A stretch of 64,000 nt of DNA from Clostridiales bacterium. Its GTDB lineage: Bacteria > Bacillota > Clostridia > Oscillospirales > Oscillospiraceae. Positions 1 to 64,000 of the stretch are shown piece after piece; the first letter of the stretch is position 1; the number at the start of each line of letters is the position of its first letter. The translations under genes were made by a program, and so were the position numbers. Location: contig JAJPXB010000043.1 of NCBI GenBank assembly GCA_021205695.1, positions 34,300 to 98,299 on the forward strand, written 5' to 3'. The notes beneath the pieces were generated by a model. That model had not been told where the DNA came from and did no database searches. It was given only the letters and a program-made list of their open reading frames with translations.

Positions 1-37
1 GAAAGTCCGCCCGGATGCGCCGCTCCTCACTTGTCAT
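1..37 (-). CDS. 5' end of a CDS truncated by the window edge, probably SufS-type cysteine desulfurase
   Basis: Minus-strand ATG at 37-35 overlaps the sufD stop (ATGA); reads MTSEERRIRADF; position downstream of sufC-sufB-sufD suggests sufS. Confidence 0.45.
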   Translation of the reverse strand, partial: MTSEERRIRADF

Positions 38-1086
38 TGAAATGCCTCCTCCAGATAGTCGTGGATCTGTCCCTCCGCCTGTTCGTCGCCGATCTGCTGG
101 CAGACGGCCTCGATCCTGGCCCGGGCTACCATGTTTTCCACCGCCGCCCCGGTCATGCCCCGGGACATGAGGTAAAACAGCAGATCCTCGTCCAGCTGGC
201 CGATGGTGGCCCCGTGGTTGCCCTGCACGTCCTCCTCGGCGCAGAGAATAAGGGGGATGGTCTGGTTGACCACGCCCTCGTCCAGGAGGAGTACGTCCTC
301 CCGCTCGTCACCCTCCGCCCCGGCGGCGCCGTTCTGGAAGTCGATGGTGCCCCGGAGGAGCTTTCGGGCGGTGTCCCGAAGCACGCCGCTGGCCCGCAGC
401 TCGCTCTTGGAGCCCACCCCCCGGTGAAGGGCCAAATAGTTGAAATCAATATGCTGCTGATTCCGCCCCAGATAACCCGTATCCGCCTCCAGGGCGCTCT
501 TTCTTCCGTCCAGCGCGGCACAGCAGCCGGAGCAGGTCTCCGCCGCCCCCAGGAAGAGCTGCACCAGACGGAGCTTCGCTCCGTCACCGCACACAGCGCC
601 CACGTCGTTTAATGCCAGGTCGGCGTCCCCCTGGAGCTGGAGCTGCACCAGCTTTACCTGGGCGTTTTCCTCCAGCAGCAGTCGGGTCTGGAAGGCCAGC
701 AGGCCGCCCCCGTCCCGCTCTGAGGTATAATCCATCAGCAGGGTCAGGCGGCTCCCCGCCCGGGCCAGCACTTCCACCGGGAGTAGCTGGTTTTCCTCCA
801 GCCCCCGGCAGAGGTGAACGCGGACGACCCGTTCCTCTCCGGCAGGGATTGACAATCGCAGGGGCTCCGCCCCGCTCTCCCGGGTGAGTGCGTCCATATC
901 CCGGCCCATGCCGGTCTGTATGGCGGCGAAGGAGGCGCTGTCCCAGCCCTCTGCCGGGGCGACTTCTCCCTCCACCACCGGACAGGCGGGGGAGGGGACG
1001 TCCACCCCGTTCAGGGTGCAGTCGTTCATTTTCAGCCAGTGCCAGGTGGGGGCGCTCAGCCGGTTGACCTTTATATCCAAAGCCAT
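34..1086 (-). CDS. sufD: Fe-S cluster assembly protein SufD
   Basis: 350 aa ORF adjacent to sufB/sufC; SufB/D-like C-terminus (EDVLLLDEGVVNQTIPLILCAEEDVQGNHGATIGQLDEDLLFYLMSRGM). Confidence 0.88.
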   Translation of the reverse strand: MALDIKVNRLSAPTWHWLKMNDCTLNGVDVPSPACPVVEGEVAPAEGWDSASFAAIQTGMGRDMDALTRESGAEPLRLSIPAGEERVVRVHLCRGLEENQLLPVEVLARAGSRLTLLMDYTSERDGGGLLAFQTRLLLEENAQVKLVQLQLQGDADLALNDVGAVCGDGAKLRLVQLFLGAAETCSGCCAALDGRKSALEADTGYLGRNQQHIDFNYLALHRGVGSKSELRASGVLRDTARKLLRGTIDFQNGAAGAEGDEREDVLLLDEGVVNQTIPLILCAEEDVQGNHGATIGQLDEDLLFYLMSRGMTGAAVENMVARARIEAVCQQIGDEQAEGQIHDYLEEAFQ

Positions 1087-1108
1087 ATGCGAACTCCTTT
1101 CGGCGGTA

Positions 1109-2518
1109 TCACCCGATGCTGCCCTTCATCTCCAGCTGGATCAGGTTGTTCATCTCCACGGCGTATTCCAGGGGCAGCTCCTTGGACACGTTGTCCGCAA
1201 AGCCGCTGACGATCATGGCCCGGGCGTCCTCCTCGCTGATGCCCCGGGACATGAGGTAGAACACCGCCTCGTCGCTGATGCGGCCGATCTTGGCCTCGTG
1301 GCCCACGTCTACGTTGGCCGTGCGGATGTCCATGGCCGGGATGGTGTCCGACCGGGAGACAGAGTCCAGCATCAGGGACTGACAGGAGACGGATGCACGG
1401 CTGCCTCCGGCATTCTTCGTCATGACCACCGAGCTGCGGAAGGTGCTGATCCCCCCGTCCTTGGAGATGGAGCGGGTGTTCATATAGGAGGCGGTGCCCG
1501 GGGCGGCGTGTACCACCTTGGCCCCGGTGTCCAGATTCTGTCCCCGCCCGGCAAAGGTGATGCCGGTGAACTCCATCCGGGCGCCCCGGCCTTTCAGGAT
1601 GCTCATGGGGTAGAGGTAGGAGACGTGGGAGCCGAAGGAGCCGGACACCCACTCGATGACGCCGCCCTCCTCCACCTGGGCCCGCTTGGTGTTCAGATTA
1701 TACATATTCTTCGACCAGTTTTCGATGGTGGAGTACCGCAGTCGGGCATTTTTGCCCACAAACAACTCCACACAACCGGCATGAAGGTTGGCCACATTGT
1801 ACTTGGGCGCGGAGCAGCCCTCGATAAAGTGAAGGTCCGCCCCCTCGTCTACGATGATAAGGGTATGCTCGAACTGGCCTGCGCCGGGGGCGTTGAGCCG
1901 GAAGTAGGATTGCAGAGGGATCTCCACCTTCACCCCCTTGGGGACATAGACGAAGGAGCCGCCGGACCACACCGCCCCGTGGAGGGCGGCAAACTTGTGA
2001 TCCCGTGGAGTTACCAGCTTCATAAAATGATCCCGGATCATCCCGGCGTATTCCCCGTGAAGGGCGCTCTCCAGGTCGGTGTAGATCACCCCCTGGGCGG
2101 CGACCTCCTCCCGGACGTTGTGATAGACCAGCTCAGAGTCGTACTGCGCGCCCACCCCTGCCAGACTGGTGCGCTCGGCCTGGGGGATGCCCAGGCGCTC
2201 AAAGGTGTCCTTGATGTCCTCCGGCACCTCTTCCCAGCTGGCGGACATTTTGGTGTTGGGACGGACATAGGTGGCGATGTTGCTCATGTCCAGCCCGTCG
2301 ATGGAGGGGCCCCAGTCGGGAATGGGCATCCCCTCATAGATCTCCAGGGCATGGAGACGGAAATCGTGCATCCATGCCGGGTCGTGCTTTTCCCGGGAGA
2401 TCTGCTCCACCGTCTCACGGGTCAGGCCGGACTGGAGACGGAAGGTGTCCGCGCCCTCCTCATTGCGAAAGTCGTAGAGGTTGCGGTCGATGTCCTCGAC
2501 ATAGGTTTTCTCTTTCAC
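1109..2518 (-). CDS. sufB: Fe-S cluster assembly protein SufB
   Basis: 469 aa ORF with typical SufB sequence (SGGSFVYVPKGVKVEIPLQSYFR, FTGITFAGRGQNLDTGAKVVH). Confidence 0.96.
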   Translation of the reverse strand: MKEKTYVEDIDRNLYDFRNEEGADTFRLQSGLTRETVEQISREKHDPAWMHDFRLHALEIYEGMPIPDWGPSIDGLDMSNIATYVRPNTKMSASWEEVPEDIKDTFERLGIPQAERTSLAGVGAQYDSELVYHNVREEVAAQGVIYTDLESALHGEYAGMIRDHFMKLVTPRDHKFAALHGAVWSGGSFVYVPKGVKVEIPLQSYFRLNAPGAGQFEHTLIIVDEGADLHFIEGCSAPKYNVANLHAGCVELFVGKNARLRYSTIENWSKNMYNLNTKRAQVEEGGVIEWVSGSFGSHVSYLYPMSILKGRGARMEFTGITFAGRGQNLDTGAKVVHAAPGTASYMNTRSISKDGGISTFRSSVVMTKNAGGSRASVSCQSLMLDSVSRSDTIPAMDIRTANVDVGHEAKIGRISDEAVFYLMSRGISEEDARAMIVSGFADNVSKELPLEYAVEMNNLIQLEMKGSIG

Positions 2519-3279
2519 AGGGAGTCCTCCTCCGCCCCGGCGGTGAACCGCTCGAAGCCGTCCCGGTTGATCTCGTCCACCAGGGAGGCGTCCCCGGTGC
2601 AGACGATGCGCCCGTTCACCATGATGTGGGTATAGTCCACATGGAGGGCCTCCAGGATGCGGGTGCTGTGGGTGATGATGAGCAGACCGCCGTCCATATC
2701 CTTCTGGTAGGCCTCAACCCCCTGGGATACCATACGCACAGCGTCCACGTCCAGGCCGGAATCCGTCTCGTCCAAAATGGCCAGGGCGGGGCGGAGCATG
2801 AGCATCTGGAGGATCTCCGCCTTCTTCTTCTCGCCGCCGGAGAAGCCCACATTCAGGTCACGGTTGCCATAGGACCGGTCCATCTGGAGCAGGTCCATAT
2901 TGCGGTATAGCTCCCGGCGAAACTCGCTGTATTTCACCCGACTGCCCCGCACCTGCTCCAGGGCATTGCGGAGAAAGCCGCTCAGGGTCAGCCCCGGCAC
3001 CTCCAGAGGGTTCTGGAAGGAGAGAAACATCCCCGCCTTGGCCCGCTTGTCCACCGCCTCGCCGTCGATGCGCCGGCCCTGAAACCAGATCTCCCCGCTC
3101 TCCAGCTGGTAGTTGGGATTGCCCATCAGGGCGTAGCCCAGGGTGGATTTGCCCGCGCCGTTGGGGCCCATCAGTACATGGGTCTCCCCCCGGCCGATGC
3201 TCAGATCGACTCCGTGGAGAATTTCCTTCTCCTCCACACAGACGGAGAGGTTTTTGGCCTCAAGCAATAAATCCGACAT
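2515..3279 (-). CDS. sufC: Fe-S cluster assembly ATPase SufC
   Basis: ABC ATPase with Walker A GPNGAGKST and FSGGEKKKAEILQ signature; start re-assigned to MSDLLLEAKNL behind AGGAGGATAT. Confidence 0.95.
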   Translation of the reverse strand: MSDLLLEAKNLSVCVEEKEILHGVDLSIGRGETHVLMGPNGAGKSTLGYALMGNPNYQLESGEIWFQGRRIDGEAVDKRAKAGMFLSFQNPLEVPGLTLSGFLRNALEQVRGSRVKYSEFRRELYRNMDLLQMDRSYGNRDLNVGFSGGEKKKAEILQMLMLRPALAILDETDSGLDVDAVRMVSQGVEAYQKDMDGGLLIITHSTRILEALHVDYTHIMVNGRIVCTGDASLVDEINRDGFERFTAGAEEDSL

Positions 3280-3387
3280 AATATCCTCCTTAACAGGGCC
3301 TTGCCCCAGATCGCGCATAGCTGTCTGTCCGCCGGATGCTCCGAAAAAAGAAAAGGACACGTTCGGCCCTCCTCTGCGGACAAGGGT

Positions 3388-3421
3388 ATTGTACTCTGCA
3401 ATTCCTACCTTGTCAATAGGA
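3388..3421 (-). promoter_or_regulatory. suf operon promoter with overlapping inverted repeat
   Basis: Minus-strand TTGACA (3416-3411), 17 bp spacer, TACAAT (3393-3388); TCCTA-N9-TAGGA inverted repeat (3403-3421) overlaps the -35. Confidence 0.6.
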
Positions 3422-3709
3422 TTTACAAGGCAGTTTGGGGCGACAGGCTTCCTCCCCTCTCAAACTCCTATGCCATTGTACACCGCGTTGGCCATCTGAT
3501 ATCCGCCCTCCGGCCAGTACAGGCCGGGGAATGACAGAGAACGGTCGAAAATCTGCCGCCGACGGGCGACGGAGGCACGATCCCGGGACATTGTCTGCGC
3601 CGGATGATATGAACCGCACTGAAAAAGCAGTTGCAATTCTGCTCCAAATATGTCATAATAGGCAGGCGTTCCCGGATGTGTCCGCCGATCTGGCCTCCGG
3701 GACCCATCT

Positions 3710-3795
3710 GGAGACGTATCGAAGCGGTCATAACGAGCCTGACTCGAAATCAGGTAGCCCGCAAGGGTTCGTGGGTTCGAATCCCACCGTCTCCG
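3710..3795 (+). tRNA. tRNA-Ser (CGA)
   Basis: Acceptor GGAGACG/CGTCTCC, anticodon stem CCTGA-CTCGAAA-TCAGG, long variable arm, T arm GTGGG-TTCGAAT-CCCAC, discriminator G. Confidence 0.92.
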
Positions 3796-3913
3796 TTGTT
3801 GCCGGACGCATCGATTCTGCCCTCACGGGCCGGAGCGGGCGTCCGGTTCCCTTTGGCCCACGCAGGGGCGCCGATTCCTCTGCCAGCTGACCTATCGACC
3901 CGGACATCAGACA

Positions 3914-4136
3914 GGCACCCCCGGCTCATCGAGCCAGGGGTGCCTCAGCGTGTCAAAAATCCTTTTTGACACGCTGAGTACGATTTTTGAACTTTAGAAA
4001 AGTTCTAAAAATCGTTTTTCTTGCACGCGAGGGGGCTTTTTGCCCCCTCCTCCGCACCCCCGCTACTCTGTTGCGGGAGCCTCAAGCACTTTTTTGACAG
4101 TCTAAGGCACCCCCGGCTCGATGAGCCGGGGGTGCC
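3914..4136 (-). repeat. Copy 1 of a three-copy multi-hairpin element flanked by a locus-specific duplicated hairpin
   Basis: 160 bp core 3945-4104 between GGCACCCCCGGCTCATCGAGCCAGGGGTGCC (3914) and GGCACCCCCGGCTCGATGAGCCGGGGGTGCC (4106-4136). Confidence 0.9.
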
Positions 4137-4166
4137 TGCTTTCGCCTTGGTCTTGCTGTGCAGTTT

Positions 4167-5687
<1,521 letters not shown>

Positions 5688-5774
5688 AGTACCTCGTGTC
5701 CTCTTTCTGATTGAAATCTGTACACTGAGCGCCCGGAGGGAGGAACCCGGTCTCTCCCTCCGGATTCGGGAAAA

Positions 5775-6548
5775 TTACTCCTGGTTGGCAGCGTTGATGA
5801 TGGTGGTGAACGCCTCCGGCTTCAGGGAGGCTCCGCCGATCAGGCCGCCGTCGATGTCGGGCTGTGCCAGCAGCTCATAGGCGTTCTTGTCGTTCATGGA
5901 GCCGCCGTAGAGGATGGTCACGCTCCGGGCCACCCGTGCGCCATACAGCTTGCGGATGACGGTGCGGATCTCGCAGTTGACCTCGTTGGCCTGCTCGGGG
6001 GTGGCGGTGCGGCCGGTGCCGATGGCCCACAGGGGCTCGTAGGCGATGACCACATGGCGCATCTTCTCGGCGGGGATGCCGGAGAGAGCGGTCTTGACCT
6101 GGAGATCGATCAGCTCCTTGGTGATGCCCAGCTCCCGCTGCTCCAGGCTCTCGCCCACGCAGATGATGGGGTAAAGACCGGCCTCCACAGCGGCCTTGGC
6201 CTTCTTGTTGACGATGATGTCGTCATCGTTCCAGTACTGGCGGCGCTCGGAGTGCCCGATGATGACGTACTTCACGCCCAGATCCTTGAGCATGGCGGCG
6301 GATACCTCGCCGGTGTATGCGCCGCTGTCATGCTCGGAGACGTTCTCAGCGCCCACCTGCACCCGGCAGTCCTTGAACGCCTTCTGTGCGGCGGGGACGT
6401 TGACGAAGGGAGCGCAGATCAGGATGTCACACCACTTGGCCTTGGGGAGCATGGTTTTCAGCTCGTCGGCAAAGGCCTTGGTCTCGGATGCGGTCTTGTT
6501 CATCTTCCAGTTGCCGGCGATGAGGGTCTTGCGATATCTTCTGTTCAT
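5775..6548 (-). CDS. tpiA: Triosephosphate isomerase
   Basis: RKTLIAGNWKMN, VIIGHSERR, VIAYEPLWAIGTG, YGGSMND; start re-assigned to MNRRYRK at 6548. Confidence 0.97.
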   Translation of the reverse strand: MNRRYRKTLIAGNWKMNKTASETKAFADELKTMLPKAKWCDILICAPFVNVPAAQKAFKDCRVQVGAENVSEHDSGAYTGEVSAAMLKDLGVKYVIIGHSERRQYWNDDDIIVNKKAKAAVEAGLYPIICVGESLEQRELGITKELIDLQVKTALSGIPAEKMRHVVIAYEPLWAIGTGRTATPEQANEVNCEIRTVIRKLYGARVARSVTILYGGSMNDKNAYELLAQPDIDGGLIGGASLKPEAFTTIINAANQE

Positions 6549-6823
6549 TTTGACATACCTCTTTCTATATATACAGTGTCCTGTCCGGGGCAGACCTCTG
6601 ATGGGCGCTGACCAGTCAGGCACGGTTTTACAAAGCAAGAGCCGGGACTCCGAAGCAGGAAAAAGCCGGAAATCTCGGTTATATCCGGGAGACTTGGAAC
6701 ATTTTTGCAGAAGTTTCAGCTCCCGTCAGGCTCTCCCGCCGCCGGAGCGGCGGGAGAGCATCGATGCATGGGATGTGGGGGAGCTGCGCAAACGTGCCGC
6801 TGACACATTTGCCCGGCAAAATA

Positions 6824-8029
6824 TTATTTATCGAGCAGAGCAGCTACACCTGGCAGCTCCTTGCCTTCCATGAACTCCAGGGAGGCGCCGCCACCGGTGG
6901 AGATGTGGGTCATCTTGTCGGCATAGCCCAGCTGCTGAACGGCGGCCGCGGAGTCGCCGCCGCCGATGATGGTGATGGCGTCGGTCTTGCTCAGGGCCTC
7001 GGCCACAGCCTTGGTGCCCACGGCAAACTTGTCAAACTCGAACACGCCCATGGGGCCGTTCCAGATCACGGTGCCGGCGTCGGCCACGGCGGCGCAGTAG
7101 GCCTCCACAGTCTTGGGGCCGATGTCCAGGCCCTGCCAGCCGTCGGGAATCTCGCCGGTGGGGACCACCTTGCTCTCCGCATCAGGGGCAAAGGCATTGG
7201 CGCAGACGGTGTCGGTGGGGAGCAGCAGCTTGACGCCCTTCTCCTCCGCCTTCTTAATCATGTCCAGCGCATACTGCTCCCAGTCGGCCTCCAGCAGGGA
7301 GTCGCCCACTTTGCCGCCTTGGGCAGCCGCGAAGGTGTAGGCCATGCCGCCGCCGATGATGACGGTGTCGGCGATCTCCAGCAGGTTGTTGATGACGCCG
7401 ATCTTGGAGGAAACCTTGGAGCCGCCCAGAATGGCCACCAGCGGACGCTTGGGGCTGGCCAGGGCGCCGCCGATGATGTCCAGCTCCTTCTGGATCAGGA
7501 AGCCGGAGACGGCGGGCAGGTAAGCGGCCACACCGGCGGTGGAGGCGTGGGCGCGGTGGACAGTGCCGAAGGCGTCGGAGACATACACGCCGTCCGCACC
7601 GGCCAGGTCAGCCAGAGCCTTGGCGAAAGCGGGGTCGTTCTTCGTCTCGCCCTTATCATAGCGCAGGTTCTCCAGCAGGAGAATCTGTCCGGGCTGGAGA
7701 GCGGCGGCCTTGGCCTGGGCGTCCTCGCCCACGATGTCGGCGGCCATAATGACCTCCTGGCCCAGCAGCTCGGACAGCCGCGCCGCCACAGGCTTCATGC
7801 TCAGCTCCGGCTTCCACTCGCCCTTGGGCTTGCCCATATGGGAGCAGGCGATGACAGCGGCCCCCTGCTCCAGCAGATACTGGATGGTGGGCAGAGCGGC
7901 GCGAATCCGCTTGTCGTCGGTGATCCGACCGCTGCCGTCTTTGGCCATGGGAACGTTGAAATCGCAGCGCAGCAGGACTTTCTTTCCCTTGACGTCGATG
8001 TCAGTGACCGTTTTCTTGTTGTAGTTCAT
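6824..8029 (-). CDS. pgk: Phosphoglycerate kinase
   Basis: 401 aa; [53 protein letters not shown]. Confidence 0.97.
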
Positions 8030-8589
8030 ACAAAAGACTCCTTTCCTGTTTCCAGATCAGACTGATTTGCGTTTTCCGTCGGGCAGGTATGCCCCGGCTC
8101 CTGCTCCCGCATCTCGCCGTACCCCAGAAGGCCGGGGAACCCCTGCTGTCGCAGGGCCTCATAGACCACCACGGCCACAGAGTTGGCGAGATTCAGGCTT
8201 CGGGCCTCCGCACGCATGGGGATACGGATGCACCGGTCATAATGCGCCATGCGAAACCACTCCGGCAGCCCCGCCGTCTCCTTGCCGAAGAACAGCCAGC
8301 AGCCGTCGGCGTACCGCGCCTCCCCGTAATCCCGGGGAGCCTTGGTGGTGGCCAGCCAGAGATCCCGCTCCGCCTCAGGCCATGCCTGAAACAGGGCACT
8401 CAGGCTGTCGTGGACCTCCAGCTGCACCATGGGCCAGTAGTCCAGCCCCGCCCGCCGTACCCGCCGCTCTGAAATTTCAAAGCCCAGGGGACGAATCAGG
8501 TGGAGCCGTGCGCCGGTGGCGGCACAGGTCCTGGCAATGTTGCCCGTATTTTGAGGGATTTCCGGTTCTACCAGCACGATATGAAGCAT
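8026..8589 (-). CDS. tRNA (cytidine(34)-2'-O)-methyltransferase, TrmL/SPOUT family
   Basis: [66 protein letters not shown]. Confidence 0.9.
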
Positions 8590-8863
8590 TTCACCGGCAC
8601 CCCCTCCAAACACGGTACATTCTACCCTCTTTTTTCCGGAAAAGCAACAGTAAATCAGCGGGTTTTAAGCCATTTTTGCGGTTTTTTTCTTTCCGGCTTT
8701 GTCCAATTTTCATAAGAAGGGGTTACGGTAAACCCTTAGGACCCGTTTCCTGCCCTCCCAGACAAAAACCGGACGTGACTGCTTGCCAGATGGGCGATTC
8801 TGTGCTATTGTTTTCTATAGCAACAGCAACGGAATCAGCCTGAGAGAATGGAGACATATCGTT

Positions 8864-9670
8864 ATGTGTGAACTGGAGCGCAAGCTGCGCATCGTCGTCA
8901 AGGTGGGCACATCCAGCCTGACCCGGGCGGACGGGAGCCGAAATCTTCGCAATATGGAGCTGCTGGCCCGGGTGCTCTCCGACCTGAAGGGCATGGGGCA
9001 CGAGATCATACTGGTCTCCTCCGGGGCCATCGGTATGGGGGCGGGCAAGCTGGGCATGACCGCCCGGCCCAGCCAGCTGCGGATGAAGCAGGCCGCCGCC
9101 GCCGTGGGCCAGTGCGAGATGATGCACCTGTACGACAAATTCTTCGGGGAATACGGCCAGACGGTGGCCCAGGTGCTGCTCACCGACGACGACGTGAAGG
9201 ATCCCTTCCGCCAGGCGCACCTGTCCGGCACCTTCGCCGCCCTGCTGGGGCTGGGTGTCATCCCGGTGGTCAATGAGAACGACTCCGTCTCCGCCGCCGA
9301 GATCGAGACCGGCGACCGGAAGGTGCTGGGCGACAACGACACCCTCTCCGCCATCGTGGCGGGCCTGTGCCGGGCTGACCTTCTCATTATTCTCAGCGAC
9401 ATCGACGGCTTGTATGACAGCGACCCCCGGCAGAATCCGGATGCGCGTCTCATCTCCCGGGTCACGGAGATCAACGAGTCGGTGTACGACATGGCAGGAG
9501 GCGTCGGCTCCCGGTGGGGCACCGGCGGGATGGTCACTAAGCTGGAGGCCGCACGGGTGGCCAACCGGCTGGGCATCGACATGGTACTAACCAACAGCAG
9601 CCGCATGGACGACCTCTATGACATCGCAGAGGGCAAGGACGTGGGGACACGGTTTGTGGCATCCCGGTAA
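8864..9670 (+). CDS. proB: Glutamate 5-kinase
   Basis: IVVKVGTSSLT, ILVSSGAIGMG, VIPVVNENDSVS, GTGGMVTKLEAA; start re-assigned to MCELERKL. Confidence 0.95.
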   Translation: MCELERKLRIVVKVGTSSLTRADGSRNLRNMELLARVLSDLKGMGHEIILVSSGAIGMGAGKLGMTARPSQLRMKQAAAAVGQCEMMHLYDKFFGEYGQTVAQVLLTDDDVKDPFRQAHLSGTFAALLGLGVIPVVNENDSVSAAEIETGDRKVLGDNDTLSAIVAGLCRADLLIILSDIDGLYDSDPRQNPDARLISRVTEINESVYDMAGGVGSRWGTGGMVTKLEAARVANRLGIDMVLTNSSRMDDLYDIAEGKDVGTRFVASR

Positions 9671-9733
9671 GTCCCGGCAACAGACTAAGCGCAATTTGAA
9701 AAAAACAGCAGGAAAGGGCCCAGTGGTGTTCCA

Positions 9734-11404
9734 ATGAAAAAGGCAAATCGGGTTACAGCAGTCCTCAGAAGGTTTATTGAAGTTTGCTTTTTCCTCTTGA
9801 TGCTATGGATTTTGCTTGTCCGTTGTGAGGTGGTAGCGGCCAAATTCCCGTCTGTTCTGGGATATGTGCTGCTGATTTGTGGTGCCATCCTGTGTGTGTT
9901 TCTGCTATTCAAATTCCTGGAGAATCGAGAGAGAATCGGAAAGGTACGGAAGTGTGTTTCAGACGCGCTCAACCGCCTGAGCAGAGGGCAAATGGTCGCA
10001 ATCATCACCCTGGTTTCACTGCTCACAAAGACTGCAGTTACCTTCCTGTTCCAAATTGACTCATCCAAGTATTCAGACCCAGCAGTATATTACAGCTTCG
10101 TAGAGCAGCTTGTGGACGCAGGGAGGATTACAGAACATGCAGAATATGCTGCATACTATTCTTATACGCTGGCATTCAGTCTGCTGTTTGTTCCGGTGGG
10201 AAAGCTCTTTGGCGTGTCGATTACCAATTTCACAATGGAATTATCTGTACTGCACACCATCGTGGCAATCCTTTTCTTTGACCTGATCTGCTACTGGAAG
10301 GAGAAGAATACCGCCTTTGTCGCCGTGCTCTTTTGGGTGCTGGTTCCAACGACCATCGTCCAAACGCAGTTGATGTGCCACGAGAACGGTTTTCTGTTTT
10401 TTCATGTTGTGGCGATATGGTTTCTTTTCCGTGTTGTTCCGTCGCAGAAGCAGCCTCTGTGGAAGCTGTTCGCATATGTGATGGGCTGCTTATCGCTGTG
10501 CATCGCTGCATTAATTAATATGATAGGATATGTCAGCATTTGCGCCTTGGTTGTCTATCTTGTGCTGACTGTGGGCGCAGGCAGGATACAGCTTTTTAGT
10601 ACAGACCGTACGCCTGTAGCAGTACGCCTCCCCACCCGAATCGGGAGCATTCTGATCTGTGTGCTGATTCTTTTTGGAAGCTCTTGGTTGATTAGGATGA
10701 GTTTTGAAAGCGTGTGTGAAGATGTAATTGACGGATATCAAGAACTATTAGAACAAAGAGATAGTCGGAGAATTCCCTATAGCTGGTCAGTGTATGTTGG
10801 GATGAATTATGAGACTGCCGGGGAGTGGAATGAGGAAGATCAGTCTGTGTACTATCTCTATGAGGAAATTGAAGATGACGAGGAGGCAATTGAATATCAG
10901 ATCAATCTTCTGGCGGAAAGGTTTGCGTGGTATTGCGAGCAGCCAATGCGTATCATCATTCATCTGAATGATAAGATGCAGATGATATGGGGCCACTTTT
11001 TTAACCCATTGGGATATGGTTGGGGGAACGATATCAATGACGCTGTTTTGAATTGGAAAGGCGGTATTCTCTACCAGGTGTTCACTTTGTGCTGCCATCT
11101 CATCAACATAGCTGCGGCAGCAATTATTGTACTTTCCGCTCCGATCGGGAGAAGAAATAGACATGAGGGAGAAAATAAAAGCAGCATATATATATATTTG
11201 TTCCTGATCGGCGCTACACTGGTATTCCTGTTTGTAGAGGTATCGCCAAAGTACTCGTCACATATGCAGGTTTTCATTTATCTGCTGGCTGTGTTGAGGA
11301 GCAGAGATTGCCTTCGGAACCTGTTAGCGGGAAGGGAAAAGCTACAGCATCTCAAGTCAACTGTAAAAGGGAGACTGACAGGGAAATTCAAAACGTCCAG
11401 GTAG
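9734..11404 (+). CDS. Polytopic membrane protein, possibly GT-C-like glycosyltransferase
   Basis: 556 aa, many predicted TM segments; acidic SDPAVYYSFVEQL in an early loop after the second TM; visibly lower GC than its neighbours. Confidence 0.6.
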   Translation: MKKANRVTAVLRRFIEVCFFLLMLWILLVRCEVVAAKFPSVLGYVLLICGAILCVFLLFKFLENRERIGKVRKCVSDALNRLSRGQMVAIITLVSLLTKTAVTFLFQIDSSKYSDPAVYYSFVEQLVDAGRITEHAEYAAYYSYTLAFSLLFVPVGKLFGVSITNFTMELSVLHTIVAILFFDLICYWKEKNTAFVAVLFWVLVPTTIVQTQLMCHENGFLFFHVVAIWFLFRVVPSQKQPLWKLFAYVMGCLSLCIAALINMIGYVSICALVVYLVLTVGAGRIQLFSTDRTPVAVRLPTRIGSILICVLILFGSSWLIRMSFESVCEDVIDGYQELLEQRDSRRIPYSWSVYVGMNYETAGEWNEEDQSVYYLYEEIEDDEEAIEYQINLLAERFAWYCEQPMRIIIHLNDKMQMIWGHFFNPLGYGWGNDINDAVLNWKGGILYQVFTLCCHLINIAAAAIIVLSAPIGRRNRHEGENKSSIYIYLFLIGATLVFLFVEVSPKYSSHMQVFIYLLAVLRSRDCLRNLLAGREKLQHLKSTVKGRLTGKFKTSR

Positions 11405-11471
11405 CAGAAATCGGCCGGGCTGCTGTGACAGCAATCATTTTATTTTGTGCATTTATAAAGGAGGAACCAAC

Positions 11472-12719
11472 ATGACACCCATCGAATTGCAGGGACAGGC
11501 CGCCAAGGTCGCCTCCCGGGTGCTGGCGGTGGCCAACACCGGATTGAAAAACGCTGCCCTGGAGGCCATCGCCCAGGCGCTGCTGGAGCACACCGATGAC
11601 ATCCTCGCCGCCAACGCCCAGGATATGGCGGCGGCCAGGGCCTCCGGTATGAGCGTCAGCCTCCAGGACCGGCTGGCCCTGAATGAGGGACGCATCCGGG
11701 GCATGGCGGACGGGGCGCGCCAGGTGGCCGCTCTGCCCGACCCCATCGGCGCCGTCACCCGGGAGAGCGTCCGGCCCAACGGCCTGCGCATTGCCCGCCG
11801 CCGGGTCCCTCTGGGGGTCATCGGCATCATCTATGAGGCCCGGCCCAACGTCACCGTGGACGCCGCCGCACTGTGCCTCAAGTCCGGCAACGCCGTCATC
11901 CTCCGGGGCGGTAAGGAGGCGTTCCGCTCCAACCAGGCGCTGACTGAGATCATGCGTACCGCCCTGGCCGATGCGGGACTTCCCGCCGACTCCGTGGCTC
12001 TGGTGCAGGACACCACCCGGGCCAGCAGCACTGAGCTGATGAACCTGACCGAGTATCTGGACGTGCTCATCCCCAGAGGGGGCCGGGGACTGATCCGGGC
12101 CGTCACCGCCAACGCCAGAGTGCCGGTCATCCGCACCGGAGAGGGCGTCTGCCACACCTATGTGGACCGGGCCGCCGACCTGGAGATGGCCTGCCGCATC
12201 GTCCAGAACGCCAAGTGCTCCCGTCCCTCCGTGTGCAACGCCATGGAATGTCTGTTGGTGGATGGGGCCGTCGCCGGAGAATTTCTCCCCATGGTGGCGC
12301 CCTATCTGGATGAGTACCATGTGGAGCTTCGCTGCGACGGACAGGCGCGGGCCATTCTGGGCGACCGGGCTGTGGCCGCCACGGAGGAGGACTGGGACAC
12401 CGAGTACGGCGACTATATCCTGGCCGTCCGGGTGGTGGACGGGGTACAGGAGGCCATCGACTTCTGCAACCTCCACGGCACCGGCCACAGCGAGGCCATC
12501 GTCACCGACAGCTACGCCGCCGCCCAGAAGTTCCTGGACGAGGTGGACGCCGCCGCCGTCTATGTCAACGCCTCCACCCGCTTTACCGACGGCGGGGAGT
12601 TCGGCCTGGGGGCGGAGATCGGCATCTCCACCCAGAAAATGCACGCCCGGGGGCCCATGGGGCTGGAGGAGCTGACCTCTAGCAAGTTTGTCGTCTACGG
12701 CGAGGGGCAGATCCGCTGA
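11472..12719 (+). CDS. proA: Glutamate-5-semialdehyde dehydrogenase
   Basis: VPLGVIGIIYEARPNVTVDAAALCLKSGNAVILRGG; NASTRFTDGGEFGLGAEIGISTQKMHARGPMGLEEL. Confidence 0.97.
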   Translation: MTPIELQGQAAKVASRVLAVANTGLKNAALEAIAQALLEHTDDILAANAQDMAAARASGMSVSLQDRLALNEGRIRGMADGARQVAALPDPIGAVTRESVRPNGLRIARRRVPLGVIGIIYEARPNVTVDAAALCLKSGNAVILRGGKEAFRSNQALTEIMRTALADAGLPADSVALVQDTTRASSTELMNLTEYLDVLIPRGGRGLIRAVTANARVPVIRTGEGVCHTYVDRAADLEMACRIVQNAKCSRPSVCNAMECLLVDGAVAGEFLPMVAPYLDEYHVELRCDGQARAILGDRAVAATEEDWDTEYGDYILAVRVVDGVQEAIDFCNLHGTGHSEAIVTDSYAAAQKFLDEVDAAAVYVNASTRFTDGGEFGLGAEIGISTQKMHARGPMGLEELTSSKFVVYGEGQIR

Positions 12720-14089
12720 TGGAGACAGTTCCCTCCTCTGACACCATCGCCGCCGTGGCCACTGCACCCGGCCCCGGTGCCATCGGCATTCTCCGGCTCT
12801 CCGGGCCGGAGGCGGTTGCCGCCGCCTCCGCCTGCTTCCGGGCGGCTTCGGGGAAAGCCCTGACCGACTATCCCCCCAACCGCCTGGTGCTGGGGACGCT
12901 GCTGGACGAGGACGGGGCGATGCTGGATCAGTGCATGGCCACCTATGCCCTGGCTCCCCACAGCTATACCGGAGAGGACACCGCAGAGCTGCAATGTCAC
13001 GGCTCCCCGGCGGTACTGTCCGCCGGGCTGGAGCTGCTCTTTCGCCACGGGGCGAGACAGGCGGGGCCGGGTGAGTTTACCAAACGGGCCTTTCTCAACG
13101 GACGGATGGATCTGATCCAGGCGGAGGCGGTGGCCGACCTTATCGACGCCCAGACTCCGGACGCCGCCCGGAATGCCGCCGGTCAGCTGGGAAGGGCCAT
13201 GACGAAAAAAATCCAGTCAGTGGCGGATGGGCTCATCGACCTGCTGGCCCACTTCCATGTGGTGCTGGACTACCCGGACGAGGATCTGGACCCGCTGGAG
13301 ACAGCGGAGATACAGGAGACCCTGTCCCGCGCAGAGACCGCCCTCCGGCAGATCGGGGCAACCTACCGCCGGGGGCGGCAGCTCACCCAGGGGGTGCCCT
13401 GCGCCATTGTGGGGCGGCCCAATGCGGGGAAGTCCTCTCTCCTCAACGCCCTGCTGGGCTATGACCGGGCCATCGTCACGCCAGTCCCCGGCACCACCCG
13501 GGACACGGTGGAGGAGCGGTGTGTCCTGGGCGGCGTCCTTCTCCGGCTGGTGGACACCGCCGGACTGCGGGAGACTGCCGACCCGGTGGAGCGGCTGGGA
13601 GTGGCCCGGAGCCGGGCAGCCCTGGAGGAGGCAGAGCTGGCTCTGGTGCTGCTGGACGGCAGCGAGGCGCTGACCGACGAGGACCGGACATTGCTGGCGC
13701 TCTCGGAGCGCTGTCCCCACCGGCTGGTGCTGGTGAGCAAATCCGACCTGCCCACCGTCCTGACCCTTCCTGACGGCCTGGACGCCATCACCGTCAGCTC
13801 CGTCACCGGCGAGGGGCTGGAGACGCTGGAAAAAGCCGTCCGCGCCCTCTTTGCCAAACAGACGCCCCAGCAGGGAGAGCTGCTCACCAACGCCCGTCAG
13901 GCGGAGGCCATCCGCCGGGCGGCGGACAGCCTGGCGGGAGCCGCCCAGGCGCTGGAGGCAGGACTGCCTCCGGATGCCGTTCTTTCGGATGCTGAGGCGG
14001 CGTTGTCTGCCCTGAATGAGGTCACAGGTCAGTCCGTCACCGAGGACGTGACCCGACGCATCTTCCAGCGGTTCTGCGTGGGGAAATAA
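12719..14089 (+). CDS. mnmE: tRNA uridine-5-carboxymethylaminomethyl modification GTPase MnmE
   Basis: DTIAAVATAPGPGAIGILRLSGPEA, GRPNAGKSSLLNALLG, VPGTTRDTVEE, C-terminal IFQRFCVGK. Confidence 0.97.
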   Translation: METVPSSDTIAAVATAPGPGAIGILRLSGPEAVAAASACFRAASGKALTDYPPNRLVLGTLLDEDGAMLDQCMATYALAPHSYTGEDTAELQCHGSPAVLSAGLELLFRHGARQAGPGEFTKRAFLNGRMDLIQAEAVADLIDAQTPDAARNAAGQLGRAMTKKIQSVADGLIDLLAHFHVVLDYPDEDLDPLETAEIQETLSRAETALRQIGATYRRGRQLTQGVPCAIVGRPNAGKSSLLNALLGYDRAIVTPVPGTTRDTVEERCVLGGVLLRLVDTAGLRETADPVERLGVARSRAALEEAELALVLLDGSEALTDEDRTLLALSERCPHRLVLVSKSDLPTVLTLPDGLDAITVSSVTGEGLETLEKAVRALFAKQTPQQGELLTNARQAEAIRRAADSLAGAAQALEAGLPPDAVLSDAEAALSALNEVTGQSVTEDVTRRIFQRFCVGK

Positions 14090-14183
14090 GAAAATCGGGC
14101 TGCCGGGAAACCGGCGGCTCTCGACGTATCTGTTCCAATCTGCGAAACAGGTCGCCTTTTGGGAAAGGATATGGCACATAACA

Positions 14184-16532
14184 ATGACGCTGAATGAATT
14201 GGAGATCGGGAAGTCCGCCTCCATCGTCACCGTAGGAGGCGAGGGCGCGCTTCGACAGCACTTCTTGGACATGGGGCTGATCCCCGGGGCCCAGGTCACC
14301 ATGGTAAAATATGCCCCCATGGGCGACCCGGTGGAGCTGCGCATCCACAGCTACGAGCTGACCCTGCGCCTGGCCGACGCAGAGCAGATCGAGATCGATC
14401 GGGTCTCTCCCGCAAAGGAGAAGGCCGAGGCGGAGCGAAAAAAAGCCATCCCGCACCCCGGACTGGGCGAGGGCGGCAAATACCACAGCAAGGCGGACGA
14501 GCATCCGCTGCCGGAGGGGGAAGTGCTGACTTTCGCCCTGGCGGGCAACCAGAACTGCGGCAAGACCACCCTGTTTAACCAGCTCACCGGCTCCAACCAG
14601 CATGTAGGCAACTTCCCCGGGGTCACGGTAGACCGGAAGGACGGCCCCATCAAGGGGCGGGAGGACACCCTGGTCACCGACCTGCCGGGCATCTACTCCA
14701 TGTCCCCCTACTCCAGCGAGGAGCTGGTCACCCGGAATTTCGTGCTCCAGGAGCATCCAAAGGGCATTATCAACATCGTGGACGCCACCAACATCGAGCG
14801 CAACCTCTACCTGACCATGCAGCTGATGGAGCTGAACCGGCCCATGGTGCTGGCGCTGAATATGATGGACGAGGTGCGGGAGAACGGCGGCTCCATCCTG
14901 GTCAATGAGATGGAGGCTATGCTGGGCATTCCTGTCGTCCCCATCTCGGCGGCCAAAAACGAGGGCATCGACGAGCTGATTTCTCACGCCCTTCACACGG
15001 CGAAATATCAGGAGTGCCCGGGGCGGCAGGACTTTTGCGATGCCAGCGACAACGGCGGGGCGGTCCACCGCTGTCTTCACAGTATCATGCATCTGATCGA
15101 GGACCACGCGGCGGCGGCGGGCATTCCCATCCGCTTTGCCGCCACCAAGGTGGCCGAGGGAGATACCCTCATACTGGAGCAGCTGGCCCTGAGCGAGAAC
15201 GAGAAGGAGACCATAGAGCACATCGTCTCCCAGATGGAGGCGGAGCGGGGTTTGGACCGGGCGGCGGCCATTGCGGATATGCGCTTCCGCTTCATTGAAA
15301 AGGTGTGCGCCGCCACCGTCATCAAGCCACGGGAGAGCCGGGAGCGCCTGCGCAGCGAGAAGATCGACCGGGTGCTGACGGGCAAATATACCGCCATCCC
15401 CTGCTTTGTGGGCATTATGGCGCTGGTATTCTTCCTGACCTTCAACGTCATCGGCTCCGCTCTGGCGGATCTGCTGGACCTGCTCATCAGCTGGCTCACC
15501 GACCTGACGGACGCCGCCCTGGTCTCTCTCCAGGTCAACGACGCCGTCCGATCGCTGGTGATCGACGGCGTGTTCAACGGGGTGGGCAGCGTACTCAGCT
15601 TTTTGCCCATCATCGTCACCCTGTTTTTCTTCCTCTCTCTGCTGGAGGACAGCGGCTATATGGCCCGAGTGGCTTTTGTCATGGACAAGCTGCTGCGAAA
15701 AATCGGCCTGTCTGGCCGGAGCATCGTGCCCATGCTCATCGGCTTCGGCTGCACGGTGCCGGGAGTCATGGCCAGCCGCACCCTCCCCTCCGAGCGTGAC
15801 CGGAAAATGACCATCCTGCTGACCCCATACATGAGCTGTTCCGCCAAGCTGCCCATCTACAGCTTCTTTGCGGAGGCATTTTTCCCCGACTATGCCGGAT
15901 TGGTCATGATCGCCCTGTACTTTGGCGGCATTCTGGTAAGCGTGCTGATCGCCCTGCTCCTGCGGGGAGTGATGTTCCGGGGAGAAGCGGTCCCCTTCGT
16001 GATGGAGCTGCCCAACTACCGGATGCCTGGGGCAAAAAACGTGGGGCAGCTCCTGTGGGAGAAGGCCAAGGACTTTTTGCAGCGGGCCTTCACCGTCATC
16101 TTCGTGGCCACCATCCTGATCTGGTTTCTACAGACCTTTGACCTCCACCTGCAAATGGTTTCCGACTCCCAGGACAGTATCCTGGCGGCGGTGGCCGGCG
16201 TCATCGCCCCCATCTTCCAGCCTCTGGGCTTTGGGGACTGGCGCATCTCCACGGCGCTGATCACCGGCTTCATGGCCAAGGAGAGCGTCGTGTCCACCCT
16301 GTCGGTGCTGTTCGGCTCCACCGAGGTGCTGCTGGCGGCCATGACGCCCCTGACCGCCGCCTCTCTGCTGGTGTTCTGTCTGCTCTACACCCCCTGTGTG
16401 GCGGCAATCGCCTCTATCAGACGGGAGCTGGGGGGCAAATGGGCCGTCGGCGTGGTCGTAGGTCAGTGCGTCGTGGCATGGCTGGCCGCGCTCCTGGTGC
16501 GGACAGTGGGCCTGATGCTGGGCTTTGTGTGA
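14184..16532 (+). CDS. feoB: Ferrous iron transport protein, FeoA-FeoB fusion
   Basis: N-terminal FeoA-like domain (LGIPGAQVTMVKYAPMGDPVELRIHSYELTLR-type), then GNQNCGKTTLFNQLTGSNQHVGNFPGVTV G domain and membrane domain. Confidence 0.93.
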   Translation: MTLNELEIGKSASIVTVGGEGALRQHFLDMGLIPGAQVTMVKYAPMGDPVELRIHSYELTLRLADAEQIEIDRVSPAKEKAEAERKKAIPHPGLGEGGKYHSKADEHPLPEGEVLTFALAGNQNCGKTTLFNQLTGSNQHVGNFPGVTVDRKDGPIKGREDTLVTDLPGIYSMSPYSSEELVTRNFVLQEHPKGIINIVDATNIERNLYLTMQLMELNRPMVLALNMMDEVRENGGSILVNEMEAMLGIPVVPISAAKNEGIDELISHALHTAKYQECPGRQDFCDASDNGGAVHRCLHSIMHLIEDHAAAAGIPIRFAATKVAEGDTLILEQLALSENEKETIEHIVSQMEAERGLDRAAAIADMRFRFIEKVCAATVIKPRESRERLRSEKIDRVLTGKYTAIPCFVGIMALVFFLTFNVIGSALADLLDLLISWLTDLTDAALVSLQVNDAVRSLVIDGVFNGVGSVLSFLPIIVTLFFFLSLLEDSGYMARVAFVMDKLLRKIGLSGRSIVPMLIGFGCTVPGVMASRTLPSERDRKMTILLTPYMSCSAKLPIYSFFAEAFFPDYAGLVMIALYFGGILVSVLIALLLRGVMFRGEAVPFVMELPNYRMPGAKNVGQLLWEKAKDFLQRAFTVIFVATILIWFLQTFDLHLQMVSDSQDSILAAVAGVIAPIFQPLGFGDWRISTALITGFMAKESVVSTLSVLFGSTEVLLAAMTPLTAASLLVFCLLYTPCVAAIASIRRELGGKWAVGVVVGQCVVAWLAALLVRTVGLMLGFV

Positions 16533-16542
16533 GAGTGAAAAA

Positions 16543-16577
16543 CGGGGAGACTGCGCTGCGGCAGCCTCCCCGTTTCA
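16543..16577 (+). terminator. Intrinsic terminator downstream of feoAB
   Basis: AACGGGGAGACTGC...GCAGCCTCCCCGTTT hairpin. Confidence 0.65.
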
Positions 16578-16685
16578 GCCTGTCAGACGGGACGTTACAC
16601 GGGGAAATTTGAAAATTGGGATAGGAATTTGCACAGGGGTGTGTTAAAATATAAAATGAATGTAGTATCGACCGGAGGTGACGGC

Positions 16686-18131
16686 ATGAGGCGAAGGATC
16701 GGGCTGGCGGCGCTGCTGTCAGCAGTTATGGTGCTGCTGGGCGGGTGCAGCCTGAAATCCGGGGACGAGCTGTACGCCCTTCCAAAGATGTCCTCGGAGT
16801 ATGAGAGCCTCCAGCAGTCCATCCAGTCGCTGCTGGACAGCGGACTGGAGTACGCAGCGCCTCTCTCCGGCACCAATACCCAGGCGGTCCAGGATGTGGA
16901 CCTGAATGGGGACGGTGTCAGCGAGGTGGTGGCCTTCCTCCGGGACACGGAGGAATCCACCCTGATGGTCTACCTCTTTCAACAGAACGACGAGGGCGAG
17001 TATGAGGTCATGACCACCATCAGCGGTCAGGGCAGCGCCGTCAACTCTGTGACCTACTCCCAGCTGGACGGGGAGGGGAACATGGAGATCGTCATCACCT
17101 GGCAGGTATCCACCGGTGTCTATGCCCTGTCCGCCTACAGCGTCTGGTCGGGGGGCAATCTGGAGCTGATGGCAGCCCAGAGCTATACCCGATACAGCTT
17201 GGTCGACCTGAACGGGGACGACACAGACGAGCTTCTGCTCCTCTATCTGGACACCTCGGACACCAGCCTGAACCGGGCGGAGTACTATACCTACTCCGAC
17301 GGCGGCCTTTCCCTGGCGGGGACGGCCCGTCTCTCCTATGATCTGGCCAGCATTGACCGTATCCGCAGCGCCGACCTGTACGACGGGGAAGCCGCCCTCT
17401 ATGTGACCGGCTATGTGGTCGACTCGGATACCGGCGCCGCAAGCTCCAGCATCCAGCTCACCGACATCCTGGCCCTCCGAAATGGAGAGCTGGTCAACAT
17501 CACCCTGGACGAAAGCACCAGCACCAGCACCACCACCCGCCGCCGCACCTATGTGGCGGATCAGGATTTGAACGGCGACGGCATCTGGGAGATCCCCAAC
17601 CTATCCAGCATCTACGAGCGGCTGGACGACGGGTCGATCACCGTTTCGGAGAACTTTTATCTGGTGTCGTGGGTGCAGTATGACCTGAGCGGCGAGTCCC
17701 ATGTGATTTGCAGCACCTACTACAACAGCAGCGACGGCTGGTACCTGATTCTTCCGGAGGAATGGAACGGGAACATCGCACTGAAACGAAGCGATTACAG
17801 CGAGGGAGAGACGGTGGAACGGAGTATCCAGTTCTACGTCCTGACCAAAATCGACGAGGAGGCAGGGCTCTGGCTACAGGAGGACGAGAGCACGGGCATT
17901 TCCGTCCTGAACAATGTGAATGCGGAGCTCTTTATGACCATCTACAAAAACACCGGCGACGACCGGGAGGAGCGGGCCGTATTGGGAGATCGGGTCCTCC
18001 TGGACACAGCCAGCGAGGATGCGACCTATTCGGTGGAGCTTTACGAGACAGAGGGCGGTTTCTGCGACTGGACGGCAGAGGATGTGCTGGAGCATCTTCA
18101 CATCATCACCACCGACTGGTCCGGCGACTGA
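16686..18131 (+). CDS. Lipoprotein with FG-GAP/DxNxDG-type repeats
   Basis: Lipobox LLGGCS; repeated DLNGDGVSE, DLNGDDTDE, DLNGDGIWE; RBS GGAGGTG before MRRRIGLAALL. Confidence 0.75.
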   Translation: MRRRIGLAALLSAVMVLLGGCSLKSGDELYALPKMSSEYESLQQSIQSLLDSGLEYAAPLSGTNTQAVQDVDLNGDGVSEVVAFLRDTEESTLMVYLFQQNDEGEYEVMTTISGQGSAVNSVTYSQLDGEGNMEIVITWQVSTGVYALSAYSVWSGGNLELMAAQSYTRYSLVDLNGDDTDELLLLYLDTSDTSLNRAEYYTYSDGGLSLAGTARLSYDLASIDRIRSADLYDGEAALYVTGYVVDSDTGAASSSIQLTDILALRNGELVNITLDESTSTSTTTRRRTYVADQDLNGDGIWEIPNLSSIYERLDDGSITVSENFYLVSWVQYDLSGESHVICSTYYNSSDGWYLILPEEWNGNIALKRSDYSEGETVERSIQFYVLTKIDEEAGLWLQEDESTGISVLNNVNAELFMTIYKNTGDDREERAVLGDRVLLDTASEDATYSVELYETEGGFCDWTAEDVLEHLHIITTDWSGD

Positions 18132-18154
18132 CGCTTTTTCATTGGAGGTGCAGT

Positions 18155-18841
18155 ATGAGAAAGGTACTGGTACTGGAAGACGAGGACAACATCCGCAGCT
18201 TTGTGGTCATCAATCTGAAGCGGGCGGGCTACGATACCCTGGAGGCCTCCAGCGGGGAGGAGGCCCTGGAGGTCGTCAAACGGAATCCGGACATTCGGGT
18301 CGCCCTGCTGGACGTAATGCTCCCGGGCATGGACGGGTTTGAGGTCTGCCGCCGCCTTCGGGCAGACAATGGAAAGATCGGCATTATTATGCTCACCGCC
18401 CGCACCCAGGAGATGGACAAGGTCACCGGCCTCATGACCGGGGCGGACGACTATGTGACCAAGCCCTTCTCCCCGGCGGAGCTGACCGCCCGGGTGGATG
18501 CGCTCTACCGCCGCACCGGCGGAGAGCTGCCCGTTGATGACGGCATCATCCGCCAGCCTCCCTTCCAGCTCAACACCCGGAACCGGACGCTGGAGAAAAA
18601 CGGCCAGCGGATCAAGCTGACCCAGGTGGAGTATACCGTCATGAAGCTGCTGATGGACAATCCCGGCAAGGCCCTCTCCCGGGATGAGATCCTGGAGACG
18701 GTCTGGGGCAACGACTACTTCGGGGACGTGAAGATTGTGGACGTGAACATCCGCCGTCTCCGGCTGAAGGTGGAGGACGATCCCCAAAACCCCACCTATA
18801 TCACTACGGTCTGGGGCTTCGGCTATAAGTGGGGCTTCTGA
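18155..18841 (+). CDS. OmpR/PhoB-family response regulator
   Basis: VLVLEDEDNIRSF, ALLDVMLPGMDGFEVCRRLR, KPFSPAELTARV, winged-helix TTVWGFGYKWGF. Confidence 0.95.
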   Translation: MRKVLVLEDEDNIRSFVVINLKRAGYDTLEASSGEEALEVVKRNPDIRVALLDVMLPGMDGFEVCRRLRADNGKIGIIMLTARTQEMDKVTGLMTGADDYVTKPFSPAELTARVDALYRRTGGELPVDDGIIRQPPFQLNTRNRTLEKNGQRIKLTQVEYTVMKLLMDNPGKALSRDEILETVWGNDYFGDVKIVDVNIRRLRLKVEDDPQNPTYITTVWGFGYKWGF

Positions 18842-20490
18842 TGCCAAAAGAGGAAAACAAGCCAAAGAGGTTCCTCTGGTTCGGAGGGACGGAGGGACGG
18901 AAGGAGGAGAAATCCTCCGCCGCCGGGACGGAACAGCCGAAAAGCGGCAAATGGCGGCTCAGGGACCTGATCCCCTCCGCACGGCTGTTTCAAAAGGGCA
19001 TCCGCCGCCGGTGGATGGTCAACAGCGTGGGCGTGGTGCTCAGCTTTGTGGTGCTGGCCGTGATTGCAGCCTCGGTGGGGCTGAGCAATTACTACTACAG
19101 CTCCATGCGCACCGGCATGGAGGCCAGGGTGAAGGAGGCATGCGACTTCTTCTCCAGCTACGCATCCACCGAGGACGAATACCTGGAGATGGCCAACTAC
19201 TATGTCACCGGCTTCGATGACCGGGACCGGCTGGAGCTCCAGTTTATCGACATTGACGAGCAGAAAATCATTCTCTCCTCTCTCTCCACCTACGGACTGA
19301 GCACGCAGGGCAATGCCATGACCGAGGACGTGACCCAGGCGGTAGAGACACAGGAGATCGGCTACTGGGTGGGGCGGGACGCCAGCACCGGAGAACGCGT
19401 TATGGCCGTCTCCGCCCCCATTGTCAACGACGGTGAGGTCAAGGGGGTCATGCGCCTCGTGACCTCGCTCTCCGTGGTGGACGGACAGATCATCAGCATC
19501 GTCCTGGTGGTCATGCTGGTGGGAATGCTGCTGGTGATTATGATGTACGCAGTCAGCATTTACTTTATCAAGTCCATTGTCGACCCCATCGCCGACATCA
19601 CCGAGACGGCCAACCGCATTGCCTCGGGGAGCTATGGCGTCCAGATCGAGAAGCAGAACGACGATGAGATCGGCGACCTCTCCGACGCCATCAACGACAT
19701 GTCGCTGAAGATCAGCCAGAATGAGAAAATGCGCAGCGAGTTCATCTCCTCCGTCTCTCACGAGCTGCGGACGCCCCTGACCGCCATCAACGGCTGGGGG
19801 GAGACGCTTCTCTCCGGGGAGATCACCGATCAGAAGGAGTACCGGAAGGGACTGGGCATCATCGTCAGCGAGGGAAAGCGACTGACCCAGATGGTGGAGG
19901 AGCTGCTGGACTTCTCCCGGATGGAGGATGGCCGATTCACCCTGAACATGGAGCCGGTGGACATCAAGGCGGAATTTGAAGACGCCGTGTTTACCTACGG
20001 CCAGATCTTCCAGAAGCAGGGCATCACCCTCCACCACAATGACTGCGAGGAGGAGTTTGACCCCATCCCCGGCGACCCGCAGCGGCTGCGGCAGGTGTTC
20101 TGCAATCTGCTGGACAACGCCGCCAAGCACGGCGGCTCCGGCGGCGTCATTCAGACCGCTATCGCGCGGCTGGAGGACACCATCTGCATCTCTATCCGGG
20201 ACTATGGCCCGGGCATCCCGGAAGAGGAGCTGCCCTTTGTGAAGAAGAAATTCTACAAGGGCTCCTCCAAGGCCAGGGGCAACGGCATCGGCCTGGCGGT
20301 CTGTGACGAGATCGTCACCCGTCACGGGGGCGTGCTGGACATCTCCAACGCTCCGGGGGGCGGATGCCTGGCGCGCATTATCCTGCCCCTGTCCGCCCCG
20401 TCTCCCGGCAAGAGCGCGGGAACCACCGGTGCCCTGCCCCTGGAGGAGATCCGGGCGGAGATGGCACAGCAGCAACAGCAGGAGGAGTAA
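18841..20490 (+). CDS. Sensor histidine kinase
   Basis: HAMP region, FISSVSHELRTPLTAINGWGETL, NLLDNAAKHG, GNGIGLAVCDEIVTRHGG; overlaps RR stop codon. Confidence 0.95.
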   Translation: MPKEENKPKRFLWFGGTEGRKEEKSSAAGTEQPKSGKWRLRDLIPSARLFQKGIRRRWMVNSVGVVLSFVVLAVIAASVGLSNYYYSSMRTGMEARVKEACDFFSSYASTEDEYLEMANYYVTGFDDRDRLELQFIDIDEQKIILSSLSTYGLSTQGNAMTEDVTQAVETQEIGYWVGRDASTGERVMAVSAPIVNDGEVKGVMRLVTSLSVVDGQIISIVLVVMLVGMLLVIMMYAVSIYFIKSIVDPIADITETANRIASGSYGVQIEKQNDDEIGDLSDAINDMSLKISQNEKMRSEFISSVSHELRTPLTAINGWGETLLSGEITDQKEYRKGLGIIVSEGKRLTQMVEELLDFSRMEDGRFTLNMEPVDIKAEFEDAVFTYGQIFQKQGITLHHNDCEEEFDPIPGDPQRLRQVFCNLLDNAAKHGGSGGVIQTAIARLEDTICISIRDYGPGIPEEELPFVKKKFYKGSSKARGNGIGLAVCDEIVTRHGGVLDISNAPGGGCLARIILPLSAPSPGKSAGTTGALPLEEIRAEMAQQQQQEE

Positions 20491-20497
20491 AAAGTCT

Positions 20498-20547
20498 CAA
20501 ACGAACGTTCGAAACGACTTGCAATTAGAACGAATGTTTGATACAAT
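20498..20547 (+). promoter_or_regulatory. Promoter with two SOS/LexA-box-like sites
   Basis: CAAACGAACGTTCG (20498-20511) and AGAACGAATGTTTG (20527-20540), each 13/14 to Firmicute CGAACRNRYGTTYG; TTGCAA (20519) -N17- TACAAT (20542). Confidence 0.75.
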
Positions 20548-20583
20548 ATCTTTGTCGATGAGATCGACTGGAAGGAGCCAAGA

Positions 20584-21549
20584 ATGGCTGAAAAAAACAA
20601 GGAAAGCTGCTTCCGCACCTCCATCGGTGGTCAGGCTCTGATCGAGGGCATCCTGATGCGCGGCCCGGAGAAACAGGCCATCGTCGTCCGGCGGCCGGAC
20701 GGCGGGATGGAAGTGAAGGTGGAGGAGCTGAAGCTCATCAAGGAACGGCATCCCGTCCTGGGCTGGCCCTTTATCCGGGGCTGCGTCACCTTCCTGGATT
20801 CCATGTACCGGGGGGTCAAGGCCCTGATGTTCTCTGCCGATTTTTATCCGGAGGAGGAAGAGGAGGAGCCGTCCCGGTTCGAGCAGTGGCTGGAGCATAA
20901 GCTGGGCAGCGAGGCCTTTGGCAAGGCCATCATCAGCCTGGCGGTGGTCATGGCGGTGGGCCTGTCTGTGGGGCTGTTCTTTCTGCTGCCCACCCTGATC
21001 ACCGGACTGCTGGGCAACTTCATCACCATGAACAAGCTGGTGGTCAGCCTGGTGGAGGGGGTCGTCCGTATCCTCATCTTCCTGGCCTACCTGATTCTCT
21101 GCTCCCGCATGAAGGATATGCAGCGGGTATTTTCCTATCACGGGGCGGAGCATAAGAGCATCTTCTGCTACGAGCGGGGCCTGGAGCTGACGGTGGACAA
21201 CGTCCGGGAAATGCCCCGGCACCATCCCCGCTGCGGCACCAGCTTCCTGTTTATGGTCATCGCCATCGCCATCCTGGTCCATGCGGTGATGTTTTCCCTG
21301 TATGAGCCGCCCAACCTGCTGGTGCGTATCCTGCTCCAGCTGCTGTCTCTGCCGGTCATCATGTCGGTCAGCTATGAGTTCAACCGCTACGCCGGGGGGC
21401 ATGATAACGCATTGACCCGCATCCTCATCGCCCCGGGCCTGTGGATGCAGAACTTCACCACCTTTGAGCCGGACGACTCCATGATGGAGGTGGCCATCGA
21501 GGCGCTGAAGCAGGTGTTGCCCCGGGAGAAGGGGCAGGACACCTGGTAA
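20584..21549 (+). CDS. DUF1385 family membrane protein
   Basis: RTSIGGQALIEGILMRGPEKQAIVVRRPDG; FSYHGAEHKSIFCYE; typical DUF1385 organisation upstream of prmC. Confidence 0.85.
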   Translation: MAEKNKESCFRTSIGGQALIEGILMRGPEKQAIVVRRPDGGMEVKVEELKLIKERHPVLGWPFIRGCVTFLDSMYRGVKALMFSADFYPEEEEEEPSRFEQWLEHKLGSEAFGKAIISLAVVMAVGLSVGLFFLLPTLITGLLGNFITMNKLVVSLVEGVVRILIFLAYLILCSRMKDMQRVFSYHGAEHKSIFCYERGLELTVDNVREMPRHHPRCGTSFLFMVIAIAILVHAVMFSLYEPPNLLVRILLQLLSLPVIMSVSYEFNRYAGGHDNALTRILIAPGLWMQNFTTFEPDDSMMEVAIEALKQVLPREKGQDTW

Positions 21550-21577
21550 CTGTCCAAAAGGAGCGTGAACGCCGTTT

Positions 21578-22492
21578 ATGGCGATAACCTATAATAATCT
21601 CTACCTGGAGCTGCGCCAGTCCTTCCGTCTGGCGGGCATCGAGGCCGCCTCCCTGGAGGCCCGGGAGCTGGTCTGCCACGGGACGCATAAGACTGCCGAG
21701 CAGTTTTGGTCGTGCCTGAATTACTATGTACCCGCCCCGTCCGAGGCGGAGGTCCGGGCGCTGGCCCGGCGCCGACTGGAGGGGGAGCCTGCCGCCTATC
21801 TGCTGGGGGAGTGGAGCTTCTGCGGCCTGGATCTGGACGTGGACAATACGGTGCTCATCCCGCGGGCGGACACGGAGGTGGTGGCGGAGCTGGCGGCCAG
21901 CCGGGCCAGAGAGGCGGGAGACCATGCCAGAGTGCTGGATCTCTGCGCCGGAACCGGCTGTATCGGACTGGCGGTGGCGACCTGGGCCAAAAACTGCCGG
22001 GTGGTGCTGGGGGACAGCTCTCCGGACGCTGTACGGGTCTGCAACCAGAATATCCGCCGCTGCGGCCTCCGGTCCGGCGTCACCTGCTTTCCGGTGAACG
22101 CCCTGGAGGAGCCGCCCCGGCAGCTGTGGGACTTCGACATTATCGTCTCCAACCCGCCCTACATCCCCTCCGGGGACATCAACGGCCTGGACCGCTCCGT
22201 CCGGGACTATGAGCCTCATCTGGCCCTGGACGGGGGCGCAGACGGCCTGGATTTCTACCGGGCCATTGCCCGGAAGTGGAAAAAAGCGCTCCGGGCGGAC
22301 GGCTGGCTCATCTTCGAAGTAGGCGTCGGACAGGCAGGGGCCGTGGAGGATATTCTCACCGCCCAGGGCTTCGTCAATGTGGCCAGCTACCCGGACACCC
22401 GGGAGATCCTGCGGGTGGTGGAGGGCCAGTGGCGATCCCGGACGGACGCAGAACAAACGCGATCACAGTCCGGTTTATTGGACGATCAATAG
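21578..22492 (+). CDS. prmC: Peptide chain release factor N5-glutamine methyltransferase
   Basis: VLDLCAGTGCIGLAVA, IVSNPPYIPSGD, HemK-family organisation. Confidence 0.93.
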   Translation: MAITYNNLYLELRQSFRLAGIEAASLEARELVCHGTHKTAEQFWSCLNYYVPAPSEAEVRALARRRLEGEPAAYLLGEWSFCGLDLDVDNTVLIPRADTEVVAELAASRAREAGDHARVLDLCAGTGCIGLAVATWAKNCRVVLGDSSPDAVRVCNQNIRRCGLRSGVTCFPVNALEEPPRQLWDFDIIVSNPPYIPSGDINGLDRSVRDYEPHLALDGGADGLDFYRAIARKWKKALRADGWLIFEVGVGQAGAVEDILTAQGFVNVASYPDTREILRVVEGQWRSRTDAEQTRSQSGLLDDQ

Positions 22493-22533
22493 GGTAATAT
22501 TCAGTCAAACACATAGAGAGGAAGAATCAAGCT

Positions 22534-23712
22534 ATGGCAGCAAAGAAGCAACCGGCGATCCGCCCCGCGGCCCCCGCCAGCGACAAGAAAAAGGCACTGG
22601 AAACCGCCGTGGCCCAGATCGAGCGGGCCTACGGCAAGGGCTCCATTATGCGTCTCGGGGACAACACCTCCATTCAGGTGGAGAGTATCCCCACCGGCTC
22701 TCTGGGGCTGGACCTGGCCCTGGGCATCGGCGGCCTCCCCAGAGGCCGCATTGTGGAGATCTACGGTCCGGAGTCCTCTGGCAAGACCACCCTGGCCCTG
22801 CACGTCGTGGCGGAGGCCCAGAAGCTGGGGGGCGAGGTGGCCTATATCGACGCCGAGCACGCCATGGACCCCACCTATGCCCGGGCGCTGGGGGTGGACA
22901 TCGATTCCATGCTCATCTCCCAGCCGGACACGGGCGAGCAGGGACTGGAGATCACCGATCAGCTGGTTCGCTCCGGAGCCATCGACGTGGTGGTGGTGGA
23001 CTCTGTAGCCGCTCTGGTGCCCCGCGCGGAGATCGAGGGGGAGATGGGTGACAGCTACGTCGGCCTCCATGCACGACTTATGAGCCAGGCGCTGCGCAAG
23101 CTCACCGGCTCCATCGGTAAGACCAACTGTATCTGCATCTTTATCAACCAGCTCCGTGAAAAGGTGGGCGTGATTTACGGCAACCCGGAGGTCACCACCG
23201 GCGGACGGGCGCTGAAGTTCTACTCTTCCGTCCGCATCGAGGTGCGCCGTGTCCAGACCTTAAAGGTGGGGGACGACCTGATCGGCAACCACACCCGGGC
23301 GAAGGTCGTCAAAAACAAGGTGGCGCCTCCCTTCCGTGAGGCGGAGTTCGACATCATGTACGGCACCGGCATCTCCAAGGAGGGCGAAATCGTTGACCTG
23401 GCCGCCCAGCTGGGCCTGATCGAGAAGTCCGGCTCCTGGTATGCCATGGGGGAGACCCGTCTGGGCCAGGGCAGGGACGCTGCCAAGCAGTATATGACAG
23501 ATCATCCGGACGTGGCCGCCGAGCTGGAAAAGCAGATTCGGGCTAACGCCTACAAGCTGATGAGCCGTCAGTCCATGGTGGCTGCCAGAGCCGCCGGACG
23601 GGTCCCGGCAGAGGAACCGGACGCCGAACCGGCCCCCGCCGCCCCGTCTGCGGCCGGCAGGAAGCCGGTCCAGGACGAGCTGGACATCTCCGCCGAGGAC
23701 TTTGAAGGCTGA
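22534..23712 (+). CDS. recA: Recombinase RecA
   Basis: [62 protein letters not shown]. Confidence 0.98.
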
Positions 23713-24338
23713 TGCCGAAGGTCGATCGGGTAGAACCCTCCAAGCACGTCAGGGGCAGATTCCTGGTTTTCCTGGACACCGGCTCTCTCATCAAGGTGGG
23801 GGAGCAGGAGTTGCTGGACTTTGGGCTTCGCCCCGGTCTGGAGCTGGAGGGGGAGGCGCTACAGCGGCTGATCGCCAGCAGCGAAGACACCTCCGCCCGG
23901 GAGCGGGCGGCCCGGATGATCGGGGCAAGACCCCTCTCCAGGGCGGAGCTGATCGATAAGCTGGTCGCCAAAGGGGAGGGCCGTGCCCAGGCGGAGCGGG
24001 CCGCCGACCGGCTGGAGGAGCTGGGCGCGCTCAACGATGGAGAATACGCCAGGACGGTGGTTCGTCACTATGACCGGATGGGCTACGGGCCGCAAAAGCT
24101 CCGGGAGGAGCTGTACCGGCGGAAAATCCCCCGGGATCGCTGGGCCGAGGCGCTGGCCGAGGCCCGGCCGGAGGAGGAGGCCGCGGCGGACTACCTTGCC
24201 TCCAAACGTTCGGGCATACCTTCCGACCCCCGCAGCTTTCAGCGGCAGGCCAACGCCCTGCGCCGCAGGGGCTTCTCCTGGCAGGCTATCCGGGCGGTGA
24301 TGGGCGCCTGCCCCGTCGGGGAGGACGGCTGGGAATGA
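23712..24338 (+). CDS. recX: Regulatory protein RecX
   Basis: Directly downstream of recA; RPLSRAELIDKLVAKG, LNDGEYARTVVRHYDRMGYGPQKLREELYRRKIPRD. Confidence 0.9.
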   Translation: MPKVDRVEPSKHVRGRFLVFLDTGSLIKVGEQELLDFGLRPGLELEGEALQRLIASSEDTSARERAARMIGARPLSRAELIDKLVAKGEGRAQAERAADRLEELGALNDGEYARTVVRHYDRMGYGPQKLREELYRRKIPRDRWAEALAEARPEEEAAADYLASKRSGIPSDPRSFQRQANALRRRGFSWQAIRAVMGACPVGEDGWE

Positions 24339-24458
24339 CGGCAGCCCAATCCGGTTCGGATTTGTGAAATAAAGGTAAATTTGGACATCCTTTGGGAGCT
24401 GAGGCTTTACCTCGGCTCCCAAATCTGCTATACTGGCGGGAGTGAAGGAGTGATTCCA

Positions 24459-25799
24459 TTGGGCTATTCCATCGCCTTTATCAGCCTTGGCTGTGATAAA
24501 AACCGGGTCAACTGCGAGCAGATGGCCGCTCTGGTGCAGGATGCGGGCCACTTCGTGGTGGACGAGCCGGAGGGGGCCGACCTCTGCGTCATCAACACCT
24601 GCGGCTTTATCGACGCCGCCAAAGAGGAGGCTATCGCCAATATCCTGGAGATGGCGGCGCTGAAGGAGCAGGGCTTGCTGAAAAAGATCCTGGTCACCGG
24701 CTGCCTCTCCCAGCGCTACCGGGAGGAGATATGGGAGGAGCTGCCCGAGGTGGACGGCCTTCTGGGTACCGGGAGCTACACCGACATCGTGGCCGCTGTG
24801 GAGGAGGTCATGGGGGAAAAGCGGCCGGAGTATTTCGGAGACATCAACGATACCTTTGAGGACGGAGACCGGATGGTTTCCACCAACCCCTGGACGGCGT
24901 ATCTGAAGATCGCCGAGGGCTGCTCCAACCGGTGCGCCTTCTGCGTCATCCCCAGCCTGCGGGGGAGGTATCGCAGCCGCTCTATGGAGTCCATCCTGGC
25001 CGAGGCCCGTGTCCTTGCGGACGGTGGGGTGAAGGAGCTGATCCTCATCGCCCAGGACGTGAGCCGTTACGGCAAGGAGCGGTACGGGCGGTATATGCTG
25101 CCCCAGCTGCTCACCGAGCTGTGCAAGATGGATTTCCACTGGATACGGCTCCACTACCTCTACCCGGACGCCATCACCGACGAGCTGATCGACGTCATGG
25201 CCCGGGAGGAAAAGGTCGTCAACTATGTGGACGTGCCCATCCAGCACATCAATGACCGCATTCTGACCGCCATGTGTCGCCGGGGGAGCAAGGCCCAGAT
25301 CACGGAGCTGTTGCACACTCTGCGCCGCCGTCTGCCGGGGGTGGTCATCCGCACCAGCCTGATCTGCGGGCTCCCCGGGGAGAGCGAGGCGGAGTTTGAC
25401 GAGCTGTGCCGGTTCCTCCGGGAGGAGCAGCTGGAGCGGGCAGGGGTGTTCCAGTTCTCCCTGGAGGAGGGCACCCCCGCCGCCGCCATGCCAGACCAGG
25501 TCCCGGCGGAGACTGCACAGCGACGGGTAGAGCTGCTCACCGACCTCCAGAGTCGGGTCATGGACCGGTGGAACGAGGCGCACCTGGGCCAGGTGGTAGA
25601 GGTCCTCTGCGAGGGCTTTGACGAGGAGATGGGCTGCTGGGCCGGACGAACCTATGCCGACTCCCCGGGCATCGATGGCACGGTGTACTTCACCGCAGCC
25701 GGGGCGGTACCGGCAGGTACCTTCGTTCCGGTGTTGCTCACCGGTACAGAGGACGGAGAGCTGATGGGGGAGATCGACGATTGGGAGGAGACGCGATGA
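24459..25799 (+). CDS. rimO: Ribosomal protein S12 methylthiotransferase RimO
   Basis: IAFISLGCDKNRVNCEQM, GCSNRCAFCVIPSLRGRYRSR, C-terminal TRAM; TTG start proposed behind AAGGAG. Confidence 0.93.
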   Translation: MGYSIAFISLGCDKNRVNCEQMAALVQDAGHFVVDEPEGADLCVINTCGFIDAAKEEAIANILEMAALKEQGLLKKILVTGCLSQRYREEIWEELPEVDGLLGTGSYTDIVAAVEEVMGEKRPEYFGDINDTFEDGDRMVSTNPWTAYLKIAEGCSNRCAFCVIPSLRGRYRSRSMESILAEARVLADGGVKELILIAQDVSRYGKERYGRYMLPQLLTELCKMDFHWIRLHYLYPDAITDELIDVMAREEKVVNYVDVPIQHINDRILTAMCRRGSKAQITELLHTLRRRLPGVVIRTSLICGLPGESEAEFDELCRFLREEQLERAGVFQFSLEEGTPAAAMPDQVPAETAQRRVELLTDLQSRVMDRWNEAHLGQVVEVLCEGFDEEMGCWAGRTYADSPGIDGTVYFTAAGAVPAGTFVPVLLTGTEDGELMGEIDDWEETR

Positions 25800-26323
25800 A
25801 CACGGCAAATAAGATCACCATCTTTCGTGTGATCCTCATCCCTGTTTTTGTGGTCGTCTGTTATCTGGAAGCGCCCGTCGCCCAGTGGGTGGCACTGGGC
25901 CTGTTCATCGTCGCCAGCCTCAGCGATTTCGTGGACGGCTACATCGCACGAAACTATGATCAGGTCACTGACTTTGGAAAATTCCTCGACCCCATCGCGG
26001 ACAAGCTGCTGGTGACCTCTGCCATGCTGATCTTCGTGGAGCAGGGGCGGATGCCCGCATGGGTGCTGTTGTGCGTCATTGCCCGGGAGTTCGCCGTCTC
26101 CGCGCTCCGCCTGGTGGCGGTGGACAACGGACGGGTCATTGCCGCCGGCTGGTCGGGCAAGGTCAAGACCGCCTGCACCATGGTGGGCATCTGCCTGATG
26201 CTGGCCTTCGACCAATGGGAGGCGCTGGACGCAGTGGTGAACGCCGTTATCCTTGCAACCACCGTCTACTCCGGCGTGGAGTATTTCTGGAAGAACCGGG
26301 ACGCCCTGAATCCCGGCAAGTGA
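25796..26323 (+). CDS. pgsA: CDP-diacylglycerol-glycerol-3-phosphate 3-phosphatidyltransferase
   Basis: NKITIFRVILIPVFV; SDFVDGYIARNYDQVTDFGKFLDPIADKLLV (CDP-alcohol phosphotransferase motif). Confidence 0.95.
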   Translation: MNTANKITIFRVILIPVFVVVCYLEAPVAQWVALGLFIVASLSDFVDGYIARNYDQVTDFGKFLDPIADKLLVTSAMLIFVEQGRMPAWVLLCVIAREFAVSALRLVAVDNGRVIAAGWSGKVKTACTMVGICLMLAFDQWEALDAVVNAVILATTVYSGVEYFWKNRDALNPGK

Positions 26324-26629
26324 CCGGACAAATCGTTTCCGCGGGATACGGCGCCGGGACTGCATCAGATGCGTCTCTGCGGTTGGAAAGCGCACAAATA
26401 AAAGGCTTAATTAATTGCTGCGGAAAAAGAGCCTTTTGCAGCGGGGGAGAGGACGTCCTTCTCCTGCTTTCTGAAAATTCTTTCAGAATCCGCCGGGAGA
26501 GACAGCTTGTATAAAAAGCAGGACTAAACGGCCCCGGAGCTGACAGAAATTTCCAGATGGCTTCTGGGCGGCGGCAAAATTTTCCCCGGACGGATTGACA
26601 CCAACGGGGAGAGATGATAGTATAATAAA

Positions 26630-26850
26630 ACAGTAAATCGCGTGGAAGGGGAAGAGTAGCGCAGAACTGCCAGCCAGCGAGGACGGGCCAGCGGATGGAA
26701 GCCTGTCTCTGGACGACTGCGTGAACGTGCGCCCCGGAGCGGGAGGGTAATGCCTCCGGAGGCCGCCGTTACCGGCTATCGAGTGATAAACGAGAGTGGA
26801 ACCGCGGTTTGACATCGCCTCTTGCCTTTCTGGGGCAGGAGGCGTTTTTA
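26630..26850 (+). ncRNA. T-box leader, Cys-type, upstream of cysE-cysS
   Basis: T-box GAGTGGAACCGCGG (26795-26808), stem I start GGAAGAGTAGCGCAG, terminator CGCCTCTTGCC...GGCAGGAGGCGTTTTT; UGGA matches U73-CCA of tRNA-Cys. Confidence 0.88.
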
Positions 26851-26883
26851 ATGCCCAAACCGCTGATGATGGAGCGAATGTAG

Positions 26884-27570
26884 ATGAAACTGTTTCAAAG
26901 ACTGAGCGAACTGCTGGGAGCCTATCAGGCCAGAGATCCCGCCGCCCGGGGCAAGCTGGAGATTTTCCTGCTCTATCCCGGCGTCCTGGCCACGATTTAT
27001 TACCGCCTGGCTCATTTCCTTCACATCCATGGCCTGCGATTCCTGGCCCGGTGTATCTCCCAGTGGGCCAGATTCTGGACGGGCATTGAAATACATCCGG
27101 GAGCCACCATTGGCCGCCGCCTGGTCATCGATCACGGTATGGGCATCGTCATCGGCGAGACGGCGGAGCTGGGGGACGACGTTCTCCTCTATCAGGGCGT
27201 GACCCTGGGGGGGACCGGCAAGGACCAGGGCAAGCGCCACCCCACCATCGGCAACAATGTGCTCATCGGCTCCGGAGCCAAGGTGCTCGGCCCCTTTAAG
27301 GTGGGGGACGGGGCGCGCATCGCCGCCAACGCGGTGGTGCTCCAGGAGATTCCGCCGGACTCCACCGCCGTGGGCGTCCCCGCCCATGTGGTGAAAACCT
27401 CCGGCCAGCGGGTGGCCTATGCCAGCAATGTGGATCAGATCCACGTCACCGACCCCGTGGCCGAGACTATGAAATCCCTGCTCTCCCGGGTGGAGTTCCT
27501 GGAGCAGCAGATGGACGAACAGTATTTGCACAATCAGCAGAGACAGGAAGCTGAACAGGAGGAGCAGTAA
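26884..27570 (+). CDS. cysE: Serine O-acetyltransferase
   Basis: Hexapeptide-repeat acyltransferase: GIEIHPGATIGRRLVIDHGMGIVIGETAELGDDVLLYQGVTLGGTGK. Confidence 0.95.
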   Translation: MKLFQRLSELLGAYQARDPAARGKLEIFLLYPGVLATIYYRLAHFLHIHGLRFLARCISQWARFWTGIEIHPGATIGRRLVIDHGMGIVIGETAELGDDVLLYQGVTLGGTGKDQGKRHPTIGNNVLIGSGAKVLGPFKVGDGARIAANAVVLQEIPPDSTAVGVPAHVVKTSGQRVAYASNVDQIHVTDPVAETMKSLLSRVEFLEQQMDEQYLHNQQRQEAEQEEQ

Positions 27571-28979
27571 TGGAAATCTTTAACTCTATGACCCGCCGCA
27601 AGGAGGAATTCGTCCCCATCGAGGAGGGCAAGGTGCGTATGTACGCCTGCGGCCCCACCGTCTACAATCTCATCCACGTGGGCAACGCCCGACCCATTAT
27701 CCTGTTTGACGTGCTCCGGCGCTATCTGGAGTACCGGGGCTATCAGGTGACTTTTGTCCAGAACTTCACCGATGTGGACGATAAGATCATCAAACGGGCC
27801 AACGAGGAGGGCATTTCCAGCCAGGAGGTGGCGGAGAAGTATATTAAGGAGTACTTTGTTGACGCCCGGGGGCTGGGGGTGCGTCCCGCCACCATCCACC
27901 CCAGAGCCACAGAGACCATGGACGAGATCATCGACCTGGTGCAGACCCTGGTGGACAAGGGCTATGCGTATTCGGTGCCCAGCGGCGACGTGTACTATCG
28001 CACTCTGAAATTCAAGGGCTACGGCAAGCTGTCCCATCAGCCCATCGAGGATCTGCTCTCCGGGGCGCGCATCGACGTCAATGACGAGAAGGAGAACCCT
28101 CTGGACTTCGCCCTGTGGAAAGCGGCCAAGCCCGGTGAGCCTGCATGGGACTCCCCCTGGGGCAAGGGCCGCCCCGGCTGGCACATCGAGTGCTCCGCCA
28201 TGAACCGGAAGTACCTGGGCAAGACCATCGACATCCACTGCGGCGGGGAGGATCTCCAGTTCCCTCACCACGAGAACGAGATCGCCCAGTCCGAGGCCGC
28301 CAACGATGCGCCTTTTGTCCACTACTGGATGCACAACGGGTTCCTGAACATCGACAACAAAAAGATGTCCAAGTCCCAGGGCAATTTCTTCACCGTCAGG
28401 GACGCCGCAGAGGCCTATGGGTATGAGCCCATCCGTCTGTTCATGCTCTCTGCCCATTACCGTACTCCTTTGAATTACTCCGCGGAGTCTCTCCAGCAGG
28501 CACAGGCCGCCCTGGAGCGGCTGTACTCCGCCCGGGATAACCTGACCTTCCTGGCGGAAAACGGCGACGGGGATGGCCCCAACCAGGCGGAGCAGGCGGT
28601 ACTCGATGGGGCGGCGACCTATCGGGAGCGGTTTGACGCCGCCATGGACGACGATTTCAACACTGCCGACGCTGTATCCGTCCTCTTCGAGCTGGTCCGG
28701 GCGGCAAACCGGGCGGTGGCCCCGGAGCAGAAGCCCACCAGGGCGGGCGCAGCCGCACTGCTGAAGCTGGTGGAGGAGTTCACCGACGTTCTGGGCCTGC
28801 TCTATACCCGGGACGGGGAGGAGAGCCTGGACGATCAGGTGGAGGCCCTCATCGCCCGGCGTCAGGCCGCCCGGGCAGAAAAGAACTGGGCGGAGGCCGA
28901 CCGGATTCGGGACGAATTGAGAGAAATGGGGATAATTCTCAAGGATACCAAACAGGGCGTTCAGTGGAAAAAAGAGTGA
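27570..28979 (+). CDS. cysS: Cysteinyl-tRNA synthetase
   Basis: [48 protein letters not shown]. Confidence 0.97.
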
Positions 28980-29091
28980 TTGTACAAAATGTGAGCGGGG
29001 GAGGGGCGCACCTCTCCGCTCCCTCTTTGCTCCGGTTTTTTAGGGCGAAAAAAGTGTTCACTAAAATTTAAAAAATTTTCTGCGAAAACGG

Positions 29092-29120
29092 TTGACATTG
29101 GTAAAATGATGAATTATAAT
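29092..29120 (+). promoter_or_regulatory. Consensus sigma-A-type promoter
   Basis: TTGACA (29092-29097) - 17 bp - TATAAT (29115-29120). Confidence 0.8.
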
Positions 29121-29139
29121 AAACCCACTAACAAGTATA

Positions 29140-29230
29140 GGTTTGACGATGAGGCTGAGCTTGTGCGTTGGATTGGCTTTCCTGTGACAGGCTCAGCCAT
29201 GATGATGTGTACCCGGCCACGGTTCAAACC
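29140..29230 (+). promoter_or_regulatory. Structured 5' leader of unknown type
   Basis: Nested perfect stems GGTTTGA (29140-29146)/TCAAACC (29224-29230) and GGCTGAGC (29153-29160)/GCTCAGCC (29191-29198). Confidence 0.45.
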
Positions 29231-29258
29231 GATTGACTTGGCAAAGGAGTATGAGTCC

Positions 29259-29627
29259 ATGTTAAAGGAAAATGAAGGCAAGATCTTTGAGCTGCTGAAT
29301 GACGACGAGCTGGCGTCTAAGGTGATGGAGATCATCCGAGCAGACGAAGCAGAGCGCCGCGCCGCACTGGTGAGACGACAGAGCGAGGGCCTGCGCAACG
29401 CCCGGGAGCGTGGCGTCCGTCTGGGCCGTCCTCCTGCGAAGCGCCCCAGAAAGTTCCAGAGCATCTATACCATGTACTGCGATGAGAAGGTCAGCGCCCG
29501 TGCCGCCTCTCAGATGCTGGGCGTCTCTCCCGGCACCTTCAAGCGCTGGGTGCTGGAGGAGCAGAAGCGGGAGCAGGAGGGCAGCGTTGCCCAGCAGCCC
29601 GCTGAGAGCGAGTCCACCGAGGCTTAA
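29259..29627 (+). CDS. Small DNA-binding protein resembling the C-terminal HTH of serine resolvases, no catalytic domain
   Basis: GLRNARERGVRLGRPPAKRP...SARAASQMLGVSPGTFKRW; start placed at ATG 29259 (AAAGGAG 9 nt upstream) because the longer ORF start lies inside the promoter. Confidence 0.6.
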   Translation: MLKENEGKIFELLNDDELASKVMEIIRADEAERRAALVRRQSEGLRNARERGVRLGRPPAKRPRKFQSIYTMYCDEKVSARAASQMLGVSPGTFKRWVLEEQKREQEGSVAQQPAESESTEA

Positions 29628-29752
29628 GGGGATCCATTATTGACGCAGCTGCGGCGGTTCCGGAGATTCGGAGCCGCCGCTTTTCGATTTCTCTTTCCTT
29701 TTTTCTCAGTATCAGGTATACTGCTGATAGCGGACAAACGAGGTGAAAACCA

Positions 29753-30424
29753 TTGGAGCTGACAGCATCACAACTGAATGAGCGGGAGATCCTCCGCTAT
29801 CTGGGCTGCTCCGGCGAACCGCCGGAGGAGCTGCTCCGGGCCGTCCGGGAGGGGATCGCCCTGATTGCGGAGACGGCCCGGCCCAGGCAGATCTGGCGGC
29901 TGTTCGACCTGGAGGGCGCCCATCCCGTGGGTACCTCCGTCACCTTTCAGGGGGAGGATATCCGCCGCCACTTGCAGGGCTGCGACCAGGTCATCCTGAT
30001 GGCAGCCACGCTTGGCCCCGACGTGGAGACCCTGCTCCTCCGGGCGGAGGTGCGGGACATGGCCCAGGCGCTGGTGCTGGACTGCTGTGCCTCTGCCGGG
30101 GTGGAGGCGGTCTGTGACCGGCTGGAAGGCCGGCTCCGGGCGGAGTGGCGGGAGAAGGACAGATACCTGACCGACCGGTTCAGCCCCGGCTACGGGGATT
30201 TCCCCATCGGACAGCAGCCGGAGCTGTGCCGTCTGCTGGACACCCAGCGGCGTATCGGCCTGTCCCTGACCTCCAGCGGCATTATGGTGCCCCGGAAGTC
30301 GGTGACGGCAGTCCTGGGCATTGCAGACACGCCCCGGCATCGGCGGAGCCAGGGGTGTTTGGGCTGCGCTATGTACGACAACTGTGCCATGCGAAAAGGA
30401 GGGACTCCTTGTGGAGGACAATAA
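29753..30424 (+). CDS. Stand-alone methionine synthase activation/reactivation domain protein
   Basis: RFSPGYGDFPIGQQPELCRLLDTQRRIGLSLTSSGIMVPRKSVTAVLGI; immediately upstream of metH; TTG start. Confidence 0.85.
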   Translation: MELTASQLNEREILRYLGCSGEPPEELLRAVREGIALIAETARPRQIWRLFDLEGAHPVGTSVTFQGEDIRRHLQGCDQVILMAATLGPDVETLLLRAEVRDMAQALVLDCCASAGVEAVCDRLEGRLRAEWREKDRYLTDRFSPGYGDFPIGQQPELCRLLDTQRRIGLSLTSSGIMVPRKSVTAVLGIADTPRHRRSQGCLGCAMYDNCAMRKGGTPCGGQ

Positions 30425-32780
30425 GCAAAGCGCGAGGCCGTTTCTGCTGCTGGACGGGGCCATGGGCACCCAGCTGCTGGCGGCGGGAATGCCCCTGGGG
30501 ATGCGCCCGGAGCTGATGTGCTTTGAGGCGCCGGAGACTGTAGAGCGGGTCCACCGGGACTATATCCGGTCGGGCAGCGACGTGATCTATGCCAACACCT
30601 TCGGCGCCAACGGCCACAAGCTGGCGGGGACGGGCTATGCTCCCGCCCAGGTGGTGAGCAGGGCGGTGGAGATCGCCCGCCGCGCCGCCCAGGGCACGGG
30701 GGCGAAGGTGGCCCTGGACGTCGGCCCCATCGGGGAGCTGCTGGAGCCGTTGGGCACCCTGTCCTTCCAGGAGGCCTATGACCTCTACCGGGAGATGGTG
30801 GAGGCGGGGGCCGCCGCCGGAGCGGATCTGGTGGTCTACGAGACGATGACCGACCTGGGAGAGGTCCGTGCGGCGGTGCTGGCGGCGAAGGAGCACTCCG
30901 ATCTGCCGGTGTACGTCACCATGACCTTTGAGGAGAACCACCGCACCTTTACCGGCTGCACTGTCCCGGCCATGGCCCTGACCCTCCAGGGCCTGGGCGT
31001 GGACGCCATCGGGGTGAACTGCTCCCTTGGGCCGAAGGAGATCTACCCGCTGATAGAGGAGCTGGTGCAGTGGACAGATCTCCCTCTCATCGTCAAGCCC
31101 AATGCCGGTCTGCCTGACCCGGTGACCAATTCCTATAATCTGACCCCGGAGGCATTTGCGGAGCAGATGGCCGCCTTCGCAGACCTGGGCATCACCATCC
31201 TCGGGGGCTGCTGCGGCACCACGCCGGACTTTATCCAGGCGCTGTCCGCCGCGCTGGAGGGGCGTATCCCCGGAAAACGGGCCGCCAGAAGCCGTTATGG
31301 TGTCTGCTGTGCCTCATGTGTGGCAGAGCTGAACGGCGTCCGGGTCATCGGGGAACGCATCAACCCCACGGGGAAAAAGCGGTTCCAGCAGGCCCTCCGG
31401 GAGCACGACCTGAACTACATCCTGGAGCGGGGCATGGAGCAGCAGGAGGCGGGGGCGGATATCCTGGACGTGAACGTGGGCCTGCCCGGCCTGGACGAGC
31501 CTGCCATGATGGTGGACGTGGTCTCCGCTCTCCAGGCCATGGTGCCCCTGCCGCTGCAGATCGACTCCTCTGACCCCCGGGCCATCGAGGCGGGGCTCCG
31601 ATGCTATACGGGAAAGGCCATCGTCAACTCGGTCAATGGCAGGCGAGAGGTGCTGGAATCCGTTCTGCCCATCGTCAAAAAGTACGGCGCCGCCGTGGTG
31701 GGGCTGACGATGGACGAAAACGGCATCCCCCAGACGGCGGAGGAGCGGCTGACCATCGCCCGCCGCATCCTGAACGCCGCCCTGGAGGCGGGCATCCCCC
31801 GGGAGGACGTGTATATCGACTGCCTGACCCTCACCGTCTCCGCTCAGCAGGAGCAGGCGACAGAGACACTCTCCGCCGTGCGCCGGGTGAAGGAGGAGCT
31901 GGGGCTGCACAATGTCCTGGGCGTCTCCAACATCTCCTTCGGCCTGCCGGACCGCGCCCGCATTACAGAGAGTTTTCTGGTACAGGCCATGCAGTGCGGC
32001 CTCGACCTCCCCATCATCAACCCCAACCAGCGGCAGATGATGGACGCCGTGGCCGCTTTCCGGGTGCTCTCCGGAGAGGATCGGGACGCCGCCGCCTATA
32101 TCCGGCGATTTGCCAGCGCCGCCGCTCCCGCCGTCCCAGCCGCCCCGGACGGGGGAGAGAGGATGGACATGGCCACCGCCGTGGGCAAGGGCCTGAAGGA
32201 CGAGTGCCGCCGCCTGACGGTGGAGCTGTTGCAAACCAAGACCGAGCTGGAGATCATCAACGAGATGCTCATCCCGGCCCTGGATCAGGTGGGGGAGCGG
32301 TACGAGCGGCAGGAGATCTTTCTCCCTCAGCTCATCAACTCTGCCAACGCCTCCTGCGAGGCGTTCGAGGTCATCAAACAGTCCATCCTCAACCGGGGAG
32401 GGGAGTCCGTCTCCAAGGGCAAGATCGTCCTGGCCACGGTGGAGGGGGACATCCACGATATCGGCAAGAATATCGTCAAGGTCATCCTGGAGAACTACGG
32501 CTATCAGATCATCGACCTGGGCCGGGACGTGCCAGTGCAGAAGGTGGTGGACGCCGCCATCGCCCACGACGTCCGTCTGGTGGGGCTCTCCGCCCTGATG
32601 ACAACCACGGTGGAGAGTATGCGCCGCACCATCGCGGCCCTGCGCGCCTCCGGGCATCCCTGCCAGATCTGGGTGGGGGGAGCGGTGCTGACCCCGGAGT
32701 ACGCCAGGGAGATCGGGGCGGACTACTATGCCAAGGACGCCCGGGAGAGCGTGGAGATCGCCCGAAAGGTGCTGGGCTGA
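30411..32780 (+). CDS. metH: B12-dependent methionine synthase (Hcy, pterin-binding and cobalamin-binding modules)
   Basis: LLDGAMGTQLLAAGMP, VIGERINPTGKKRFQQAL, GDIHDIGKNIVKVILENYGYQIIDLGRDVP; GTG start behind AAGGAGGG. Confidence 0.93.
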   Translation: MEDNKQSARPFLLLDGAMGTQLLAAGMPLGMRPELMCFEAPETVERVHRDYIRSGSDVIYANTFGANGHKLAGTGYAPAQVVSRAVEIARRAAQGTGAKVALDVGPIGELLEPLGTLSFQEAYDLYREMVEAGAAAGADLVVYETMTDLGEVRAAVLAAKEHSDLPVYVTMTFEENHRTFTGCTVPAMALTLQGLGVDAIGVNCSLGPKEIYPLIEELVQWTDLPLIVKPNAGLPDPVTNSYNLTPEAFAEQMAAFADLGITILGGCCGTTPDFIQALSAALEGRIPGKRAARSRYGVCCASCVAELNGVRVIGERINPTGKKRFQQALREHDLNYILERGMEQQEAGADILDVNVGLPGLDEPAMMVDVVSALQAMVPLPLQIDSSDPRAIEAGLRCYTGKAIVNSVNGRREVLESVLPIVKKYGAAVVGLTMDENGIPQTAEERLTIARRILNAALEAGIPREDVYIDCLTLTVSAQQEQATETLSAVRRVKEELGLHNVLGVSNISFGLPDRARITESFLVQAMQCGLDLPIINPNQRQMMDAVAAFRVLSGEDRDAAAYIRRFASAAAPAVPAAPDGGERMDMATAVGKGLKDECRRLTVELLQTKTELEIINEMLIPALDQVGERYERQEIFLPQLINSANASCEAFEVIKQSILNRGGESVSKGKIVLATVEGDIHDIGKNIVKVILENYGYQIIDLGRDVPVQKVVDAAIAHDVRLVGLSALMTTTVESMRRTIAALRASGHPCQIWVGGAVLTPEYAREIGADYYAKDARESVEIARKVLG

Positions 32781-32976
32781 CCGCCCCAAAATAATTGAGA
32801 GGCCCGAAATAATTTCAAAAAAATCCGGAAAAACCCTTGCAAATGGGAACACTTTATAGTATAGTAACTCAGGATTACGCACACCAGGGGGATTTTGCGC
32901 CCTGTTGCCGCCTGCGGTGGGCGCAGAGGATGAACCCGGTGGAGGGATCAACAAATTTTTTAGGAGGAATCAATCC

Positions 32977-33699
32977 ATGGCAGTCGTATCTATGAAACAG
33001 CTCCTGGAGGCCGGCGTTCACTTCGGCCACCAGACCCGTCGGTGGAACCCCAAGATGGCCGCTTACATTTACACCGAGCGTAACGGCATCTATATCATCG
33101 ACCTGCAGAAGACCGTGAAGAAGCTGGAGGAGGCCTACTCCTTCGTGAAGGACATCGCCGCTGAGGGCAAGACCGTCCTGTTCGTGGGCACCAAGAAGCA
33201 GGCCCAGGACGCCATCCGCGAGGAGTCCGGCCGCTGCGGTATGTTCTATGTGAACTCCCGCTGGCTGGGCGGAATGCTGACCAACTTCAAGACCATGCGC
33301 ACCCGTGTGGACCGTCTGGCTCAGCTCAAGAAGATGCAGGAGGACGGCACCTTTGATATGCTCCCCAAGAAGGAGGTCATCAAGCTGCTCCACGAGATGG
33401 AGAAGTTGGAGAAGTACCTGGGCGGCGTCAAGGAGATGAATACGCTGCCCGGCGCCATCTTTGTGGTGGACCCCCGGAAGGAGCACAACGCCATCGCCGA
33501 GGCCCGGAAGCTGGGTATCCCCGTGGTCGCCATCGTGGACACCAACTGTGACCCCGACGAGGCCGATTATCCCATCCCTGGCAACGATGACGCCATCCGC
33601 GCCATCCGCCTGATCTCCGGCGTGATCGCCAACGCCGTCATCGAGGGCAAGCAGGGCAATGACGAGGCCGCCGAGGCCGAGGAGAAGGTCGCCGAGTGA
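32977..33699 (+). CDS. rpsB: 30S ribosomal protein S2
   Basis: [24 protein letters not shown]; strong TAGGAGG RBS. Confidence 0.98.
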
Positions 33700-33739
33700 G
33701 CGCGCCCCACAACGATACGATTACAGGAGGTAGTATATC

Positions 33740-34681
33740 ATGGCTGCTATTAGCGCAAAGCTGGTCAAGGAGCTCCGTGAGCTGACCGGCGTTGGTATGA
33801 TGAACTGCAAGCAGGCTCTGGTGGCCTGCGACGGCGACAAGGACAAGGCTATCGACTGGCTGCGGGAGAAGGGCCTGGCTGCCCAGACCAAGAAGGCCGG
33901 TAAGGTGGCCGCCGAGGGTGTGTCCTACGCACTGGTGGACGACAACGGCGTGGGCGTGGTGCTGGAGGTCAACTCTCAGACCGACTTCGTCGCCAAGAAC
34001 GACATCTTCCAGGCTTTCGTCAAGGACGTGGCTCTGGTGGTGGCACAGCAGAACCCCGCTGACGTGGAGGCACTGAAGGCCGCCACCTATCCCGGCACCG
34101 ACCGGACGGTGGACGCCGTCACCGCCGACAAGGTGCTGTCCATCGGCGAGAACATCCAAATCCGCCGCTTCGTCCGCTATGAGGGCGGTGTCAACGTCCC
34201 CTATGTCCACATGAACGGTAAGATCGGCGTCCTGGTCAACCTGGCCGTGGAGGGCATCGACAACACCGCCGCTGTGGTGGAGCTGGGCAAGGATCTGGCT
34301 ATGCAGATCGCCGCTATGAGCCCCACCTATGTCTCCTCTGACGAGATTCCCGCCGACGAGGTGGAGAAGGAGAAGGCTGTGCAGCTGGCCAAGGCCCTGG
34401 AAGAGGGCGCCGCCAACACCAAGCTCCCCGAGGCCAAGCGGCAGATGATCGCAGAGAACAAGGTCAAGGGCCGTATGAACAACTATTTCGCCGAGGTGTG
34501 CCTGCTCAACCAGGGCTACGTCAAGGAGAACAAGACCACCGTTGACCAGCACGTCAAGGCGGTCGCCAAGCAGCTGGGCGGCAAGATTACCGTGGTGAAG
34601 TTTACCCGCTTTGTCACCGGCGAGGGCATCGAGAAGAAGGAGGACGATTTCGCCGCAGAGGTCGCCTCCATGATCAAGTAA
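33740..34681 (+). CDS. tsf: Elongation factor Ts
   Basis: ISAKLVKELRELTGVGMMNCKQALVACDGDKDKAIDWLREKG. Confidence 0.98.
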   Translation: MAAISAKLVKELRELTGVGMMNCKQALVACDGDKDKAIDWLREKGLAAQTKKAGKVAAEGVSYALVDDNGVGVVLEVNSQTDFVAKNDIFQAFVKDVALVVAQQNPADVEALKAATYPGTDRTVDAVTADKVLSIGENIQIRRFVRYEGGVNVPYVHMNGKIGVLVNLAVEGIDNTAAVVELGKDLAMQIAAMSPTYVSSDEIPADEVEKEKAVQLAKALEEGAANTKLPEAKRQMIAENKVKGRMNNYFAEVCLLNQGYVKENKTTVDQHVKAVAKQLGGKITVVKFTRFVTGEGIEKKEDDFAAEVASMIK

Positions 34682-34722
34682 GCTGCCCGTTTTCAGCTTC
34701 AGTTAAGCCTCAGTTAACGAGA

Positions 34723-34950
34723 AAACGAACCCGGCTGTCATCAGTCGGGTTCGTTTTGGACTGCCATAAAAACGCCTGAGACGCCCGCAATAGAGCAGCG
34801 GGGGTGCGGAGGAGGGGGCGAAAAGCCCCCTTCGCGTGCAATAAAAAACGATTTTTAGAACTTTTCCAAAGTTCAAAAATCGTACTCAGCGTGTCAAAAA
34901 TCCTTTTTGACACGCTGAAACGAACCCGGCTCATCAGTCGGGTTCGTTTT
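34723..34950 (+). repeat. Copy 2 of the three-copy multi-hairpin element flanked by a locus-specific duplicated hairpin
   Basis: 162 bp core 34757-34918 between CGAACCCGGCTGTCATCAGTCGGGTTCG and CGAACCCGGCTCATCAGTCGGGTTCG. Confidence 0.9.
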
Positions 34951-34954
34951 TTTG

Positions 34955-35836
34955 TCATTCCGCCGGATTCACATGGACCATGCAGTGCTTCACCTGCGGG
35001 AAATTCTGCTCGATCTGGTCATGCACCGCCTGGGCGATGGCGTGGGCCTCCACCAAAGGCAGGGCGCCGTCGGCGGAGAACTCCACATCCACATACAGCT
35101 TTGCCCCGAACTGCCGGGTCTTGAGCAGATCCAGAGAGCGGACGCCCTCCTGCCGGAGCACCAGCTCTCCCATCTCTTGCTCCAGCTTGGGAGAGGCCGC
35201 CCGGTCGGTGAGCTTTTCCACGGCGTCCCGGAAGATATCCACCGCCGCCTTCAGGATAAACAGGCAGATGACCAGGCTGGCGATGGGATCGAGAATGGGA
35301 AAGCCCAGCCGCGCCCCGGCCACGCCGATGAGACTGCCCACCGAGGACAGGGCGTCGGAGCGGTGGTGCCAGGCGTCCGCCAGCAGGGCGGCGGAGCCGC
35401 ACTTTCCGGCGGCCCATCTGGTATACCAGAACATCCCCTCCTTGACAGCGATGGAGACCACCGCCGCCCACAGGGCGACGGTTCCCGGGATTGCCAGATC
35501 GGCATATCCGGCGGAGGCGATGTCCTGTATGGCACTCACGCCGATGGCCCCGCCGGTGAGGGCCAGCACCACCGCCAGCAGCACGGCAGCGACGCACTCC
35601 AGCCGCTCATGGCCGTACTCATGGTCGCTGTCTGCCGCCCGGTCGGACAGCTTCAGGCCGATCATGACGATGACGGTGGAGAACACGTCGGAGGCGGAGT
35701 GGACGGCATCGGAGATCATGGCAGAGGAGTGTCCCAGAAGACCCGCCGCCAGCTTGCCTGCGGAGAGGAGAAAATTGAGGATCATGGTCTGCCAGGAGAC
35801 TCTCATGGCGAGGTCATAGTGTTTGCTTTGTTCCAT
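34955..35836 (-). CDS. Cation diffusion facilitator family transporter
   Basis: SSAMISDAVHSASDVFSTVIVMIGLKLS...HEYGHERLECVAA; CDF C-terminal domain; start MEQSKHYDL behind GGAGGG. Confidence 0.93.
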   Translation of the reverse strand: MEQSKHYDLAMRVSWQTMILNFLLSAGKLAAGLLGHSSAMISDAVHSASDVFSTVIVMIGLKLSDRAADSDHEYGHERLECVAAVLLAVVLALTGGAIGVSAIQDIASAGYADLAIPGTVALWAAVVSIAVKEGMFWYTRWAAGKCGSAALLADAWHHRSDALSSVGSLIGVAGARLGFPILDPIASLVICLFILKAAVDIFRDAVEKLTDRAASPKLEQEMGELVLRQEGVRSLDLLKTRQFGAKLYVDVEFSADGALPLVEAHAIAQAVHDQIEQNFPQVKHCMVHVNPAE

Positions 35837-35888
35837 AACGGTTCCCTCCAAAGCAGTTTGCGTCTCCACCCCTTCCGCAGATAATAGT

Positions 35889-35985
35889 AAAAGACATCCG
35901 TGGAACCATGTCGCTGTCCCACGGATGTCTCTTTTCCGCTGCCTTTCGGCCCGGCTCAATGCCTGATCAGTCTGCCATTCATACG
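35889..35985 (-). promoter_or_regulatory. Candidate NiCo (czcD-type) riboswitch with intrinsic terminator
   Basis: Minus strand: GCAGACTGATCAGGCATTGAGCCGGGCCGAAAGGCAGCGG followed by hairpin AGACATCCGTGG...CCACGGATGTCTTTT, upstream of a CDF exporter. Confidence 0.72.
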
Positions 35986-36004
35986 GGTGGTAGATTGTAG
36001 CCAT

Positions 36005-36034
36005 ACTGTAGCACGGACAGGGAGGTAAAGTCAA
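36005..36034 (-). promoter_or_regulatory. Promoter for riboswitch-CDF transcript
   Basis: Minus strand TTGACT - 18 bp - TACAGT. Confidence 0.5.
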
Positions 36035-36242
36035 GGCTAACCTTGGCGAAGATTTGGGAGAAAGATGAGAGCCTGAGAGTCTGAAAGTGGTCAGAAAACG
36101 GAGAAAGAGCTTCTCCGGCCCTTTCAAAGAGGGAGCGATACGCGCACAAATTGCTTTTTTGAATTGCGCCTTCTCTATCTGTTCCCCACCCGAAAACTGT
36201 GTTATAATAGGGCTACTGAATTTGCAAAAAGGAGCTGCCCCA

Positions 36243-38903
36243 ATGAAACTTATGGTTCTTGACGGCAATTCTATCGTCAACCGGGCCTATTACGGCATCC
36301 GCCTGCTGAGCACCAGCGACGGGCTTTATACCAACGCCATCTACGGCTTCCTCAACATCCTGCAAAAGCTGGTGGACGAGGAGCAGCCGGAGGCCCTGTG
36401 CGTCACCTTCGATCTGAAAGCCCCCACCTTCCGCCATAAGGCGTATGAGGGCTATAAGGCAACCCGCCACGCCATGCCGGAGGAGCTGGCCATGCAGATG
36501 CCGGTGCTGAAAGAGGTGCTGGATGCCATGAACATCCCCCGCTATGAGCTGGAGGGCTGGGAGGCGGACGATCTGCTGGGCACCATCTCCCGGAAGTGCG
36601 AGGCCGCCGGATGGGACTGCGCCATCGTCACCGGGGACAAGGACTCTCTCCAGCTCATCACGGAGCACACGAAGGTGAAGCTGGTGACCACCCGCATGGG
36701 CCAGACCACCACGAAGGACATGACGCCGGAGGCCTTCCGGGAAGTATACGGCTTCGACCCCATCCACATGATCGACCTGAAAAGTCTGATGGGAGACGCC
36801 TCGGACAATATCCCCGGGGTCAAGGGCATCGGGGAAAAGACCGCCATGGGGCTGATCCAGACCTACGGCTCGGTGGAAAATCTCTACGCCGGTTTCGACC
36901 AGGCGGAGCTGAAGCCCGCCCAGCGGCGCAAGCTGGACGAGGGAAGGGAGATGGCGAAGCTGTCCTACGACCTGGCCACCATTCGCTGCGACGCTCCCAT
37001 CGACTTCCGGCCGGAGGACGCCCTGCGCCGTCCGGTGGACAACGACGCTCTCTACGCCCTGTTTCTCCGGCTGGAATTCTCCAAGCTCATCGAGCGGTTC
37101 GGCCTGAAGCCCCCGGAACAGCCCGCTGCCTCCGGCCAGGGGGAGCCGGAGGTACAGACAGAGGTAATAGATGTGCTGACCCAGGCGCAGGCGGAGACGC
37201 TCTATCCCCGGTGGGAGGCGGCGGCATATGTCACTGTGCTGCCGCTTGCCAGCCTGGACGGGGTGACGTTGAGCGAGCAGGCCGGGGAGGGCCAGAAATA
37301 TCTCTACGACATCCGTCAGAGCCGGTATCAGGGGGACTACGACGCGCTGCTCCGGGAGCTGTTTTCCGGGCGGGTGAGCAAGGTGGCCCATGGGGTCAAG
37401 ACCCTGTGCGAGGCGCTGCTGGCGGAGGGCCTGCCCACAGAGGGCTTTGTCTTTGACACCGAGCTGGCGGCCTACCTGCTGGACCCCACGGCGGGGAGCT
37501 ATGAGCTGCCCAGGCTGGCCATGCACTACTTCCAAAAGGACATGGAGGCCAAGGCCGCTTACCAGGCGGAGGGCGCTTTCACCTCTCTCTCGGATGACCC
37601 AAAGGCCCAGACCGCCTGGTATGAGGACACCGCCCTCATCGAGGCGCTCTATCAGGTGATGGAGCCAAAGCTCCGGGAGCTGGGGATGCTGGAGCTGCTG
37701 ACCCAGGTGGAGCTGCCCCTCTGTCCGGTGCTGGCGGAGATGGAGCAGGCGGGCTTTCTGGTGGATCGGAAGGCGCTGGCGGCGTTCGGGGAGATGCTTT
37801 CGGAGAACATCGACCGGACGCAGCAGGAGATCTTCCGGCTGGCGGGTCGGACATTCAACATCAATTCCACCCAGCAGCTGGGAGCGGTGCTTTTTGAGGA
37901 CCTGGGCCTGCCCACCTTCAAAAAGACGAAGCGGGGCTACTCCACCAACGCCGACGTGCTGGAAAAGCTCAAGCCCTATCACCCCATTATCCAGCAGATT
38001 TTGGACTATCGGCAGCTCAGCAAGCTGAAATCCACCTATGTGGACGGGCTGACGAAGGTGATCGGCCCGGACGGGCGCATCCACACCAGCTTCCAGAATA
38101 CAGTCGCCGCCACCGGGCGGCTGTCCTCTGTGGAGCCGAATCTGCAGAATATCCCCGTCCGCACCCCTCTGGGGGCGGAGATGCGCAAGATGTTCATGGC
38201 GGCCCCCGGCAACGTGCTGGTGGATGCCGACTACTCCCAGATCGAGCTGCGCCTGTTGGCCCACATCGCCCAGGATGAGGCCATGCTGGAGGGCTTTCGC
38301 GCCGGGGCGGATATCCACACTGCCACGGCGGCCCAGGTGTTCGGCGTGCCGGAGGAGGAGGTCACGAAGCAGATGCGCTCCTCTGCCAAGGCGGTGAACT
38401 TCGGCATCGTCTATGGCATCTCCGCCTTCTCCCTGGCCCAGGACATCGGGGTTGCCCAGTGGCAGGCCAAGGAGTATATGGAACGATATTTTGACAAGTA
38501 TTCCGGCATCCGGGACTATCAGAAGAATATCGTCGCAAAGGCCAAGGAGGACGGCTTTGTGTCCACCGAGATGGGCCGTCGCCGTTGGCTCCCCGAGCTG
38601 AAAAGCTCTAACTTTAACCTCCGCTCCTTTGGCGAGCGGGTGGCGCTGAATATGCCCATCCAGGGGACCGCCGCCGACATCATCAAGCTGGCTATGATCC
38701 GGGTGCAGGCCCGGCTCAAATCGGAGGGCTATCAGGGACGGCTGGTGCTCCAGGTTCACGACGAGCTGATTGTGGAGTGCCCGGAATCGGAGGGGGACGC
38801 CATCGCCCGGCTGCTGGAGGAGGAGATGGAGCGGGTGGTCTCCCTGTCTGTCCCCCTGGTGGCGGAGGCCAAGGTGGGCAAGTGCTGGGCAGACGCCCAC
38901 TGA
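36243..38903 (+). CDS. polA: DNA polymerase I
   Basis: MKLMVLDGNSIVNRAYYGIR (5' nuclease), DADYSQIELRLLAHIAQDE, SSAKAVNFGIVYGIS, LQVHDELIVE. Confidence 0.97.
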   Translation: MKLMVLDGNSIVNRAYYGIRLLSTSDGLYTNAIYGFLNILQKLVDEEQPEALCVTFDLKAPTFRHKAYEGYKATRHAMPEELAMQMPVLKEVLDAMNIPRYELEGWEADDLLGTISRKCEAAGWDCAIVTGDKDSLQLITEHTKVKLVTTRMGQTTTKDMTPEAFREVYGFDPIHMIDLKSLMGDASDNIPGVKGIGEKTAMGLIQTYGSVENLYAGFDQAELKPAQRRKLDEGREMAKLSYDLATIRCDAPIDFRPEDALRRPVDNDALYALFLRLEFSKLIERFGLKPPEQPAASGQGEPEVQTEVIDVLTQAQAETLYPRWEAAAYVTVLPLASLDGVTLSEQAGEGQKYLYDIRQSRYQGDYDALLRELFSGRVSKVAHGVKTLCEALLAEGLPTEGFVFDTELAAYLLDPTAGSYELPRLAMHYFQKDMEAKAAYQAEGAFTSLSDDPKAQTAWYEDTALIEALYQVMEPKLRELGMLELLTQVELPLCPVLAEMEQAGFLVDRKALAAFGEMLSENIDRTQQEIFRLAGRTFNINSTQQLGAVLFEDLGLPTFKKTKRGYSTNADVLEKLKPYHPIIQQILDYRQLSKLKSTYVDGLTKVIGPDGRIHTSFQNTVAATGRLSSVEPNLQNIPVRTPLGAEMRKMFMAAPGNVLVDADYSQIELRLLAHIAQDEAMLEGFRAGADIHTATAAQVFGVPEEEVTKQMRSSAKAVNFGIVYGISAFSLAQDIGVAQWQAKEYMERYFDKYSGIRDYQKNIVAKAKEDGFVSTEMGRRRWLPELKSSNFNLRSFGERVALNMPIQGTAADIIKLAMIRVQARLKSEGYQGRLVLQVHDELIVECPESEGDAIARLLEEEMERVVSLSVPLVAEAKVGKCWADAH

Positions 38904-38914
38904 GGGAAACGGCC

Positions 38915-39439
38915 ATGAGGTTCGATATTGCAGCCCTCTCTCAGACCTGCGCCGTCCGTCCCCTGAACGGAAACGACCTGCCGGAACTGCTGACCCTTTG
39001 CCGGGGAAATCCCCAATATTACCGACACTGCCCTCCGACCGTCAGCGAGGAGACGCTGCGGTCTGACATGACAGCTCTGCCGCCGGGAAAGACGGCGGAG
39101 GACAGGTACTATCTGGGCTTCTGGAGCGGGGAACGACTGGCAGCGGTGCTGGATTTGGTACTGGGCTATCCGGATGGAGAGACAGCCTTTATCGGCTTCT
39201 TTATGGTGGCCCGGGAAATGCAGGGCCGGGGCTTTGGCTCCGCTCTGGTGGAGGAGCTCTGTGCCGCCCTGAACCAAAAATACCGGCGTATCCGCCTGGC
39301 CTATGTCCGGGACAACCGGCAGAGCGAAAGCTTCTGGCGGAAAAACGGCTTCCACCCCACCGGAGAGAGGTTGGAGGGCGAGCGGTATACCGCTGTCCTG
39401 ACCGAGCGGGAGCTGGCTGCGCCGCAAAACGAGATTTAA
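38915..39439 (+). CDS. GNAT family N-acetyltransferase
   Basis: FMVAREMQGRGFGSALVEELCAAL; RQSESFWRKNGF. Confidence 0.85.
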   Translation: MRFDIAALSQTCAVRPLNGNDLPELLTLCRGNPQYYRHCPPTVSEETLRSDMTALPPGKTAEDRYYLGFWSGERLAAVLDLVLGYPDGETAFIGFFMVAREMQGRGFGSALVEELCAALNQKYRRIRLAYVRDNRQSESFWRKNGFHPTGERLEGERYTAVLTERELAAPQNEI

Positions 39440-39458
39440 CGTAAGAGGAGAGATTCTC

Positions 39459-39977
39459 ATGAGCGAATGGAAACCGGTGATGGCCTCCGTGCCCGGTGAG
39501 GCGCGGCAGCCCATCCCATATCAGCTGGTCCCCATGGACCGGGAGCTGGTGCCCCAGATCGCCGAGCTGGAGCGGCAGACCTTCTCCATGCCCTGGACGG
39601 AGGAGATGCTCTATGACGAGCTGGACAGCCTGACCAGCTCCTGCATTGTGGCCGTCACCGGGGAGCGGGAGGTCCTGGGCTACGCCAGCCTGACGGTGGT
39701 GCTGGACGAGGGCTACATCAGCAACATCGCCGTCAAAAAGGAGTACCGCCGCCAGGGGCTGGCCAGTGATCTGCTGGGGGTGTTCCTCCGGTTTGCCCAG
39801 GCCCAGAACCTGTCTTTCCTGACCCTGGAGGTGCGGGAGAGCAACCGGGCGGCCAGAGCCCTCTATGAAAAATTCGGTTTTCAGGAGATGGGCCGACGGA
39901 AAAACTATTACGACAAGCCCACGGAGGATGCCCTTCTCATGACGAGATTTCTCCGGCAGGAGGGAGACGGGCAATGA
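39459..39977 (+). CDS. rimI: Ribosomal-protein-alanine N-acetyltransferase
   Basis: ISNIAVKKEYRRQGLASDLLGV, LEVRESNRAARALYEKFGFQEMGRRKNYY; adjacent to tsaD. Confidence 0.9.
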   Translation: MSEWKPVMASVPGEARQPIPYQLVPMDRELVPQIAELERQTFSMPWTEEMLYDELDSLTSSCIVAVTGEREVLGYASLTVVLDEGYISNIAVKKEYRRQGLASDLLGVFLRFAQAQNLSFLTLEVRESNRAARALYEKFGFQEMGRRKNYYDKPTEDALLMTRFLRQEGDGQ

Positions 39978-40996
39978 TTATATTGGCAGTGGAGTCCTCC
40001 TGTGATGAGACCGCTGTGGCGGTGGTACGGGACGGGCGGACCGTGTTGTCTGACGCCATCGCCTCTCAGATTGATATGCACACCGTCTACGGCGGAGTGG
40101 TGCCGGAGATAGCCTCCCGCAAGCACCTGGAGGCCATTTCACTTATGGCAGATCAGGCGCTCGCGCAGGCGGGCGTCGCCAGGGGGGACATCGACGCCGT
40201 GGCCTGCACCTATGCCCCGGGACTGATCGGGGCCGTGCTGGTGGGGGTGAACTTTGCCAAGAGCGCGGCATGGGGGCTGAACGTCCCGCTCATCCCCGTC
40301 CACCATATCCGGGGCCACATCGCCGCCAACTATATCACCCACCCCGATCTGGAGCCCCCCTTTCTCTGCCTGTGCGTCTCCGGGGGCAACACCATGATCG
40401 TGGACGTCCGGGACTACACCGACATGGCGCTTTTGGGTGCCACCCGGGACGATGCGGCGGGGGAGTGCTTTGACAAGGTGGCCCGGGTGCTGGGCATCGG
40501 CTACCCCGGGGGCGGCCCCATGGATCGCCTTGCCACTGGGGGAGACCCCCGAAAATACCCCCTGCCCCGGTCTAAGGTGGATGGAGCACCTTTGGATATG
40601 TCCTTCTCCGGGCTGAAAACGGCGGCGCTGAACCTAATCCACAACGCCCAGCAGAAGGGAGAGGCGCTGGATCTGCCCTCCTTCGCCGCCTCCTTTGGTC
40701 AGGCGGTCAGCGACGAGCTGGTGCCAAGAGCGGTGGACGCCGCCCGGACGCTGGGCTATGGCAAGGTGGCCGCTGCCGGAGGGGTCGCCGCCAACAGCCG
40801 TATCCGGGCCGACCTGGCTGCGGCCTGCGAGCGGGAGGGCTGGCAGCTCTACCTGCCGGAGTTGAAGCTCTGCGGGGACAACGGGGCCATGATCGGCTGT
40901 CAGGGATACTATGAGTACCTGGCGGGCCACCAGGCGGATCTCACCCTGAACGGCTATGCCGGACGTGAGATCGGCTGTAATGACTGGAAATCATGA
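39974..40996 (+). CDS. tsaD: tRNA threonylcarbamoyladenosine biosynthesis protein TsaD
   Basis: ILAVESSCDETAVAVV, GVVPEIASRKHLE, PVHHIRGHIAAN. Confidence 0.97.
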   Translation: MIILAVESSCDETAVAVVRDGRTVLSDAIASQIDMHTVYGGVVPEIASRKHLEAISLMADQALAQAGVARGDIDAVACTYAPGLIGAVLVGVNFAKSAAWGLNVPLIPVHHIRGHIAANYITHPDLEPPFLCLCVSGGNTMIVDVRDYTDMALLGATRDDAAGECFDKVARVLGIGYPGGGPMDRLATGGDPRKYPLPRSKVDGAPLDMSFSGLKTAALNLIHNAQQKGEALDLPSFAASFGQAVSDELVPRAVDAARTLGYGKVAAAGGVAANSRIRADLAAACEREGWQLYLPELKLCGDNGAMIGCQGYYEYLAGHQADLTLNGYAGREIGCNDWKS

Positions 40997-41092
40997 TTAT
41001 GTCAATCCAAATTTGACATAACGCGGTTCCATAATTTTCGGCGGAAAACCCGAAAAAGAGGGGAAAAAGCCTTGCGTCGGCGGGATTTTTCC

Positions 41093-41122
41093 TGTGGAAA
41101 ACCCTGTGGAAAATGTGGATAA
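41093..41122 (+). promoter_or_regulatory. Cluster of three DnaA-box-like sites
   Basis: TGTGGAAAA (41093), TGTGGAAAA (41105), TGTGGATAA (41114), same orientation. Confidence 0.55.
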
Positions 41123-41380
41123 CTCCCTGTAGAAACCGGTTGCGAAGCCATTATTGACGGCCGCCAGACGCCCGCCTGTCAAGGGGGCTGAGCGATTTTC
41201 TCCCTGTTCCACCGGGACAAATTTGACAAAATTTTGGGGGCAGATTTGTGAGGATATCCTATTGACAGCCCTCGACGAAAGCTGCGGAATGAGCGGGGAA
41301 TACGGACAGTATTTTCACCTTTTCACCCTGCTCCGGGCGGCGGGCCTGACCGGGGCCTGCGCTCCTCCTCAGGAAAAAGA

Positions 41381-41409
41381 TTGCCAACGGAATCTCTGTA
41401 TGATATAAT
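41381..41409 (+). promoter_or_regulatory. trpS promoter
   Basis: TTGCCA - 17 bp - TATAAT. Confidence 0.65.
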
Positions 41410-41492
41410 CGGATATCATGTCGAAGCAAAATTGACCGGGGGCGGCGTTCGGGTGCCCCCGGCAGGATAGATCACAAGCAAAGGACGTGGAA

Positions 41493-42494
41493 ATGATGGA
41501 ACAAAAGGGCATTATGCTCTCCGGCATCCAGCCCAGCGGCGAGCTGACCCTCGGCTCCTATCTGGGGGCCATCAAGAACTGGGCCGAGCGGGCCGATCAG
41601 TTTGACTGCTATTATTTCATGGCGGATATGCACACCATCACGGTGCGTCAGAATCCTGCCGACCTCCGCCGCCGGACGGTGAGTCAGCTGGCGGCCTATA
41701 TCGCCTGCGGTCTGGACCCAGAGAAGAACACGCTGTTCATCCAGAGCCACGTCCCCGCCCACGCCCAGCTGGGTTGGATCTTGGACTGCTTTACCATGTT
41801 TGGAGAGCTGTCCCGGATGACCCAGTTCAAGGCCAAGAGCGCCGCCCACGCGGAGAACATCAACGCCGGGCTGTTCACCTATCCCTGCCTCATGGCGGCG
41901 GACATCCTGCTCTATCAGGCGGACTATGTCCCGGTGGGTGAGGACCAGAAGCAGCACTGTGAGCTGACCCGGGACATCGCCGAGCGGTTCAACGCCGTCT
42001 ATGGCCCGGTGTTCAAGGTCCCGGAGCCCTATATCCCCAAGATGGGCGCCCGGGTCATGAGCCTGACCAGCCCGGAGAACAAGATGTCCAAGTCGGATCA
42101 GGACCCCAACGGCTGTGTTTACCTGCTGGAGGATCCGGCAGTGATCGCGAAAAAGTTCAGGCGGGCAGTCACCGACAGCGAGTCCTGCGTCCGCTACGAT
42201 CCGGTGAACAAGCCGGGCATCTCCAACCTGATGCAGATTTACGCCGCCGCCACGGGTAAGAGCTTCGAGACCATCGAGGCGGAATTTGCCGGTCAGGGCT
42301 ATGGCGCCTTCAAGACTGCCGTGGGCGACAGCGTGGTGGAGATGTGCCGTCCCATCCGGGAGGAGACGGAGCGGCTGCTCAAGGATAAGGCCTATCTGGA
42401 ATCCGTCTACCGCTCCGGTGCGGAGAAGGCCGGCTATATCGCCAACAAGACGCTGCGAAAGGTATACAAGAAGGTCGGTTTCGTCGCTCCCTGA
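41493..42494 (+). CDS. trpS: Tryptophanyl-tRNA synthetase
   Basis: MLSGIQPSGELTLGSYLGAIKNW, KMSKSDQDPNGCVYLL. Confidence 0.97.
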   Translation: MMEQKGIMLSGIQPSGELTLGSYLGAIKNWAERADQFDCYYFMADMHTITVRQNPADLRRRTVSQLAAYIACGLDPEKNTLFIQSHVPAHAQLGWILDCFTMFGELSRMTQFKAKSAAHAENINAGLFTYPCLMAADILLYQADYVPVGEDQKQHCELTRDIAERFNAVYGPVFKVPEPYIPKMGARVMSLTSPENKMSKSDQDPNGCVYLLEDPAVIAKKFRRAVTDSESCVRYDPVNKPGISNLMQIYAAATGKSFETIEAEFAGQGYGAFKTAVGDSVVEMCRPIREETERLLKDKAYLESVYRSGAEKAGYIANKTLRKVYKKVGFVAP

Positions 42495-42541
42495 TCGGAC
42501 ACAGAGCCGAAGGGGAACACGAAAGGAGGCTTTCCTCTCTT

Positions 42542-43681
42542 ATGAAGGCTTTGAACTACCAGTCGCTGGCCATTGTGGTGGCGGCACTGGCCGTGGCGAT
42601 GGCGGTGGCGGTGATAATGGTCCCCCTGGTGCGACGTCTTGCCATCCGCATGGGAGCCATTGACATGCCCGGTGTGACGGGAACCGACAGCGAACGCCAC
42701 CTCCACAAGGAGCCGACCCCCCGCATGGGAGGGCTGGCCATCTTTGCGGGCTTCCTGGTGGCAATGCTGCTGTTTGTCCAACTGAATACCAGGCTCACTG
42801 CCATGCTGGTAGGCGCAGTCATCATCGTTGTCCTGGGCATGGTGGACGATGTAAAGGGGTTGTCCGCCCTGCTGAAGCTTGCTGTCCAGATTGTAGCCGC
42901 CATGGTGGCGGTGGCCGGGGGCAATGTCATCAGCTATATCAGTGCGCCCACCTGGATCGCCGAGAGCGGACATCTGAATCTGGGGATGTTCTCCGTTCCG
43001 GTGTCCGTCCTGTGGATCGTCCTGATCACCAATGCGGTGAATCTGATCGACGGCCTGGACGGCCTGGCCGCAGGAGTATCCGCCATCTCTTCCGTCTGCC
43101 TGCTTATCGTGGCCATGGGATATTCTGATATCACGGTGGCGGTGCTCTGCGCCGCTCTGGCGGGGGGCTGTATCGGCTTTCTGCCCTATAATATCAGTCC
43201 CGCCCGTATCTTTATGGGTGATACCGGCTCCACCTTTATCGGATTTATCCTGGCGGTGGCCTCTATCCAGGGACTGTTCAAGATTTATGCCCTGATCTCC
43301 TTTGCCGTGCCCTTCTGCCTGCTGGGTCTGCCCATCTTCGATGTCTGCTATGCCGTCATTGCCCGGGTGAGCCACGGGGAAAACCCCATGAAGGCGGACA
43401 GGAAGCACATCCACTACCGACTGCTGGACATGGGCCTGACCCGGCAGCAGACGGTGGCCGTTCTCTACATTATCTCCGGCATCCTGGGCCTGACCGCCGT
43501 GCTGCTGAGCACCTCAGAGGGCGGGCGGTGGATCCCGCTGGTGATCGCCGTAGTCATCGTGGGCGTGGTCGCCTATCAGCTGTTTCGACACCGCCGGGCG
43601 CTTCTGAAGGGGGAGGGGCACCACAGGCACTTCCCCAATGCGGACGCACGCCTTCCCCATAAGGAGGACGAGAAAAAATAA
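42542..43681 (+). CDS. Undecaprenyl-phosphate GlcNAc-1-phosphate transferase (MraY/WecA/TagO family)
   Basis: NAVNLIDGLDGLAAGVSAIS, ARIFMGDTGSTFIGFILA, HRLLDMGLTRQQTV-like C-terminus. Confidence 0.92.
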   Translation: MKALNYQSLAIVVAALAVAMAVAVIMVPLVRRLAIRMGAIDMPGVTGTDSERHLHKEPTPRMGGLAIFAGFLVAMLLFVQLNTRLTAMLVGAVIIVVLGMVDDVKGLSALLKLAVQIVAAMVAVAGGNVISYISAPTWIAESGHLNLGMFSVPVSVLWIVLITNAVNLIDGLDGLAAGVSAISSVCLLIVAMGYSDITVAVLCAALAGGCIGFLPYNISPARIFMGDTGSTFIGFILAVASIQGLFKIYALISFAVPFCLLGLPIFDVCYAVIARVSHGENPMKADRKHIHYRLLDMGLTRQQTVAVLYIISGILGLTAVLLSTSEGGRWIPLVIAVVIVGVVAYQLFRHRRALLKGEGHHRHFPNADARLPHKEDEKK

Positions 43682-43987
43682 TCAGCCCAGGCCCATGAGC
43701 AGTATCAGGGCAAGAATGATGAGCCACTCGTCGTCCTCCGACTCCCGAAAGAGATAGATGAGGATGAGAATGAGGAGAATGTCTCCCTTGTCCAGCCTGC
43801 TGACACCCAATCGATCCAGCAGCCGGTCAATGCCGCCGTCCCCGGAGAGAAGGCCGCGGAGGGCGGAGAAGAGCCCTCCTGCCCCGGCGCTCCCGCCGGA
43901 GGAGGGCCTGGACGGTTCCCCCTGGGGGCCGTCCGGCTCCACCGGCTGATAGCCCCCCTGAGGACTGTACCGGTTATACATCCCCAT
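43682..43987 (-). CDS. Small uncharacterised protein with C-terminal hydrophobic segments
   Basis: 101 aa; LDKGDILLILILIYLFRESEDDEWLIILALILLMGLG. Confidence 0.7.
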   Translation of the reverse strand: MGMYNRYSPQGGYQPVEPDGPQGEPSRPSSGGSAGAGGLFSALRGLLSGDGGIDRLLDRLGVSRLDKGDILLILILIYLFRESEDDEWLIILALILLMGLG

Positions 43988-44345
43988 CCCCCCTGAACAT
44001 GGACAGCGCCGCCTGAATGACCCGGCTGATGCGGGTGATGTGGACGGCCCGCTCCAGTCGCTCCTGGCTGTTCTCCTTCAAAAAGGGCCGGAGCGCCTCC
44101 AGGAGCTGTGTCCTCTCGTCTCCCTGCTGCTGATAGACGGACAGCAGGGAGGAGAGCCTGCCCAGCGTGGCCGGCTCCAGGCCGCCCAGCAGATCGGCGG
44201 GGGCGGAGGAAGGAGCGGCTCCTTCGGAGGCGTCCGTCTCCGAAGGGGGACTGCCACCGGAGAGGGAATTGGCCAGGGACATGATCTGCTCCATGGCCTG
44301 GGGAGAGGACAGGATTTCATTCAGTTTTTCCTCAAATTCGGCCAC
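43974..44345 (-). CDS. Small uncharacterised helical protein
   Basis: 123 aa; LNEILSSPQAMEQIMSLANSLSGG...LLSVYQQQGDERTQLLEALRPFL; overlaps next ORF. Confidence 0.7.
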   Translation of the reverse strand: MAEFEEKLNEILSSPQAMEQIMSLANSLSGGSPPSETDASEGAAPSSAPADLLGGLEPATLGRLSSLLSVYQQQGDERTQLLEALRPFLKENSQERLERAVHITRISRVIQAALSMFRGDGDV

Positions 44346-44367
44346 AGAGCAGTCCTCCTTTCCTGAA

Positions 44368-44643
44368 TCAGCGCCGCTCCAGGCGGCCCTCCAGATTGGT
44401 CAACGCATCCCCGCCCTCCCGGCTCTGGCCGAGACGGCGGAGCATTTCCTGAAGTGCGGAGGCGTCTCCCGCCTTTGCCTGTTTGGCTGCCCCCTGGAGG
44501 TCGCCCTGCTGCTGCAGCAGAGAGATGAGACGCTTCGTCTCCGGCGATTGAATGAGGGCCTTGAGCGCGGACGGGTTTTGCATCAGCTCCTCCGCCTCCC
44601 GGGGCAGAGAGCCGGATGGACGGTCAGCTGCGGACTGTTTCAT
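44368..44643 (-). CDS. Small uncharacterised helical protein
   Basis: 91 aa; MQNPSALKALIQSPETKRLISLLQQQGDLQGAAKQAKAGD. Confidence 0.7.
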   Translation of the reverse strand: MKQSAADRPSGSLPREAEELMQNPSALKALIQSPETKRLISLLQQQGDLQGAAKQAKAGDASALQEMLRRLGQSREGGDALTNLEGRLERR

Positions 44644-44724
44644 CAGAGATCCCTCCTGCCAGCCCGGAAAACCGGGCCAACTGCATTTAGTTTAGTATAT
44701 GCACCGACGAAGGAGATGTGCTCC

Positions 44725-45213
44725 GTGAAGCTGCTGATCTTCTCTGACTCCCACGGGAACAAGACCAATATGTGCAACGTGCTGGAGCGGGAACGCCCCG
44801 ACATGGTGTTCCACCTGGGGGACGGACGGGGAGATATTCTCGCCGTCCTGGCGGAACACCCGGAGATCGAGCTGCACTCGGTAGCCGGAAACTGCGACTG
44901 GCGGTGCCGGTGGCGGACGGAGGAGCTGGTGACAGTCTGCGGCCTGCGGATTTTTCTGACCCACGGCCACGAATACACGGTCAAGAGCGGCTACAGCCGC
45001 CTGTTCGCCGCAGGCCGCCGTCAGGAGGCGGACATCCTCCTGGCAGGGCATACCCATGTCGCCTGCGTCCGTCAGGAGGGCGGCATCCTGCTGATGAACC
45101 CCGGCGCCGTGGGCAACAGTCCCCATCCCTCCTATGGCATATTGGAGCTGGAGGGCGGTCTGATTACCCGCTGCGAAATATGCCCGGTGCCTGATCCGGT
45201 GTATGAGTGGTGA
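44725..45213 (+). CDS. YfcE/MJ0936-family metallophosphoesterase
   Basis: KLLIFSDSHGNKTNM, VFHLGDGRGD, VAGNCDW, THGHEYTVKSG, AGHTHVA; GTG start behind GAAGGAG. Confidence 0.9.
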   Translation: MKLLIFSDSHGNKTNMCNVLERERPDMVFHLGDGRGDILAVLAEHPEIELHSVAGNCDWRCRWRTEELVTVCGLRIFLTHGHEYTVKSGYSRLFAAGRRQEADILLAGHTHVACVRQEGGILLMNPGAVGNSPHPSYGILELEGGLITRCEICPVPDPVYEW

Positions 45214-45375
45214 GACGGCCATTTTTTCCCGAAAACATGATTACCCCGCCGGCCACGGATGCCATAATAGTGTCAGCGGGGGGATTGAACTGCAATAGAA
45301 TGTAATAGAGGGTACCACCCCCTCACGATCACGGCCCCGCCGGCCGGAGCGCAAATTCCCGACGGGAGGAACAGA

Positions 45376-46290
45376 ATGGACTCATTTGAGCATCTGAAAA
45401 GAGAACTGAACCGGGCCTGCCCCGGTATTGAAATAAGAGAAAACGAACCCATGAGCAATCACACCTCCTTCCGCATCGGCGGGCCGGTGGCGGTGATGGC
45501 TCTGCCCCACACAACGGAGGAGACAGTGACCGCCATCCGGGTGGCCAGGAGCCTGGACATCCACCCCTTTCTGGTAGGACGGGGGAGCAATCTCCTGTGC
45601 GGAGACGGCCCCCTGGAGCATTTCGTTATTCTGACTCGCCCCGGCCTGAACCAGCTGGAGCGGATAGGGGAGACCACCGTCCGCTGCGGGGCGGGCGTCC
45701 CCATGAGACAGCTGGCCTGCTTTGCCCAGCAGGAGGGGCTGACCGGATTTGAATTTGCCCACGGCATCCCCGGCTCGGTGGGCGGCGGCGTGGTGATGAA
45801 CGCCGGAGCCTACGGAGGAGAGCTGCAGCATGTGGTGACTCAGACCACCGCCCTGGACGCGGAGGGCAACCTCCATGTGTTCCGGGGGGAGGAGCAGCAT
45901 TTCGGCTACCGCCACAGCGTCTTCATGGAGCAGGAGCTGATCGTCTTAGAAGCCCTGGTAGAGCTGCAGCCGGGGGACCGGCTGGCCATTCAGGCGCAGA
46001 TGGATGACCTGCTCCGCCGCAGGAAGCGGACCCAACCCCTGGAGTGGGCCAGCGCCGGCTCTACCTTCAAACGGCCCAAAGGGGCCTATGCGGCGGCGCT
46101 CATCGACCGGTGCGGGCTCAAGGGCTATCAGGTGGGCGGCGCACAGGTCTCCGAAAAGCATGCAGGATTTGTGGTCAACAAGGGCGGGGCCACCTGTGCC
46201 GACGTGCTGGCCCTGACCGACCATGTGAAAGACGTGGTCTGGCAGCATACGGATTACCGGCTGGAGCTGGAGATCCGGCTGATGCTGTAA
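45376..46290 (+). CDS. murB: UDP-N-acetylenolpyruvoylglucosamine reductase
   Basis: NHTSFRIGGPVAVMALP, GFEFAHGIPGSVGGGVVMNAGAYGGE, AGSTFKRP. Confidence 0.96.
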   Translation: MDSFEHLKRELNRACPGIEIRENEPMSNHTSFRIGGPVAVMALPHTTEETVTAIRVARSLDIHPFLVGRGSNLLCGDGPLEHFVILTRPGLNQLERIGETTVRCGAGVPMRQLACFAQQEGLTGFEFAHGIPGSVGGGVVMNAGAYGGELQHVVTQTTALDAEGNLHVFRGEEQHFGYRHSVFMEQELIVLEALVELQPGDRLAIQAQMDDLLRRRKRTQPLEWASAGSTFKRPKGAYAAALIDRCGLKGYQVGGAQVSEKHAGFVVNKGGATCADVLALTDHVKDVVWQHTDYRLELEIRLML

Positions 46291-46345
46291 TCATAAGACA
46301 AATACGACCCCAGACAGACCAAGCGCAGATACAGGAGGTGGGAAA

Positions 46346-47221
46346 ATGCAGTTTATCATTATTTCCGGTCTCTCCGGCGCCGGAAAGAGCAGAGCGGGAG
46401 AATTCCTGGAGGATGCGGGCTTTTATACCGTGGACAATATGCCTGCGGCGCTGATGCCCCGCTTTGCGGAGATGGCGCTCAGCGGCGCCAACAGCAGCTA
46501 TGAGCGGGTGGCCATGGTCAGCGATGTCCGGGGCGGACACGATTTTACCCCCCTGTTCCAGGCCATGGATGAGATGGAGGCCATGGGCTGCGACTGTAAG
46601 CTGCTATTTCTGGAGGCCTCGACCCAGGCGGTCATTATGCGCTATAAGGAGACCCGGCGGATGCATCCCTTGGCCGAGCCGGGGGAGAGCCTGGAGTCCG
46701 CCATTCGACGGGAGAAAAAGCTGCTGGAGCCGGTTCGGGCCAGGGCGGATTACATCCTGGACTCCACCGACTTCAACACCACCGCGAAGCTCCGTGCGGC
46801 GCTGCTGGAGATGTTTGGAGAGACTGCGGCCAAGGAGCGGACATTTCAGGTTATGGTGGAGTCCTTCGGCTTTAAGTACGGTATCCCGTTGGATGCGGAC
46901 TGGGTGATGGACGTGCGGTTTTTGCCCAATCCCTTTTATGTTCCGGAGCTGCGGCGCAAGACGGGACTGGATCAGGAGGTCTCCGACTTTTTGCAGAACT
47001 ACAGGGAGACACACGAATTTGAACACCGGATGGAGGATATGCTCCGGTTCCTGCTGCCTCTCTATGAGGAGGAGGGGAAAAGCAGCCTGGTCATCTGCAT
47101 GGGCTGCACCGGCGGCCAGCACCGCTCCGTCGCCATGGCCTGCGCCGTGGCCCGGATGGTGGAGAGCATGGGGTATATCGTCACCGAGCAGCATCGGGAT
47201 ATCAATCGGGAGCGGAAATAG
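46346..47221 (+). CDS. rapZ: RNase adapter / nucleotide-binding protein RapZ
   Basis: IISGLSGAGKSRAGEFLEDAGFYTVDNMP; VICMGCTGGQHRSVAMA. Confidence 0.96.
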   Translation: MQFIIISGLSGAGKSRAGEFLEDAGFYTVDNMPAALMPRFAEMALSGANSSYERVAMVSDVRGGHDFTPLFQAMDEMEAMGCDCKLLFLEASTQAVIMRYKETRRMHPLAEPGESLESAIRREKKLLEPVRARADYILDSTDFNTTAKLRAALLEMFGETAAKERTFQVMVESFGFKYGIPLDADWVMDVRFLPNPFYVPELRRKTGLDQEVSDFLQNYRETHEFEHRMEDMLRFLLPLYEEEGKSSLVICMGCTGGQHRSVAMACAVARMVESMGYIVTEQHRDINRERK

Positions 47222-48265
47222 ATGAACACGCAAGATTGGCGGATCTCCTCTGATGGAGGTCCTCATATCGTCGCTATCGGCGGCGGAACGGGGCTGTCCA
47301 CCATGCTGCGGGGCCTGAAATACTATTCCAGAAATATCACCGCCGTGGTGACCATGGCGGACGACGGGGGCGGCTCCGGGATGCTGCGGCACGACCTGGG
47401 AATGCCCCCACCGGGCGATCTGCGCAACTGCCTCCAGGCACTGGCCAATGTGGAGCCGGTGATGGAGGAGCTACTGGCCTACCGGTTCCACGACGGGAGC
47501 CTGGCGGGACAGAGCTTCGGGAATCTCCTCCTGGCCGCCCTGGACGGCATCTCCGACTCCTTTGAGGAGGCGGTGGAGCGGATGAACCAGCTTCTGGCCG
47601 TCACCGGACAGGTGCTTCCCGTCACCAGTGAGAACGTAAACCTGATAGCGGAGCTGGAAAACGGCACCTCTGTCCGGGGGGAGAGCAAGATATTCAGCTT
47701 TAAGCGCTCTCAGCACTGCCGCATCCGGCAGGTGCGCATGGAGCCGGAACGGCCCCCTGTGCTCCCCAAGGTTCTGGACGCTCTCCGGGAGGCGGACGTG
47801 ATCGTCCTGGGGCCGGGGAGCCTGTACACCAGCATCATTCCCAACCTGCTGGTGCCCGGCGTGGCGGACGCCGTGGCGGAGTCCCAGGCCCTGCGCATTT
47901 ACGTTGCCAATATCATGACCCAGGAGGGGGAGACGGAGGGCTATACCCTCTCAGAGCATCTCCAGGCCCTGTTCGACCACGGGCGGCCGGACATGGTGGA
48001 TCTGTGTCTGGCAAACTCCGCCGACATCCCGGAGGAGGTGCGCCAGCGCTACCGGACGGAAAACGCCCAGCCCATGCTGGTGGACGGGGACGCAGTCCGT
48101 GCCATGGGCGTGGAGCTGATCTGCGAACCCCTCTCGGACGAGACAAAGCGCTACAAGGCCAGACACGACTCCATGAAGCTGGCCCGGGCCATCCTGGACG
48201 TGGTGGAGGATCGGTGCGTCCGCACCTGGACGGATCGGGGAGTGCGGTATGTCAGAGAACGGTGA
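47222..48265 (+). CDS. yvcK: Gluconeogenesis factor YvcK family
   Basis: [32 protein letters not shown]; between rapZ and whiA. Confidence 0.95.
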
Positions 48266-49217
48266 TCGTTTTCCGGAGCTGTTTCCGGAGGAGGAGACCA
48301 GGCGGGAGGGCAATAAGACCTTTTCCAGTCTGGCGAAGGAGGAGCTGTGCCGCGAGCGGCTCAACCGCCCCTGCTGCACCCGGGCGGAGGCCTATGGGGT
48401 GCTGCTGTTCTGCAACGTGTTTTCGGGGGAAGAGATACGCGTCGTCACCACCTCTCCCGCCGTGGCGCAACGGCTGCCTCGGCTGTTTCGCCGTGCCTTC
48501 GGCGTCAGGTTCGACCGGCAGCCCGGGGAGAACGCAAAGGGGAAACAGATTTTTACCATCACAGACCCGGCCAAGCTGGGCCGTATCCTGGATGCCTTTG
48601 GCTATGACCACGGCCAGGTGTCTCACCACATCAACTACGCCGTCCTGGAGGAGAGCTGCTGTCAGGCGGCCTTCTTCCGGGGGGCTTTTTTGGCTGCCGG
48701 GTCGATCCTCGACCCCAGGCAGCGGTATCACCTGGAGCTGACCACCTCTCATTACGCCGTCTCCCGGGAGCTGGCGCCGCTGCTGGCGGAGATGGATCTG
48801 CACCCCAAGCTGACCACCCGCCGGGGCAACTATGTGACCTACTTCAAGCAGAGCGAGGCTATCGCGGACTTCCTCACGACCATCGGGGCGCCCCTCTCCG
48901 CCATGGAGCTGATGAACACCAAGCTGGAGAAGAACATCATGAACGGTGTGAACCGCCGCTCCAACTGCGATATGGCCAATCTGGACAAGGCGGTGGCTGC
49001 CGCACAGGGGCAGATCGCCGCTATCCGCGCCCTCCGGAGCAGCCCCCAGTGGGACGCCCTGCCGGAGAATCTGCGGGACACCGCCATGCTCCGCATGGAG
49101 CACCCGGAGCTGTCCCTGAGCCAGCTGGCGGAGCTGGCCGGCGTCTCCAAATCCTGCCTGAACCACCGCCTACGCAAGCTGATGGAGCTGGCGGAGGAGC
49201 AGAAAACAAAGCCATAG
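48249..49217 (+). CDS. whiA: DNA-binding protein WhiA
   Basis: TFSSLAKEELCRERLNRPCC start; NRRSNCDMANLDKAVAAAQGQI; C-terminal HTH. Confidence 0.95.
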   Translation: MSENGDRFPELFPEEETRREGNKTFSSLAKEELCRERLNRPCCTRAEAYGVLLFCNVFSGEEIRVVTTSPAVAQRLPRLFRRAFGVRFDRQPGENAKGKQIFTITDPAKLGRILDAFGYDHGQVSHHINYAVLEESCCQAAFFRGAFLAAGSILDPRQRYHLELTTSHYAVSRELAPLLAEMDLHPKLTTRRGNYVTYFKQSEAIADFLTTIGAPLSAMELMNTKLEKNIMNGVNRRSNCDMANLDKAVAAAQGQIAAIRALRSSPQWDALPENLRDTAMLRMEHPELSLSQLAELAGVSKSCLNHRLRKLMELAEEQKTKP

Positions 49218-49229
49218 GAGGGAAGACCC

Positions 49230-52200
49230 ATGTCCTTTGCCCATCTACACGTTCATACGGAATTTTCCCTCCTGGACGGCGCCTGCCGCATTCAGGAGCT
49301 GGTGCAGCGGGTCAAGGCCCTGGGCCAGACCTCGGTGGCCATCACCGATCACGGCAATATGTACGGCGTGGTGGATTTTTACAAGGCCTGTCAGAAGGAG
49401 GGCATCCATCCCGTCATCGGCTGTGAGGTGTATGTGGCCCCCAGGACCCGGTTCGACAAGAATCACGATCTGGACACGGGCGCCCGTCACCTCATTTTGC
49501 TCTGCCGGAACGAGATCGGCTACCGCAACCTCTCCTACCTGGTCACCCAGGCCAACCTGGAGGGGTTTTATATGCGCCCGCGCATCGACCTGGATCTGCT
49601 GCGGGAGCATCACGAGGGCCTGATCGCCCTCTCCGCCTGCCTGGCGGGCGAAATTCCCCGTCGTCTCCGCAACGGCGACTACGCCGGGGCGGTGGAGCAC
49701 GCCCGGATGATGCAGGAGATGATGGGGGAGGGGAACTACTATATCGAGCTCCAGGACCACGGCCTGGAGGAGCAGCGGGAGATACTGCCCCTGCTGGTTC
49801 GGCTGGCACGGGAGCTGAGCATCCCCATGGTGGCCACCAACGACGCCCACTACCTCACCCAGGAGGATGCCCAGGCCCAGGATGTGCTCATGTGCATCCA
49901 GACGGGGAAAACGGTGGACGACCCCAACCGGATGAAATTCGGCAGCGAGGAGTTCTACATCAAGTCGGAGGAGGAGATGAGAGCCCTCTTTCCCGACTGC
50001 CCCGAGGCCATCGAGAATACGGAGAAAATCGCGCAGGAGTGTCAGGTGGACTTTCAGTTCGGCGTCTACCACCTGCCGGAGTTCCGCTATCCGGAGGGCT
50101 ATGACGGGGACAGCCTGATGGAAAAGCTCTGCCGGGAGGGGTATGCCCGGCGCTACCCTGCCGACCCGCCCGGCTACCGGGAGCGGCTGGAGTACGAAAT
50201 GAATATGATCCGCACCATGGGCTTTGTGGATTACTTTCTCATCGTTGCGGACTTCGTGGGCTATGCCAAGAGCCAGGAGATCCCGGTGGGGCCGGGGCGC
50301 GGCAGCGCCGCCGGGTCCATGGTGGCCTACTGCATGGGCATCACCGACGTAGACCCCATGAAGTACGACCTGTACTTCGAGCGGTTCCTCAACCCGGAGC
50401 GGGTCACCATGCCGGACATCGACATGGATTTCTGCTACCGCCGCCGTGAGGAGGTCATCGACTATGTGAAGCGCACCTACGGGGAGGATCATGTGGCTCA
50501 GATCGTCACCTTCGGTACCATGGCCGCCCGGGGCGTCCTCCGGGACGTGGGCCGGGTGATGAATATGCCCTATGGCGACGTGGACCAGATCGCCAAGATG
50601 GTGCCCACCACCCCCCTCCACATCACCCTGGATGAGGCGCTGAAGGTTTCCAAGCCCCTCCGTGACCGGTACGAGAGCGACCCCCAGGTGCATCAGCTCA
50701 TCGACACCTCCCGGAAGATCGAGGGGATGCCCCGCCACGCCTCCAAGCACGCCGCCGGCGTGGTCATCACCCGGAAGCCGGTGTATGAGTATGTGCCCCT
50801 GGCGAAAAACGACGAGAGCGTGGTCACCCAGTATATCATGACCACTCTGGAGGAGCTGGGCCTGCTGAAAATGGACTTTCTGGGCCTGCGCAACCTGACC
50901 ATTCTGGACGATGCACAGAGGATGATCCGGAAGAAGGCGCCGGACTTTGACCTGCACAACATCCCGGAGGACGACCCGGAGGTATTCCAGATGCTCCAGG
51001 AGGGCCATACGGCGGGGGTGTTCCAGATGGAGTCCGCCGGAATGACCAGCGTCTGCGTCCAGATGAAGGCCTCCAGTATCGAGGACCTGACCGCCATCGT
51101 GGCCCTGTACCGTCCCGGCCCCATGGAGTCCATTCCCCGGTTCATCCAGTGTAAGCTGAACCCCAGCATGGTGACCTATCGCCACCCGCTGCTGGAGCCC
51201 ATCCTCTCCGTCACCTATGGCTGCATCGTCTACCAGGAGCAGGTGATGATGATCTTCCAGCAGCTGGCAGGATACTCCCTGGGCGGGGCGGACATGGTGC
51301 GCCGGGCCATCTCCAAGAAAAAGGCAAAGCAGATCCAGCAGGAGGAGCACGCCTTTATCTACGGGGACGCCGACCGGGGCATCAGGGGCTGTATCGCCAA
51401 CGGTATCCCGGAGGAGACTGCCAAGGCCATCTTCGGGGAGATCCAGGACTTCGCCAACTATGCATTCAACAAGGCCCATGCGGTCTGCTACGCCATTGTG
51501 GCCTATCAGACGGCCTGGTTCAAATATCACTATCCTCAGGAGTATATGGCTGCCCTGCTCACCAGCGTGCTGGACTCCAGCGACAAGGTGGCGGAGTATA
51601 TCTCCGCCTGTAAGGACATGGGCATTCAGCTCCTGCCTCCGGATATCAACCGGTCCGGGGCGGACTTCACCGTTCAGGGAGAGGACATCCGCTTCGGTCT
51701 GGCCGCCATCAAGGGGGTGGGCCGGAGCGTAGTGGAGCATATTGTTCAGGAGCGGGAGCAGGGAGGCCCCTTCACCTCCTTCCAGCAATTCTGCGAGCGC
51801 ACCTTCGACACCGATCTGAATCGCCGCGCCCTGGAGAACATGATCCGCTGCGGCGTCTTTGACAGTCTGGGCAACTGCCGGAGCCAGCTGGTGAGCGTGA
51901 TGAACGTGGTGCTGGACGCCATTGCGGACACGAGAAAGCGGAATGTGGAGGGGCAGTTCGACCTGTTCGGCGGCCTCGGCGGGGACGGCTCCGCCAGCCT
52001 GTCCCAGGTGCGCCTGCCGGACATCCCGGAGTTTGAGCCCATGGAGAAAATGCGTATGGAGCGGGAGATGACGGGGCTCTATCTCTCCGGCCACCCCATG
52101 GACCAGTACCGGGAGGTCACCCGCCGGGCCGGGGCGGTGCCCATGGGCCGTATCCTGTCGGATTTTGGACAGGAGGGAGGCCCCACCCAGTTTGCCGACG

Positions 52201-52787
52201 AGCAGCGGGTGTGCCTGGCGGGCATCGTCCTGTCCTCCCGGACGAGGACCACCCGGAACAACTCTCTCATGGCCTACGCCATGCTGGAGGACGACACCGG
52301 CAGCATGGAGCTGATCGTCTTTGCCAGAGCCATGGAGGAGTACGGCAGCCTGCTGGCGGTGGGCTATGGCATTCTGGTGGATGGACGCATCTCCGTCCGG
52401 GATGAGAAGCAGCCACAGCTCATCTGTGAGCGCATCTTCCCCCTGGCGGAGGAGAGCCTGCCCCTGCTGGAGCAGCGGGGGGGACGCTATGGCGGGAACC
52501 GGAGCGCCCGACCCCAGGCGGGACAATACCGCCGACAGGACACGTCAGCGAATCAGGTACCGGGCGTCGTCCCCGGGGCCCAGAAGCTCTATCTTCGCTT
52601 TGACCGGGAGGACGACCCCCGGGTGAAAAAGGTGCGGCAGATGCTGATCATGTTCCCCGGAACGGGGCAGATGGTGCTTTACTTCCAGGACAGCAAACGC
52701 CGTTTCGGTATGCCCTGCCTGATCCACACCTCCCTCATCCGGGAGCTGAACCGCCTGCTGGGGGAGGAGAACGTGGTGGTCAAGTGA
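49230..52787 (+). CDS. dnaE: DNA polymerase III subunit alpha
   Basis: FAHLHVHTEFSLLDGACRI; GPGRGSAAGSMVAYCMGITDVDP; FNKAHAVCYAIVAYQTAWFKYHYP. Confidence 0.98.
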   Translation: MSFAHLHVHTEFSLLDGACRIQELVQRVKALGQTSVAITDHGNMYGVVDFYKACQKEGIHPVIGCEVYVAPRTRFDKNHDLDTGARHLILLCRNEIGYRNLSYLVTQANLEGFYMRPRIDLDLLREHHEGLIALSACLAGEIPRRLRNGDYAGAVEHARMMQEMMGEGNYYIELQDHGLEEQREILPLLVRLARELSIPMVATNDAHYLTQEDAQAQDVLMCIQTGKTVDDPNRMKFGSEEFYIKSEEEMRALFPDCPEAIENTEKIAQECQVDFQFGVYHLPEFRYPEGYDGDSLMEKLCREGYARRYPADPPGYRERLEYEMNMIRTMGFVDYFLIVADFVGYAKSQEIPVGPGRGSAAGSMVAYCMGITDVDPMKYDLYFERFLNPERVTMPDIDMDFCYRRREEVIDYVKRTYGEDHVAQIVTFGTMAARGVLRDVGRVMNMPYGDVDQIAKMVPTTPLHITLDEALKVSKPLRDRYESDPQVHQLIDTSRKIEGMPRHASKHAAGVVITRKPVYEYVPLAKNDESVVTQYIMTTLEELGLLKMDFLGLRNLTILDDAQRMIRKKAPDFDLHNIPEDDPEVFQMLQEGHTAGVFQMESAGMTSVCVQMKASSIEDLTAIVALYRPGPMESIPRFIQCKLNPSMVTYRHPLLEPILSVTYGCIVYQEQVMMIFQQLAGYSLGGADMVRRAISKKKAKQIQQEEHAFIYGDADRGIRGCIANGIPEETAKAIFGEIQDFANYAFNKAHAVCYAIVAYQTAWFKYHYPQEYMAALLTSVLDSSDKVAEYISACKDMGIQLLPPDINRSGADFTVQGEDIRFGLAAIKGVGRSVVEHIVQEREQGGPFTSFQQFCERTFDTDLNRRALENMIRCGVFDSLGNCRSQLVSVMNVVLDAIADTRKRNVEGQFDLFGGLGGDGSASLSQVRLPDIPEFEPMEKMRMEREMTGLYLSGHPMDQYREVTRRAGAVPMGRILSDFGQEGGPTQFADEQRVCLAGIVLSSRTRTTRNNSLMAYAMLEDDTGSMELIVFARAMEEYGSLLAVGYGILVDGRISVRDEKQPQLICERIFPLAEESLPLLEQRGGRYGGNRSARPQAGQYRRQDTSANQVPGVVPGAQKLYLRFDREDDPRVKKVRQMLIMFPGTGQMVLYFQDSKRRFGMPCLIHTSLIRELNRLLGEENVVVK

Positions 52788-52879
52788 GAGCAGCGTGAGA
52801 GGAGAATGCCCGAGGGAGAGATTCCCGGCTGTATCTGCTGGGACTGTAAGCTCCTTCCTGGGCGTAAGGAGAGATAAAC

Positions 52880-53590
52880 ATGGCAAAAAAGCGCATCGCC
52901 GTCGTCCCGTTGTGGGACGAGGAAAAGAACAGCATCTGGATGCTCCCCGGCTACCTGGACGGTATCCGGGCGGCCGGGGGTGTCCCGGTGATCCTGCCCC
53001 TCACCGACGACCGGGAGGAGCTGCTGACAGCGTTCGAACCCTGTGACGGCCTGCTCATGACCGGTGGGCACGATGTCTCTCCTGCTCTCTACGGGGCGAC
53101 CCGTGGGGAAGACTGCGGCGCACCCTGTGAGACGCGGGACAGGATGGAGGCCATCCTGTACGCCGCCGCCCTGGAGGAGGACAAGCCTGTATTGGGGATT
53201 TGCCGGGGCATCCAGATGGTGAACGTCCTCCAGGGGGGAACTCTCTATCAGGACCTGCCCACGGAGTATGCCAGCGGCATAGAGCACCACATGAGCCCGC
53301 CGTATGACCGGGCGGTCCATGAGGTGAGCGTCCGGCAAGGAACGCCGCTGTACGGGCTGCTCCGGACCGAACGCCTGGGAGTGAACAGCTACCACCACCA
53401 GGCGGTCAAAGACCTGGGAGCAGACCTGGAGGTCATGGCGGTGTCGGAGGACGGGCTGGTGGAGGCTGTGCGGCACAGAGAAAGGAGCTTTGTCTGGGCG
53501 CTCCAGTGGCATCCGGAGCTTGATTTTCCCGTGAACCCAAACAGCGGAAAGATTTTTGAGGCATTCGTCCGCGCCTGCGGGCGGAGATGA
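52880..53590 (+). CDS. Gamma-glutamyl-gamma-aminobutyrate hydrolase family protein (class I glutamine amidotransferase)
   Basis: LLMTGGHDVSPALYG, VLGICRGIQMVNVLQGGTLYQDL, WALQWHPE. Confidence 0.92.
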   Translation: MAKKRIAVVPLWDEEKNSIWMLPGYLDGIRAAGGVPVILPLTDDREELLTAFEPCDGLLMTGGHDVSPALYGATRGEDCGAPCETRDRMEAILYAAALEEDKPVLGICRGIQMVNVLQGGTLYQDLPTEYASGIEHHMSPPYDRAVHEVSVRQGTPLYGLLRTERLGVNSYHHQAVKDLGADLEVMAVSEDGLVEAVRHRERSFVWALQWHPELDFPVNPNSGKIFEAFVRACGRR

Positions 53591-53604
53591 ACGTCAACGC
53601 CAAA

Positions 53605-53648
53605 AGCGCACCGCCCCATAGCAGCAGACGCTGCCAGGGCGGTGCGCT
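53605..53648. terminator. Bidirectional terminator between convergent genes
   Basis: AGCGCACCGCCC...GGGCGGTGCGCT inverted repeat. Confidence 0.75.
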
Positions 53649-53667
53649 CTATTACTCTGTCAGCTGC

Positions 53668-55335
53668 TCAGAACAGCCCGGTGATGACCCCGTTCTCGTC
53701 CACGTCGATGCGTTCGGCGGCGGGAGACTTGGGCAGGCCGGGCATGGTCATAATGTCCCCGGTGTAGGCCACCACGAACCCCGCCCCGGCGCAGACCTTG
53801 ACCCTGCGGACGGTGACGGTGAAGCCCTCCGGCGCGCCCAGCAGGGCGGGGTCGTCGGAGAAGGAGTACTGGGTCTTGGCCATGCAGACCGGGAGCCGCC
53901 CGAAGCCCAGCTCCTCCAGCCGGGTCAGCTCCTTTTTGGCGGCCGGGAGGAAAATGACCCCGTCTGCCCGGTAAATCTTCTGGGCCACGGCGGTGATCTT
54001 GTCCGCCAGAGACATCTCGTCGGGGTAGGCCATGGTGAAGCGATTCTCCCCCCGGTCTATGGCGGAGAGCACCTCCTGTGCCAGCTCCAGGCCGCCTTCG
54101 CCCCCTTTGCCCCAGACCTGGCTCAGGGCCACCCGGACGCCGTACCGGGCGCAGGCGCTACGGATCAGCTCCAGCTCGGCGGGGGTGTCGCAGTCAAACC
54201 GATTGATGGCGACCACGGCGGGCAGACCGTAGACCTGGGTGATGTTCTCCACATGGCGGAGCAGGTTGGGCAGGCCCCGCTCCAGCGCGGTCAGGTTCTC
54301 TTTCTTTAATTCGTCCTTGGGGACGCCCCCATGGTATTTCAGCGCCCGCACAGTGGCCACGACGACTACGGCGTCCGGATTTAGCCCGGCGGCACGGCAC
54401 TTGATGTCCAAAAACTTCTCCGCCCCCAGGTCGGCCCCGAAGCCCGCCTCGGTGACCACATAGTCTCCCAGGCGGAGGGCGGCGTCGGTAGCGGCTACGG
54501 AGTTGCAGCCGTGGGCGATGTTGGCAAAGGGCCCGCCGTGGATGAGGGCGGGGGTGTGCTCCAGAGTCTGCACCAGGTTGGGCCGGATGGCGTCTTTGAG
54601 CAGGGCGGTCATGGCCCCGGCGGCCTTCAGGTCCCCGGCGGTGACCGGCTCGCCCCTGCGGTTATACGCCACGATAATGCGGGAGAGCCGGGCCTTCAGG
54701 TCCATCAGATCGCTGGCCAGGCACAGGGCGGCCATGACCTCGCTGGCCACCGTGATGTCAAAGCCCTCCTCCCGGGGGACCCCCTGCATCCGGCCCCCCA
54801 GGCCGCAGACGATATTCCGCAGCTGCCGGTCGTTCATATCCACGCAGCGCTTCCAGGTGATATTTTTTACATCGATATCCAGCGCGTTCCCCTGCTGGAT
54901 GTGGTTGTCCAGCATGGCGGCCAGCAGGTTGTTGGCGGCTCCGATGGCGTGGAAATCGCCGGTGAAGTGGAGGTTGATGTCCTCCATGGGCACCACCTGG
55001 GCGTAGCCCCCTCCGGCGGCGCCCCCCTTGATGCCGAATACCGGCCCCAGAGACGGCTCCCGGAGGGCCAGTATAACGTTTTTGTCCAGACGGTGCAGGG
55101 CGTCGGCCAGACCGACGCTGGTGGTGGTCTTGCCCTCTCCGGCGGGGGTGGGGGAGATGGCGGTCACCAGGATGAGCCTGCCCTTTCGGGGCAGCTGTTT
55201 GACCTGCTTCAGATCCAGCTTGGCCTTATACCTGCCGTAAAGCTCCAGGTCGTCCGTAGGGATGTGCAGGGACGCGCCGATTTGGGTGATGGGCAGCATC
55301 TCTGCGCCCTGGGCGATCTCAATGTCTGTTTTCAT
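53668..55335 (-). CDS. fhs: Formate-tetrahydrofolate ligase
   Basis: [63 protein letters not shown]. Confidence 0.97.
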
Positions 55336-55370
55336 GATAGATGAACCTCCTTTTATGCCGGAGAAGCCAA

Positions 55371-55460
55371 AAAAACCGCACCTCCAGGCAGACAGCCCAG
55401 ACGGTCGGCTTTTTTCCTGCCATACTCCCTGTGGTTTCTCTCCACTTCCGTCAGTCATAT
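55371..55460 (-). promoter_or_regulatory. ZTP (pfl-type) riboswitch with terminator upstream of fhs
   Basis: Minus strand GACTGACGGAAGTGGAGAGAAACCACAGGGAGTATGGCAGGAAAAAAGCCGACCGTCTGGGC then GC-rich hairpin and TTTTTTT; folate gene context. Confidence 0.85.
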
Positions 55461-55470
55461 GGCTACTGTT

Positions 55471-55499
55471 ACGATAACACGCCGCAGGGCGATTGTCAA
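55471..55499 (-). promoter_or_regulatory. fhs promoter
   Basis: Minus strand TTGACA - 17 bp - TATCGT just upstream of the riboswitch. Confidence 0.65.
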
Positions 55500-55550
55500 C
55501 CGATTCGTGCCCGATTTCCGAGATCACATTTCAGCAAAAAGCGGCAAAAA

Positions 55551-55578
55551 CCGGAGGCTGGAACGTTCCGGCCTCCGG
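55551..55578 (-). terminator. Terminator hairpin downstream of the DUF3048 gene
   Basis: CCGGAGGCTGGAACGTTCCGGCCTCCGG. Confidence 0.6.
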
Positions 55579-55594
55579 GGCAGATGACGGTGAT

Positions 55595-56743
55595 TTAGCC
55601 TACGAAGCTGACAGCGCAGGTGGTAGGGACGATGTTGATATAGCTCTTGCCCACGCCCAGCTGGAGCTGTTCGCCGGACATGGTGGTGAACTGGTATTGG
55701 CTGTCCACACTGGCTCGGCTCCAGTTGATGGGGATGTACTTGCCGCCACAGGCGTAGTAGCCGATGCCGCTGCCGGTCATGGTCACGCTGATACGGCCCT
55801 TGCTGTCCCCCTCGATGGTGGAGATGTTGGTCATAATGATGATGACGTTGGTGACGCTGACCTGCTCTCCGGTAGTCTCGTCCACATAGGCGGAGCCGTA
55901 TTCGGAGACAAGGTACTTGCCAGTGGAGGCGTCGTAGGAAAACTCGCCGGTCTTATAGCCGGAGAAGGGGACGGTGATGACCGTGGCGGCGCTGCCGTCA
56001 GAGGGGGTGCCGTCCTCTACAAAGGACTGCTGCATGGAAAAACTGTCCTGATGCTCCGTGCGGAGGCTGCTGCTGGCCAGGTAGTCCACGATGTCTGAGG
56101 CGGTGATGTACATGGTGTGCTCCGTAGCGATCCCGGCGGCCAGGCGGGTCTTGTCCCGCCAGAACAGGGTCGAGGCGCCTCCGCTCAGGGCGTCCAGGTC
56201 GGTGACGCCCAGGGCCGAGATCTCCTCATAGGCGGCGTTGCTGCCTCCGGCGTGAACCAGAATGCCGTCCAGACCGGCGACCAGATCTACATAGTAGGGG
56301 CGGGTGCTGCGGATGGTGCCCAGGTTCCCCTCCACCGAGGAGATGTCCTGATAGACCGCCAGCATACGGGTGATGCCGCCCCCCTCCAGCATCTCATAGA
56401 TAATGTCCGCCTGGCTGTTGCCCGACTGGGGCAGCGCCTGCTTCAGGTTGTTCAGCATGACCATGACGGGGCGGTTGGCGCTGATGTCCGTCTCTGTGGC
56501 CTCACCGGTCAGGGGATTCAGCCCCTCCCAGTTCGTCGTATCCACGACCGCTTCGGATTCTTCGGATTCGTCCTCTGCGTCGGCGGCCGCATTTGCAGCG
56601 GCGTTGTCCGCTGTCTCCTGCGCGTCGTCACTGCTCGCAGGGACGACATCAGTGGATGTTTCGATTTCGGTATCACTGTCGCCACAGGCGGCCAGACAGA
56701 AAAGAAGTGCCAGTGTCAGGAAAAATGCAATCAATCTTTTCAT
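55595..56743 (-). CDS. DUF3048-family lipoprotein
   Basis: Lipobox CLAACG; NPLTG...RPVMVMLNNLKQALPQSGNSQADIIYEMLEGGGITRMLAVY. Confidence 0.88.
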   Translation of the reverse strand: MKRLIAFFLTLALLFCLAACGDSDTEIETSTDVVPASSDDAQETADNAAANAAADAEDESEESEAVVDTTNWEGLNPLTGEATETDISANRPVMVMLNNLKQALPQSGNSQADIIYEMLEGGGITRMLAVYQDISSVEGNLGTIRSTRPYYVDLVAGLDGILVHAGGSNAAYEEISALGVTDLDALSGGASTLFWRDKTRLAAGIATEHTMYITASDIVDYLASSSLRTEHQDSFSMQQSFVEDGTPSDGSAATVITVPFSGYKTGEFSYDASTGKYLVSEYGSAYVDETTGEQVSVTNVIIIMTNISTIEGDSKGRISVTMTGSGIGYYACGGKYIPINWSRASVDSQYQFTTMSGEQLQLGVGKSYINIVPTTCAVSFVG

Positions 56744-56911
56744 GGAAGAACCTCCTTTTGTGTGTTCTGTAGGTATTTTACCTTATCCCGTCGAAACAGT
56801 CAAGGAATATGTCCTTGTCAGATTCTTAAATTAAATGACAAAACGGTAAAAAGATGTGACTTTGCAGGATTAAATTGATGAGACGGCAAAACGGGCGGGT
56901 GAACATGAAAA

Positions 56912-57121
56912 GCCCGGCAGCCACGGCTGCCGGGCGTAGACTGTCAAAAAAGCGCTTGAGACTCCTGCAACAGAGTAGCGGGGGTGCGGAGGAGGGGGCA
57001 AAAAGCCCCCTTCGCGTGCAATAAAAAAACGATTTTTAGAACTTTCCTAAAGTTCAAAAATCGTACTCAGCGTGTCAAAAAGGATTTTCGACACGCTGAG
57101 TCCGGCAGCCATGGCTGCCGG
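56912..57121 (+). repeat. Copy 3 of the three-copy multi-hairpin element flanked by a locus-specific duplicated hairpin
   Basis: 163 bp core 56937-57099 between CCGGCAGCCACGGCTGCCGG and CCGGCAGCCATGGCTGCCGG. Confidence 0.9.
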
Positions 57122-57128
57122 GGCGGCG

Positions 57129-57632
57129 TCAATATTCACTGATCCGGATAGAGCCGTCGTCCGACTGCTTCTCGATGGCCCGGATGGTCAGGGGATAGCT
57201 GTAGCTGTCGTCGACACGGACGGTGACGGTGTCCCCTACCCGATGGCCCAGAAGGGCCTTTCCCGCCGGGGATACGTTGCTGATCCGGTTGCGGAGGGCG
57301 TCCTCCTTCACGGTGGTGACGATTTGAAACACGTCCTCCTCCTCGTCTTCGTCGAACCATACCGTCACCTTGTCAAACAGCCCCACCTCGTCGTCGGCGG
57401 AGCGGTCCTCAATGACATGAGCTGTCTCGATCATGCGCTCCAGATAGCGGATACGGCTCTCGTTTTTGTTCTTGTCCCGCTTGGCGGCCTTATGCTCAAA
57501 ATTCTCGCTCAGATCTCCAAAGGCCCGGGCGGTCTTGACCTCCTCCAAAAGCTGGGGGCGCAGGGTGATGCGCCGGTAATCCAGCTCCCTGCGCATCTGC
57601 TCCAGGTCGTTGGCGGTCAGTTGGTCGTGCAT
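57129..57632 (-). CDS. GreA/GreB-family transcription elongation factor
   Basis: Coiled-coil EVKTARAFGDLSENFEHKAAKRDKNKNESRIRYLERMIETAHVI; SPAGKALLGHRVGDTVTV. Confidence 0.88.
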   Translation of the reverse strand: MHDQLTANDLEQMRRELDYRRITLRPQLLEEVKTARAFGDLSENFEHKAAKRDKNKNESRIRYLERMIETAHVIEDRSADDEVGLFDKVTVWFDEDEEEDVFQIVTTVKEDALRNRISNVSPAGKALLGHRVGDTVTVRVDDSYSYPLTIRAIEKQSDDGSIRISEY

Positions 57633-57665
57633 GGCTTTGTACCTCCCTTTTTGGTGCGGAGTGCA

Positions 57666-58913
57666 TTATAACGTGCCCGGGGCATCGGTGTCTGTCGGAC
57701 GCCGCCGCCCCAGACGGCCCTTAAAATCGGAGTAGTCGAAGGCGGCCAGCTCCTCCAGGTCACCGTTTTCCCGGCGCACCCAGATGGCCGGGAGGGGCAT
57801 CCCGTTGAAGGTGTTGTTCTTGCAGGTGGTGTAGATAGCCATATCGCCGAACAGGAGGCTGTCCCCCTCCTCCAGCGGGGCGTCGAAGCTGTAGTCGCCG
57901 ATCACGTCCCCCGCCAGACAGGTGGGCCCACCCAGCCGATAGGTGTGCGGCCCTGCTCCCGGCTCGCCGCCGCCCAACAGGGGCGGACGGTAGGGCATCT
58001 CCAGCACGTCCGGCATATGGCAGGCGGCGCTGGCGTCCAGGATGGCGATGTTCGTCTCCCCGTTTTGCAGCACATCCAGCACCGTGGCCCGGAGATACCC
58101 GGCGTTCAGCGCCCAGGCCTCGCCCGGCTCCAGATAGACCTCCACCCCCCAGGACTCCCGGGCATGGCGAATACACCGCTCCAGCCGGGGCAGGTCATAG
58201 CCCGGTCGGGTGATATGGTGCCCTCCGCCGAAATTCAGCCAGGACATCCGGGGCAAAACGTCCCCGAACCGGGCCTCTACTGCCTGGAGAGTGACCTCCA
58301 GGGCGTCGGCATCCTGCTCGCAAAGGGTGTGAAAATGAAGCCCGTCCAGCAGGCCCACCAGCTCCGGGGTCATCTGGGCGTCCCACTGCCTGCGGGTCGT
58401 TCCCAGGCGGCTCCCCGGGGCGCAGGGGTCATAGATGGCGTGGCCCTCCTGAGTGGAGCGCTCCGGGTTGACGCGCAGGCCCAGGCTCTTGCCCGCCCTC
58501 TTCGCCCTGGGGCCGAATTTGGCCAGCTGACGGGGGGAATTAAAGACGATGTGGTCGGCGTAATCCAGTAGCCGGTCGAATTCCTCCTCCCGGTAGGCCC
58601 CGCAAAAGACGTGGACCTCCCCGCCGGGCAGCTCCTCCCGGCCCAGACGGGCTTCGTACAGGCCGCTGGCCTCCGTCCCGGTGAGGAAGGGGGCCAGGGT
58701 GGGGTACAGGTCGTAGTTGGAAAAGGCCTTCTGGGCCAGGAGCAGTTTACAACCCGTCCGCCGGGCCAGCCGGGCCATGATCTCTCCGTTCCGGCGGAGT
58801 GCGCCCTCGTCCAGCAGATAGCAGGGGGAGGGAAGGGCGTCAAACAGCCGCTCTGGATCCTCTCCCGCCAGGGCCGCAAAGGGGGGACGGTCGTCCCTCA
58901 CAGGCGCGGCCAT
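57666..58913 (-). CDS. nspC: Carboxynorspermidine/carboxyspermidine decarboxylase
   Basis: PSPCYLLDEGALRRNGEIM; LGLRVNPERSTQEGHAIYDPCAPGSRLG; LNFGGGHHITRPGYD; downstream of the partner dehydrogenase. Confidence 0.92.
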   Translation of the reverse strand: MAAPVRDDRPPFAALAGEDPERLFDALPSPCYLLDEGALRRNGEIMARLARRTGCKLLLAQKAFSNYDLYPTLAPFLTGTEASGLYEARLGREELPGGEVHVFCGAYREEEFDRLLDYADHIVFNSPRQLAKFGPRAKRAGKSLGLRVNPERSTQEGHAIYDPCAPGSRLGTTRRQWDAQMTPELVGLLDGLHFHTLCEQDADALEVTLQAVEARFGDVLPRMSWLNFGGGHHITRPGYDLPRLERCIRHARESWGVEVYLEPGEAWALNAGYLRATVLDVLQNGETNIAILDASAACHMPDVLEMPYRPPLLGGGEPGAGPHTYRLGGPTCLAGDVIGDYSFDAPLEEGDSLLFGDMAIYTTCKNNTFNGMPLPAIWVRRENGDLEELAAFDYSDFKGRLGRRRPTDTDAPGTL

Positions 58914-60190
58914 CAGTCCACCAGCACCGGGCTGTGGCTCTCGCTCCGGGGCAGGCCGTACCGATCCAGGGCGTCCAGGAAGGGGTCAGGGTCGAATTCC
59001 TCCACCGTGTGGACGCCCACCGTGTTCCACTGGCCGGTGAGCAGCATGAGGGCACCGCACATGGCGGGGACACCGGTGGTGTAGCTCACCGCCTGAGAGC
59101 CCACCTCCCGGTAGCACGCCTGATGGTCGCAGACGTTGTAGATATAATAGGTCTTGTCCTGCCCGTCCTGCTTTCCGGTGAAGATACAGCCGATGTTGGT
59201 CTTGCCGTGGGTCCGGGGGCCCAGGCTGGCCGGGTCAGGGAGCAGCGCCTTGAGGAACTTGATGGGGACGATCTCGTGCCCCTCGAAGGTCACCGGGGTG
59301 GTGGAGAGCATTCCCACATCCTGGAGGCAGCGCATGTGATCCAGATAGCTCTGCCCGAAGGTCATAAAGAAGCGGATGCGCTTCACCTCCGGGAGGTTCT
59401 CCCCCAGAGATTCGATCTCCTCGTGGTGGAGGAGGTACATATCCTTATGGCCCACCTGGTCGAAGTCATACTCCCGTTTGACGCTCATGGGGGGGATCTC
59501 TACCCAATGGCCGTCCTCCCAATAGCTGCCGGGGGCGGAGACCTCCCGGAGATTGACCTCCGGGTTGAAGTTGGTGGCAAAGGCATAGCCGTGGTCGCCG
59601 CCGTTGCAGTCCAGGATGTCGATGGTGTCGATGGTGTCGAACTCGTGCTTTTTGGCGTAGGCGCAATACGCCTGGCTGACGCCGGGGTCAAAGCCGCAGC
59701 CCAGCAGGGCGATCAGCCCGGCGTCCTCGAATTTTTTCCGATAGGCCCACTGCCAGGAGTAGTCAAAATAGGCGGAAAAGCCCTTCTCCCTGCACCGACG
59801 CTCATAAACGGCCCGCCAGGCCGGGTCGTCGGTGTCCTCCGGCTCGTAGTTGGCGGTGTCCATATAGTTCACCCCGCAGGCGAGACAGGCGTCCATGATG
59901 GTCAGGTCCTGGTAGGGGAGGGCGATGTTCATCACCAGGTCGGGCCGGTAGGAGCGGATGAGGGCGATGACCTGGTTTACATCGTCGGCGTCCACCTGGG
60001 CGGTGGTCAGCCTGGTGGCCGTTTTGGGGGCCAGCTCTGCGGCCAGACGGTCGCATTTGGCCTTGGTGCGGCTGGCGATGCACAGCTCAGTGAACACCTC
60101 GCTGACCTGACAGCACTTGTGGATGGCGACGGAGGCCACGCCGCCGCAGCCGATGACTAACACTCTGCTCATGGGAAGTGCTCCTTTCAC
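58913..60190 (-). CDS. Carboxynorspermidine/carboxyspermidine dehydrogenase (saccharopine dehydrogenase family)
   Basis: RVLVIGCGGVASVAIHKCCQ; GCGFDPGVSQAYCAYAKKHEFDTIDTIDILDCNGGDHGYAFATNFNPE; pairs with nspC. Confidence 0.92.
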   Translation of the reverse strand: MKGALPMSRVLVIGCGGVASVAIHKCCQVSEVFTELCIASRTKAKCDRLAAELAPKTATRLTTAQVDADDVNQVIALIRSYRPDLVMNIALPYQDLTIMDACLACGVNYMDTANYEPEDTDDPAWRAVYERRCREKGFSAYFDYSWQWAYRKKFEDAGLIALLGCGFDPGVSQAYCAYAKKHEFDTIDTIDILDCNGGDHGYAFATNFNPEVNLREVSAPGSYWEDGHWVEIPPMSVKREYDFDQVGHKDMYLLHHEEIESLGENLPEVKRIRFFMTFGQSYLDHMRCLQDVGMLSTTPVTFEGHEIVPIKFLKALLPDPASLGPRTHGKTNIGCIFTGKQDGQDKTYYIYNVCDHQACYREVGSQAVSYTTGVPAMCGALMLLTGQWNTVGVHTVEEFDPDPFLDALDRYGLPRSESHSPVLVD

Positions 60191-60193
60191 AAA

Positions 60194-61051
60194 TCAATCG
60201 CTCAGGGCCAGAAGCAGCTCCCGCACCACCTTGCAGGCGGTGGCGGTGGAGGCTCCTGTGGGGTCCAGCATGGGGGCCAGCTCGTTCACGTCGGCGGCCA
60301 CGATGTTGCAGGAGGCCAGGGCGGTGATGGCCTCCAACAGCTGAGGAAAGAACACGCCCCCCGCCTCCGGGGTGCCCGTGCCGGGAAATACTCCCGGATC
60401 GAGACAGTCCAGGTCGATGGTGAGATAGACCGGCGTCCGGTCCTCCCGGAGACAGTCAGCCAGTGGGGCCACATCGTCCAGCCGATAGGGGTGGAGATCG
60501 GTGTGCCGTCGGGCAAAGCGGAATTCCTCCCGGTCGCCGCTGCGAATGGCGAACTGGTGGATGCGCCCGTCTCCGGTCAGCTCCCAGCAACGGCGCATGA
60601 CGCAGGCGTGGCTCAGCCCGGCCCCCAGATAGTCGTCCCGGAGATCGGCGTGGGCGTCGAAGTGGACGATGTGGAGGTCGGGGTACCGCTGTACCGCCGC
60701 CCGGACGGCCCCAAGGGTCACCAGATGCTCGCCGCCCAGCAGCAGGGGCAGCTTGCCGTCGGACAGGATGGTTTCCGTTCGGGCCTGAATGTCCGAGAGG
60801 GCGCGCTCCGGGGAGCCAAAGCACAGCTCCAGATCGCCGGAGTCGAAAACGGCGCAGTCGGCAAGATCCCTGTCCTGATAGGGGCTGTAGGTCTCCAGGC
60901 CAAAGCTCTCGTGCCGGATGGCGGAGGGACCGAAGCGGGCCCCCGGGCGAAAGCTGGTGGTGGAGTCGAAGGGGGCGCCGAATAAAACGATGTCCGCCGT
61001 ATCATAGTCGCTGTCGCAGGCCAGGAAGGTCTCTACGTTCCGTTCCAGCAT
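60194..61051 (-). CDS. speB: Agmatinase
   Basis: FGAPFDSTTSFRPGARFGPSAIR, GGEHLVTLGAVRAAV, HFDAHADLRDDY, TIDLDCLDPGVFPGTGTPEAGG. Confidence 0.93.
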   Translation of the reverse strand: MLERNVETFLACDSDYDTADIVLFGAPFDSTTSFRPGARFGPSAIRHESFGLETYSPYQDRDLADCAVFDSGDLELCFGSPERALSDIQARTETILSDGKLPLLLGGEHLVTLGAVRAAVQRYPDLHIVHFDAHADLRDDYLGAGLSHACVMRRCWELTGDGRIHQFAIRSGDREEFRFARRHTDLHPYRLDDVAPLADCLREDRTPVYLTIDLDCLDPGVFPGTGTPEAGGVFFPQLLEAITALASCNIVAADVNELAPMLDPTGASTATACKVVRELLLALSD

Positions 61052-61054
61052 GGC

Positions 61055-61909
61055 TCACTCCTCCACTTCCTGGAGCATCTCCTCCAGGAAAGCGGGGAGG
61101 CAGAAGGCCCCCACATGGAGCCGGGTGGTGTAGTACCTGGTGCGCAGGTTCAGGGCGTTCCAGGCGGCGGCGTCCAGATCGTCGACGGGGTGGTACTTCT
61201 TGCTGGCAAAGCCGAACAGCCAGTACCCTGCCGCATAGGTGGGGATGTGGGCCTGGTACACCCGACTGATGGGGAAGGTGCTGACAATCCGCTTGTGGCT
61301 GCGTTTCATGGCCTCGGCGTCCTCGGCGTAGAAGGGACTGCCCTGCTGGTTTACCATAATCCCGTCCTCCCGGAGAGCGGTGTAGCAGCTCCCGTAGAAT
61401 TCCCGGGTGAAAAAGCCCTCGGAGGGCCCGAAGGGGTCGGTGGAGTCCACAATAATCAGGTCATAGCTGGCCTCCCGGCGGCGGATGAATTTCAGGGCGT
61501 TGCCGAAGTAGATATTGACCCGCCGGTCATCCATCCGGCAGGCGTTCCCCGGCAGAAACTCCCGGCACGCCTCCACCACCTGAGGGTCCATCTCCACCAG
61601 GTCGATGCTCCTGACCCGGTCATATCGGGTCAGCTCCCGGACGACACCGCCGTCTCCCGCCCCGATGACCAGAATATCCCGGATGCCCGGATGGACGGCC
61701 ATGGGGACGTGGGTGATCATCTCGTCATAGATGAACTCGTCCCGCTCGGTGAGCATGACGCTGCCGTCCAGGGTGAGTACCCGGCCATACTCCGGGGTCT
61801 CGAAGATGTCGATCTGCTGATAGCTGCTCCGCTTAGAGTAGAGGTGCCGATTGACCCGTATGCTGTGCTTCACGTCCGGGGTGTGAAATTCGCTGAACCA
61901 GAGATCCAT
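61055..61909 (-). CDS. speE: Polyamine aminopropyltransferase (spermidine synthase)
   Basis: LDGSVMLTERDEFIYDEMITHVPM, LVIGAGDGGVVRELTRY, IIVDSTDPFGPSEGFFTREFY. Confidence 0.94.
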   Translation of the reverse strand: MDLWFSEFHTPDVKHSIRVNRHLYSKRSSYQQIDIFETPEYGRVLTLDGSVMLTERDEFIYDEMITHVPMAVHPGIRDILVIGAGDGGVVRELTRYDRVRSIDLVEMDPQVVEACREFLPGNACRMDDRRVNIYFGNALKFIRRREASYDLIIVDSTDPFGPSEGFFTREFYGSCYTALREDGIMVNQQGSPFYAEDAEAMKRSHKRIVSTFPISRVYQAHIPTYAAGYWLFGFASKKYHPVDDLDAAAWNALNLRTRYYTTRLHVGAFCLPAFLEEMLQEVEE

Positions 61910-62018
61910 AAGAGGCTCCCCCTTTCTTTGGTGGAAATGGTTTTTATGAGCAATTACGTCCCCTTCCGGGGAGCCAGACAGCCCATACCGCCCCTTTCAG
62001 GGGAGGCAGAGACCCGCC

Positions 62019-63488
62019 TCACTTTACTACGTTGAGACAGTTGATCTCCGGATCCTCCGGGCCGGTCATGCTGCAGCCCTTGCCCTTGGCGTACTCGATA
62101 TAGTCCAGAATGTCCCGGGTGATGCGCTCGCCGGGGGCCAGGATGGGGATGCCGGGGGGATAGCACATGACGAACTCGGAACAGACCCGGCCCTCCGTCT
62201 CCCGGAGAGGAAGGCTCTCCTTGTCGGCATAGAAGGCATCCTGGGGGGTGATGACCACGTCCGGGTCGATATACTCCTGGCTGAGCAGCCCCGTGCCGTC
62301 GGTCTGGTAACGCCGCCGGATCTCCGCCAAGGCGCTGACCAGCCGCTCCAGCTCCTGGGGCCGGTCACCCATGGACAGGTAGGCAAGGATATTGCCGATG
62401 TCGCCAAATTCGATCTGGATATCATACTCGTCCCGGAGAATGTCGTACACCTCGATGCCCGCCAGACCGATGTCCAGGGTGTGGACGCTGAGCTTGGTGG
62501 TGTCAAAGTCGAAGATGGAGTTGCCGTTGATCAGCTCCTTGCCGAAGGCATAGTAGCCGCCGATGGCGTTGATCTCCTCCCGGGCGTATTCCGCCATATC
62601 CGCCACCTGGTGAAAGACCTGGCGGCCCCGGAGGGCCAGATTCCGACGGCTGATGTCCAGACTGGACATGAGGAGATAGCTGCCGGAGGTGGTCTGGGTC
62701 AGGTTGATGATCTGCCGCACATAGCCGGCGTGGACGCCGGGGCCGGTGAGGAGAAAGCTGGACTGGGTCAGGCTTCCGCCGCTCTTGTGCATGGAGACGG
62801 CGGCCATATCCGCCCCCGCCGCCATGGCGGACACCGGGAGGCCGCCCCCGAAATAGAAGTGGGTGCCGTGGGCTTCGTCGGCCAGACAGAGCATCCCCGC
62901 CTCGTGGGCCATGCGGACGATCGCCCGGAGGTCGGAGCAGATACCATAGTAGGTGGGGTTGTTCACCAGCACTGCCACCGCCTTGGGATGCTCCCGGATG
63001 GCCCGTTGCACCTGATCCCGACTCATGCCCAGGGAGATACCCAGCCGCTGGTCCACCTCCGGGTTGACATAAACTGGAACCGCTCCGCAGAGCACCAGGG
63101 CGTTGATGACGCTCCGGTGGACGTTCCGGGGGAGGATGATCTCGTCCCCCTGCTTGCAGGCGGTGAGCACCATGCTCTGGACGGCGCTGGTGGTGCCGCC
63201 CACCATCAAAAAGGCGTGCTCCGCGCCAAAGGCGTCCGCCGCCAGATCCTCCGCCTCCCGGATGACCGACACCGGATGGCACAGGTTGTCCAGGGGCTTC
63301 ATGCTGTTCACATCCACCCCTACGCACTTCTCTCCCAGGAAAGCGGTCAGCTCCGGATTGCCCCGGCCCCGCTTGTGTCCCGGCACGTCAAAGGGCACTA
63401 CCCGCATCTGGCGAAAGCGTTCCAATGCCTCGTAGATGGGGGCCCGCTGCTGATCATAATGGTATCGTCTCGACTGCACCGCCAACAC
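62019..63488 (-). CDS. speA: Arginine decarboxylase (Orn/Lys/Arg decarboxylase family)
   Basis: FDVPGHKRGRGNPEL; LMVGGTTSAVQSMVLTACKQGDEIILPRNVHRSVINAL; DEAHGTHFYF; first gene of an agmatinase-containing operon. Confidence 0.9.
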   Translation of the reverse strand: MLAVQSRRYHYDQQRAPIYEALERFRQMRVVPFDVPGHKRGRGNPELTAFLGEKCVGVDVNSMKPLDNLCHPVSVIREAEDLAADAFGAEHAFLMVGGTTSAVQSMVLTACKQGDEIILPRNVHRSVINALVLCGAVPVYVNPEVDQRLGISLGMSRDQVQRAIREHPKAVAVLVNNPTYYGICSDLRAIVRMAHEAGMLCLADEAHGTHFYFGGGLPVSAMAAGADMAAVSMHKSGGSLTQSSFLLTGPGVHAGYVRQIINLTQTTSGSYLLMSSLDISRRNLALRGRQVFHQVADMAEYAREEINAIGGYYAFGKELINGNSIFDFDTTKLSVHTLDIGLAGIEVYDILRDEYDIQIEFGDIGNILAYLSMGDRPQELERLVSALAEIRRRYQTDGTGLLSQEYIDPDVVITPQDAFYADKESLPLRETEGRVCSEFVMCYPPGIPILAPGERITRDILDYIEYAKGKGCSMTGPEDPEINCLNVVK

Positions 63489-63502
63489 TCCCTCGCTTCA
63501 CG

Positions 63503-63540
63503 AAAAAACCGCAGGACACGCTTTGGGCGCGTCTTGCGGT
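63503..63540 (-). terminator. Intrinsic terminator in the speA 5' leader (candidate attenuator)
   Basis: Minus strand ACCGCAAGACGCGCCCAAAGCGTGTCCTGCGGTTTTTT, 15-52 nt upstream of the speA GTG start. Confidence 0.7.
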
Positions 63541-64000
63541 AGGGCCGATACACTGAGGTTCTCTCCCACCTCATGCACGAAGGGGGCAGAGGGAACGACG
63601 ATTGCGTCGGACGGGGTGTTCAGAGTCTATATAGCAACAATCTGCTTTTACTGCTCTTATTGACCGTTTCACAAGCTTGCGCACCAGCGCCTCTTATAAA
63701 ATTTGAGCGCTCACACTCAATCAATAAGGCGGGAAATCCCGCCAAGGCGGGGAGATCCCGCCGTCCGGCAGTGGACCCGGCTGTCCGTATGGCCTCGACC
63801 CCCGAGGGAGTGGTCCGAATGATTGCTGAAAGAGACTGAAAATCCCGTGTTCTTTCAAACTGCGAATAGTATACCACAGAATGTCGGAATCTGTCAATCA
63901 GAGAAATGGGATCGTTAGGACAACACTTCCCCAGATATTTGAAGTTCTGTTCATTTGTCAATGATGTGAGACCAGGGAAAGCGAAAGCGTTTGTTCGTTA

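Follow-up and report, generated by a model that had tools for sequence, protein, structure and literature searches.

Terminator hairpins duplicated around a short non-autonomous element of Oscillospiraceae, a MITE very probably moved by an IS1182-family transposase

The window, a 64,000-nucleotide stretch from a Clostridiales bacterium of the gut family Oscillospiraceae (GenBank assembly GCA_021205695.1), contains three copies of a short element, each set between two hairpins. The element is very probably a MITE that an IS1182-family transposase moves into terminator hairpins, the whole hairpin being duplicated in the process. A MITE-like element with this target and this duplication was one of two readings offered in a preliminary description of the DNA, and it is now backed by genome-wide copies, empty sites and autonomous relatives. 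Most DDE transposons generate a target duplication of fixed length that is determined by the enzyme. In the present elements the length follows the secondary structure of the target, which constitutes natural evidence for a transposase that acts on extruded hairpins and joins both 5' feet. The three copies, their hairpins and the target genes are arranged as follows:

3913..3944, no strand assigned: left hairpin of the duplicated pair at copy 1, AGGCACCCCCGGCTCATCGAGCCAGGGGTGCC
3945..4104, minus strand: MITE copy 1, ends TCAGCGTGTCAAAAA / TTTTTTGACAGTCTA, 94% identical to copy 3
4105..4136, no strand assigned: right hairpin at copy 1, with flipped loop, AGGCACCCCCGGCTCGATGAGCCGGGGGTGCC, 30 nt beyond the gpmI stop codon
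4167..5687, minus strand: gpmI, phosphoglycerate mutase (TIGR01307), whose own terminator is the target of copy 1
33740..34681, plus strand: tsf, elongation factor Ts (TIGR00116), whose own terminator is the target of copy 2
34724..34756, no strand assigned: left hairpin at copy 2, 3' of tsf
34757..34918, plus strand: MITE copy 2, 90% identity in the genome search with the core
34919..34949, no strand assigned: right hairpin at copy 2, carrying a T-tract
56912..56935, no strand assigned: left hairpin at copy 3, read from the sequence
56937..57099, plus strand: MITE copy 3, found in the genome search with the core
57102..57121, no strand assigned: right hairpin at copy 3, 3' of greA
57129..57632, minus strand: greA-like gene (best model NF001263, 136 bits, just below the cut-off of 145), whose own terminator is the target of copy 3

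The core boundaries of all three copies agree with those first described, approximately so for copies 2 and 3, while copy 1 lies in reverse orientation. An identification of the gene at 33740-34681 as etfA was dropped, as its TIGR00116 match identifies it as tsf.

The core is 160-163 bp long, non-coding and present in multiple copies at unrelated loci. Its terminal inverted repeats are imperfect and read [TCG]AGACTGTCAAAAA / TCAGCGTGTCAAAAA, also written AGACTGTCAAAAA / CAGCGTGTCAAAAA. The proposed search of this genome and its relatives located the core at 18 distinct places in the source genome (2.24 Mb, 82 contigs), about 12 of them full-length at 90% identity or more. Among the 40 relatives searched, the congener G005 contains about 20 copies and three further genomes (G023, G018 and G008) a single copy each; the core was not found in the remaining 35 of the 40. 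Diverged copies are spread over 45 genomes and 24 genera of the family (401 genomes from 106 genera sampled), the full-length ones being 72-78% identical, and one genome (G136) has 52 matches to the central core motif. The core is without a match in plasmid and phage collections. Of 301 family genomes, 56 contain the exact 14-mer end CAGCGTGTCAAAAA, and its reversed control is nearly absent. Such ends often lie against a hairpin (G131, G174, G281, G298, G335, G256, G295, G211 and others; L258-L284). They bracket differing internal sequences, and therefore represent several further MITE families with common ends.

Both flanks were read for 55 elements, comprising 29 MITEs and 26 related IS1182 elements. 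A whole-hairpin duplication of 18-41 bp is present in 39 of these 55 (20 MITEs and 19 IS1182 elements), and 23 of the duplications are letter-perfect. Examples among the MITEs are L002 (37/37 bp), L046 (31/31), L040 (30/30), L052 (29/29) and L042 (27/27). Flanks of the same locus mostly reach alignment scores of 19-41, against a mean of 8 and a 99th percentile of 13 for flanks of different loci; the few high cross-locus scores probably reflect orthologous or duplicate records. This left-right comparison, suggested at the outset, confirms that the flanking hairpins are nearly identical inside each locus and unrelated across loci. The element ends lie at most 1 nt from the foot of the hairpin, that is, its outermost pair, in 46 of 58 MITE ends and 44 of 51 IS ends; random positions gave 5.9% and shuffled flanks 4.5%. 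The arrangement is not a product of chance. The remaining quarter or so of the copies have no matching pair and show a one-sided hairpin, duplications of 5-10 bp or two different hairpins. As the duplication length tracks the hairpin, a fixed stagger on linear DNA is hard to reconcile with these data.

Relatives that are 92-96% identical across the neighbouring genes reveal the state of the three window sites in the absence of the element. One hairpin and no element is found at the tsf site in G007 and G023, at the greA site in G023, G021, G008 and G007, and at the gpmI site in G007, G005 and G023. The gpmI site of G005 is thus empty despite the many element copies elsewhere in that genome. 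The single hairpin in these relatives indicates that the second hairpin came with the insertion, and it excludes pre-existing tandem hairpins at the gpmI, tsf and greA loci. A tandem pair in element-free relatives had been named as the observation that would speak against hairpin duplication, and at these loci a single hairpin was encountered each time, never a pair. It is accordingly scarcely conceivable that tandem terminators existed beforehand and received the element between them, with hardly any duplication or none. A few loci with two different hairpins (L009, L059 and L227) would fit such a history, but the hairpins within a locus are otherwise near-identical or identical, and in the complete genome of strain CCNA10, recombination between copies accounts for the mismatched flanks. 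There, L216 has on its right the hairpin that L223 has on its left, and the left hairpin of L198 recurs on the right of L220; recombination between copies can therefore yield different hairpins on the two sides of one element. In the source genome, the terminator hairpin CATCRGAGGCCCTTTCGCTGGAAAGGGCCTCCGATG forms both the right flank of an IS1182 copy (L058, contig 38) and the left flank of L070 on contig 35, which suggests recombination between copies here as well. On contig 35, L070 and L018 together make up a MITE/IS1182 relic, with a tRNA-like sequence next to it.

The orientation of the duplicated hairpin was a second point of debate. The pair at copy 1 (L007) has 30 matches when aligned as an inverted repeat and 28 when aligned directly, a difference that comes down to a single mismatch and the flipping of a 3-nt loop. 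From this pair, the preliminary description had concluded that an inverted duplication fits better than a simple target-site duplication. The better inverted fit of copy 1 stands, without being decisive; as a rule the claim is not supported, since direct alignment gives the better score for 38 of 39 duplications. An inverted duplication would arise if a cruciform were resolved to hairpin-capped ends and the element joined between them, leaving the second hairpin in either orientation. Besides copy 1, flipped loops in three further elements (L182, L201 and L290) could be cited for this route. In these three, however, the flip is confined to the inner loop, and beyond the stem the bases keep the direct register, pointing to loop inversion within a direct duplication, which accounts for all four cases including copy 1. 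The route via hairpin-capped ends is thus improbable, and at copy 1 the hairpin was probably duplicated directly, with its loop flipped.

A shared transposase was looked for, as had been recommended, and a search with IS1182-like transposases gave 75 named loci, mostly in Oscillospiraceae, with about 12 in CCNA10. The enzyme belongs to the IS1182 family according to the curated NCBI model NF033551 (cut-off 270 bits), which scores 386 bits for L182 of Pseudoflavonifractor sp. An44 and 352 bits for L058; its Pfam domains are DUF772 and DDE_Tnp_1_6. The IS copy L182 recurs with the same flanks in a family relative (L072 in G105). The source genome has three IS1182-like matches, of which L058 is the only long reading frame; it encodes 439 amino acids, as against 484 in an intact relative, the N-terminal 45 or so residues apparently missing through a frameshift. 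The ends of the IS1182 elements read CAGnnTGTCAAA and are set against hairpins, and 16 of their 19 whole-hairpin duplications are letter-perfect over 18-41 bp. Complete elements that combine these ends with the hairpin footprint include L183, L189, L200, L206, L225 and L077. Autonomous IS1182 elements thus leave the same footprint, which is therefore a trait of the transposase group and not of the MITE only.

MITE and IS1182 ends have AG..TGTCAAAAA in common at the same offset. The recommended search yielded IS1182 elements with the same footprint and end motif, but none with the exact CAGCGTGTCAAAAA ends: in the fetched loci, no IS1182 gene lies near that exact end or near the core motif. Nor is the MITE core visibly derived by internal deletion from these IS1182 elements, and a direct autonomous parent is not among them. 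The link between the two rests on their common ends and their identical, unusual footprint, and on this comparison of sequences the case for mobilisation of the MITE in trans by an IS1182-type transposase is strong but not proven.

The second reading in the preliminary description, a modular RNA that acquires copies of local terminators, has become much less likely. The core has several conserved hairpins and folds strongly as single-stranded DNA (z = -8.2), and its right end is itself a hairpin, composed of the terminal repeat and an inverted copy of that repeat. A central block, GAGCAGCGGGGG...GCAAAAAGCCCCCTTCGCGTKCAAT, is nearly invariant across genera, in contrast to the remainder of the core, where identity falls to about 72-78%. 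The pairing of hairpin II is kept while its sequence changes, with an own-arm similarity of 0.89 versus 0.32 to the arms of other elements; the arms were compared directly, because the 3' arm of this hairpin is misaligned in the raw alignment and RNAalifold does not pick it up there. Both the central block and this covariation across genera would suit a regulatory element or structured RNA, not a transposon, that gained local terminator copies. Against such an origin, copies lie beside unrelated genes and close relatives have empty sites, the ends match those of IS1182 elements, and transposase-bearing IS elements make the same footprint. In Rfam, no family reaches its gathering score over the element, and a relaxed threshold gave only matches far below threshold. 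Moreover, the arms of a DNA palindrome can remain matched without any RNA function: palindrome correction during replication could hold them together in the absence of selection. An RNA that is not a transposon is therefore a very doubtful explanation, and the MITE remains the preferred one.

The retention of the central block and the covarying hairpin across genera (56937-57099, L277, L287-L295) exceeds what a decaying MITE would need. That the core, beyond being selfish DNA, has a function as a structured nucleic acid is a tentative idea with perhaps a modest chance of being right. If so, its structure may work in RNA form, as a bidirectional termination insulator rendering the insertion harmless, or as the folded DNA on which the transposase acts.

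A mechanism that would account for the preferred reading, a MITE moved by an IS1182-family transposase, can be outlined from precedent. For the IS1182 transposase, Wan et al. (2017) proposed action on an extruded cruciform, and that paper distinguishes three outcomes: joining at the 3' feet, by which the hairpin is lost as in IS1272; joining at the 5' feet, by which the whole stem-loop is duplicated (pathway b, Fig 13); and joining at the loop, by which the loop is duplicated (pathway c, Fig 13) (PMC5678879). In Oscillospiraceae, a DDE transposase of the CAGnnTGTCAAA-end group of the IS1182 family would mobilise the non-autonomous element of about 160 bp in trans. The enzyme would recognise its target by shape and not by sequence: a hairpin extruded as a cruciform, in most cases an intrinsic terminator. 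Strand joining would link both 3' ends of the element to the hairpin's 5' feet, one on each strand, and gap repair would leave one complete hairpin at either side of the element. The target-site duplication would then be the hairpin itself, its length of 18-41 bp dictated by the target. Template switching in the palindrome is a plausible source of the occasional loop flips, which may occur during repair or afterwards, and mismatched flanks may result from recombination between element copies. The gene retains a terminator after the insertion, which suggests how the element can spread safely.

Hairpin-targeting IS1182 elements are already known, and the earlier statement that no described family has such an architecture was only partly right. 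The studied member, IS1272/TnSha1 of staphylococci, likewise has an IS1182 transposase and targets hairpin structures without a common sequence, often terminators, but it removes or replaces the hairpin without duplicating the target, whereas here the whole hairpin is duplicated (PMC5678879, PMC4923244). The IS1272-type outcome is not seen in the 39 elements with both hairpins. ISCbo5, an IS1182-family element of Clostridium group III, was already noted as bracketed by hairpins: in the accessible portion of its description, all sites but one are hairpin-forming inverted repeats at gene ends, the hairpin sites are called likely transcription stop signals, and a surrounding hairpin is mentioned (PMC3098183). 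Unlike the present element, ISCbo5 is an autonomous IS of another clade, and that portion describes neither a hairpin duplication proven by empty sites nor a MITE (PMC3098183). The bacterial MITEs BOX, RUP, SPRITE, QMITE and others are equally short, non-coding, intergenic, hairpin-forming and multi-copy, but none is reported, in the part of the survey available, to duplicate a whole terminator hairpin or is tied to IS1182 (PMC10969869). Pathway b of Wan et al. predicts exactly the whole-stem-loop duplication found here; in the text available, pathways b and c appear as possible alternatives without natural examples (PMC5678879). The elements described here supply natural examples of this product, which until then had been depicted as no more than a hypothetical counterpart to the hairpin replacement of IS1272.

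The open literature, taken without subscription papers and ISfinder, reports no IS1182-derived MITE with whole-hairpin duplication. As far as this literature shows, the new aspects are the MITE family, the empty-site evidence for duplication of a whole hairpin as target, and the generality of this outcome in one transposase group. The many exact duplications in Oscillospiraceae provide ready targets and transposases for tests of structure-guided insertion.

Some loci deviate from the usual insertion at the foot of the hairpin. At L326, a MITE copy seemingly lies within a hairpin loop, with the arms GTTATAAAAGGG / CCCTTTTATAAC on either side. Short duplications inside hairpins are found at this locus (TGTAT, 5 bp), at L044 (GGCTTA) and at L047 (AAAAGAAATC), and these tentatively resemble pathway c of Wan et al. 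Elsewhere in the window, Rfam identifies a ZMP/ZTP riboswitch (RF01750, 57.4 bits) at 55388-55468 on the minus strand, and a match to SpF59_sRNA (RF02440), a family described from Streptococcus, at 63765-63816 on the minus strand (63.9 bits, cut-off 37.2).
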